Positions 1 through 38,394 of a DNA stretch of 38,394 nt are shown here, in pieces. The notes under the pieces were generated by a model. It did no database searches and had not been told where the DNA came from. It saw nothing but the letters and a program-made list of their open reading frames with translations. A program made the translations under genes and the position numbers. Source of the DNA: Frankiaceae bacterium (GTDB lineage Bacteria > Actinomycetota > Actinomycetes > BP-191). Position 1 is the stretch's first letter. The number at the start of each line of letters is the position of its first letter. Location of the stretch: NCBI GenBank assembly GCA_035556555.1, contig DATMES010000064.1, positions 1 to 38,394 of the forward strand. Reading direction: 5' to 3'.

Positions 1-12
1 CCCCGCCCGGCC

Positions 13-64
13 CGTTCTGTGAAGATCACCACGCCTGACCCCGGCGGCTGGACTGCACAGAACG
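13..64. repeat. Inverted repeat (stem-loop) left of the DUF1800 operon
   Basis: Nine-base arms CGTTCTGTG (13-21) and CACAGAACG (56-64) are perfect complements around a 34-base loop. It resembles the other intergenic stem-loops in the window and has no T-run. It may terminate a gene lying left of the window. Bases 13-29 recur inverted at 14788-14804 with one mismatch. Confidence 0.45.
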
Positions 65-143
65 AGCGCGCCTGCCGCGCCCCGCGACCGCAGCGCTGAT
101 GTCCGGAGGGTGACGGTTCATCCCCTCTGACGGGATTTCACCC

Positions 144-173
144 TTTACACGCCGGTTCGCCCGCCCTTACGCT
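144..173 (+). promoter_or_regulatory. Candidate promoter of the DUF1800/DUF1501 operon
   Basis: TTTACA at 144-149 resembles a -35 box. It is followed after 18 bases by TACGCT at 168-173, which fits the actinobacterial TAnnnT -10 pattern. It lies about 70 bases before the first DUF1800 gene. The rest of 65-225 shows no gene. This is a pattern match only; no start site is known. Confidence 0.35.
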
Positions 174-243
174 CGCGCCCGCCGGTTTCCCGCTCCCAGC
201 GTCTGGACGCCCGGTCTATTCGTCTATGGGAGAGGGGCGGGCG

Positions 244-1635
244 TTGGCTACGCCGGCAACGAGAGAAGACGTCGCGCGCCTGTTCGGCCGCGCCGCGTTC
301 GGGGCGACGAAGAACGACCTCGACGTCTGGACCGGCAAGGACTACGCGCTCGTGGTCGACGCGCTGTTCCCGCCCGCGACCCCGGTGCCGCTGCCGCTGA
401 CCGACGAGAACGCCCGCATCACCGGCGAATCGGAGACGTTCAACGTCACGCCGTCGCAGAAGTGGTGGCTCGAGCGGATGCGCTCCACGCCGTGGCCGCT
501 GCTGGAGCGCATGACGCTGTTCTGGCACTCGCACTTCGCGACGGCGTACACGGGCGCGCCCGACGTCGGCCACGTGATGAAGCAGAACAACACGCTGCGG
601 ACGCACGCCCTCGGCGACTTCCGGAAGATGCTGCACGCGCTGACCGTCGACGGCGCGATGATCTTCTGGCTGTCGGGCTTCCAGAACCGCCGCGGCGCCA
701 TCAACGAGAACCACGCCCGCGAGCTCTTCGAGCTCTTCACGATGGGCACGATGCCGCAGACGTACACCGAGAACGACATCCGTCAGGCGGCGAAGGCGCT
801 GTCCGGCTGGGTCGTCAACGCCAACCGCGTCGGCGTCTTCGACACCAACCGCCACGACCGCAGCGTCAAGACCGTCTTCGGCGCCGACGTCGGCGGCTAC
901 CCGGCGGCCGACCCGCGCGAGGCCACGGAGTACCAGGAGATCTGCAACCTCGCGCTCCTGCAGCACACCACCGCGCGGTACGTCGCCTACAAGATGGTCT
1001 GCTCGTTCGCCTACGTCCCCGACACGACCGACCTGGTCAACGACCCCGACCCGCTGGTCGACGCCGTCGCCAACGCGCTGCGCCCGTCGTGGACCGACCC
1101 TGGCGGCGTCTGGGACATCACCAAGGCGATGAAGACGCTGCTCAACCACAACGCCTTCCGCTACTCGCAGCGCGGCACAGGCAACGTGCTCGTACGCTCG
1201 CCCATCGAGCTGATCGTGCACCTCGGCCGCATCCTCGGCGCGAGCCTCAACAACAACAACGCGCAGACCCACTGGATGCCGCTGTTCGGCCTGCAGCGCA
1301 TGGGGCAGACGCCGTTCCGGCCGCCGAACGTCGCGGGCTGGCCGATGGGCACCGACTGGCTCACCGCACCCGCGGTGCAGGGCCGCTACAACATCGGCGA
1401 CCTCATGGCGAAGGTCTGGGCGAGCCAGGGCCTCACCACCGCCGCCGCCACGATCCTGCCGGCGTCGGGTGACGTCCCGGCGTGGATCTCGTTCATGGGC
1501 CTCGGCAAGCTGACCCCCGAGACGCAGCAGCGGATCAACGCCTACCTGGCCAACCCGGGCACAGGCGACGAGCCCACCAAGCAGCGCAGCATGCTCATCC
1601 TTCTCGCCGCGAGCCCCGACTGGCAGGTCATGTGA
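244..1635 (+). CDS. DUF1800 family protein, copy 1
   Basis: DUF1800 proteins have no established biochemical role and are usually encoded beside DUF1501 proteins, as here. Family hallmarks are visible: RLFGRAAFGAT near the N-terminus, ERMTLFWHSHFAT, NENHARELFELFTMG, YTENDIRQAAKALSGW, and PPNVAGWPMGTDWL near the C-terminus. The protein is 463 aa, with no signal peptide or membrane segment. I chose the TTG at 244 over the in-frame ATG at 226 because GGGAGAGGGG lies at a good spacing before the TTG and the new N-terminus lines up with the paralog at 3397. The stop overlaps the next start (TGATG), so translation is probably coupled. The family call is firm; the function is unknown. Confidence 0.9.
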   Translation: MATPATREDVARLFGRAAFGATKNDLDVWTGKDYALVVDALFPPATPVPLPLTDENARITGESETFNVTPSQKWWLERMRSTPWPLLERMTLFWHSHFATAYTGAPDVGHVMKQNNTLRTHALGDFRKMLHALTVDGAMIFWLSGFQNRRGAINENHARELFELFTMGTMPQTYTENDIRQAAKALSGWVVNANRVGVFDTNRHDRSVKTVFGADVGGYPAADPREATEYQEICNLALLQHTTARYVAYKMVCSFAYVPDTTDLVNDPDPLVDAVANALRPSWTDPGGVWDITKAMKTLLNHNAFRYSQRGTGNVLVRSPIELIVHLGRILGASLNNNNAQTHWMPLFGLQRMGQTPFRPPNVAGWPMGTDWLTAPAVQGRYNIGDLMAKVWASQGLTTAAATILPASGDVPAWISFMGLGKLTPETQQRINAYLANPGTGDEPTKQRSMLILLAASPDWQVM

Positions 1636-2993
1636 TGACGCGAACGATCTCCCGCCGCCAGGTCCTCCGCGGCGCCGCCACCGTCGCGGGCGCGCAGCTG
1701 CTCAGCCCGATCGTGTTCCGCGCGGGTACCGCGTGGGGCGACGCGCAGGTCGACCCCGCGACCGCTAACCGGATGCGGCTCGTCATCATCGACCTCATCG
1801 GCGGCAACGACGGCCTCAACACCGTCGTGCCGATGTCGGGCGCGATCCGCGACGTGTACGAGAAGGTGCGCGTCACCACCGAGCTGCCCGCCGACACGCT
1901 GCTCCCGCTCGGCGCGGTCGACGGCGGCACCGTCGGCCTCAACCCCAACCTGCCGACGATGTACGGCTTCTGGCAGCAGAACCGCATGGCCGTCGTCCAG
2001 GGGTGCGACTACCCGGGGCACGACTACTCGCACTTCGTCTCCGACGACATCTGGCAGACCGGCTTCGTCAACCAGACGACGGGCTCCGGCTGGCTCGGCC
2101 GGCACCTCGATCGGGTCGGCATCGGCGAGGGCGAGCTTCGTGGCGTCGGCATCGGCCTCGACCGGCTGCCGCTCGCGCTGCGCGGCACGCAGGTCCGCGG
2201 CGAGGAGATCAACTCCGTCTACGAGACGCAGTTCACCGACGGCGGCGAGTTCGGCGTCACGCAGCGCAGGCACGCCGAGTTCGCGGCGTTCTCGGCGGCG
2301 CCGTACCCCGTGGATGCCTACTACGGCGACATGTGCCGGCGCGCCCGCGACCTCGCCATCGCCACCACCGGCCTCACCGCCGCGCAGCCCGGCGGCGTCG
2401 CCAACCAGATGCTGACGGCTCGTACGCTGCTCACCGCCAACCTCGGCACCGAGGTCGTCTTCGTCGGCACCGGCGGGTACGACACGCACGACAACCAGCT
2501 CGTCAACCACGCCAACCTGCTGCGCGACCTCGACCGCGGCATCGAGGCGTTCTTCCACGGCACCCGCGACGGCGTGCCGATCCTCAACGGCAGCACGCCG
2601 GTCGGCCCGCTCCCGCAGGCGATCGCCGAGAAGACGCTGGTGATGACGTTCAGCGAGTTCGGGCGCCGCATCGGCGACAACGGCACCGGCACCGACCACG
2701 GCGCGGCGGCGCCCATGTTCCTCATCGGCCCGCCCGCGCCGCCCGCCGGCTCGGGCCGGGTCGTGCTCACCCCCGGACTGCACCGTGACCACCCGGCCAT
2801 GGGCAGCGTCCTCGCCCCCGCGGACAACCTGGAGATGACGACCGACATGCGTTCGATCTACCAATCGGTCCTGACCAACTGGATCAGCGACGCCTCCGGG
2901 CCGAGCCCCGACGAAGGCGACGACGAGTTCCGGATCAGCGGCCCGGGCTACGGCTCGGACGGCTCGCTGACCGGCCTGTTCGGGGTGGCGTGA
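1635..2993 (+). CDS. Tat-exported DUF1501 family protein, copy 1
   Basis: DUF1501 belongs to the alkaline phosphatase/sulfatase-like fold group; the substrate is unknown. The 452-aa protein opens with a twin-arginine signal (SRRQVLRG, Arg7-Arg8), then a hydrophobic stretch, predicting folded export. Family motifs are GGNDGLNT (about residues 56-63), HDYSHFVSDDIWQTG, YDTHDNQ and FSEFGRRIGDNGTGTDHG; the Asp and His residues in the last two are likely metal ligands by family analogy. The ATG at 1635 overlaps the stop of the DUF1800 gene. A longer reading frame starting at 1482 would lose the Tat signal position and overlap the DUF1800 gene widely, so I rejected it. Confidence 0.92.
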   Translation: MTRTISRRQVLRGAATVAGAQLLSPIVFRAGTAWGDAQVDPATANRMRLVIIDLIGGNDGLNTVVPMSGAIRDVYEKVRVTTELPADTLLPLGAVDGGTVGLNPNLPTMYGFWQQNRMAVVQGCDYPGHDYSHFVSDDIWQTGFVNQTTGSGWLGRHLDRVGIGEGELRGVGIGLDRLPLALRGTQVRGEEINSVYETQFTDGGEFGVTQRRHAEFAAFSAAPYPVDAYYGDMCRRARDLAIATTGLTAAQPGGVANQMLTARTLLTANLGTEVVFVGTGGYDTHDNQLVNHANLLRDLDRGIEAFFHGTRDGVPILNGSTPVGPLPQAIAEKTLVMTFSEFGRRIGDNGTGTDHGAAAPMFLIGPPAPPAGSGRVVLTPGLHRDHPAMGSVLAPADNLEMTTDMRSIYQSVLTNWISDASGPSPDEGDDEFRISGPGYGSDGSLTGLFGVA

Positions 2994-3400
2994 TGCGCCG
3001 CCTGGCCGCCGCGGCTGCCTGCGTGGTCGCGGCGCTCCCCTCGTCTCCCGCGTCGGCCGCGCCGACCGTGGAGAACCCGCCGTACGTCGTGGCGCTCAAC
3101 AACGTCTACTACCCCGGCGACATCAGGCTCTTCCAGGGCGGCTCGCTGTCGTTCGTCAACCTCGACGCCACCGGCCACGACATCGTCGCGGCCGAGCGCG
3201 ACGACAACGGCAACCTGCCCTTCTGGTCGGACATCGTCTACGGCCCGCAGCCGGGGTCGCCGCAGACCGCGGAGCCGATGACCGTGGTCAGGGGCGTGTC
3301 GTCGCTGGGCCTCGGCATCCACATGTACACCTGCTCGCTGCACGCAGAGATGCGCGGCACGATCGAGATCCTCGCCGTTCCCGCAGGGGGGTTGTCATGA
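2993..3400 (+). CDS. Secreted cupredoxin-domain (plastocyanin-like) protein
   Basis: This is a 135-aa precursor of a small copper protein, probably an electron carrier or copper-binding partner outside the membrane. It starts with a Sec-type signal (Met-Arg-Arg, an Ala/Val-rich core, then ASAA before the mature part). The type 1 copper ligands are visible: a His in ATGHDIV and the C-terminal CSLHAEM, which supplies Cys, His and Met in the C-x2-H-x2-M spacing. The ATG at 2993 overlaps the previous stop (TGATG); a GTG at 2990 is the alternative. Its stop overlaps the next ATG. Its position between two DUF1800/DUF1501 pairs suggests it works with them. Confidence 0.88.
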   Translation: MRRLAAAAACVVAALPSSPASAAPTVENPPYVVALNNVYYPGDIRLFQGGSLSFVNLDATGHDIVAAERDDNGNLPFWSDIVYGPQPGSPQTAEPMTVVRGVSSLGLGIHMYTCSLHAEMRGTIEILAVPAGGLS

Positions 3401-4770
3401 CGGCGGCCACCGCCAACGACGTCGCCAGGCTGTTCGGCAGGGCCTGCTTCGGCGCGACGAAGACCGACCTCGACCTGTGGGTCGGCAAGGAGTACGCCGA
3501 CGTCGTCAACGCGCTCTTCCCGCCCGCCGGCCTGCCGGTGCCGGGTGCGCTCGTCGACGAGCCGCGCCGCGTCCAGCTCGAGACCGCGACGTCCGACCTG
3601 CTCGCCGGACAGCGGTGGTGGCTGGAGCGGATGCGCACGACGCCGTTCCCGCTGCTCGAGCGCATGACGTGGTTCTGGCACACGCACTTCGCCACGGGCT
3701 ACGCCGGCAACCCCAACGTCGGCGACCTCATGAAGCAGAACCAGACCATCCGCGCCAACGCGCTCGGGAGCTTCCGCACGCTGCTGCACAAGCTCACGGT
3801 CGACGGCGCGATGCTCTACTACCTCTCGGGGTACCAGAACCGCCGCAACGCCGTGAACGAGAACTACGCGCGCGAGCTGTTCGAGCTGTTCACCGCGGGC
3901 GTCATCCCGCAGCGGTTCACCGAGACCGACATCCGCCAGGCCGCCAAGGCGCTGACCGGCTGGGTGGTCAAGGCCGACCGCACGGTGGCGTTCGACACCA
4001 ACCGGCACGACCGCACCGTCAAGACGATCTGCGGCACGACCATCGGCGGCTACCCGGCCAACGACGCGCGCGAGGCGACGGAGTACCAGGAGGTCTGCGA
4101 CATCGCGCTGGGCCTCGACACCACGGCGCACTTCGTGGCGTACAAGATGGTCTGCTCGTTCGCCTACATCCCCGAGACCACGGACCTGTTCGCCGAGCCC
4201 GACGAGCTCGTCGACGCGGTCGCCGCCGCGCTGCGCCCGGCGTGGGACATCACGGCGGCGATGAAGGTGCTGCTCATGCACCCGCGCTTCCGTTCGGGGA
4301 CGCCGGCGCTCGTCCGCCAGCCGGTCGAGGAGGCGGTGCACCTCGCGAAAGTGCTCACCGTCAACATGGACCCGGTCGAGGGCATCCAGAACACCGGCGC
4401 CTCCGCCCACAACCAGCCGATCTTCGCGCTGCGGCGGATGGGGCAGACGCCGTTCCAGCCACCGAACGTCGGCGGCTGGCCGGAAGGCAAGGCCTGGCTC
4501 ACGTCGACCACGACGATCGGCCGCTACAGCCTCGGGCAGTACACGATCAACGCGTACAACACGCAGGGCCGCGTCAACACCAACCCGCTGCCCGCGTCCA
4601 CCGCCGCGCTCGACGTCTGGCGCGCGTACGTCGGGCTCGGCTCGCTCGGCGGCGTCACGCAGCAGCAGGTCCAGAGCTACCTCTCGAACCCCGGCACCAG
4701 CGACGAGCGGACGAAGCAGAACGGCATCCTCTTCCTCCTCGCGGCCTCTCCCGACTGGCAGGTGATGTAG
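3397..4770 (+). CDS. DUF1800 family protein, copy 2
   Basis: This 457-aa paralog matches copy 1 at 244-1635 along its whole length, with the same motifs: RLFGRACFGATKTDLDLW, ERMTWFWHTHFATG, NENYARELFELFTAG, FTETDIRQAAKALTGW, PPNVGGWPEGKAWL and a C-terminal ASPDWQVM shared by both copies. It also lacks a signal peptide. The ATG at 3397 overlaps the cupredoxin stop and follows a G-run that can serve as a ribosome binding site. The most visible differences from copy 1 are in the middle (around the VEGIQNTGASAHN stretch) and in the linker before the last 60 residues. The function is unknown. Confidence 0.9.
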   Translation: MTAATANDVARLFGRACFGATKTDLDLWVGKEYADVVNALFPPAGLPVPGALVDEPRRVQLETATSDLLAGQRWWLERMRTTPFPLLERMTWFWHTHFATGYAGNPNVGDLMKQNQTIRANALGSFRTLLHKLTVDGAMLYYLSGYQNRRNAVNENYARELFELFTAGVIPQRFTETDIRQAAKALTGWVVKADRTVAFDTNRHDRTVKTICGTTIGGYPANDAREATEYQEVCDIALGLDTTAHFVAYKMVCSFAYIPETTDLFAEPDELVDAVAAALRPAWDITAAMKVLLMHPRFRSGTPALVRQPVEEAVHLAKVLTVNMDPVEGIQNTGASAHNQPIFALRRMGQTPFQPPNVGGWPEGKAWLTSTTTIGRYSLGQYTINAYNTQGRVNTNPLPASTAALDVWRAYVGLGSLGGVTQQQVQSYLSNPGTSDERTKQNGILFLLAASPDWQVM

Positions 4771-4772
4771 CC

Positions 4773-6116
4773 GTGTCCCGCACTCCGTCACGTCGCGACG
4801 TCCTCAAGGGCGCCGGCGTCGTAGCCGGGCTCCAGCTGCTCTCGCCGGTCATCTTCCGGGCCGGCGAGGCGTGGGGCGCGACCCAGGTCGACCCGCTCGC
4901 GGCCGACCGCTACCGCCTCATCGTCATCGACATGCACGGCGGCAACGACGGCCTCAACACCGTCGTCCCGATGTCCGGCTCCATCCGCGACGTGTACGAG
5001 AAGGTGCGCGTCACCACCGAGCTGCCGGTCAGCGGCCTCAACCCGCTCGGCGCGGTCAACGGCGGCACCGTCGGCCTGCACGGCGCGCTCAGCACGGTCT
5101 ACGACCTGTGGAACCAGAACCGCGTCGCCATCGTCCAGGGCGCCGACTACCCGTCGCACAACTACTCGCACTTCGTCTCCGACGACATCTGGCAGTCGGG
5201 GCTCCCCGGGCAGCGGCCAGGCAGCGGCTGGCTCGGGCGGCACCTCGACCGCACAGGCATCGACGACGGCGAGCTGCGCGGCATCGGCATCGGCGGGCGG
5301 CTGCCGCTGGCGCTGCGCGGCGAGATCGAGATGGGCGAGCAGGTCAACGCGCTCAGCGAGACGCAGTTCGCCGACGGCGCCGCGACGACCGGCTCGGCGG
5401 GCAAGCGGCACCTCGCGTTCGCCGGCTACGACGCCGACACCCGTGCGGTGCGCGACTTCTACGGCGACTACTGCCGTACGGCGCTCGGCGTCGCCACGTC
5501 CACGACCGGCCTCACGGCCGCGCAGCCCGGCGGCGTCGCCAACGCGATGCTCACCGCGCGGACGCTGCTGACGGCCAACCTCGGCTGCGAGGTCGTGTTC
5601 GTGCTGGCCGGCGGCTACGACACCCACGACAACCAGCTCTCGCGGCACAACACGCTGCTCACCGACCTCGACCGCGGCATCGAGGCGTTCTACTACGGCA
5701 CCAAGGGCGGCGTGCCCGTCACGACCGGCAACCCCGCCGTCCCTGTCGGCCCCGTGGACCCGCACCTCGCGTCCCGGACGCTGATCATGACGTTCAGCGA
5801 GTTCGGCCGGCGGATCGGCGACAACGGCACCGGCACCGACCACGGCGCGGCGGGGCCGATGTTCCTCATCGGGCCTCCGGCACCCGCCGCGGGCTCGGGC
5901 GCGCCGGTGCTCAACCCCGGCCTGCACCGCGACCACCCGGACCTCGGCACGGTGACGCTGCCGAAGGACAACCTCGCCGGCACGACCGACATCCGGTCGG
6001 TCTACCAGTCGGTGCTGACGCGCTGGCTCGCCGACGAGGGCGAGGCGGGCTTCGTCGTGTCCGGCACCGGGATCGACGGCGACGGCACGCTGACCGGGCT
6101 GTTCGGGACCGCCTGA
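4773..6116 (+). CDS. Tat-exported DUF1501 family protein, copy 2
   Basis: This 447-aa paralog of copy 1 has a Tat signal (SRRDVLKG, Arg7-Arg8), GGNDGLNT, HNYSHFVSDDIWQSG, YDTHDNQ and FSEFGRRIGDNGTGTDHG. It begins at a GTG two bases after the stop of the upstream DUF1800 gene. An upstream in-frame extension back to 3477 is a shadow of the DUF1800 gene. The protein ends LTGLFGTA, nearly the same as copy 1 (LTGLFGVA), which supports a dicistron duplication. The metal ligands and hydrolase-like fold are inferred from the family; no substrate can be read from the sequence. Confidence 0.92.
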   Translation: MSRTPSRRDVLKGAGVVAGLQLLSPVIFRAGEAWGATQVDPLAADRYRLIVIDMHGGNDGLNTVVPMSGSIRDVYEKVRVTTELPVSGLNPLGAVNGGTVGLHGALSTVYDLWNQNRVAIVQGADYPSHNYSHFVSDDIWQSGLPGQRPGSGWLGRHLDRTGIDDGELRGIGIGGRLPLALRGEIEMGEQVNALSETQFADGAATTGSAGKRHLAFAGYDADTRAVRDFYGDYCRTALGVATSTTGLTAAQPGGVANAMLTARTLLTANLGCEVVFVLAGGYDTHDNQLSRHNTLLTDLDRGIEAFYYGTKGGVPVTTGNPAVPVGPVDPHLASRTLIMTFSEFGRRIGDNGTGTDHGAAGPMFLIGPPAPAAGSGAPVLNPGLHRDHPDLGTVTLPKDNLAGTTDIRSVYQSVLTRWLADEGEAGFVVSGTGIDGDGTLTGLFGTA

Positions 6117-6170
6117 CGCCAACGGCGCGCCCGCGCCGCGTCGCGCGTCAGCGTGCCGGACGCCGCCACC

Positions 6171-6176
6171 TAGGCT
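6171..6176 (+). promoter_or_regulatory. Candidate -10 box for leaderless expression
   Basis: TAGGCT (TAnnnT) ends exactly 7 bases before the ATG at 6184, and there is no Shine-Dalgarno sequence. This is the usual layout of leaderless actinobacterial transcripts. Confidence 0.45.
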
Positions 6177-6183
6177 GGCCCGC

Positions 6184-7155
6184 ATGACGGTCCGGTGGGG
6201 TGTGCTCGGAGCGGGGGCGATCGCCCGCACGCTCGTGCACGCGTTCGGCCAGGCCGGCGGCGCGAACGTCGAGGCCGTGGCGTCGCGCGACCCCGCGCGC
6301 GCGGCGGCGCTGGGGGCAGGGCGGGTGCACGCGTCGTACGACGCGCTGCTCGCCGACCCCGACGTCGACGCCGTCTACGTCGCGCTGCACAACGACGCCC
6401 ACGCGCCGTGGACGATCGCGGCGCTCGAGGCCGGCAAGCACGTGCTCTGCGAGAAGCCGCTCGCGCTGTCGGTCGCGGAGGTCGACGCGATGACGGCCGC
6501 CGCGGAGTCGGCGGGGCGGCTGCTCGTCGAGGCGTCGTGGTACCGCTGGCACCCGCGCGTACGGATGGCCGAGCGGCTGCTGCGCGAGCTCGACGTGCTC
6601 GGCGCCGTCGAGTACGTCACGGCGGGCTTCACGTTCGCCGGCGTCGCCGACGGCAACTACCGGCTCGACCCGGCGCACGGCGGGGGAGCGCTGTACGACG
6701 TCGGCTGCTACGCCGTCTCCGCGGCCGTCTGGGCGTTCGGCACACCGCCGCGCGAGGTCGTCGCGAAGGCCGGCATCGGGCCGACCGGCGTGGACCTGAC
6801 GGCGACGCTGACGGTGACGTTCGACCGGGGCACGGCGGACCTGCGGTGCGGCATCGCCGAGGACCCGCGGCAGTGGCTCGTCGTCGCGGGGGAGCGCGGC
6901 GAGCTCGACCTGCGCGACGCGGCGTTCACGGCGTGGGAAGGGCAGGAGACCGAGCTGTGGTTCACGACCCCGGCGGGCTCCGAGCCGGAAACCGTGCCGG
7001 CCGCGAACGCGTACGCCCTCATGGTGGAGAACGTCTCCGCCGTCGTCGAGGGCCGCGAGGGCTGGGTCGTGCCGCTCGCGGAGTCGCGGACGACGGCGGC
7101 GATCCTCGACGCGGCGTTCGAGTCGGCCGCCTCAGGGACGGCCGTCGCTCTCTAG
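6184..7155 (+). CDS. Gfo/Idh/MocA family NAD(P)-dependent oxidoreductase
   Basis: This 323-aa cytoplasmic dehydrogenase probably acts on a sugar, inositol or related polyol. The N-terminal Rossmann fold carries GAGAIA (residues about 8-13) and the second-strand VASRDPARA. CEKPLAL supplies the family's catalytic Lys in the EKP motif. The C-terminal half is the usual alpha/beta dimerisation domain with HGGGALYDVGCYAV. It stands alone, convergent with the next gene, so the substrate cannot be guessed from context. The start is the ATG preceded by a TAGGCT box 7 bases upstream, consistent with leaderless translation. Confidence 0.92.
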   Translation: MTVRWGVLGAGAIARTLVHAFGQAGGANVEAVASRDPARAAALGAGRVHASYDALLADPDVDAVYVALHNDAHAPWTIAALEAGKHVLCEKPLALSVAEVDAMTAAAESAGRLLVEASWYRWHPRVRMAERLLRELDVLGAVEYVTAGFTFAGVADGNYRLDPAHGGGALYDVGCYAVSAAVWAFGTPPREVVAKAGIGPTGVDLTATLTVTFDRGTADLRCGIAEDPRQWLVVAGERGELDLRDAAFTAWEGQETELWFTTPAGSEPETVPAANAYALMVENVSAVVEGREGWVVPLAESRTTAAILDAAFESAASGTAVAL

Positions 7156-7217
7156 GAGGGTTCTGCGAAACTCGGCCCGTCGGCGTAGCAGGGCAGGGTT
7201 TCGCAGAACCCTCCTAG
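7152..7217. terminator. Perfect 20-bp inverted repeat between convergent genes
   Basis: Arms at 7152-7171 and 7198-7217 are exact reverse complements around a 26-base loop. Each arm contains the TAG stop of the adjacent gene (7153-7155 on plus, 7214-7216 on minus). There is no T-run. It probably works as a bidirectional, U-tract-free terminator. Confidence 0.65.
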
Positions 7218-7984
7218 GGCCTGGGGAAGTCGACGACGAGCAGGCGGGTCGTGAACCCGGTCGTGCCGATGACCTCACCGGTGAACCGCCACAGCGTCTC
7301 GCCGGGCGCCACCGCGAACGCCTCGGGGCCGCCTGGGCACACCTCGCGCGGCGCGGTGCCGCCCTCGAGGCGAGCCGAGCCGGCGAACGCCCCAGCGCAC
7401 GGCCCCGCCGCGAACGCGACGCTGCCGTACCGCCCGCCCGCCGCCGTCGCGCTGCTGAAGCGCTCGACGGCGGTGCCGAGGTACCGCACGCCGACGCCGG
7501 ACTGCTCGGCGAGCATGCGCTGGACGCCGAGCCGCACCGGGCGGAACCGCCAGTACCGTGCCGCGGTGCCGCTGACGGCCGCGGTCGTGGTGGCGTAGTC
7601 GCTGACCACGAAGTTTCGGATGCCGGAGCGCACCGACAGCGCCGCCATGAACACCGACTCGCCGTCGCCGCCGGCGCAGCCCTGCGGAGGCGGGCACTGG
7701 GGCGCCGGCGTGCCGTACGCCCTGACCGTGCTCTTGGGTCCCTCCTCGGCGACGATGAGGGCGGGGACCTCCCAGCCGCGCCCGGCGCGGCGGAGCGGTA
7801 CGACGGCGACCATCGCTCGGTCGTCGTCGGACTCCGAGTGCACGAGGACCTCGACGGCACCGGGCCCGCCCGGCCTGATCCGGACGAGCTCGAGCGCGCG
7901 GAAGCGCGGCTGCGCTGCCTCGGCACGGACGACGACGGGCGTGGCGAGCAGCGCGACCGCGAGCAGCGCGCGGGCGATCCTCAT
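7214..7984 (-). CDS. Secreted protein of unknown function
   Basis: I do not recognise a family. The 256-aa product has a clear Sec signal (Met-Arg-Ile-Ala, LLAVALLATPVVV core, then RAEAAQ with AEA as a likely cleavage site). The mature part contains four Cys that could pair (in CPPPQGC and near ACAGAFAG/EVCPGG) and beta-rich segments typical of an exported domain. I used the ATG at 7984; a GTG at 7993 is in frame and equally close to the preceding gene. It could be cotranscribed with the GNAT genes upstream, since only about 40 bases separate them. Confidence 0.7.
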   Translation of the reverse strand: MRIARALLAVALLATPVVVRAEAAQPRFRALELVRIRPGGPGAVEVLVHSESDDDRAMVAVVPLRRAGRGWEVPALIVAEEGPKSTVRAYGTPAPQCPPPQGCAGGDGESVFMAALSVRSGIRNFVVSDYATTTAAVSGTAARYWRFRPVRLGVQRMLAEQSGVGVRYLGTAVERFSSATAAGGRYGSVAFAAGPCAGAFAGSARLEGGTAPREVCPGGPEAFAVAPGETLWRFTGEVIGTTGFTTRLLVVDFPRP

Positions 7985-8026
7985 GGCGGACACGTTCGGC
8001 GCGCGCCGCCCCGGCTCCTGCGGGCG

Positions 8027-8554
8027 CTACCGCAGCGTGTCCGGGAACACCGCCATGTGGAGCAGGTCGTGCCACTCCCCGCGCTTCCAGAACGCCCGGC
8101 GCTGCAGCCCTTCGTGGGCGAAGCCGGCGCGCTCGTACGTCCGCACCGCCGGGTTGTGCGGGAACACCGTCAGCGACACCCGCGCGAGGTTCATCCGCTC
8201 GAACCCGAACCGGCAGAGCGTGCGTACGGCGTCGATGCCGTACCCCTTCCCGCGGTACGCCGCGTCGCCGACGAACACCGCCAGCTCGGCGTGCCGGTGC
8301 CGCGCCGACACCGCGTGCAGCCCGCACCAGCCGATCGGCGTGCCCGTCGCGCGGTCGAGCAGGATGAACGACGGCTCGGTGTACGACGGCGTCGGCGCGC
8401 TCGCGAGCCGCTGCGCCAGCAGCTCCGGCGGCAGCGGCGGGTAGACGCGGTCCCACCAGCGCATCGTCTCGGGGTCGGACTGCCAGGCGTGCAGGTACGG
8501 CGCGTCCTCCGGCTCGCGGGCGCGCAGCGCGACGAGGTCGCCGGCGTACGTCAT
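8027..8554 (-). CDS. GNAT family N-acetyltransferase (RimJ/RimL-like), fourth in the array
   Basis: This 175-aa protein transfers acetyl from acetyl-CoA to an amine; the acceptor is unknown. RGKGYGIDAVRTLCRF is the acetyl-CoA-binding motif A (R-x-x-G-x-G/A). It is followed by MNLARVSLTVFPHNPAVRTYERAGF, the motif B region of the RimJ/RimL type (given here as a block of two adjacent short motifs). The start is the ATG at 8554, which overlaps the upstream GNAT stop as ATGA and follows GGAGAG. A longer frame to 8614 lies inside the upstream gene. It is the last of four coupled paralogs. Confidence 0.9.
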   Translation of the reverse strand: MTYAGDLVALRAREPEDAPYLHAWQSDPETMRWWDRVYPPLPPELLAQRLASAPTPSYTEPSFILLDRATGTPIGWCGLHAVSARHRHAELAVFVGDAAYRGKGYGIDAVRTLCRFGFERMNLARVSLTVFPHNPAVRTYERAGFAHEGLQRRAFWKRGEWHDLLHMAVFPDTLR

Positions 8555-9051
8555 CGCAGCTCTCCCGCCAGCAGGCCCATGAGGTACTCGTCCCGCCACG
8601 CGCCGTCGATCCACAGCGCGCGCCGGCGGTGCACCTCGCGGTGGAAGCCGAGACCCTCGTAGAGGTGCAGCGCGGCCTCGTGCCCGGCGATGACCTCGAG
8701 CTCGACCTTCGCGAGGTTCATGTCGTCGAACGCGAAGCGGCAGAGCGTCCGTACGACGTCGGTGCCGTAGCCGCGGCCCCGGTACGCGCCGTCGCCGATG
8801 ACGACGAACAGCATCGCGTGGCGGTGCTCCGGGCTGCCGCCGCTGAGCCCCGCCGTGCCGATCGGGGTGCCGGTCTCGGTGTCGTCGACGGTGAGCCGCA
8901 CGTCGCCGTACGCCATCGGCTCCGCCGGCACGTCGTACGTCCCCACGTCGATGAGCCAGCGCGCCGTCTCGGGGTCGGCGTACCAGCGCTTCGCGTGCTC
9001 GACGTCGTCCGGCCGTCTCGCGCGCAGCGTCACCTTCTCGCCGCGGATCAC
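8551..9051 (-). CDS. GNAT family N-acetyltransferase, third in the array
   Basis: This 166-aa protein resembles its neighbours. It opens with an N-terminal strand (VTLRARRPDDVEHAKRW), then has the acetyl-CoA loop RGRGYGTDVVRTLCRF and the motif-B stretch MNLAKVELEVIAGHEAALH. The start is a GTG at 9051 forming a GTGA overlap with the stop of the upstream GNAT; the much longer frame to 9648 has no GNAT content at its N-terminus. The C-terminus LLAGELR closely matches LLEGELR of the first array member, and the junction to the next gene contains GAGCTGCGATGA, as does the junction at 9572. This supports tandem duplication. Confidence 0.88.
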   Translation of the reverse strand: MIRGEKVTLRARRPDDVEHAKRWYADPETARWLIDVGTYDVPAEPMAYGDVRLTVDDTETGTPIGTAGLSGGSPEHRHAMLFVVIGDGAYRGRGYGTDVVRTLCRFAFDDMNLAKVELEVIAGHEAALHLYEGLGFHREVHRRRALWIDGAWRDEYLMGLLAGELR

Positions 9052-9572
9052 GGCGCCGCCTCGTCCGCGAGCAGGCCCATGAGCAGGCAGTCGTGCCAGC
9101 GGCCGTGCTTGAACCACCGGTCGCGCGCGACGCCCTCGCGGACGAAGCCGGCCTTCTCGTACGCCCGGATCGCGGCGGCGTTCTCCGTGAACACCCAGAG
9201 GTGCACGCGGTGCAGGCCGAGCGTGCGGAAGGCGTACCGGCAGATCGTCCTCGTGGCGTCGGTGCCGAAGCCGAGGTTCCACGCCGACCGCTCGCCGATG
9301 ACGATGTCGAGCTCGCCCGCCCGGCTCTCCGGCGTGACGTCGCGCAGGGCGACGTAGCCGATGGTCTCGCCCGTGTCGCGTCGGTCGATGGCGAAGCGCG
9401 GGTTGGCGAACGTGCTGTCCTCCGCGCCCCGCAGCCGCGTCTCGATGGCCGTGAGCGACGGCGGGTAGCGAAAGCCGGTGTAGCGCGTGACGTCGGGGTC
9501 CTGGAACCACCGGTGCTGCGCCGCCGCGTCCCCGGGGTCCATCGGGCGCAGCGTGACCAGGTCGCCGTTCAT
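9048..9572 (-). CDS. GNAT family N-acetyltransferase, second in the array
   Basis: This 174-aa GNAT acyltransferase of the RimJ/RimL type has LVTLRPMDPGDAAAQHRW at the N-terminus. Its acetyl-CoA-binding segment, NLGFGTDATRTICRYAF, is less canonical than in the other three (the usual R-G-x-G-Y is replaced by N-L-G-F-G). It ends with LLADEAAP rather than the GELR seen in the first and third members, so it appears to be the most diverged array member. The ATG at 9572 overlaps the upstream stop (ATGA). The substrate is unknown. Confidence 0.88.
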   Translation of the reverse strand: MNGDLVTLRPMDPGDAAAQHRWFQDPDVTRYTGFRYPPSLTAIETRLRGAEDSTFANPRFAIDRRDTGETIGYVALRDVTPESRAGELDIVIGERSAWNLGFGTDATRTICRYAFRTLGLHRVHLWVFTENAAAIRAYEKAGFVREGVARDRWFKHGRWHDCLLMGLLADEAAP

Positions 9573-10093
9573 CGCAGCTCGCCTTCGAGCAGGGACATGT
9601 AGACGTCGTCGTAGTACCTGCCGTCGCCCCAGTGCGCCTGGCGCGCAACCGCCTCGCGGACGAAGCCGGCGCGCTCGTACGCCTTGATGGCGTACGCGTG
9701 GTGGGCGAAGACGAGCAGCTCGATGCGGTGCAGGTTCATCTCCTCGAACCCGAACCGGCACAGCGTGCGGACGGTGTCGGTGCCGTACCCCTTGCCCCAC
9801 TGGGTCCTGTCGACGAGCGCGACGCCGAGCTCCGCGGAGCGGTTCTCCGGGGCGTTGGTGCCGTACAGCCCGCAGGTCCCGAGCAGGGTGCCGTCGAGGG
9901 TCTCGACGGCGAAGTGCGCGCCGGCGTACGACGGCACAGCGCCGCGCTCCACCCACTCGCGCTCGGTGCGCCGCGACACCGGATAGCGGACGCCGAGACC
10001 GGCCGTGGCCTCGGTGTCGTTGAACCACTCGTAGAACGACTCCGCGTCCGCCGGCTCCGGCGCGCGGAGCCGGACGAGCGCTCCTGGGACCAT
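9569..10093 (-). CDS. GNAT family N-acetyltransferase, first in the array
   Basis: This 174-aa GNAT protein leads the four-gene array. LVRLRAPEPADAESFYEW starts the fold, WGKGYGTDTVRTLCRFGF is the acetyl-CoA loop, and MNLHRIELLVFAHHAYAI is motif B. The ATG at 10093 was chosen because TAGTCT lies exactly 7 bases upstream, which fits leaderless initiation, and because the frame beyond it runs into the divergent gene. The four paralogs differ mainly in the loop after the first strand, where acceptor specificity usually resides. Confidence 0.9.
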   Translation of the reverse strand: MVPGALVRLRAPEPADAESFYEWFNDTEATAGLGVRYPVSRRTEREWVERGAVPSYAGAHFAVETLDGTLLGTCGLYGTNAPENRSAELGVALVDRTQWGKGYGTDTVRTLCRFGFEEMNLHRIELLVFAHHAYAIKAYERAGFVREAVARQAHWGDGRYYDDVYMSLLEGELR

Positions 10094-10100
10094 GCGCGGC

Positions 10101-10106
10101 AGACTA
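10101..10106 (-). promoter_or_regulatory. Candidate -10 box (TAGTCT) of the GNAT array
   Basis: On the minus strand TAGTCT is followed by 7 bases and then the ATG at 10093, the leaderless arrangement. The same short region must also serve the divergent gene at 10113; there, CAGACT (10100-10105, plus strand) lies 7 bases before the GTG and is a weaker match. Confidence 0.45.
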
Positions 10107-10112
10107 GTAGCC

Positions 10113-10445
10113 GTGGAGATCGAATGGGCGACCGTGCCGGACGTGGCCGAGGCACTCGGCGTCGAGGTGACCAAGGTGCGGCAGTTCCTCCGTGAGGGGA
10201 AGCTGCTGGCCGTGCGCGAGGGGGCGGACAAGCCGTTGCGCATCCCTGCGGCGTTCGTGCAGGACGGTGTCGTCGTCAAGCACCTGCCGGGCGTCATCAC
10301 GCTGCTGCGCGACGCGCGGTTCGGCGACGACGAGGCGGTGCGCTGGCTCTTCGAGGACGACGACCTGCCCGGGTCTCCGATCGAGGCGCTGCGCGCGAAC
10401 CGCGGCACCGAGGTCAAGCGCCGGGCGCAGGCGCTGGGCTTCTGA
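10113..10445 (+). CDS. Rv2175c-like DNA-binding protein
   Basis: This 110-aa protein looks like the Rv2175c family, small actinobacterial DNA-binding proteins; in M. tuberculosis Rv2175c is a substrate of the kinase PknL. The N-terminal winged-helix-like part reads TVPDVAEALGVEVTKVRQFL and is followed by the family's C-terminal helical domain (VKHLPGVITLLRDARF, then EDDDLPGSPIEALR). I chose the GTG at 10113; an in-frame ATG at 10092 would overlap the divergent GNAT start. Its stop overlaps the start of thiS (TGATG). No PknL-like kinase is in the window. Control of the thiamine genes behind it is possible but not shown. Confidence 0.85.
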   Translation: MEIEWATVPDVAEALGVEVTKVRQFLREGKLLAVREGADKPLRIPAAFVQDGVVVKHLPGVITLLRDARFGDDEAVRWLFEDDDLPGSPIEALRANRGTEVKRRAQALGF

Positions 10446-10645
10446 TGGACGTGCGGGTCAACGGCTCCGTCATGTCGCTGGCAGACGGGACGACGCTGCC
10501 TGCTCTGCTGGCTTCGCTGGGGCTCGGCACGGGCTGGGTCGTCGTGGAGCGCAACGGCGAGGCGCTGCTGCGGTCGGAGACCGAGCGCACCGTCCTCGCC
10601 GACGGCGACGTGCTGGAGATCGTGCGCGCGGTGGCCGGTGGCTGA
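10445..10645 (+). CDS. thiS: Sulfur carrier protein ThiS
   Basis: This is a 66-aa ubiquitin-like protein. It begins [15 protein letters not shown] and ends RAVAGG, the C-terminal Gly-Gly that is adenylated and converted to a thiocarboxylate to supply sulfur for the thiazole ring of thiamine. The length is typical. The ATG overlaps the stop of the Rv2175c-like gene and the 3' end overlaps thiE by 8 bases. ThiG and ThiF/MoeB-type partners are not in the window. Confidence 0.93.
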
Positions 10646-11261
10646 CGCTCTTCGTGACGCCCGGCTCTACCTGTGCGTGGGGCGGCGGCCGGACATGGCG
10701 GAGTTCCTCGACGAGGTGCTGCCGAACGGCGTCGACGTCGTGCAGTTCCGCGAGAAGGGAGTCGAGGCGCGCGAGGAGCTGTCGTGGCTGTCGATCGTGC
10801 GCGAGGCGGCGGCGCGGCACGGGCGGCTGTTCGCGGTGAACGACCGTGCCGACGTCGCGCGCGCCGTCGAGGCCGACGTGCTGCACCTCGGCCAGGGCGA
10901 CCTGCCGGTGCCGCTCGCGCGTTCGATCGTCGGCGACGACATGGTGATCGGGCTGTCGTCGCACTCCGCTGCCGAGACCGGGGCGGCGGCCGTCGAACCC
11001 GGTGTGGACTACTTCTGCGCGGGCCCGACGTGGGTCACGCCGACGAAGCCGGGACGGCCCGCTGCCGGGCTGGACCTGCTCTCGTACGCGGCGTCGTTGG
11101 AGACGTCACGGCCGTGGTTCGCGATCGGCGGCATCGACCTGGACAACCTCGACCAGGTGCTCGCGACCGGCGCTCGGCGCGTCGTCGTGGTCCGGGCGCT
11201 CACGGAGGCCGCGGACCCCGGCGCCAGCGCCCGCGCGTTCGCCACCCGCCTCCGCCCCTGA
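10638..11261 (+). CDS. thiE: Thiamine-phosphate synthase ThiE
   Basis: ThiE joins the hydroxymethylpyrimidine diphosphate and thiazole phosphate moieties to form thiamine monophosphate in the cytoplasm. The 207-aa TIM-barrel protein shows the family's signatures: [51 protein letters not shown] and FAIGGI, in order. The start is a GTG at 10638 inside the last codons of thiS. I looked for a TPP riboswitch upstream of this operon, but only 19 bases separate it from the divergent gene, so there is no room for one. Confidence 0.95.
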
Positions 11262-11286
11262 CCCGCCCGCCCCCGGCAGAGCCCGC

Positions 11287-11365
11287 CGCAAGTTACTGGT
11301 GAGTAGCGGCTAGCCCCGCGCGGGAACTGGTGAACGGCGACGTCGCTACTCACCAGTAACTTGCG
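11287..11365. terminator. Perfect 22-bp inverted repeat between thiE and the lipoprotein gene
   Basis: Arms at 11287-11308 and 11344-11365 are exact reverse complements with a 35-base loop. The loop holds GAACTGGTGAACGGCGACG, a partial direct copy of the left arm. It sits between convergent genes and has no T-run. A related sequence occurs at 37561-37636. It probably acts as a terminator and belongs to a repeated intergenic family. Confidence 0.65.
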
Positions 11366-11394
11366 TCCCGGCGCGGGCGGGGCCGGGCTGCGCG

Positions 11395-12291
11395 TCAGAG
11401 GGCGGCGGAGACGAGCTGGTCGACCTCGGAGGTCGCGTACGCGCCGGAGATGCGCGCGGTCACGACGCCCTTCTTGTCGATGACGTACAGCCACGGCTCG
11501 GACTCGAACTTGAACGCCTTCAGCGGCGGCGCCATCTTGCCGTCGGTCGGGTTGCTGGCGCCGACGTACGCCTCGACGTGGATGAAGTTCGCCTTGCCCG
11601 CGTGCTTCTTCGCGACGCCCTGGAGGATCTCGACGTCGGGTCCGCAGAGCTCGGTCTGGCAGAACGCCGGCGCCGCGAACACGATCACGGTCGGCTTCCC
11701 CGACTTCAACGCCGCGTCGAGCGAGATGGCGTGCATGGTGCACGGCTTGGGGCGGCGCGAGCAGAGCGGCTTCGCGCCCGCCGGCTTCGCCGCGGTGGGC
11801 GTGGCGATCGACGGCACCTTCTCGCCGACGACCGGTGCCGGCGAGTCCTTCTTGACGGTCACCTTGGTGCCGCCGCGCAGCGCGCCCGCCTTCGTCTCCG
11901 CGACGATCGCGACGAAGTAGTCGCCGGCCGTCGGGAACGGCACCTGCGCGACGTACAGCCCCCTGTCGGCGAGCCCCGACTCGGTCAGCTCGACGGCGCC
12001 GACGGTCGCGGTGGGCGGCTTCGTCGGGTCGGCGCCGGCGTAGACGGTCGCCTTGGCGCCGCCGATCGGGCCGTCGGGGCCGATGAGGCCGAACGCGTAC
12101 CGCGACGACCCCTGCAGCAGCTCCGCCTCCGCATCGCCGATCTCGAGGCCCTGCGCGGCGTGCGGCCCGACGTCCTGGAGCGCGACGGGGCCGCTGGGCT
12201 GCGGGGTCGGGTCGGGCCCGCCGCCGCCCGACTTGCAGGCGGCGAGCAGGGGTACGGAGACGGCGGCGCGCAGGAGGTCACGACGGTTCAC
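11395..12291 (-). CDS. Tat-type lipoprotein with C-terminal thioredoxin-like domain
   Basis: This 298-aa protein begins with NRRDLLRAA (twin arginine) and a hydrophobic stretch ending in LLAAC, a lipobox, so it is probably exported folded and lipid-anchored. Residues up to about 160 form beta-rich domains. After a Pro/Ala linker, a thioredoxin-fold segment starts near VIVFAAPAFCQTELCGPDVE; the Cys residues are spaced C-x4-C rather than the usual C-x2-C, so a redox role is uncertain. The GTG at 12291 is favoured over an ATG at 12321 because TAGACT (12298-12303) lies 7 bases upstream, the leaderless pattern. Confidence 0.82.
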   Translation of the reverse strand: MNRRDLLRAAVSVPLLAACKSGGGGPDPTPQPSGPVALQDVGPHAAQGLEIGDAEAELLQGSSRYAFGLIGPDGPIGGAKATVYAGADPTKPPTATVGAVELTESGLADRGLYVAQVPFPTAGDYFVAIVAETKAGALRGGTKVTVKKDSPAPVVGEKVPSIATPTAAKPAGAKPLCSRRPKPCTMHAISLDAALKSGKPTVIVFAAPAFCQTELCGPDVEILQGVAKKHAGKANFIHVEAYVGASNPTDGKMAPPLKAFKFESEPWLYVIDKKGVVTARISGAYATSEVDQLVSAAL

Positions 12292-12297
12292 CAGCCC

Positions 12298-12303
12298 GAG
12301 TCT
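12298..12303 (-). promoter_or_regulatory. Candidate -10 box (TAGACT) of the thioredoxin-like lipoprotein gene
   Basis: On the minus strand TAGACT is followed by CGGGCTG and then the GTG at 12291. The 7-base gap and the lack of a Shine-Dalgarno sequence suggest a leaderless mRNA. Confidence 0.45.
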
Positions 12304-12319
12304 AGATAACGTCCCCCGC

Positions 12320-12625
12320 ATGGGCCGGGCGAGCTACCTCCTGCTCCTCGCGGCGTGCTTCCTCGGCACGCTGCCGCTGGAGTTCTTCTGGCACGCTCGC
12401 GTCTACCGCCGCCCCCTCCGCTGGCTCCTCGCCATCGCCCCGGTGGTCGTCGTCTTCGGCGGCTGGGACGTCTGGGCGATCGCCAACGACCACTGGACGT
12501 ACGACGCTGCCAAGACCTCCGGCGTCGTCCTCGGCAACCTGCCTCTCGAGGAGCTGCTGTTCTTCGTCGTCATCCCGACGTGCGCGCTGCTGACGTACGA
12601 GGCCGTGAAGCACGTGCGCCGGTGA
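12320..12625 (+). CDS. crtYc: Lycopene cyclase subunit CrtYc
   Basis: This 101-aa membrane protein forms half of the heterodimeric actinobacterial lycopene cyclase, which closes ionone rings at the ends of lycopene. Three hydrophobic helices are visible. Diagnostic stretches are LPLEFFWHARVYRR, GGWDVWAIANDHWTYD and LPLEELLFFVVIPTCALL; the Glu pair in PLEE is conserved in the family. The ATG at 12320 gives the usual length of about 100 aa. The stop overlaps the GTG of the second subunit. It diverges from the lipoprotein gene with only about 28 bases between starts. Confidence 0.92.
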   Translation: MGRASYLLLLAACFLGTLPLEFFWHARVYRRPLRWLLAIAPVVVVFGGWDVWAIANDHWTYDAAKTSGVVLGNLPLEELLFFVVIPTCALLTYEAVKHVRR

Positions 12626-12936
12626 CGTACCCCGCCCTCGCCCTGGTCGGGGTCGTCGTGACCGTGGTCCTCGACCTCGCCGTCGTACGGACCCGCCTCC
12701 TGTTGACCGCGAACTACTGGATCTCGTACGCCGTCGTCGTCTTCTTCCAGCTCGTCGTCAACGGCGTCCTGACGTGCAACGACATCGTCACCGGCTACCG
12801 CACGATCCTCGGCCCGCGCGTCGCGTGCGCGCCGGTGGAGGACCTGCTGTTCGGCTTCGCGATGGTCACGCAGACGCTGGTGTGGTGGGTCTGGCTCGGG
12901 CGTCGAGCAGCAGCACGACCACGCTCCAGAACGTGA
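12622..12936 (+). CDS. crtYd: Lycopene cyclase subunit CrtYd
   Basis: This is the second half of the split lycopene cyclase, 104 aa with three membrane helices. NYWISYAVVVFFQLVVNG, ILGPRVACAPVEDLLFGFAM and the trailing TLVWWVW are family stretches; the PVEDLLF segment mirrors PLEELLF of the partner subunit. It starts at a GTG in a GTGA overlap with crtYc, which suits equal production of both subunits. The last 71 bases overlap the 3' end of the convergent phosphatidyltransferase gene, where both strands code for Arg/Ala-rich tails. Confidence 0.92.
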   Translation: MTYPALALVGVVVTVVLDLAVVRTRLLLTANYWISYAVVVFFQLVVNGVLTCNDIVTGYRTILGPRVACAPVEDLLFGFAMVTQTLVWWVWLGRRAAARPRSRT

Positions 12937-13519
12937 GCCCCGCCAGCGCCCACGCGCCGACCGCCCAGAGCCACTTCCCGGCGAGAGCGGACACGATGCC
13001 GAGGAGAGCGATCGCGACGACGCGCTGCGGGCGTTCGCCCGGCGTGACGATCTGGTCGTCGGTCCAGCCGCACGCCTGGCAGCGCGCGCGCACGTACTCC
13101 AGCAGGAACGTCCCCGCGCCCGCCGCCACCAGCCCCCACCGCGTGGTGCCGCCGTCGATCCAGATCGCCGGACCGGCGAGCAGCACGACGTCGGTCAGCC
13201 GGTCCACCGCCGAGTCCCACACCGCCCCGAACCGCGTCTGCCGTCCGCCCAGCACTGCCACCGCGCCGTCGACCTGGTCGAGCAGCCCCGCGACGAGCAC
13301 GAGCAGCCCGGCGAGGAACGCCGCGCCTGTCGCGTACACAGGGAGAGTGACGGCGGCGACACAGAACCCCGCGACGGTGACGGCGTTGGGGTCGATGCCC
13401 GCCAGCGGTCGGGCGAGCGCGTACGGCAGCCGCAGGTACGACCGCAGGAAGCGGCCCATCCGTTCCGGCTCGAACGAGTGCCCCCGCGCCCACGCCGCGA
13501 GGTACTCGTCGTACGTCAT
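12866..13519 (-). CDS. CDP-alcohol phosphatidyltransferase family membrane protein
   Basis: Enzymes of this family move a phosphoalcohol from a CDP-alcohol to a lipid or sugar acceptor in the membrane. The 217-aa protein has an N-terminal tail, then several hydrophobic helices. The signature D-G-x2-A-R-x8-G-x3-D-x3-D is present with one change: DGAVAVLGGRQTRFGAVWD followed by SAVD, so the usual Arg after Ala is Val. All the Asp residues are kept. The start is ATG 13519 (or 13522, directly before it), 12 bases from the divergent GT2 gene. A role in modifying a carotenoid or glycolipid is an inference from the neighbours. Confidence 0.85.
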   Translation of the reverse strand: MTYDEYLAAWARGHSFEPERMGRFLRSYLRLPYALARPLAGIDPNAVTVAGFCVAAVTLPVYATGAAFLAGLLVLVAGLLDQVDGAVAVLGGRQTRFGAVWDSAVDRLTDVVLLAGPAIWIDGGTTRWGLVAAGAGTFLLEYVRARCQACGWTDDQIVTPGERPQRVVAIALLGIVSALAGKWLWAVGAWALAGLTFWSVVVLLLDARARPTTPASA

Positions 13520-13531
13520 CATGCCGAGATC

Positions 13532-14515
13532 GTGACACTGCGAGCGGCGCGCTGGGGCGCGTACGGCATGACGGCGTACGGCCTCCTCCGCATGGCCCGC
13601 GTCGCGCGCAACACCGCGCCACGGGTGGCGACGCCATGGACCGCCGACGTCGTCGCGATCGTTCCCGCGCGCGACGAGGCTCGCGGCATCGCAGACTGCG
13701 TGAACGCCCTGCGCGCCAACGGTCTCCGCGACGTCGTCGTCGTGGACGACGCCTCCTCCGACGACACGGCGGACCTCGCGCGGCAGGCGGGCGCGACGGT
13801 CGTCGGCGCGCCGCCGCTGCGCGCGGGACAGCGCGGTAAGGCGGCGGCGTGCCTTACGGGCGCGGGGACGACGAGGAGCGAGTGGCTGTGGTTCGTCGAC
13901 GCCGACGTGACGGTCGCGCCGGACGCGCTGAGCCGCCTCCTCGCCGTCGCCGACGAGAGCGGCGCGTCGCTCGTCTCGGCACTGGGCCGCGTCGCCACAC
14001 CGACGCCGGCCATGGCCTGGCTGCTGCCCGAGGTCGGCCTCACGCTGGCGCGGCGGGTGGACCTGGAGACGTTCGCCTCGGGTCAGTGCCTGCTGGTGCA
14101 CAGGGCGGCGTACGACGCCGTCGGCGGCCACGACGTCACCGCCGTCGCCGAGGACCTCGCGCTGGCTCGGGCGGTGACCCACCGCGGCTACGTCGTGCGC
14201 ACGGTCCTCGGCCCCGACCTCTACGAGACGCGGATGTACGCGACCCTCGGCGAGGCGTGGCGCGGGCTGGTCAAGAATGCCGCCGACGTCCGCCGGACTC
14301 CAAAGGTCGAGTACGCCTGGCTGGCCGCGACGCTGCTCGGCGGGCGGAGGGCGTACGCCATGAACGTCGTCGTCAGCGCCGGCGGCCGCCTCGTCGCGCG
14401 CCAGCCGCTCTGGCCCGCCGCGGCCGCGCCGATAGCGGAGCTATGGCTGATCGCGAACTGGTGGCGTTCGCGCCGCCGACCGCCGGTCGCCTGGAAGGGC
14501 CGACCGGTCTGGTAG
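13532..14515 (+). CDS. Family 2 glycosyltransferase, possibly carotenoid-linked
   Basis: This 327-aa GT-A fold enzyme shows VVVVDDASSDDTADLA for nucleotide-sugar binding, WFVDADVTV as the DxD metal site and EDLALARAV for the catalytic Asp region; no Q-x2-R-W is seen. It has hydrophobic segments near both ends, so it is likely membrane-associated. It resembles CrtQ-type glycosyltransferases in general layout. Because crtYc/crtYd lie next door, glycosylation of a carotenoid end group is a reasonable guess, but other lipid acceptors fit. The GTG at 13532 was used; the ATG at 13568 is the alternative. Confidence 0.85.
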   Translation: MTLRAARWGAYGMTAYGLLRMARVARNTAPRVATPWTADVVAIVPARDEARGIADCVNALRANGLRDVVVVDDASSDDTADLARQAGATVVGAPPLRAGQRGKAAACLTGAGTTRSEWLWFVDADVTVAPDALSRLLAVADESGASLVSALGRVATPTPAMAWLLPEVGLTLARRVDLETFASGQCLLVHRAAYDAVGGHDVTAVAEDLALARAVTHRGYVVRTVLGPDLYETRMYATLGEAWRGLVKNAADVRRTPKVEYAWLAATLLGGRRAYAMNVVVSAGGRLVARQPLWPAAAAPIAELWLIANWWRSRRRPPVAWKGRPVW

Positions 14516-14621
14516 CGCTCGGCGAAACAGGCTGGCTGGTCACCGCGAGCGCCACGTCGCGTTCCCGTGACCACCCCCGGGGGATTCGGGGTGCGCATTG
14601 CTTCTTTTCCCCGCACGGGGT

Positions 14622-14855
14622 GCAACCCGGAGCCTTTTCCATCCTGGCTCGCGCTGGGCCTGGATCGTGCTGGCAGGAGCCCCTTCGGCGCTGGACCACC
14701 ACAAGAACGCCGGTCGACCCCGGACGAGCGGCGCCCGCGCACCCGCATCGGCCCAACCCTGCGGCCCAGCAGCCGGTCTCCCGCGTAGTGATCTTCAAAG
14801 AACGACTGAGGCCGGCGCCCACCACGCCGTCAGAATGGAAAAGGCTCCCGGTTGC
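14622..14855. repeat. 234-bp element bounded by 25-bp near-perfect inverted repeats, in a gene-free gap
   Basis: The 401 bases from 14516 to 14916 hold no convincing gene. Within them, 14622-14646 and 14831-14855 are reverse complements at 23 of 25 positions, around 184 bases of interior. The arms contain GGAAAAGG, unusually A-rich for this window. I see no target-site duplication or transposase. It may be a small non-autonomous (MITE-like) element or a long regulatory stem. The gap lies between convergent genes. Confidence 0.5.
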
Positions 14856-14916
14856 GTACGTGACAGGCGGGGTCGTCACCGCAGGTGAGCACGGTTGGCG
14901 TCTCGCCAAGGCCTGT

Positions 14917-15780
14917 CTAGAGGTCCTTGCGGAGGAACGACGCCGCCGAAAGACCCCAGATCATCGCGACCCAGACGACGGCCCAGACGAGGTAGGTCAT
15001 GGTCAGCGGGTGCTGGCTGAGGAACGGGAACGCCGCGGCACCCTCGTCCTCGCCGAAGAACGACAGCGCCGTCGGGTCCTGGAACCCTCGCATCGCCCCG
15101 CGCCACAGGCCGTCCGTCGGCAGCAGCATCCGCGAGACGGTGCCGATGCGCTCGACGCTCTCGTTGCCGAGCGCCTGGCCGATGCCGCCCACGACGCCCG
15201 CGACCCAGGTGGCGCCGAAGAGGCCGACCGCGACGACGCCGGACGCCATCGGCGAGATGAGCGTCGACAGCAGCATCGCGAGCGTGAGCAGCACGATCGT
15301 CTGCGCGGCGAGCAGCGAGAGGGCGGCGGCCGGGTTGGGCGGCCAGTACTCGGTCGTGAGCTTCACGACGAGGCACTGCGCGAGCCCCGCGAGGACGACG
15401 AAGCCGGTGCCGAACGCCACCAGCCCCAGCCACTTCCCGAACAGGAACGCCGACCTGCGGATCGGGCGCGCCAGCACCGACAGCGCGATGCCCGACTCGG
15501 TCTCGCCGGCCAGCGTCGGACCGGCGAGGAACGCCGTGCCGAGCGCCGCGACGAGGCTGAAGCCGAACATCACGAGGTTGAGCAGGATCGACGCCGTCAG
15601 GCGCGTCTCGCCGCTGGTGAGCGTGCCGGTGCCGGACTCCGCGGCGAGCCGCGAGAACCCCCAGCCGCTCAGCGCGAGCAGCACGATCGTGAGCCCGATC
15701 AGCGCCCGCAGCACGCGCCTGCGGGCCGCCTCGCGCAGCGTCAGCCCGGCGATGACCGTGATGGTCCTGGCGGCGGTCAC
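14917..15780 (-). CDS. ABC-2 type transporter permease
   Basis: This 287-aa integral membrane protein has six hydrophobic segments, the first after LTLREAARRRVLRALIG. The loop GETESGIALSVLARPIRRS is typical of ABC-2/NosY-like permeases and contacts the ATPase. It would form the channel for export or extrusion of an unidentified lipid, drug or protein. The start is a GTG overlapping the ATPase stop (GTGA). It is the last gene of a four-gene operon whose first products are an ECF sigma factor and its putative anti-sigma factor, so expression is probably under that pair's control. Confidence 0.92.
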   Translation of the reverse strand: MTAARTITVIAGLTLREAARRRVLRALIGLTIVLLALSGWGFSRLAAESGTGTLTSGETRLTASILLNLVMFGFSLVAALGTAFLAGPTLAGETESGIALSVLARPIRRSAFLFGKWLGLVAFGTGFVVLAGLAQCLVVKLTTEYWPPNPAAALSLLAAQTIVLLTLAMLLSTLISPMASGVVAVGLFGATWVAGVVGGIGQALGNESVERIGTVSRMLLPTDGLWRGAMRGFQDPTALSFFGEDEGAAAFPFLSQHPLTMTYLVWAVVWVAMIWGLSAASFLRKDL

Positions 15781-16733
15781 CGGTCGCTCCCGTGCGCGTC
15801 GCGGAGGATGCCGAGCAGGCGTTCCTCGAGGCTGATGCGGGCGGGCTCGACGGCGTGCACGCGCGCGCCGAGCGCGACGAGGTCGCCTACGAGGTCGGGC
15901 ACGCCGACGCCGTCGTCCTCCGCCGGCAACGCGACCGTGAACCAGTCGCCCTCGCGTTCGACGCGGTCACCGAGGCGTTCGAGGACGCGCGGGGAGACGT
16001 CGGTCAGGTGCAGCTTGAGCTCACGCTTGCCGAGCAGCTCGACGAGCGTGCCGGACGCGGCGACCCGCCCGCCGTCGAGGATGACGACGCGGTCGCAGAC
16101 GCGTTCGACCTCGCCGATGAGGTGGGAGTTGAGCAGCACGGCGACGCCGCGCGACCGCAGGTCCAGCACGATGTCGCGAACGTCGGCGCGGCCCAGCGGG
16201 TCGAGCGCGCTGGTCGGCTCGTCGAGGATGACCAGCTCGGGCCGCGCGACCAGCGCGACGGCGAGCCCGAGGCGTTGCTGCATGCCCTTGGAGAAGCCGC
16301 CGACGCGGTCGCCCGCGCGGTCGGCGAGGCCGACGAGCGCGAGGCAGTCACGCCGCTCCTGCGCGGAGACGTCGAAGCCCGACAGCCGCACGTGCAGCGT
16401 CAGCACCTCGGCTGCGTTGAGCCACGGCTGGTAGCGGAACAGCTCGGGCAGGTAGCCGACCTTCGCGCGCGCGGCCGGGTCCGTGGCGGGCCGGCCGAGG
16501 AGCATGACCTCGCCGGCGTCGGGGCGTACGAGCCCGAGCAGCATCTTGATGACGGTTGTCTTGCCGGCGCCGTTCGGGCCGAGCAGGCCGACGATCTGAC
16601 CCCGCCCGACCTCGAGCGAGATCTCGTCGACGGCCTGCCGCTTGCCGTACCGCTTCCGCAGGCCGGTGCACCAGACTGCGGCCGTCGGCGGCAGCTCGGC
16701 GACGAGCTGCGCGGCCGCGTCGAGGGCGGTCAG
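15777..16733 (-). CDS. ABC transporter ATP-binding protein, apparent CTG start
   Basis: This is the ATPase partner of the permease at 14917. Reading upstream of the first ATG (16544) gives LRKRYGKRQAVDEISLEV and the Walker A GPNGAGKTT, so the ATG cannot be the real start. Downstream are the signature GGFSKGMQQRLGLAVAL, Walker B LVILDEPTSALDPLG and the H-loop LLNSHLIGEV. No ATG, GTG or TTG exists between 16544 and the end of the previous gene. A CTG at 16733 sits in a CTGA overlap with that stop, 5 bases after GAGGAG. This gives 318 aa, a normal family length. The start is inferred; the ABC assignment is firm. Confidence 0.88.
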   Translation of the reverse strand: MTALDAAAQLVAELPPTAAVWCTGLRKRYGKRQAVDEISLEVGRGQIVGLLGPNGAGKTTVIKMLLGLVRPDAGEVMLLGRPATDPAARAKVGYLPELFRYQPWLNAAEVLTLHVRLSGFDVSAQERRDCLALVGLADRAGDRVGGFSKGMQQRLGLAVALVARPELVILDEPTSALDPLGRADVRDIVLDLRSRGVAVLLNSHLIGEVERVCDRVVILDGGRVAASGTLVELLGKRELKLHLTDVSPRVLERLGDRVEREGDWFTVALPAEDDGVGVPDLVGDLVALGARVHAVEPARISLEERLLGILRDAHGSDR

Positions 16734-17797
16734 CGCAGCTCCTCGGCGATGTCGACGACCTCGTCGCGGCTCAGCGACCCGCCGACCACGGTGACCTCCC
16801 CGCCGGTCACCCAGACGACGGCCGCCATCAGGCCGTCGCGGGTGGTGAGCACCGTGGCGGGCACGCCGTTCACGGTCGTCGGCGACGTCGTGACGCGGTC
16901 TGCGGGGACGGGCAGCGGCAGCGTGGAGCCGTCCGCGGCGAACGTCCGCAGCTGCGCGGCGACGTTCGCCGGCAGGCCAGGCAGCGAGAGCAGGTAGTCG
17001 CGCGCGGTCTCGAACGACACCGCCGTCGAGAACGCCGTCGGCGCCACCGCGCGACCCACCACGAGCGAGGGCACGCCGGTCGGCTGCGTCCAGACCACGG
17101 CGACACCGGGTCCGGCCACGAGCTTGATCTGGCTGCCGTGGAGGCCCGCGGGCGGGGTCGGCAGCGTCTCGCCGGCGGCCGCGGCGGTCCGCGCCGCGCG
17201 GTCGGCCAGGAACGTGAACGTCGCGCTCGCCTGGCCCGCCACCTGGTACGACGGCACGCCGGTGACGCCCCGGGGGAGCGAGGCCACCTCGGGCACGTCG
17301 AGACCGCTCTCACGCGCGGCCGTGGCCGCGTCGGAGACCTCGCGCGGGCCGCCGTCGCCGCTGAAGGAGACGTCGCCGTACGCGCTGAGGTCCGGCAGCG
17401 CGATGAGGTCGGCGGCGGTGAAGGTGACGGGCGCGATGCGCTCGGTACGGAAGATGCGCAGCCAGTTGTTGGCGGCGGCGGCGCTGGCGCCGGTGAGGAC
17501 GACCGCGACCGCCACGGCCGCGACGGCCGGCTTGCGGACGAGCGCGCGGACCTTGCCGCCGCGCGGCACCTCGACGTGCGCCGTAGCCGAGGCGGTGGAG
17601 AGGCGCCGCCAGGCGGCGTCGACGTCGACATCGCCGTCGGTCGCGAGGGCCGCGCCGACGAGATCGGCGTCCGTCCGCAGCGCGGCCAGCACGGCGAGGC
17701 ACTGCGGGCAGTCCGCGACGTGCTCGCGGTCGGGGTCGGCGACGCCCGCCGGCTCGTCGAGGAGCCGGCGGAGCACGCCGTCAGCCGGATGACGCAT
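16730..17797 (-). CDS. Putative membrane anti-sigma factor with zinc-finger N-terminus
   Basis: This 355-aa protein carries HVADCPQC near residue 26 (H-x3-C-x2-C), the zinc-binding motif of ZAS anti-sigma factors, followed by a single membrane segment (AVAAVAVAVVLTGASAAAA, about residues 90-108) and a long extracytoplasmic domain of about 240 residues. It would hold the ECF sigma factor encoded just upstream inactive until a signal is sensed outside. The start overlaps the sigma gene's 3' end by 17 bases; its stop overlaps the ABC ATPase start. The signal is unknown. Confidence 0.85.
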   Translation of the reverse strand: MRHPADGVLRRLLDEPAGVADPDREHVADCPQCLAVLAALRTDADLVGAALATDGDVDVDAAWRRLSTASATAHVEVPRGGKVRALVRKPAVAAVAVAVVLTGASAAAANNWLRIFRTERIAPVTFTAADLIALPDLSAYGDVSFSGDGGPREVSDAATAARESGLDVPEVASLPRGVTGVPSYQVAGQASATFTFLADRAARTAAAAGETLPTPPAGLHGSQIKLVAGPGVAVVWTQPTGVPSLVVGRAVAPTAFSTAVSFETARDYLLSLPGLPANVAAQLRTFAADGSTLPLPVPADRVTTSPTTVNGVPATVLTTRDGLMAAVVWVTGGEVTVVGGSLSRDEVVDIAEELR

Positions 17798-18335
17798 GAC
17801 GGTTCAGCTCCTCACGAAGGGCGGACTCGGCGCGCCGCACGGTGGTGCCGACGCTGCCGGGGGAGAGGTCGAGTGCGGCGGCCACGTCGGCGTAGCTCAG
17901 GCCGCTGTGCCGCAGCACGAGCGCGACGGCCTGCTTGCGCGGCAGCGCGGCGAGGGCGGCGCGGACGCGACGGCGTTCCTCCTGGGTCACGACGGTGTCC
18001 GCGACGTCGGAGACGACGCCGTCCTGTGCGACGGAGCCCTCGCGGGCGGCGCGGCGGCGGCCGGTACGGAGGACGTTCAGCGCGGTGTGGGCGGCCGCGA
18101 CGGAGAGCCAGCCGCGCGCCTCGGCGGCGGGCACCGACGTACGGCCGAACGACAGGAAGACCTCCTGCGCCACGTCCTCGGCCTCCGCGCGGGAGCCGAG
18201 CACCCGCGCGGCGACGCCGACGACGTGCGCGTACTCGCGGCGGAACACGTCCTCGAGGTCGGCGCGGACGGCATGAGGCACCGTGGCGCGCTCCCTCCGC
18301 TCGTCCAGGGGATCCAGGACCGCAACGTGCTCCAT
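17781..18335 (-). CDS. ECF (extracytoplasmic function) RNA polymerase sigma factor
   Basis: This 184-aa group IV sigma factor has region 2 in EDVFRREYAHVVGVAARVLG and EAEDVAQEVFLSFG, and region 4 in LAALPRKQAVALVLRHSG plus the helix-turn-helix YADVAAALDLSPGSVGTTV. It would direct RNA polymerase to a small regulon, probably including its own operon. I chose the ATG at 18335; an upstream GTG at 18371 lies only two bases after a TAGAGT -10-like hexamer (18374-18379), so it would not be transcribed from that promoter. It forms a coupled operon with anti-sigma, ABC ATPase and permease. Confidence 0.93.
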   Translation of the reverse strand: MEHVAVLDPLDERRERATVPHAVRADLEDVFRREYAHVVGVAARVLGSRAEAEDVAQEVFLSFGRTSVPAAEARGWLSVAAAHTALNVLRTGRRRAAREGSVAQDGVVSDVADTVVTQEERRRVRAALAALPRKQAVALVLRHSGLSYADVAAALDLSPGSVGTTVRRAESALREELNRHASSG

Positions 18336-18402
18336 GTCCGTACAGCACCGCCGGGGTCGGGAATGTGACACCGACTCTAGGTGGCTTCGCCCGCCCTCAT
18401 GT

Positions 18403-18458
18403 CGTGATCTTGGCTGCGTCTGTGCTGCTCGGCACGCACAAACGCAGCCAAGATCACG
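18403..18458. terminator. Perfect 17-bp inverted repeat
   Basis: Arms at 18403-18419 and 18442-18458 are exact reverse complements; the 22-base loop can form a small inner hairpin (GTGC with GCAC). It lies just past the 3' end of the minus-strand gene at 18475 and before the sigma operon. There is no T-run on the transcript side. It probably works as a terminator that isolates the sigma operon. Confidence 0.6.
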
Positions 18459-18474
18459 AATGGCGGGGGGCTTT

Positions 18475-19176
18475 TTAGGTCAGCGGCTCCAGGGACCGGA
18501 GGCTGAACGTCGCCCGCTCGGTGTACTGCACGAGCCCGACGAACCGGCTCCGTACGGCGATGCTCACCGACCGCTCCTCGTGCAGCACCAGGCCGGACTC
18601 CGCGACGCAGAGGCGGCGGACGGCGGCGCCGTTGTTGGAGCCGCGCAGGATCGTCGTGATGGTGCGGCGTTCGCAGAACTCCGTCACGCCACCGACGGTC
18701 GCGGAGCCGCCGCGGTCGATCGACGTCGTCATCGTCGCGGTGACGTCGTGCTCCTCGTCGGCGCACGACCCGGCCCGGCAGGCGAACGACGTCACGGCAG
18801 GCACGAAGAAGTACGTCAGCCGCGTGCCGAAGCCGGTGCCGGCGGCGCCGCAGTGGTCGTACGTCTCCACGTGCTCGTCGAAGATCGGCACCTCCTCGCG
18901 CCAGCCGCAACCGTGCCCGCGCACGATCCGCGCGGTGACGCCGGGGTACGTCCTGCGGACGCCGAGCGAGGAGACACGCGACCAGCCTGTGGTGTCGTAC
19001 AGGTAGACGCCGCGCGGCGGTCCTGTCACGTCGGCGGGCCCGGGGTCCGAGCGGTACCTCGCCACCGCGTCGGCGGACGACACGGGGTGCGACACGCGGG
19101 CGCCGTAGACGAGGAACGCGTCGGTCGCGAGCACGAGCGCGAGCCCGGCGCCGACCAGGCGGGGAGAGACGGCCAT
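18475..19176 (-). CDS. Exported protein of unknown function
   Basis: I do not recognise a family. The 233-aa product has an N-terminal hydrophobic segment (LVGAGLALVLATDAFLVYGA), likely a signal anchor or uncleaved signal. The remainder is predicted outside the cell, with seven Cys (in GCGWREE, YDHCGAAG, FACRAGSCADEE, EFCERR and LCVAES) that may form disulfides. No catalytic motif is visible. It is the last of three closely packed minus-strand genes starting with phytoene synthase; 12 bases separate it from the small membrane protein upstream. Confidence 0.72.
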   Translation of the reverse strand: MAVSPRLVGAGLALVLATDAFLVYGARVSHPVSSADAVARYRSDPGPADVTGPPRGVYLYDTTGWSRVSSLGVRRTYPGVTARIVRGHGCGWREEVPIFDEHVETYDHCGAAGTGFGTRLTYFFVPAVTSFACRAGSCADEEHDVTATMTTSIDRGGSATVGGVTEFCERRTITTILRGSNNGAAVRRLCVAESGLVLHEERSVSIAVRSRFVGLVQYTERATFSLRSLEPLT

Positions 19177-19188
19177 GTGGCCGTGAGG

Positions 19189-19383
19189 CTAGCCGAGCTG
19201 CGTGAGGCCGTAGACGACGACGCCGAACATGAGCAGCACGAGCAGCCCGATCCCGGCCAGCGTGACGATCATGGGCGTGCGGTTGGGGATCACGGGCCCC
19301 TTGTTGGAGTCGTTCGAGTGCTCGTACGTGACCATGCCGGTCGAGCCTTCGGCGGGCGGGGTCTCGGTGGGGCGCGTCGTCAT
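19189..19383 (-). CDS. Small single-pass membrane protein
   Basis: This 64-aa protein has a hydrophilic N-terminal half rich in Thr, Pro and Glu, then NRTPMIVTLAGIG leading into one membrane helix (LLVLLMFGVVVYGL). Its ATG overlaps the stop of the phytoene synthase gene (ATGA), so its translation is likely coupled to that gene. No family is recognised. A role in organising carotenoid enzymes at the membrane is conceivable but rests only on position. Confidence 0.75.
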   Translation of the reverse strand: MTTRPTETPPAEGSTGMVTYEHSNDSNKGPVIPNRTPMIVTLAGIGLLVLLMFGVVVYGLTQLG

Positions 19384-20264
19384 GGTGACGTTCTTGCCGA
19401 ACGCCGTTGCGAGAAACGTGCGCGGACCAGACCGTTACCGGCGATGTACGCGCGCCTGCGCAAGCCGACCGCGACGCGGCGGTCGAGGACGTCGTAGCCG
19501 GCGCGCTCGACCTCGTCGAGGATGCCGCCGTAGAGGGTCAGCGCCGTGCGTACGCAGTCGCGGCTCGTCGGGTGCAGCAGCCGGATCCCCGGCTCGGCGG
19601 CGCGCAGCACCTCGCGGGCGCGGGCGACCTCGTACGCCAGCAGCCGCCGTACGCGCGCATCGGCAACGCCCGACGCGAGGTCCGCCCGGGTGACGCCGAA
19701 GTGGTCGAGGTCCTCCTGGGGGAGGTACACGCGGCCTCTGCGCAGGTCCTCGCCGACGTCGCGGACGAAGTTCGTGAGCTGGAAGCCGATGCCGAGGTCC
19801 TCGGCGTACGCCGCCGCCGACGCGTCGAGCGGATCCAGGATCGGCAGCATCTGGCGGCCGATGACGGCGGCGGAGCCGTGCATGTACGTCCGCAGGTCGT
19901 CGTAGGCGGCGTACGACGTCACGGTCAGGTCCATCGCCATGGCGTCGAGGAAGTCCTCGAAGTGCGAGACCGGGATGGACCACCGGCGCGCGGTCTCGAC
20001 CACCGCCGCCCGGACCGGGTGGGACGACACCCCGGCGGCGAGCTCGGCCAGCGACTCCTCGCGCCAGGCTGCCAGGGCGCGCGCAGGGTCCGCTACCGGG
20101 TTGTCGACGAGCTCGTCGGCGCAGCGCGCGAAGGCGTAGAGGGCGTGGACGTACGGCCGCTTCCAGGCGGGGAGCAGCAGCGTGGCGAGGTAGTACGTCC
20201 TGCCGTGGCGGGCGCTGACTTTCCGGCAGTTGGCGAAAGCCGCCCGCAGGGATGCCGGGTGCAC
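19380..20264 (-). CDS. crtB: Phytoene synthase CrtB
   Basis: CrtB condenses two geranylgeranyl diphosphates to phytoene, the first carotenoid-specific step, at the membrane surface. The 294-aa protein has the first Asp-rich motif DELVDN after AFARCA and the second in GFQLTNFVRDVGEDLRRG; VYLPQEDL follows as in most bacterial CrtB. The starting GTG at 20264 gives the family's usual length. GGPP would come from the prenyl synthase at 24773, and the product would go to the desaturase at 21819. The gene is coupled at its 3' end to a small membrane protein. Confidence 0.95.
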   Translation of the reverse strand: MHPASLRAAFANCRKVSARHGRTYYLATLLLPAWKRPYVHALYAFARCADELVDNPVADPARALAAWREESLAELAAGVSSHPVRAAVVETARRWSIPVSHFEDFLDAMAMDLTVTSYAAYDDLRTYMHGSAAVIGRQMLPILDPLDASAAAYAEDLGIGFQLTNFVRDVGEDLRRGRVYLPQEDLDHFGVTRADLASGVADARVRRLLAYEVARAREVLRAAEPGIRLLHPTSRDCVRTALTLYGGILDEVERAGYDVLDRRVAVGLRRRAYIAGNGLVRARFSQRRSARTSP

Positions 20265-20344
20265 ACCCCCAGTGTGTCGAACCTCTAGCGCCGCAGCGCG
20301 GCGGACCCTACCGGCCGCGCACTTCCAGTAGGGAGAACAGCCCA

Positions 20345-21835
20345 GTGACGTCTTCTCGTCTCGCTCGCCTGGCCGCGATCGGCGGCCTGGTCGCGGCGAC
20401 CGTGCTCGTCCCGACGCTCTCCAGCCCGGCGTCGGCCTACTCGGAGACCGGCACCATCACGAAGGCCGCGCCCGGCGGCCTCGGGGTCACGGACACCGAG
20501 TTCCAGCTGCTCTGCCCGTCCGCGCCCGCCACGCAGGGCGTCGACGGCTGGGTGTTCACGCTGCCCGCGCCGGCCACCGCCGGCCAGACCGTGACGCTCA
20601 CCGGCTCGTCCGCGGCGCCGTTCACGCTCGCGACGTACGTCTACAAGGACGACTGCACGTACAGCCGCTTCGAGACCGTGCTCACCCCGCTCGTGCTCCA
20701 GGCGGGCGACCGGTACCTGTCGGCGTACGCGCCCATCGGCGCCAACGTCACGGTCACGCTGACCAACCCGCCGACGACGGGGAGCGGCCCGAACGACCCG
20801 CTGTTCGCGCAGAACGGCGAGAACGACCTGCTGCTCAACGGCCAGTGGAACATGCGCAAGACGCGCGTCCCCGCCGCCTGGGCCGAGGCCACCGGCGCCG
20901 GCATCAAGGTCGCGGTGCTCGACACCGGCCTCGACCTCGGCCACCCCGACTTCGCGTGCACCGGCAAGGTGCAGGTCGTCGCCGGTGCCGACCCCGACGA
21001 CGACAGCAGCACCTCGCCCGAGGACGACAACGGCCACGGCACGCACACGGCCGGCATCGTCGGCGCCTGCACCAACAACAACACCGGCGTCGTCGGCGCG
21101 GCCCCCGGCTCGACGATCCTGCCGATCCAGGTGCTCTCCGACACCGCGACGGCCGAGACCATCGCGGAGGGCATCCGTACCGCCGCCGACAGCGGCGCGC
21201 ACGTCATCAACATGTCCCTGTCCGTCGGCATCGGCCTGGCCGGCCTCGGCGTGCCCGGCTCCAGCGGCGCGCTCGGCTTCTTCGGCTTCTTCGCCGACAT
21301 CGACGCCGCGATCCAGTACGCCCAGTCCAAGGGCGTCGTCGTCGTGGCGTCGGCGGGCAACGACTCGTTCCCGCTCTGCTCGCACCCGTCGATCGCGTAC
21401 AACGTCATCTGCGTCGGCGCCACGGACCCCAACGACGTCAACACGTTCTACAGCAACTTCCCGGTGAAGGACGACGACGAGGACCTGGTCGGCCCCGCGC
21501 TGATGGCGCCGGGCGGCACGGGCCAGTTCTTCTGCGACGCGTCGTCGTTCGAGATCATCTCGACGTACGACCGCTCGTCGGACGCGGCCGAGGGCGACTG
21601 CGACACCCTCCCCGGCTACGCCTCGATCCAGGGCACCTCGATGGCGGCGCCGCTCGTGGCCGGCATCGCGGCGCTCGTGTACGAGGACCTCGGTGGCGTC
21701 CGCAGCACCACGAACGCCGACAAGGTGACCGAGGCGCTCCTCGCGTCGGCGGTGGACCTGTACACCCCGGGCTACGACCCGATGTCCGGTGAGGGTCGCG
21801 TCGACGCCCTCGGCGCGGTCAGCTACTGGCCGTAA
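20345..21835 (+). CDS. Secreted subtilisin-like serine protease (S8)
   Basis: This 496-aa exported peptidase has a Sec signal (residues about 1-31, ending PASA). A propeptide-like, Cys-containing region precedes the catalytic domain. The triad is complete: Asp193 in VAVLDTGLD, His231 in NGHGTHTAGIVG, Ser432 in QGTSMAAPLVAG, with the oxyanion Asn339 in ASAGNDS. There is no C-terminal anchor. The GTG at 20345 follows GGGAGAA at good spacing. The 3' end overlaps the convergent crtI gene by 17 bases. Its place among carotenoid genes looks incidental. Confidence 0.94.
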   Translation: MTSSRLARLAAIGGLVAATVLVPTLSSPASAYSETGTITKAAPGGLGVTDTEFQLLCPSAPATQGVDGWVFTLPAPATAGQTVTLTGSSAAPFTLATYVYKDDCTYSRFETVLTPLVLQAGDRYLSAYAPIGANVTVTLTNPPTTGSGPNDPLFAQNGENDLLLNGQWNMRKTRVPAAWAEATGAGIKVAVLDTGLDLGHPDFACTGKVQVVAGADPDDDSSTSPEDDNGHGTHTAGIVGACTNNNTGVVGAAPGSTILPIQVLSDTATAETIAEGIRTAADSGAHVINMSLSVGIGLAGLGVPGSSGALGFFGFFADIDAAIQYAQSKGVVVVASAGNDSFPLCSHPSIAYNVICVGATDPNDVNTFYSNFPVKDDDEDLVGPALMAPGGTGQFFCDASSFEIISTYDRSSDAAEGDCDTLPGYASIQGTSMAAPLVAGIAALVYEDLGGVRSTTNADKVTEALLASAVDLYTPGYDPMSGEGRVDALGAVSYWP

Positions 21836-23300
21836 GACGTAACACCCGTTCCGCGGCGAGGCGTCCCGACAGCAGCACCATCGGGACGCCTACGCCGGGG
21901 ACGGTGCCGCTGCCGGCGAAGACGACGCCGCCGACCTTCGGGGCGACGTTGGCGGGTCTGAACGGACCCGTCTGGAAGAACGTGTGCGCGGCCGCGAACG
22001 GCGTCCCGCGCTCCATCCCGCGCCGCCGCCAGTCGTACGGCGTCGTCACGTGCTCGACCTCGATCGCGTCGCCGAACCCGCTGTACCCCAGGGCTTCCAG
22101 GCGGTTGACGGTCTCGTCGCGGTAGCGCGGGCCGACGACGTCCCAGTCGATGCCGGCGTCGAGGTTGGGCGTCGGGACGAGCACGTAGTACGCCTGCCTG
22201 CCGGGCGGCGCGAGCGACGGGTCGGACGCCGTCGGGCAGGTGACGAGCAGCGACGGGTCGGTCATGAGCCGCTGGTCCCTGATCAGCTCGTCGAACGTCG
22301 TACGCCACGCCCTGCCGAAGTGCAGGTTGTGGTGCGCGGCCTTCGTGTACGTCGCCGTCGATCCGGCGAGCAGCAGGAAGCAGCTCGGCGAGTGCTTCAG
22401 CGTGGTGACGCGCCGGGGTGTGACGGCCGCGGGGAGCAGCTCGCGGTACGCCACCGGGAGGTCCGGGTTGAGGACGACGACGTCGGCGGGGTGGTGCTCG
22501 CCGTCGGCGGTGACGACACCGGTGGCGCGGCCGTCGCGGACGACCACCGACGTGACGCTCGTGCCGTACCGGAACGACACGCCGTGCTTCTCCGCCGCCC
22601 CCGCCAGCGCGCGCGGGACCGCGTGCATGCCGCCGACCGGGAAGTAGACGCCCGCGACGGAGTCCATGTACGCGATGACGGCGTAGACCGCGAGGGCGTC
22701 GTAGGGGGAGAGGCCGGCGTACATCGACTGGAACGACATGACGCGCCGCGTGCGGGGGTCCTTCAGGTACTGCCCCACCTTCGGCGCGAGCCGGCGAAAC
22801 GCCCCGAGGGCCGCAAGGCGCGCGAGGTCCGGCGTGAGGAGGTCGAGGGGGGAGTCGACGTTGCGGTCGATGAAGTCGCGCATCTCCAGCGCGTAGAGGC
22901 GCGAGACGAACGCCACCCAGCGCTCGTAGCCGCGCGCCTCGTCGGGGCCGCAGACGCGTTCGACCTCGGCGGCCATCGCCGCGGGGTCGGAGCGGACGTC
23001 GAGCGTCGAGCCGTCGGGGTAGTACGCGCGGTACAGCGGGTCGAGCGGCGTCAGCGTCAGCCAGTGGGCCATGTCCTCGCCGACGGAGGCGAACGCGTCC
23101 GCGATGAGGTCCGGCATCGTCAGCACGGTCGGACCGGTGTCGAAGCGGTACCCGTCGACCTCCAGCAGCCCCGCGCGCCCCCCGGGAACGGCGTCGCGTT
23201 CGAGCACGGTCACGTCGGCGCCCGCGCCGGCCAGCCGCAGCGCGCAGGACAAACCGCCCAGACCGGCTCCGACCACCACGACCCGCGCCACGCGGCCCAC
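21819..23300 (-). CDS. crtI: Phytoene desaturase CrtI family
   Basis: This FAD-dependent enzyme introduces double bases-conjugating desaturations into phytoene to give lycopene, in the membrane. The 493-aa protein opens with the Rossmann motif VVVGAGLGGLSCALRL and VTVLERD, and ends with the family's C-terminal flavin stretch FAGSGTVPGVGVPMVLLSG. The length is normal for CrtI. The starting GTG is 23300. It stands alone on the minus strand between a protease and a BNR protein. Some CrtI relatives do other steps (CrtN, CrtO-like or hydroxyneurosporene types), but with CrtB and CrtYc/CrtYd nearby, lycopene formation is the simplest reading. Confidence 0.92.
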   Translation of the reverse strand: MGRVARVVVVGAGLGGLSCALRLAGAGADVTVLERDAVPGGRAGLLEVDGYRFDTGPTVLTMPDLIADAFASVGEDMAHWLTLTPLDPLYRAYYPDGSTLDVRSDPAAMAAEVERVCGPDEARGYERWVAFVSRLYALEMRDFIDRNVDSPLDLLTPDLARLAALGAFRRLAPKVGQYLKDPRTRRVMSFQSMYAGLSPYDALAVYAVIAYMDSVAGVYFPVGGMHAVPRALAGAAEKHGVSFRYGTSVTSVVVRDGRATGVVTADGEHHPADVVVLNPDLPVAYRELLPAAVTPRRVTTLKHSPSCFLLLAGSTATYTKAAHHNLHFGRAWRTTFDELIRDQRLMTDPSLLVTCPTASDPSLAPPGRQAYYVLVPTPNLDAGIDWDVVGPRYRDETVNRLEALGYSGFGDAIEVEHVTTPYDWRRRGMERGTPFAAAHTFFQTGPFRPANVAPKVGGVVFAGSGTVPGVGVPMVLLSGRLAAERVLRLTASS

Positions 23301-23373
23301 GGTAACGGGCAGGACACGGACGGGCAGCGGCGAAGGAGTCAGGGAACGTCGCCGCCGAACCTAAGGATGCCCC

Positions 23374-24735
23374 GTGCGCCGTACTCTCCTCGCGCTCGCC
23401 GCCGTCGGCCTCACCGCGCTCGCGGTCGTCGCCCCCGCCGACGCCGGCAAGGTGTCCGCCACGCCGCGGTACCAGGTCTACACGTCGCCCCCGGGCATCG
23501 GCGACAGCGCCGGCGAGCCGACCCTCGGCATCGACCCGAAGAGCGGCCAGGTGCTCTTCCAGGCGATGCTCGAGACGCTGAACGTCTCCGGCTTCGACAA
23601 GAAGAAGGCCGGCGACGCGACGTGGAACAACGTCGCGTCGGACATCACCTCGATCGACACGTTCGACCCGATCCTCGAGATGGACCCGAAGACCGGCAGG
23701 ACGTTCGTGTCGCAGCTGACGCTCGCGTGCAGCCTCATGGCGTACACCGACGACCGCGGCGAGACCTGGACCGACGTGCCGCTGGGCTGCGGCGCCGGGT
23801 CGATGTTCGACCACCAGAGCGTCGGCATCGGGCCCTACGTCAAGGGCGGCCCGCTCGCGAACATCCCGCACACGTACCCGAACGTCATCTACTACTGCGC
23901 CCAGGACGTCGCGAGCGCCAAGTGCGCCCCGAGCGTCGACGGCGGCAACACGTTCCTCCCGGCGAACGTCGTCTACCACACGGGCCAGTGCCAGCTCGGC
24001 GGCATCTTCGGCCACCTCAAGGCGGCCCCCGACGGCACGCTCTACCTGCCCCCGCGCTACTGCCCGGACATCCTCGCCGGCAAGTTCCCCGTCGGCGTCG
24101 CGGTCAGCGAGGACAACGGCCTCACGTGGCAGATGCGCACCGTGCCCGGCAGCGGCTACGGCGACGCGGGCCACGGCTCCGTCGCGGTCGCCAAGGACGG
24201 CACCGTGTACCTGTCATGGGGCGGCGGCAAGTTCCCCGGCGGCGGCCCGATCAACGTCGCCGTGAGCCGCGACAAGGGCAAGACGTGGAGCAAGCCGCTC
24301 GCCGTCGGCAAGGAGTTCCGCATCCAGAACAGCCGCTTCCCTGTCGCGGTGGCGGGCGACGGCAACCGCGCGGTCGTGGCGTACCTCGGCAGCACCGAGG
24401 GCGGCGACGGCAGCGCGCAGGCGTTCAACGGCACGTGGTACCTCTACGCGTCGCACACGTACGACGGCGGCAAGACGTGGAAGTCGTACCGGATCTCGTC
24501 CAACCCCATCCAGGTCGGCGCCGTCTGCACCGCGGGCACCACGTGCGGCAACGACCGCAACCTGCTCGACTTCAACGACATGGTGATCGACAAGTACGGC
24601 CGCGTGTACATCGCGTTCGCCGACGGCTGCACCAAGTCGAAGTGCACGAAGAACGACCGCGAGGACAAGGCCGCGATCGCGCGCCTCGTCGGCGGTCGCG
24701 GGCTGTACGCCGCCTACGACGGGAAGATGCGCTAG
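23374..24735 (+). CDS. Secreted Asp-box (BNR, sialidase-like propeller) protein
   Basis: This 453-aa exported protein has a Sec signal (Arg-Arg, LLALAAVGLTALAVVA, then ADAG). Asp-box repeats S/T-x-D-x-G-x-T-W occur at TDDRGETW, SVDGGNTF, SEDNGLTW, SRDKGKTW and TYDGGKTW, which predicts a multi-bladed beta-propeller like sialidases and related proteins. I do not see the Arg triad needed to call it a sialidase, so its activity is open. Paired Cys are frequent. The GTG at 23374 follows AAGGA. It converges with the prenyl synthase gene, with a hairpin between. Confidence 0.85.
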   Translation: MRRTLLALAAVGLTALAVVAPADAGKVSATPRYQVYTSPPGIGDSAGEPTLGIDPKSGQVLFQAMLETLNVSGFDKKKAGDATWNNVASDITSIDTFDPILEMDPKTGRTFVSQLTLACSLMAYTDDRGETWTDVPLGCGAGSMFDHQSVGIGPYVKGGPLANIPHTYPNVIYYCAQDVASAKCAPSVDGGNTFLPANVVYHTGQCQLGGIFGHLKAAPDGTLYLPPRYCPDILAGKFPVGVAVSEDNGLTWQMRTVPGSGYGDAGHGSVAVAKDGTVYLSWGGGKFPGGGPINVAVSRDKGKTWSKPLAVGKEFRIQNSRFPVAVAGDGNRAVVAYLGSTEGGDGSAQAFNGTWYLYASHTYDGGKTWKSYRISSNPIQVGAVCTAGTTCGNDRNLLDFNDMVIDKYGRVYIAFADGCTKSKCTKNDREDKAAIARLVGGRGLYAAYDGKMR

Positions 24736-24776
24736 GAATCCGCGCCACCGCGCTGACGCGCGGCGGAAATCCCTAG
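24732..24776. terminator. Imperfect hairpin holding both stop codons of convergent genes
   Basis: CTAGGAATCCGC on the left (from 24732) pairs with GCGGAAATCCCTAG on the right with small bulges, around a GC-rich centre. The TAG of the plus gene and the TAG of the minus gene lie in opposite arms, as in the element at 7152-7217. It probably acts as a bidirectional terminator. Confidence 0.45.
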
Positions 24777-25840
24777 CCCAGCCTCTTCGTTGCCGCGAGC
24801 GCCAGCTCTGCGAGCACCGACCTGGCCTCGGCGTCGATGTCGGCTGCCGCGAGCGCGGCCTGGGCCTGTGCGGTGCGCTCGACGATGAGGCGTTCGACCT
24901 CGTCGAGCGCGCCGGTCTCGGCGAACACCTCGCGCAGCGCCGCGACGCCCGCGTCGGTGAGGTGCGGGTCGCCGAGCAGGCGGCGTACGAGCGCCTTCTG
25001 GGCCTCGGTCGCGCGGTCGACGGCGATCGCGACGAGCACCGTGCGCTTGCCCTCGCGGAGGTCGTCGCCCGCCGGCTTGCCGGTCTGCGCGGGGTTGCCG
25101 AAGACGCCGAGCACGTCGTCGCGCAGCTGGAACGCCTCGCCGAGCGGAATGCCGTACGCCGTGTAGGTGTCGAGCGTGGCCTGTGACGCGCCGGCGAGGA
25201 CGCCGCCGAGGTGCAGCGGTCGTTCGACGGTGTACTTCGCGCTCTTGAACCGCGCCACGCGCAGCGCGCGGCTCACGTCGCGGCCGCCGCGGACCTGCTC
25301 GAGCAGGTCGAGGTACTGCCCGGCCATGACCTCGTTGCGCATGTCGTCGTAGACGCCGCTGCCGCGGAAGAGGACATCCCCAGGCAGGCCCGACGAGTTG
25401 AGCATGTGGTCGGCCCAGATGAGGCAGAGGTCGCCGAGCAGGATGGCGGCGTTGCGGCCGAACGTGTCGGGCTCGCCGAGCCACTGCTCGCCGCGGTGCA
25501 GGCTCGCGAAGCGCCGGTGCACGGCGGGCCGGCCGCGGCGGGTGTCGGAGTCGTCCATGACGTCGTCGTGGATGAGCGCGCAGGCCTGGATCAGCTCCAG
25601 CGCCGCGGCCGCCGCGACGATCTCGTCGGTGTCCTCGCCGCCCGCGCCGCGCCAGCCCCAGTAGCAGAACGCGGGCCGCAGCCGCTTGCCGCCCTGCAGC
25701 AGGAACTCTCCCAGCGCGTCCGAGACCGGCCCCAGGTCCTCGGCGATCGCGTCGAGGGAGGCGGCCTGGCGGTCGAGGAACGCCTCCAGCGCCTTGCCGA
25801 CGCGGGACCGCAGGTCCGCGGCGTCGAGGGGGCTGCTCAC
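24773..25840 (-). CDS. Polyprenyl (geranylgeranyl) diphosphate synthase, IdsA/CrtE type
   Basis: This trans-prenyltransferase would build GGPP from IPP and allylic diphosphates for the carotenoid pathway. The 355-aa protein has LLQGGKRLRPAF, the first Asp-rich motif DDVMDDSDTRRGRP, and FQLRDDVLGVFGNP; the second motif is DDVLG rather than DDxxD, as is common in actinobacterial members. KPAGDDLREGKRT is also present. The start is the GTG at 25840, giving standard length; the larger frame to 27382 is a shadow of the acyltransferase gene. Chain length cannot be fixed from sequence alone, so a longer or shorter product is possible. Confidence 0.92.
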   Translation of the reverse strand: MSSPLDAADLRSRVGKALEAFLDRQAASLDAIAEDLGPVSDALGEFLLQGGKRLRPAFCYWGWRGAGGEDTDEIVAAAAALELIQACALIHDDVMDDSDTRRGRPAVHRRFASLHRGEQWLGEPDTFGRNAAILLGDLCLIWADHMLNSSGLPGDVLFRGSGVYDDMRNEVMAGQYLDLLEQVRGGRDVSRALRVARFKSAKYTVERPLHLGGVLAGASQATLDTYTAYGIPLGEAFQLRDDVLGVFGNPAQTGKPAGDDLREGKRTVLVAIAVDRATEAQKALVRRLLGDPHLTDAGVAALREVFAETGALDEVERLIVERTAQAQAALAAADIDAEARSVLAELALAATKRLG

Positions 25841-25918
25841 GAGGCGAGTATCCCGCCTGGGACGGTTGAGTACCTGAGCGGATGCCTCGCGCGGTGTCGC
25901 GCCGCGATCGTGGATGAC

Positions 25919-27235
25919 ATGGACGCACGCACTCTCGCCGCCGCCACGCCCGACTCCCGTGACCGCTACGTGGACTTCCTCAGGGCGTTCTCCATCTCCG
26001 TCGTCGTGCTCGGCCACTGGCTGATGGCGACCGTCACCTGGAGCTCGTCGGGGGTGAAGGCCGGCAACCTGCTGGCCGCCGTTCCCGCGATGCAGCCCCT
26101 GACCTGGCTGCTCCAGGTGATGCCGGTGTTCTTCTTCGTGGGGGGCTTCGCGCACCTCGTGACGTACGACGCGGTGCGCCGGCGCGGCGGGCGGTACGCG
26201 CAGTTCGTGCACGGGCGCATCGTCCGGCTGCTCAAGCCGGTGGCCGTGCTGCTCGCGGTGTGGGTGCCGTTGACGGTCGCGCTGGACGTGTCGTCGCTGT
26301 CCCCGGCCGTCGTCCGGCCGGTCACGAAGCTCGTCGTCCAGCTGCTGTGGTTCCTCGGCGTGTACGTCCTCGTCGTCGCGCTGGCGCCGGTGACGCTGGC
26401 GCTGCACCGCCGCTACGGCGGCCGGGTGCTGGTGGCGTACGTGCTGCTCGCCGCGGTCATCGACTGGGTCGCGCTGGGGCTGGGCGTGCGGGCGGTCGGG
26501 TTCGTCAACGTCCTGCCGGTCTGGCTCTTCGCGCACCAGCTCGGCTACTGCTACGCCGACGGGTCGTTCCGCCGCTGGGGCCGCCTGGCCGTCGCGGGGT
26601 TCGCGGGGCTCGTCGTGCTGACGACCGTCGGGCCGTACCCGACGAGCATGGTGGGGATGCCGGGGGAGCGGATCTCGAACATGTCCCCGCCCACCCTCTG
26701 CATCGTCGCCCTGACCTGCTGGCTGACCGGGCTCGTGATGCTCGCGCGGCCGTTCGTGACGCGCTGGCTCGCCCGGCCGCGGGTCTGGACCGCCGTCGTC
26801 GCGCTGAACGGCGTCATCATGACCGTCTTCCTCTGGCACCTGACGGCGCTGCTCGTCGCGGTGCTCGTGCTGCTGCCGCTGGGGTTCCCGCAGCCGACCG
26901 CGGGGTCCGCCGCGTGGTGGGCGCTGCGTCCCGTGTGGTTCGCGGCGCTGCTCGGGCTGCTGGCGTTGCTGGTGGCGGTGTTCGGGCGCTGGGAGCGGCC
27001 GCGGGCGGCCAAGTACGTCGGGTGGTCTGGCCGTACGTCGGTCACGACGCAGGGCGCGGCCGTCGCCGGCGTCTCGCTCGTCGCCGTCGGCGTCCTCGGC
27101 CTCGCGCTGATCGGGCTGTCGGAGCCGATGACCCGCGACGCGTCGATCGTCGTGACCCGCGCGACGCCGCTCGCCTGCCTCGCGTACCTCGCCGTCGGCG
27201 CCGAGCTGCTGCGGCGTACGGCGCGCCCGTCGTAG
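25919..27235 (+). CDS. Membrane acyltransferase (acyltransferase 3 family)
   Basis: This 438-aa multi-pass protein begins DSRDRYVDFLRAFSISVVVLGHW, a typical acyltransferase-3 opening with the conserved Arg and His, and has about ten hydrophobic helices (the opening is given here as a continuous family stretch broken at Ser). Such enzymes acylate sugars, lipids or peptides at the membrane. With a GT2 and carotenoid genes nearby, acylation of a glycosylated carotenoid is an attractive but unproven role. The ATG at 25919 was used; an in-frame GTG lies at 25910. It diverges from the prenyl synthase by 78 bases. Confidence 0.88.
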   Translation: MDARTLAAATPDSRDRYVDFLRAFSISVVVLGHWLMATVTWSSSGVKAGNLLAAVPAMQPLTWLLQVMPVFFFVGGFAHLVTYDAVRRRGGRYAQFVHGRIVRLLKPVAVLLAVWVPLTVALDVSSLSPAVVRPVTKLVVQLLWFLGVYVLVVALAPVTLALHRRYGGRVLVAYVLLAAVIDWVALGLGVRAVGFVNVLPVWLFAHQLGYCYADGSFRRWGRLAVAGFAGLVVLTTVGPYPTSMVGMPGERISNMSPPTLCIVALTCWLTGLVMLARPFVTRWLARPRVWTAVVALNGVIMTVFLWHLTALLVAVLVLLPLGFPQPTAGSAAWWALRPVWFAALLGLLALLVAVFGRWERPRAAKYVGWSGRTSVTTQGAAVAGVSLVAVGVLGLALIGLSEPMTRDASIVVTRATPLACLAYLAVGAELLRRTARPS

Positions 27236-27275
27236 GCCCCCGCCGCGGCCCGCCGGCACATTTCCCCCCACCCCC

Positions 27276-27304
27276 TTGCACTCCCCACCCCCTCGCGCTA
27301 CCTT
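27276..27304 (+). promoter_or_regulatory. Promoter of the SOS-type operon
   Basis: TTGCAC (27276-27281), a 17-base spacer and TACCTT (27299-27304) form a good sigma-A promoter. The expected start site, about 7 bases downstream, falls at the edge of the LexA box. The rest of the 314-base gap 27236-27549 appears to be a GC-rich leader without a gene. Confidence 0.65.
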
Positions 27305-27314
27305 TCTCCTGTGT

Positions 27315-27330
27315 TCGAACACCTGTTCGA
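27315..27330. promoter_or_regulatory. LexA-binding SOS box
   Basis: TCGAACACCTGTTCGA matches the actinobacterial LexA consensus TCGAAC-N4-GTTCGA at every fixed base. The symmetry extends outward to 27311-27334. It overlaps the expected transcription start of the promoter at 27276-27304, so LexA would repress the SAV_6107/methyltransferase/dinB genes until DNA damage. Confidence 0.82.
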
Positions 27331-27549
27331 ACACACCGCGACCGGCACCCTCTCGCGAACGCCGGCCGCGGCGGCGGAGCATCCCAGCCCGCCGGCGCCG
27401 AGCCTCGACCCTCGGCGCCGGCGGGCAGGGTCGCCGGTCCGGTAGGGCGTGGGGAAGCGCCCCGCCGGGCCGGTGCCGCCACCAATGCCGCCTTCCCCCG
27501 GCATCCGTTCACCCGGCCCCTGGGCCGCGACGCCGAGGAAGGAGCCGCC

Positions 27550-28281
27550 GTGCCGCCCGTACCCGCCCGTGCCGGGTCCGCCCACTCCGCGCCCGCGCGC
27601 ACGGTGCCCGCGCGCGTGCCGCACCGGCGTACCTCGGTCGCGGCCGCCCGCGCGGCGTCCCCGCTTCCGTACCCCGCGGCGCCCGCCCCCGTACGTCACC
27701 TCGCCGTCGCCCCCGACCCCGCGCCCGCGCTCGCCGCCGACCCGCGTCCGGCGCCCGTCGCGGCGGAGCCTGCCCCCACTCCGGCCGCGCCGGTCGCGCC
27801 GGGGCCACCCGCGGGCCGTACGCGCCCCGAGCCGCTCCCGCCGCTGCCCGCCCATGCCGTCGTTCCCGCCATCCGCACGTCCGTCGCCGACCTGCTCGCG
27901 CTGGCCCGCCGCGGTGTCGCCGAGGCCGCCGCCGCGACGTCACCCCCCGAGCGCTACGCCGCCGCCCACCTCGGCGCCCTCCGCGCCGCCGCCGCCGTCA
28001 TCGCCGCCCGCGCCACGCCGACGCCCGCCCCCGCGCGCCGGACCAAGCCGCTGAGCGCCTGGGTGCTGCTCTCCGCGCTCGCCCCCGAGCTCGGCGAGTG
28101 GGCGGCGTTCTTCGCGGCCGGGGCGCCCAAGCGGGCCAACGCCGAGGCGCGCATCCCCGGGTGCGTCACCGCCCGCGAGGCCGACGACCTGCTCCGCGAC
28201 GCCGAGACGTTCCTCGCCGTCGTCGAGACCAAGCTCGGTGGCGCCGCCCGCCCCTCACTGCTCGACCGGGGCGCCGTATGA
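27550..28281 (+). CDS. SAV_6107 family HEPN-domain protein
   Basis: This 243-aa protein has an N-terminal region of about 105 residues that is a Pro/Ala-rich low-complexity tail. The C-terminal part carries the SAV_6107/HEPN fold: SVADLLALARRGVAEA, ERYAAAHLGALRAAAAV, LSAWVLLSALAPELGEWAAFF, and EADDLLRDAETFLAVVE (each a helix). The GTG at 27550 follows AAGGAG 6 bases upstream, and no better start exists above it. The family is actinobacterial and commonly sits next to dinB; its role is unknown. Here the gene lies behind a perfect SOS box, which hints at a function in the DNA damage response. Confidence 0.85.
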   Translation: MPPVPARAGSAHSAPARTVPARVPHRRTSVAAARAASPLPYPAAPAPVRHLAVAPDPAPALAADPRPAPVAAEPAPTPAAPVAPGPPAGRTRPEPLPPLPAHAVVPAIRTSVADLLALARRGVAEAAAATSPPERYAAAHLGALRAAAAVIAARATPTPAPARRTKPLSAWVLLSALAPELGEWAAFFAAGAPKRANAEARIPGCVTAREADDLLRDAETFLAVVETKLGGAARPSLLDRGAV

Positions 28282-28456
28282 CGCCCGGTCGGCCGCGGGG
28301 CGGCGTCGCCGAGTCCGCCCGCGCGCGGGTCGGCAGGCACCTGCGCGCCGCCGTCACCCGCGCGCGGGCACTACTCTTCGTCGCGGGTGCCCTGTTGCCA
28401 CGCCGCGCCCGCCGCCCTGCCCGCCGCACCGCCCCGCCCGTCCCCGGAGGACCGCA

Positions 28457-29209
28457 GTGGCCGCCCCGCGCCCGTACCTCACGCACTGGGGCCGCGTCCG
28501 CGCCGCGGTCGTCTGGGAGGCGCTCACCGCCGCGCTGCCCAGGCTCGGTGCCGGGCCGCTCACCGTGCTCGACGCGGGCGGCGGCACCGGCGGGTTCTCG
28601 GTGCCGCTCGCGGCGCTCGGCCACCGCGTCACGGTCGTCGACCCGTCTCCCGACTCGCTCGCCGCCCTCGAACGCCGCGCCGCCGAGGAGGGCGCCGACG
28701 GCATCACCGGCGTCCAGGGCGACCTCTCGACCCTGCTCGACGTCGTCGCACCCGGCACCGTCGACGTCGTCCTCTGCCACAGCGTCCTCGAGGTCGTCGA
28801 CGACCCCGCCGCGGGGATCGCGACGGTCGCCGCCACGCTCCGCCCCGGCGGGCTGGCCAGCGTCGTCGCGGCCAACCGCAGCGCCGCCGTCGTCTCGCGC
28901 GCGCTCGCCGGACGGTTCGACGAGGCCGCCGCCGCGCTCGACGACCCCGACGGCCGCTGGGGCGACGGCGACGCCGCGCATCGTCGTTTCGGCCGCGCCG
29001 AGCTCGTCGCGCTGCTCGCCGGCGCGGGGCTGGCCGCCGACGAGGTGCACGGCGTCCGGGTCTTCACCGATCTCGTGCCCGGCGGGCTGCTCGACACCGA
29101 CGCCGCGGCGTTCGAAGCGCTCGTCCGGCTGGAGACCGCCGCCTCAGGCCGTGATCCGTACCGCGACCTCGCCACCCAGCTGCACGTGCTCGCCACGCGC
29201 ACGCCGTGA
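28457..29209 (+). CDS. Class I SAM-dependent methyltransferase
   Basis: This 250-aa protein has motif I VLDAGGGTGGFSVPLA, the acidic motif II VTVVDPSPDS, and HSVLEVVDDPAAG downstream, giving a seven-strand SAM-binding fold. The substrate is unknown. The GTG at 28457 follows GGAGG with 6 bases between. The 175 bases between it and the SAV_6107 gene hold no separate gene or clear terminator, so cotranscription from the SOS promoter is plausible. DNA polymerase IV starts 22 bases after it. Confidence 0.88.
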   Translation: MAAPRPYLTHWGRVRAAVVWEALTAALPRLGAGPLTVLDAGGGTGGFSVPLAALGHRVTVVDPSPDSLAALERRAAEEGADGITGVQGDLSTLLDVVAPGTVDVVLCHSVLEVVDDPAAGIATVAATLRPGGLASVVAANRSAAVVSRALAGRFDEAAAALDDPDGRWGDGDAAHRRFGRAELVALLAGAGLAADEVHGVRVFTDLVPGGLLDTDAAAFEALVRLETAASGRDPYRDLATQLHVLATRTP

Positions 29210-29230
29210 CGGCCGGGGAGTGACGACGCC

Positions 29231-30508
29231 GTGAGCCGCGGCCGCGTCCAGCCGACCGGGCCGCCCACCGGCGCCCGCGGCGACGACACCGGCTGCACCG
29301 TGCTGCACGTCGACATGGACGCGTTCTACGTGGCCGTCGAGGTACGCCGCCGTCCCGACCTGCGCGGCAAGCCCGTCATCGTCGGCGGCGACGGCTCCCG
29401 TGGCGTCGTGGCCAGCGCGTCGTACGAGGCGCGGGCGTTCGGCGTGCACAGCGCCATGCCCTCCGTCCGCGCGCGCCGGCTCTGCCCGAAGGCGATCTTC
29501 CTGCCGCCCGACTTCGAGGAGTACGCCGCCACCTCACGCGCCGTCATGGCCGTGTTCCGCGACGTCACGCCGCTGGTCGAGCCGATCTCGCTCGACGAGG
29601 CGTTCCTCGACGTGGCCGGCGCCGTACGCCGCCTCGGCTCGCCCGCCGCCATCGGTGAGCAGATCCGCGCCCGCGTCGAGGCCGAGCAGCAGATCACCTG
29701 CTCGGTCGGCGTCGCGTCGACGAAGTTCGTCGCCAAGCTGGCCTCGGCGCGCTGCAAGCCCGACGGCCTGCTCGTCGTGCCGCGCGACGGCGTGCTCGAG
29801 TTCCTCCACCCGCTGCCCGTCGCCGCGCTCTGGGGCGTGGGGGAGAAGTCCGAGGAGCGGCTGCGCGCCCTCGGCCTCAACACCGTGGGCGACCTCGCCG
29901 CCATGCCGCTCGCGGCGCTCACCGCGGCGCTCGGCCCCGCCGCCGGCGCGCACCTGCACGCCCTCGCCTGGGGCCGCGACGCCCGCGTCGTCACGCCGTC
30001 CGAGCCCGACAAGAGCATCGGGGCGGAGGAGACGTTCGAGCGCGACATCGGCGACCCCGCCGCCATCCACAGGGAGCTGCTGCGCCTGTCCGAACGCACC
30101 GCCGCCCGCCTCCGCCAGGCAGGCTGGGCGGGGCGCACCATCTCGATCAAGATCCGCTACGCCGACTTCACGACGATCACGCGCGCCCGCACCCTGCCCG
30201 CGCCGACCGACGTCGCCAAGGTCGTCTACGCCACCGCGCGCGGCCTCTACGACGCCCTCGGCATCGCGGGTACGCCGCTGCGCCTCGTCGGCGTCCGCGT
30301 CGAGCACCTCGTCGCCGCCGACGCCGAGCCCGAGCAGCTCGTCATCGGCGCGCCGGACACGGGCTGGCGCGAGGCCGAGCAGGCGGTGGACCGCGCGGTA
30401 CGCCGCTTCGGCACCGGCGCGGTCCGCCCCGCGACCCTCGTCGACGACGCCGACGACCCGCGCGCGGCCCAGTCCGCACCCCCCGGCGAGCTGCGCCCGG
30501 GCACCTGA
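29231..30508 (+). CDS. dinB: DNA polymerase IV (DinB, Y family)
   Basis: This 425-aa error-prone translesion polymerase has the catalytic motifs DMDAFYVAVE and SLDEAFLDV, the YEARAFGVHSAMP finger stretch, and the helix-hairpin-helix region LWGVGEKSEERLRALG. The little-finger domain follows at about residues 250-360. I do not see an obvious clamp-binding Q-x-x-L-F at the C-terminus. The start is a GTG after GGGGAG. It is the third gene downstream of a perfect LexA box; SOS control of a DinB would matter because mycobacterial dinB genes are not generally in the LexA regulon. Confidence 0.95.
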   Translation: MSRGRVQPTGPPTGARGDDTGCTVLHVDMDAFYVAVEVRRRPDLRGKPVIVGGDGSRGVVASASYEARAFGVHSAMPSVRARRLCPKAIFLPPDFEEYAATSRAVMAVFRDVTPLVEPISLDEAFLDVAGAVRRLGSPAAIGEQIRARVEAEQQITCSVGVASTKFVAKLASARCKPDGLLVVPRDGVLEFLHPLPVAALWGVGEKSEERLRALGLNTVGDLAAMPLAALTAALGPAAGAHLHALAWGRDARVVTPSEPDKSIGAEETFERDIGDPAAIHRELLRLSERTAARLRQAGWAGRTISIKIRYADFTTITRARTLPAPTDVAKVVYATARGLYDALGIAGTPLRLVGVRVEHLVAADAEPEQLVIGAPDTGWREAEQAVDRAVRRFGTGAVRPATLVDDADDPRAAQSAPPGELRPGT

Positions 30509-30600
30509 CCAGCGCCCCGGCGGGCGCCCGGACGGCCAGGCGCGCGTCACCGTACGGCAACGGCTCCCGGGTTCGGCTTCCCGCGCGACCCCCGCGAACG

Positions 30601-30606
30601 TATCCT
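30601..30606 (+). promoter_or_regulatory. Candidate -10 box of the DUF3040 gene
   Basis: TATCCT fits TAnnnT and lies 39 bases before the GTG of the DUF3040 gene. No good -35 box is visible at the usual distance. Confidence 0.35.
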
Positions 30607-30645
30607 GGCCGAGAAGGACACCCCACCCGCAGCAGGAGCGCCACC

Positions 30646-31038
30646 GTGCCGCTCTCCGAGCACGAGCAGCGGCTGCTCGACCAGATCGAGCGGCAGCTGT
30701 ACGCCGAGGACCCGAAGTTCGCCTCCGCCGTGCGCTCGCACGACGTGAAGACGCACCTCACGCGCCGCGTGAAGCGGTTCGCCGCGCTGCTCGCCCTCGG
30801 TCTCGTCGCGCTCGTCGCCGGCGCGGTCCTCCGCAACGTCTACGTCGGCGTGGCCGGCTTCCTCGTCATGCTCGCGGCCGGTCTCGTCATCGCGCGCAGC
30901 CTCCAGCGGCTCAGCCGCGGCGAGACGCTGCCCAAGCTCAAGGACAAGCGCAAGCAGAAGGCGCGCGGCGAGAAGACCTCCCTGCGCGAGCGCGCCGAGG
31001 AGCGCTTCCGCCGCCGCTTCGACGACCCCGACCGCTAG
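30646..31038 (+). CDS. DUF3040 family small membrane protein
   Basis: This 130-aa protein starts with the family's hallmark PLSEHEQRLLDQIERQLYAE, followed by EDPKFASAV. It has two membrane helices in the middle (ALLALGLVALVAGAVL and YVGVAGFLVMLAAGLVIA) and a Lys/Arg-rich C-terminal tail. Such proteins are widespread in actinobacteria near the division cluster; the function is unknown. The GTG at 30646 follows CAGGAG. It converges with the transglutaminase gene. Confidence 0.93.
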   Translation: MPLSEHEQRLLDQIERQLYAEDPKFASAVRSHDVKTHLTRRVKRFAALLALGLVALVAGAVLRNVYVGVAGFLVMLAAGLVIARSLQRLSRGETLPKLKDKRKQKARGEKTSLRERAEERFRRRFDDPDR

Positions 31039-31068
31039 AGCCGCCGCGGGGCCGAGCGAGACCGGGAG

Positions 31069-33423
31069 CTACGCCGTCCGCGTACGCCGCCGCACCAGCG
31101 ACAGCAGCCTGACCCGCGTCCGCGTCCGCGCCCTGTCGACGCCGTCGCCGACCGCCCGCACCGCCGCGACGATCCGCCGCACCGACGACGCAGGGAACAC
31201 CGTCGCCCGCAGCCGCGCCCACCGCGGCAGCGCCGCGATCATCGCCTTGCGCACGGTCCGTACGCCGCCGTCGAGGCCGTCCGCCGACGGCACGGTCCGC
31301 GCGTAGCGCGCGCGCTCCTCGGCAGCCGCGAGCCGCCGCACCTCGTCGGCCACCGGCCCGCTCAACGACGCCGCCGCCACGAGCCGCCGCGCCGCGCCGC
31401 GCGGGGAGTCCGCGTCGCGCAGCGGGTACCCCGCGTCCTCGGCCGCGTCGGCGAGCGACTCCCACGCCGCGTGGATCTGCCCAGCGCCGTCGGCCGCGAG
31501 GCCGCGCCGCCGCCGGCGGGTGCCCGCGCCCACGAGCGCCGGCGTCGCCGCGAGCAGCAGCACGCCACCGGCGGCCAGCGGCACGACCGGCACGCCGCCG
31601 TCGTCACCGCCGGCGAGGGCGGGGTTCGCCGGCGTGTCGTCCTCGATGTCGGGGACGTTCTGCGGCCTGGGGCTCGCCGTCGAGCTCGGCGCGGCCGACG
31701 GCTCGTCGGTCGGCGTCGCGTCCGGGGGGAGCGTCGCGCCCGGCGGGGACACCGGCGGCACGGCGTGCGGCGGCCGGACCGTCGTCCCGGCGCGCGGCGT
31801 CGGCTCGAAGCGCACCCACCCGGCCTGCGGGAAGTACAGCTCGGGCCAGGCGTGCGCCTCCTTGTTCGTGACGACGTACGTCCCGTCGTTGCGCAGCTTG
31901 CCCGGGGTGAAGCCGACGACGACGCGCGCCGGGATGCCCTTGAGGCGCGCGAGGTACGCCATCGTGGCGGCGTACTGCTCGCAGTAGCCGCGCTTCTCGG
32001 TGAGGAAGTGGGTCAGCGCGTCGACGCCGTTGGCCTGCGCGACGTTGTCGTCGTACGTGAACTGCCCGCTGCTGTAGAAGTACTCGTTGAGCGCGAGCGC
32101 GATGTCGTACGCGTTCTCCTTGCCCGTCGTGACCTCGGCCAGCACGTCGACCGCGATGTCGGGCGTCTGCGCGGGGACGGCGAGGTACTGCTCGCGGATC
32201 CGGCCGGGGATCTCGCCGGGGGCCTTGAGCTGGTCGACGGTGGGCTCGGGGATGCGCGACTCGGCGGTGAAGCGGACGCCGTTCGACTTGTTCTCCGCGG
32301 AGAACACGGAGTACCCGAACTCCTCGTACCGCCAGTCGCCGTCGACGTCGACGCGCGAGGGGATGTACGGGATCGGCAGCCAGTGCACCGCGAGGTCACG
32401 GACGGCGATGTCGTACCGGTGCGTCGGCGCGCTGATCAGGTCGAGCTCCTCCGGCTGCCGCAGCGGCTTGTCCTCGCCGACGCGGTGGTCGCTCTTGACG
32501 TCGCGCTTGACGAGGGACCACTCCTCGCCGTTGAACGCGTCGAGCGACGTCAGCCGCAGGTACTGGGGCTCGTCGGTACGCACCTCGAGCAGCGGGATGA
32601 TCCGGTCGTCGCGCAGCTGTGCCTTGATCTCGACGAGCGGGTTGATGACGGTCGCGGTCCGCGAGCCGTTGCCCCTGCCTGGCCACATGCCGCCGTTGCC
32701 GCGGAAGATGCCCTCGCCGACGTCCGGTACGAGCAGCGGCACGCAGAGCGCGAGGCCGACGGCGGCGGAGCCGATGCGCCGGCCGACGCGGACGACGTGG
32801 GACACGTCGGCGACGTCGTCGACGAGGTCCATGCCGGACAGCCGCCTGCCCCACCCGCGCGCGCGGTCGCGGCCCTCGGCGACGAGCAGCGTGAGGTAGC
32901 CGACGGCCGCCAGGACGAACGCGAAGACGTTGGCCTTGTTCGTCATCGTCGTCGGGATGAGGAACAGCGCGAGCAACGGCATCCCCGCGGCCACGGGCCG
33001 CCGCGTCCAGAACACGACGAGGTCGACGACCATCGCCACGACGAACACCCCGCCGGTCGCCAGCAGCGTCAGGGCCTCGGTCGCCTCGGCCGGCGGAGCC
33101 ATCTCGCGGAGGTCGGTGCCGGCGGCCGAGAGCAGGTCGCCGATCCCGCGCATGGTGTCGGGCGTGGGCAGCCCGGCCAGCGTCGTCTCGGGCACGAACA
33201 CCAGGCCGAGGAACGTCAGCATCGCCAGCAGCGACACGGCCGGCGCGAGGATGCCGGGCACGTCGAGGCGGCGCGCCGCCCAGCCGATCCCGAACGCCAC
33301 CAGGACGCCGAAGAGCGAGGGGAAGAACCACCGCTGCCTGTCGAACACCTGGCTCAGCGACATCATCGTCAGGATCACCGACGCCGCCGCCGCCGGCAGC
33401 ATCATCGACTGGCGGTTCGTCAT
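31069..33423 (-). CDS. Membrane transglutaminase-like protein (TgpA family)
   Basis: This 784-aa protein has several N-terminal membrane helices (residues about 10-240), then an extracytoplasmic part with the transglutaminase core: Cys in RGYCEQYAATMAYLARL, His in NKEAHAWPELYF, and FEPTPR where the third catalytic residue, usually Asp, is Glu. A Pro-rich linker, one more helix (VPVVPLAAGGVLLLAATPAL) and a cytoplasmic DUF4129-like tail follow. The ATG at 33423 overlaps the DUF58 stop (ATGA). With DUF58 and MoxR it forms a common three-gene set. Its substrate is unknown; a peptidase or cross-linking role at the cell surface is inferred. Confidence 0.92.
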   Translation of the reverse strand: MTNRQSMMLPAAAASVILTMMSLSQVFDRQRWFFPSLFGVLVAFGIGWAARRLDVPGILAPAVSLLAMLTFLGLVFVPETTLAGLPTPDTMRGIGDLLSAAGTDLREMAPPAEATEALTLLATGGVFVVAMVVDLVVFWTRRPVAAGMPLLALFLIPTTMTNKANVFAFVLAAVGYLTLLVAEGRDRARGWGRRLSGMDLVDDVADVSHVVRVGRRIGSAAVGLALCVPLLVPDVGEGIFRGNGGMWPGRGNGSRTATVINPLVEIKAQLRDDRIIPLLEVRTDEPQYLRLTSLDAFNGEEWSLVKRDVKSDHRVGEDKPLRQPEELDLISAPTHRYDIAVRDLAVHWLPIPYIPSRVDVDGDWRYEEFGYSVFSAENKSNGVRFTAESRIPEPTVDQLKAPGEIPGRIREQYLAVPAQTPDIAVDVLAEVTTGKENAYDIALALNEYFYSSGQFTYDDNVAQANGVDALTHFLTEKRGYCEQYAATMAYLARLKGIPARVVVGFTPGKLRNDGTYVVTNKEAHAWPELYFPQAGWVRFEPTPRAGTTVRPPHAVPPVSPPGATLPPDATPTDEPSAAPSSTASPRPQNVPDIEDDTPANPALAGGDDGGVPVVPLAAGGVLLLAATPALVGAGTRRRRRGLAADGAGQIHAAWESLADAAEDAGYPLRDADSPRGAARRLVAAASLSGPVADEVRRLAAAEERARYARTVPSADGLDGGVRTVRKAMIAALPRWARLRATVFPASSVRRIVAAVRAVGDGVDRARTRTRVRLLSLVRRRTRTA

Positions 33424-34682
33424 CGGATCGCTCCCGTACGAGACATCGCGACCTGCGGCCACAGGGACGCGAGCGTGGTGCCGTGGCGGGCCACGATGAC
33501 CCGCCAGCCGGCCTGGCGCAGCAGCGCGGCGCCGGACTCCATCGCCGCCTCGGTCTCGGCCTTCGCGCGCGGGCCGAGGTTGGTCCACGACGCCGAGTCG
33601 ACGAGCACGGCGATGCACGCGGACGCGGTGTTGCGCAGGCGACCGAGCGCCATCGCCTCCTCGGCGTTCAGCGTCCCGCAGACCGCGACGAGCAGCCCCT
33701 CGCCGCCGCCGTGGTTCATCCGCGCCGCCATGAGCGGGATCGACCCGCGCTTGGTCGGCTCGACGACGGCGAGCTGGTCGAGCAGCACCGCCTCGGCGGT
33801 CGACAGCGTCGTCCCCGCGAGGTCGATGCCGGTGTCGGTGACGAAGCGCAGCGTGTAGCCGTGCCGCGCGAGGTGCACGCCGATCGACGCCGCGGCCGCG
33901 ACCGACCACTCGAACGACGAGCCGGGCCCGTCGCCGTAGTGCGCGTTGGCCCGGGTGTCGAGCAGCAGCGTCGCGCGGCTCTGCCACGGCTGCTCCTCGC
34001 GGCGCACCATGAGCTCGCCGGTGCGCGCGGTGGACTTCCAGTGGACCTTGCGCAGGTCGTCGCCGTAGCGGTACTCGCGGGTCGACGCGTCGTCCTCGCC
34101 GGCGCTCGCGACCTGCCGCGCCTGCGTGTCGCCGCCGCCGGCCCACTCGCCGCCGAGGCCGGTGTGCGGCAGCGGCGAGACGACCGGCGTGACGACGAGG
34201 GTGTCGACCGCGGCGAACGACCGCGTCAGCTCGCAGAGCCCGAACGGGTCCGCCATGCGGATCGTCAGCGGGCCTACGCGGAACTTGCCGCGGACGTCGG
34301 AGCGGACGTTGTACGCGACCTCGCGCTTGCCGCCCGCCTCGACGCGGTCGAGGACGAAGCGCGGCTTGGCGCCCAGCGTGTACGACAGCGAGTCCTCGAC
34401 GAACAACAGCGACGTGGGGAGGCGGGAGACGTTCTCCAGGCGCAGGCGCACTTGGGCGGTGTGAGCAACCGGAAGCCTGCCCGGCACGAGCGTGCGTGTA
34501 CAGGAAAGGCGATACCTGGAACGGCTCACGTAGACGGCGGCGAGCACAGGCAGCGCGATGAGGAACGCGCCGATCTGCACGACGACGCGCTGCCCGACGA
34601 TGACCGAGCCGAGCCCGCACGCGATCCCCGCGGCGACGAACGACCGGCCGCGGACCGTGAGTCCGCGGAGTGGCTCGAGCAC
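33420..34682 (-). CDS. DUF58 domain protein
   Basis: This 420-aa protein has two N-terminal membrane helices (VAAGIACGLGSVIVG and GAFLIALPVLAAVYV), then a beta-rich domain and the DUF58 signature YRYGDDLRKVHWKSTARTGE (a von Willebrand A-like module). It is the partner of MoxR ATPases and may be a remodelling target or adaptor. The GTG at 34682 sits 12 bases after the moxR stop; the frame to 35276 above it is a shadow of moxR. It is coupled to the transglutaminase gene by a 4-base overlap. Confidence 0.92.
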   Translation of the reverse strand: MLEPLRGLTVRGRSFVAAGIACGLGSVIVGQRVVVQIGAFLIALPVLAAVYVSRSRYRLSCTRTLVPGRLPVAHTAQVRLRLENVSRLPTSLLFVEDSLSYTLGAKPRFVLDRVEAGGKREVAYNVRSDVRGKFRVGPLTIRMADPFGLCELTRSFAAVDTLVVTPVVSPLPHTGLGGEWAGGGDTQARQVASAGEDDASTREYRYGDDLRKVHWKSTARTGELMVRREEQPWQSRATLLLDTRANAHYGDGPGSSFEWSVAAAASIGVHLARHGYTLRFVTDTGIDLAGTTLSTAEAVLLDQLAVVEPTKRGSIPLMAARMNHGGGEGLLVAVCGTLNAEEAMALGRLRNTASACIAVLVDSASWTNLGPRAKAETEAAMESGAALLRQAGWRVIVARHGTTLASLWPQVAMSRTGAIR

Positions 34683-34693
34683 GGGCGTACCGC

Positions 34694-35671
34694 CTATCTC
34701 CCTGCGTGCGGGACGGGCACGCGATCCACGATCTCGGCGACGACGAGCTCGGTCTCCCGCCGTGCGATCTGCGCCTCGGCGGTCGGCAGCAGCCTGTGCG
34801 CGAGGACGGGCTCGGCCAGCGCCTGCACGTCGTCGGGGAGGACGAAGTCGCGGCCGTCGGTGGCGGCGTACGCGCGCGCCGCGCGGAGCAGGTGCAGCGC
34901 CGCGCGCGGTGAGGCGCCGAGCCGCAGGTCGGGGTGCGTGCGGGTGGCGTTGGCGATGTCGATGACGTACTTCTTCACCGCGTCGGCGACGTGGACGGTG
35001 CGGGTCGCGCCGATCATCTGCGCGACGGTCTCCGCGTCGGAGACGGGGACGAGCGAGTCGAGCGGGTCGGTGACGCCGTGGGTGTCGAGCATCGCCAGCT
35101 CGGCGCTCTGCGCCGGGTAGCCCATGGACACGCGCGCGGTGAAGCGGTCGCGCTGCGCCTCGGGGAGGGGGTACGTGCCCTCGTGCTCGATGGGGTTCTG
35201 CGTCGCGATGACCATGAACGGCCGGCCGAGGTCGTACGTCACGCCGTCGACCGTGACCTGCCGCTCCTCCATGCACTCCAACATGGCGGACTGGGTCTTG
35301 GGGGAGGCGCGGTTGATCTCGTCGCCGACGACGATGTTCGCGAAGATCGCGCCGGGCTTGAACTCGAAGTCCTGGCGTTCCTGGTTGAAGATCGAGACGC
35401 CGGTCACGTCGCTCGGCAGCAGGTCGGGCGTGAACTGGATGCGGCGTACGGAGCAGTCGATCGACCGCGCGATCGCCTTCGCCAGCATCGTCTTGCCGAC
35501 ACCGGGGACGTCCTCGATGAGGAGGTGGCCCTCGGCGAGGAGCACGACGAGGGCGAGACGTACCGCCTCCGTCTTCCCCTCGATGACCATCTCGACGTTG
35601 TCCTGGATGGCGCCGAAGCCGGCGGCGAGGGTGTCGAGATCGACAGCGGTACGCGTGGAACGCCGGGCCAC
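34694..35671 (-). CDS. MoxR family AAA+ ATPase
   Basis: This 325-aa chaperone-like ATPase has Walker A EDVPGVGKTML (Gly57 to Thr61), Walker B IVVGDEINRA, sensor ATQNPIEHEGTYPLPEAQ and the arginine-finger stretch DRFTARVSMGYP. The C-terminal lid domain ends VPHAGR. The GTG at 35671 follows AGAGGAG. As the first gene of a moxR-DUF58-tgpA operon it probably drives ATP-dependent activation of membrane or cell-surface machinery. About 100 bases separate it from the small zinc-ribbon gene upstream; I could not identify a firm promoter in that stretch. Confidence 0.95.
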   Translation of the reverse strand: MARRSTRTAVDLDTLAAGFGAIQDNVEMVIEGKTEAVRLALVVLLAEGHLLIEDVPGVGKTMLAKAIARSIDCSVRRIQFTPDLLPSDVTGVSIFNQERQDFEFKPGAIFANIVVGDEINRASPKTQSAMLECMEERQVTVDGVTYDLGRPFMVIATQNPIEHEGTYPLPEAQRDRFTARVSMGYPAQSAELAMLDTHGVTDPLDSLVPVSDAETVAQMIGATRTVHVADAVKKYVIDIANATRTHPDLRLGASPRAALHLLRAARAYAATDGRDFVLPDDVQALAEPVLAHRLLPTAEAQIARRETELVVAEIVDRVPVPHAGR

Positions 35672-35772
35672 CGGGTTCTCCTCTAGGGACGGAGTGCGCG
35701 TCGTTATGGCGACGGATTGTCAGACGAGTGTCGCAGACCCGGGCGTTCCCGTTGAGATGAGATTCGCAGTCG

Positions 35773-36027
35773 TTACCTCTGGAGGGCGAACAACCGCGTC
35801 GTCATGTCGTCGAACGTGTCCGGCAGGATGACCGTACGGCCGTCCGGCTGCCAGGGGGAGACCTCGCCGACGAGCGCCATGATCGTCTCGGCGCACGGGA
35901 CGCAGAGCGTCCAGCACTTCTCGACGAGCGTCGACAGGCCGGTCTCGTCGGTGGCGTTCTGCTCGATGATCAGGCGCTTGCCGTCGAACGTCTGGCGGCA
36001 GCGGGCACAGTCGTAGCTGATCGACAT
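35773..36027 (-). CDS. Small zinc-ribbon-like protein of unknown function
   Basis: This 84-aa protein has two Cys pairs, CARC near residue 7 and CVPC near residue 43, spaced like a zinc ribbon. It has a hydrophilic start (SISYDCARCRQTFDGK), no membrane segment and no further motif. The ATG at 36027 follows TGGAG with 6 bases between, which supports a real gene. It may be a DNA- or RNA-binding adaptor; nothing in the sequence fixes this. It diverges from a TetR gene. Confidence 0.75.
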   Translation of the reverse strand: MSISYDCARCRQTFDGKRLIIEQNATDETGLSTLVEKCWTLCVPCAETIMALVGEVSPWQPDGRTVILPDTFDDMTTRLFALQR

Positions 36028-36105
36028 CCGGCACTCCAGGGGGCTCTAGGTGGTCGCCCCGACCGTAACCCGACATCGACGTCGGAGTCGAGCAGCGCGC
36101 CCGTT

Positions 36106-36723
36106 ATGGCATGCTCCGCCACCGTGACGGAGAACTCCCCGGTCAGGACGACGCGCGGCGAGCGCACCCGGGCCAAGCTGCTCGACGCGGCACGCGAGGC
36201 GTTCGCCGGCGTGCCGTGGAGCCGCGCGCGGGTCGAGGACGTCTGCCGCGCCGCCGGCGTGGGGCACGGGACGTTCTACGCGTACTACGCCAACAAGGAG
36301 GCCGTGCTCGAAGCCCTCGTACGCCGCCACGCCACCGTGCTCTACCACCTCGCCGACGCCGACTGGACGACGGGCGACGTCGTGGAGGACGTACGGCGGG
36401 TCATCGCGGGCTTCGTGGCGCTGTCGGAGGAAGACCGGGACATCCGGGAGGTGTGGTTCGCGGCGGCGCCGTCGTCGCCCGAGCTGCAGGCGCTGGTGGG
36501 GGAGGTGCGGGGGCAGTTCGTGGGGCGGATCCGCGGCGCGCTGCTCGCGGCGCGGGACGCCGGGCTCGCGCGGGCCGACCTCGACGTCGACGTGGCCGCG
36601 ACGGCGCTGGCGGCGATGGTGGAGCAGTCGGTCGCGTTGTCCCAGGCGGGCGACGGCGTCCCGACCGACCGCCTCGTCGACGGCCTCACCGACCTCTGGG
36701 TCCACGCGGTCTACCGCCCGTGA
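36106..36723 (+). CDS. TetR family transcriptional regulator
   Basis: This 205-aa repressor has an N-terminal helix-turn-helix: RAKLLDAAREAFAG then VEDVCRAAGVGHGTFYAYYANK, the classical TetR layout (two adjacent helices). The C-terminal ligand domain is variable and its ligand is unknown. The ATG at 36106 was used; a GTG at 36124 is in frame, and neither has a clear Shine-Dalgarno sequence. The stop overlaps the start of a methyltransferase gene (GTGA), so the regulator and enzyme are probably made together and the regulator may control this pair. Confidence 0.92.
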   Translation: MACSATVTENSPVRTTRGERTRAKLLDAAREAFAGVPWSRARVEDVCRAAGVGHGTFYAYYANKEAVLEALVRRHATVLYHLADADWTTGDVVEDVRRVIAGFVALSEEDRDIREVWFAAAPSSPELQALVGEVRGQFVGRIRGALLAARDAGLARADLDVDVAATALAAMVEQSVALSQAGDGVPTDRLVDGLTDLWVHAVYRP

Positions 36724-37553
36724 GCGAGGACTTGGACGCCGTCGGCGTCAACCGCGTCTTCCACGACCACGAGTGCGTCTACTACGACGAGCGGTTCGCG
36801 ATCGTGCACGACTCCCGTACGGCGGCGCAGGCGCTGCGGGACGTGGAGTCGCTGCTCGGCCGGCCGCTGCGTACGGGGGAGCGGGTGCTCGACGCGGGCT
36901 GCGGCACCGGCTACCTCGCCGCGGGCCTGCGCCGCGCGCGGCCCGACGTGCTCGTCGTGGGGTCCGACCTGTCGGAAGGCATGCTCGGGGCGGCGTCGGC
37001 GGCCGGGGCCTCGCCGCTGGTGCAGGCGGACGCGACGCGGCTGCCGTTCGGCGATGGGTCGTTCGACCTCGTCGTCGCGCGCGGCGTGCTCCACCACCTG
37101 CCCGACGTGGCGGGCGCGCTGGCCGAGTGGCGGCGCGTGCTCGCGCCTCGTGGCGCCGTGGTGCTCGTCTCGGAGCCGACGCCCACCGTCGAGCGCCACG
37201 GCGGCGTGCTCGTCCGCGCGCTGCTGCCGTTGCTGCGCCGGCCGCTGTCGCCGGAGGAGGACTTCTGGGAGGTCGCCTCGATGGCGGCCAACCTGCACGT
37301 GTTCACCCTGGAGTCGCTCACCGCGCTGGCGCGCGACGCGGGCTTCTCCCGCGTGGACCTCGGGACCACGGACTTCGCGGACACGCTGCTCATCACGGCG
37401 TCGTACGTCTCCTGGGGCCGCCGCCCGGGGCTGGCACGGCTGTTCCCGTGGCGGTACGCCGACGAGGCAGCCCGCCTGGCCGACCGTCTCGTGTGGAACC
37501 GCGTGCTGCCGTCCCGCTGGCGCCACACCCTCGCCGGGGTCCTGCGCCCGTAG
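36720..37553 (+). CDS. Class I SAM-dependent methyltransferase (methyltransferase 11 type)
   Basis: This 277-aa protein has motif I VLDAGCGTGYLAAGL, motif II VVGSDLSEGML, motif III ADATRLPFGDGSFDLVVARG and HHLPDVAGAL after it, the standard UbiE-like arrangement. A C-terminal region of about 110 residues, including the LFPWRY stretch, may bind the acceptor. The start is a GTG overlapping the TetR stop. The substrate is unknown; small-molecule O- or C-methylation is typical. Confidence 0.9.
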   Translation: MSEDLDAVGVNRVFHDHECVYYDERFAIVHDSRTAAQALRDVESLLGRPLRTGERVLDAGCGTGYLAAGLRRARPDVLVVGSDLSEGMLGAASAAGASPLVQADATRLPFGDGSFDLVVARGVLHHLPDVAGALAEWRRVLAPRGAVVLVSEPTPTVERHGGVLVRALLPLLRRPLSPEEDFWEVASMAANLHVFTLESLTALARDAGFSRVDLGTTDFADTLLITASYVSWGRRPGLARLFPWRYADEAARLADRLVWNRVLPSRWRHTLAGVLRP

Positions 37554-37560
37554 CCGCGGC

Positions 37561-37636
37561 GCGACCTGGTGAACGGCGACGGACGCTGAGCACGAACTGG
37601 TGAGCCGCGACGTCGCTACTCACCAGTAACCGCGGA
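37561..37636. repeat. Second copy of the intergenic inverted-repeat family
   Basis: This stretch shares GCGACGTCGCTACTCACCAG and four further bases with the element at 11287-11365, plus two diverged copies of GAACTGGTGAACGGCGACG. CTGGTGA and GCGACG on the left pair with CGTCGC and TCACCAG on the right, closed by CCGCGG at both ends (37554-37559 and 37630-37635). It lies just after the methyltransferase gene and may terminate it. Confidence 0.55.
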
Positions 37637-37718
37637 CTGCGTGGTGTGTGGGCGCTCCACTCCGCCCCACCGGCGTGTCGCTCCCGCACGAGGATGTAGC
37701 GATGCCGTTACGCAGCGT

Positions 37719-37759
37719 GCACATCTTGTGCCGCGAACACGAGCACCCACTAGATGTGC
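37719..37759. other. Short inverted repeat in the leader upstream of mraZ
   Basis: GCACATCT (37719-37726) and AGATGTGC (37752-37759) are perfect complements around 25 bases. It lies in the 359-base gap 37554-37912 before mraZ. It might be a protein-binding site or a terminator; nothing else supports either reading. Confidence 0.3.
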
Positions 37760-37841
37760 CCGGAACGCCCTCCACCCGGCTCCACCCGCTCTGACCTGCG
37801 GTTTTGCGTCCTCAAGTCCCTCCGGGAAAGCGCCGATTCGC

Positions 37842-37869
37842 TTGACCGTGGTGCTAAGTGGAGTAGAGT
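37842..37869 (+). promoter_or_regulatory. mraZ promoter
   Basis: TTGACC (37842-37847), a 16-base spacer and TAGAGT (37864-37869) form a plausible sigma-A promoter 43 bases before the GTG of mraZ. The four GTGG repeats overlap it. Confidence 0.6.
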
Positions 37870-37881
37870 GGCGCACAGTGG
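37848..37881 (+). promoter_or_regulatory. MraZ operator: four GTGG repeats at 10-bp period
   Basis: GTGG occurs at 37848, 37858, 37868 and 37878, exactly 10 bases apart; three are AGTGGAG or AGTGGCG. Direct repeats one helical turn apart ahead of mraZ are the known form of MraZ operators. They cover the spacer and -10 box, so MraZ would repress its own operon. Confidence 0.8.
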
Positions 37882-37912
37882 AGAGACAACAGCGGGACGG
37901 GAGGTGGGGCCG

Positions 37913-38344
37913 GTGTTCCTCGGCACCCATCTGCCACGGCTCGACGACAAGGGCCGGCTCTTCCTGCCGGCCAAGTTCAGGGACGAGCTCGCGGAGGGTC
38001 TCGTGATCACCAAGGGGCAGGAGCGCTGCCTCTACGTCTTCCCGCTCGGCGAGTGGGGGCGGATCACCGAGGGCCTGCGCGCGGCGCCGGTCACCGGCAA
38101 GGCGCAGCGGGACTTCGGCCGGGTGCTGTTCGCGAGCGCGGCGCACGAGGTGCCGGACAAGCAGGGCCGGATCACGGTCCCTGGCCCGCTCCGCGAGTAC
38201 GCGGGCCTGGACCGCGACTGCGTCGTCATCGGCGCGAACACGCGGGTCGAGGTCTGGGACGCGGCGGCGTGGGACGCCTACCTCGCGCAGACCGAGCCGG
38301 CGTACGCGGAGCTCGCGGACGAGGTGATGCCCGGCGTGCTCTGA
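37913..38344 (+). CDS. mraZ: Transcriptional regulator MraZ
   Basis: MraZ is a ring-forming DNA-binding repressor at the head of the division and cell-wall gene cluster. The 143-aa protein has two AbrB-like SpoVT/MraZ repeats: the first holds [17 protein letters not shown], the second [20 protein letters not shown]; both carry the conserved D-x-(Q)-G-R core. The GTG at 37913 follows GGAGGTG and gives the standard length; a longer frame to 37754 has no family content. Ten-base-spaced GTGG repeats lie in the promoter. rsmH is expected to the right of the window. Confidence 0.97.
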
Positions 38345-38358
38345 GTGCATCCAGACGG

Positions 38359-38376
38359 GACCTCTGCCGTGAGGTC
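38359..38376. other. Small hairpin after mraZ
   Basis: GACCTC (38359-38364) pairs with GAGGTC (38371-38376) across a 6-base loop, about 15 bases past the mraZ stop. It may attenuate read-through into the next gene, which is beyond the window. Confidence 0.3.
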
Positions 38377-38394
38377 TCGAGCCCCGGGGGCACC

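Follow-up and report, generated by a model that had tools for sequence, protein, structure and literature searches.

Operons that pair DUF1501 with DUF1800 are known in Pectobacterium, Dickeya and Agrobacterium vitis, where they adjoin chitin synthase genes, and tandem DUF1501-DUF1800 pairs have already been reported in A. vitis (PMC5122149). Within the planctomycete/PVC group, DUF1501 clusters have been described (PMC4452313), as have the neighbourhoods of PSCyt genes, with carbohydrate-binding modules borne by some of the PSCyt proteins (PMC5615132). Export of a two-protein enzyme on a single signal is also documented, both for the Tat "hitchhiker" enzyme PaoABC of E. coli, in which one subunit bears the export signal (PMC4273604), and for FAD glucose dehydrogenase and its hitchhiker protein (PMC6719666). 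Here, we analyzed a window consisting of one whole contig (C64, 38,394 bp) of a 4.0 Mb actinobacterial draft genome, in which a cupredoxin gene lies between two DUF1800-DUF1501 pairs. According to the model that we favor, and to which we assign a probability of roughly 45%, this locus would encode a Tat-exported metalloenzyme made of two proteins, present as two paralogous copies, together with a secreted type 1 copper protein that serves it.

All five genes lie on the forward strand. DUF1800 copy 1 (positions 244 to 1635) encodes 463 aa from a TTG at 244 and matches PF08811 (E = 3.6e-82); an ATG at 226 is an alternative start, and our survey of N-termini found no signal peptide and placed the beginning of the conserved domain about 8 residues in. 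It is followed by DUF1501 copy 1 (1635 to 2993; 452 aa; PF07394, E = 1.1e-19), which carries the Tat signal MTRTISRRQVLRGAATVAG according to a motif rule, and by the gene of a secreted cupredoxin-like protein with a Sec-type leader (2990 to 3400; 136 aa from a GTG at 2990, or starting from the ATG at 2993). The second pair comprises DUF1800 copy 2 (3397 to 4770; 457 aa; PF08811, E = 2.1e-83), without a signal peptide, and DUF1501 copy 2 (4773 to 6116; 447 aa; PF07394, E = 3.8e-19), with the Tat signal VSRTPSRRDVLKGAGVVAG by the same rule. Pfam TAT_signal matched DUF1501 copy 2 only, at 6.5e-4, which is under the Pfam cut-off. The gene junctions (TGATG, GTGATG, CATGA and TAG-CC-GTG) are overlaps of 1 to 4 bases or a gap of 2 bases, and in both pairs PF08811 and PF07394 are adjacent, above the gathering cut-off, with DUF1800 first. 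The coupled order of five genes and the Tat signal on both DUF1501 proteins, as described in the original prediction, were thus confirmed by Pfam, the junctions and the motif rule. Because the window is the entire contig, our view starts at base 1. No sigma-70-like promoter turned up in a consensus scan, although such a consensus says little in a genome of this kind. As in the operon of Pectobacterium, Dickeya and A. vitis, the same two families stand side by side with a Tat motif on DUF1501, whereas the window belongs to a different phylum, is without chitin synthase or epimerase and has a cupredoxin.

The window paralogs are 61.7% identical for DUF1800 and 68% for DUF1501. Both copies are intact, no stop, frameshift or lost motif was seen in either, and both keep every residue that is invariant in 14 to 15 homologs from several phyla. 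Alignments showed, for instance, that DUF1501 copy 1 retains each of the metal-ligand-like segments GGNDG, YSHF, GGYDTH, SEFGRR and GTDHG. The pairs are therefore close paralogs with all motifs, as predicted, and the further claim that both are probably under selection is supported by these retained motifs; it draws no support from dN/dS, since the NG86 value for the paralogs (0.6 to 0.7) is unreliable at this GC3.

Six DUF1800 and at least six DUF1501 genes were found in the genome, in four places. Besides the window, contig C35 has the order cupredoxin, DUF1800, DUF1501, DUF1800, DUF1501, contig C63 has a cupredoxin-NHL protein followed by DUF1800 and DUF1501, and contig C3 has DUF1800 followed by a DUF1501 gene truncated at the contig end. 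A further DUF1501 tail begins contig C18; C3 and C18 were ruled out as two halves of one DUF1501 gene, as the overlapping part differs in sequence. Two sister species have 2 and 3 DUF1800-DUF1501 pairs. The DUF1800 and DUF1501 trees agree on the main groups: in both families the first holds the two window pairs and a pair from a sister species (L064), the second holds C35, C3 and L065, and the third holds C63 and its two orthologs. In L064, a single pair is found in the order DUF1800, DUF1501, cupredoxin. Because both trees join the window pairs with this single pair and its cupredoxin, a conserved sandwich design was ruled out and the arrangement in the window is better read as a product of duplication. 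The simplest history would be that the second window pair arose by a lineage-specific duplication, behind the cupredoxin, of a DUF1800-DUF1501-cupredoxin unit. A copper protein between two copies, which the original prediction called unusual, was seen in this genome only; elsewhere the cupredoxin stands before or after the pair or pairs. In the genus itself, the window, C35 and C63 loci each have a cupredoxin, as do four of the five loci from the sister species; none was seen at locus G002 C41 or at C3, which is cut by the contig end. An apparent DUF1501-cupredoxin fusion in two sister genomes was an artefact of stop-to-stop frames, the cupredoxin being a separate gene with its own leader.

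To place these findings in the phylum, we sampled 396 Actinomycetota genomes, of which approximately 10% match the DUF1800 query; 38 positive genomes provided 40 DUF1800-DUF1501 loci outside the genus. Genes were called by codon usage and flanking proteins were clustered without reference to annotation, while a separate peptide-pattern search of genome contigs, using narrow patterns, yielded 14 loci. The clusters that recurred at ±1 on the same strand were cupredoxins. Of the 77 adjacent slots they occupied 11, in each case on the strand of the pair, versus 1 of 220 at positions 2 to 4 (Fisher p = 1.9e-6, relatedness uncorrected), with none at ±2 and ±3. The 10 cupredoxin-bearing loci (10/40) belong to four families (f45, 4/4; f58, 3/3; f66, 2/5; f40, 1/1), and no cupredoxin was found in the 27 loci of twelve further Actinomycetota families, nor adjoining the pair in 10 loci of other phyla or in 12 loci of the same class outside the genus. 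The side also differs by lineage, with the cupredoxin ahead of the pair in some and behind it in others.

Two related groups of cupredoxins are involved. Family 1 includes those of the window genus, of the MAG Actinomycetota 0813_bin2 and of genome G393, which has one on each side of the pair. Family 2 comprises nine loci and has the motif GEDPHD ... C-x4-H-x4-GM. When the whole sample was searched with family 2, the nine seeds came on top, followed by one new sequence (2.7e-32) that sits directly after a DUF1501 gene. We are almost certain that cupredoxins are associated with the DUF1800-DUF1501 pair. Could the cupredoxin nevertheless be a mere neighbor, that is, an abundant secreted protein co-expressed with the pair and working with other enzymes? 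Family 1 is frequent among the sampled genomes (166 of 396 at E ≤ 1e-6), its next-best matches adjoin multicopper-oxidase-like and other genes without DUF1501, so that this family is not specific to the pair, and most pairs have no cupredoxin. These points fit such a reading, but the concentration at ±1, on either side by lineage, argues against it, as does family 2, whose 10 strong matches (9 being seeds) all adjoin DUF1501, and we consider a mere neighbor improbable. The link is real and confined to certain lineages, and other enzymes can make use of the same carrier. Because 30 of the 40 pairs in the phylum, and all those sampled in other phyla, are without a cupredoxin, copper is not needed for the core activity of the pair everywhere. 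The predicted conservation in related genomes thus held as a recurrent cupredoxin neighbor in part of the Actinomycetota, and failed for the position between two pairs and for the loci that have no cupredoxin. We also sought a cytochrome c beside the cupredoxin-less actinobacterial pairs, by searching for CxxCH in the genes at ±1 and ±2, and found none; the matches to this motif were ribosomal protein L31-like or unrelated.

The window cupredoxin matches Pfam Copper-bind weakly (E = 0.17) and aligns with paralogs and orthologs that pass Pfam Cupredoxin_1/Copper-bind; its AlphaFold2 model, made without an alignment, has a pLDDT of 33. The predicted type 1 copper ligands were found in register with the homologs: His63 (3176 to 3178), Cys115 (3332 to 3334), His118 (3341 to 3343) and Met121 (3350 to 3352), all on the forward strand and in the numbering of the 136-aa protein, fall in conserved alignment columns, the last three forming a C-x2-H-x2-M loop. 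In family 1, the two His and the Cys are invariant and the Met is present in 9 of 10 sequences, while all four ligands are invariant in the nine sequences of family 2. No homolog of either family has therefore lost a His or the Cys (19/19). Amicyanin, which serves methylamine dehydrogenase, has the same H, C-x2-H-x2-M set, typical of electron-transfer type 1 sites, in which copper is held tightly. The window protein shares with amicyanin/plastocyanin-type cupredoxins (PF13473, PF00127) the leader peptide, the His and the Cys-x2-His-x2-Met loop, and its gene, as in the case of amicyanin, stands beside that of an exported enzyme. It differs in that its relatives fall under the amicyanin and plastocyanin cut-offs and in that its partner enzyme is no known dehydrogenase. 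A role as electron carrier for the pair has, in our view, about an even chance. A non-redox role, in which the cupredoxin fold would act at the cell surface as a part of the pair that binds something or gives structure, could draw on the copy where this domain is fused to an NHL propeller and could bind a ligand or surface, and on the one family-1 member without Met; a structural module, however, would have no need of the invariant Cys and His residues, and we regard this role as very unlikely.

Sequence comparisons also bear on the nature of DUF1501. A PDB sequence search with the DUF1501 profile found no relative. With hhalign, this profile scored 41.5 against sulfatase and 32.1 against phosphodiesterase, versus at most 24.0 for 29 control families, and the invariant FDTH and SEFGR were put on metal-site motifs of the alkaline phosphatase (AP)/sulfatase superfamily. 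These profile comparisons place DUF1501 as a putative divergent protein of that superfamily. The enzymes of the AP superfamily are normally hydrolases and not redox enzymes, which counts against a redox model. The metal at their sites is Zn, Mg or Ca rather than copper, and this point weighs in turn against the idea that the cupredoxin is a copper chaperone, metallation factor or copper guard for the DUF1501 metal site rather than an electron carrier. Such an idea is consistent with the overlap of cupredoxin genes with those of the pair, with the metal-ligand-like residues retained in DUF1501 and with its kinship to metal-dependent enzymes. On the other hand, a ligand set of the electron-transfer type binds copper tightly, proteins folded before Tat export are normally loaded with metal inside the cell, and the planctomycete counterpart has heme motifs, which are unable to donate metal. 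A chaperone thus appears unlikely, and we retain the electron carrier as the working assignment.

For DUF1800, AlphaFold2 gave a model of copy 2 with a pLDDT of 88 and a pTM of 0.90. In fold searches, this model had no relative in the PDB (best E 0.96, TM about 0.1) and matched only another DUF1800 among viral models, and a PDB sequence search with the DUF1800 profile found no relative. The family lacks an invariant Cys, and no cofactor site is known in it. Because both partner DUF1501, the profiles of DUF1800 and of the planctomycete PSCyt2-PSD1 proteins were compared. Against three separate PSCyt2-PSD1 sets, hhalign scored 51.2 with 15 proteins of a single genome, 53.2 with 7 from further genomes and 54.0 with 11 short ones (205 columns aligned), with P values from 3e-5 to 9e-6, versus maxima of 21.5 to 28.1 for controls and 15 to 17 for reversed profiles. 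The likeness is remote (hhalign probability of 67 to 83%). A weaker second alignment, which keeps the chain order, matches LLRRxxFGxTPxE at the DUF1800 N-terminus with LxRRxxxDLTGLPPTPEE at the PSCyt2 N-terminus. The CxxCH heme motif is absent from both window DUF1800 copies, as it is from some of the short planctomycete members. DUF1800 and the planctomycete PSCyt2-PSD1 proteins are therefore likely to be distant relatives, DUF1800 being the one without heme; on these profiles it is related to the PSCyt families and not a member of them. This kinship was not mentioned in the literature that we searched.

The genomic setting in planctomycetes was also compared with the window. One planctomycete genome has 44 DUF1501 and 39 PSCyt2 matches, often on shared contigs, and a DUF1501 gene adjoins the PSCyt gene in all 14 PSCyt stretches that were read. 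The PSCyt2-PSD1 proteins there have one or two CxxCH motifs and leader-like N-termini. Hence, in the planctomycete combination of DUF1501 with PSCyt1-PSCyt2-PSD1 (DUF1549/DUF1553), as in the window, DUF1501 adjoins its partner, and that partner appears to share remote homology with DUF1800 along much of its chain, with a redox module attached. This module is a heme (CxxCH) inside the partner protein in planctomycetes, whereas the window has a separate copper protein. The planctomycete clusters also differ by their extra domains, such as F5/8 type C, and by their many copies per genome.

Export signals were called with a simple motif rule, applied after each gene had been extended back to the preceding stop codon. 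By this rule, a Tat signal is present in 71 of the 75 DUF1501 genes whose N-terminus is included, and 3 of the remaining 4 are near-matches by eye. Of 76 DUF1800 genes, 14 have a Tat signal of their own, about 62 have no signal and none has a Sec signal; five further signal flags were read-through outside the gene and were discounted. In the signal-less DUF1800 proteins, the domain mostly begins near the first residue. The cupredoxins have Sec-type leaders by eye. A Tat signal on DUF1501 next to a signal-less DUF1800 suggests that the two may be exported as a complex, and we rather favor co-export of DUF1800 with DUF1501. This pattern fits that of the Tat hitchhikers PaoABC and FAD glucose dehydrogenase, in which one subunit has the signal and the coupled partner gene does not; the comparison concerns the signal pattern only and claims no sequence relation. 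The same pattern, together with the strict coupled order of DUF1800 then DUF1501, might be expected if DUF1800 stayed in the cytoplasm and served DUF1501 there as a Tat chaperone or partner in folding, like redox-enzyme maturation proteins. We give this reading little credence, since DUF1800 is exported in the 14 loci where it has its own Tat signal, its 450 conserved residues are large for a chaperone, and its remote PSCyt2-PSD1 relatives have leader-like N-termini and CxxCH motifs, at which heme attachment occurs outside the cytoplasm. Neither the co-export that we favor nor the signals themselves point to the export system envisaged in the original prediction, as the proteins resemble exported cargo and not an exporting machine.

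One copy of the pair has a respiratory setting. On C63, it lies between VitK2_biosynth/MqnA on one side and MqnC, an amidohydrolase and MenG on the other, with the cupredoxin-NHL protein standing first, ahead of DUF1800-DUF1501. A geranylgeranyl reductase family gene, nuoA and nuoB come after the menaquinone genes, and the arrangement from mqnA to the amidohydrolase is kept in the three genus members (3/3). Because of this menaquinone and nuoA-nuoB setting, with a type 1 copper domain in front, the C63 copy points to the respiratory chain. The mechanism that we infer, from complex formation and co-export to electron transfer and substrate class, would run as follows. DUF1501 would fold in the cytoplasm with the signal-less DUF1800 and take it out via the Tat channel; outside the membrane, the complex would act on a substrate, possibly of carbohydrate type. 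The cupredoxin would leave the cell on its own by Sec and receive its copper outside, where it could move electrons between the complex and the respiratory chain, the role of the heme domains in planctomycetes. The hints at a carbohydrate substrate are indirect and consist of the sulfatase-like kinship, the chitin synthase operons (PMC5122149) and the carbohydrate-binding modules of PSCyt proteins (PMC5615132). Overall, the metal-dependent extracellular reaction suggested at the outset is a fair reading of the recurrent cupredoxin, its conserved ligands and the near-universal Tat signal of DUF1501, and the reaction may be redox-linked.

Both DUF1501 and DUF1800 are widespread and uncharacterised, and one planctomycete has some 40 DUF1501 genes. 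Tentatively, and with the odds against it, DUF1501 could represent one large unrecognised family of Tat-exported, redox-coupled metalloenzymes. Its regular partner would come from a single superfamily (DUF1800 / DUF1549-DUF1553) and its electron carrier would be exchangeable: planctomycetes would use covalently bound heme, some Actinomycetota a type 1 copper protein separate from the pair, and other groups either no carrier or one that is not linked. The copper partner, the Tat route and the PSCyt link lead to a testable idea, namely that the pair is an extracellular redox-coupled enzyme. DUF1800 may also offer a small heme-free homolog for the uncharacterised PSCyt/PSD families of planctomycetes, one that should be easier to purify.

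Immediately downstream of the DUF1800/DUF1501 locus, the reverse strand carries four consecutive, overlapping GNAT acetyltransferase genes (window 8027-10093; Acetyltransf_3, E 1e-15 to 1e-28), a quartet that is a tandem family expansion. An Rv2175c-like DNA-binding gene is directly followed by thiS (10113-10642). A division cluster usually comes after the MraZ gene; here that gene sits at the far end of the contig (37913-38344), so the cluster is cut off.

Another copy lies on contig C63 of the same genome (18000-28246, fetched as L026 1-10247), where cupredoxin-NHL, DUF1800 and DUF1501 genes interrupt a futalosine-type menaquinone cluster (mqnA, mqnC, menG) beside nuoA-nuoB. The sister-species orthologs L061 and L063 share this arrangement, and the stretch from mqnA to the amidohydrolase gene is conserved in all three species. 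Contigs C3 (L028 1-2519) and C18 (L029 1-346) each end within a DUF1501 gene, a different one in each case, near the conserved SEFGR region. Assembly breaks therefore conceal more pairs, which makes the copy number a lower bound. The C3 pair borders on an MreB-like gene and on one encoding HTH and cupin domains (L028 2631-5083).

Outside the genus, the pair of the actinomycetotal genome G393 (L108 5002-10860) is flanked on either side by a protein of about 500 aa that bears a cupredoxin, the upstream one missing the axial Met. Pairs without a cupredoxin occur at a conserved location in one family of genomes (L121, L132, L136, L137), with a ribosomal protein L31-like gene on one side and a peptide-release-factor-like gene on the other; their DUF1501 genes encode about 800 aa. 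Among planctomycetes, the short PSCyt2-PSD1-type proteins of L237, L244 and L245 contain no CxxCH motif, and are possible intermediates between DUF1800 and the PSCyt proteins.
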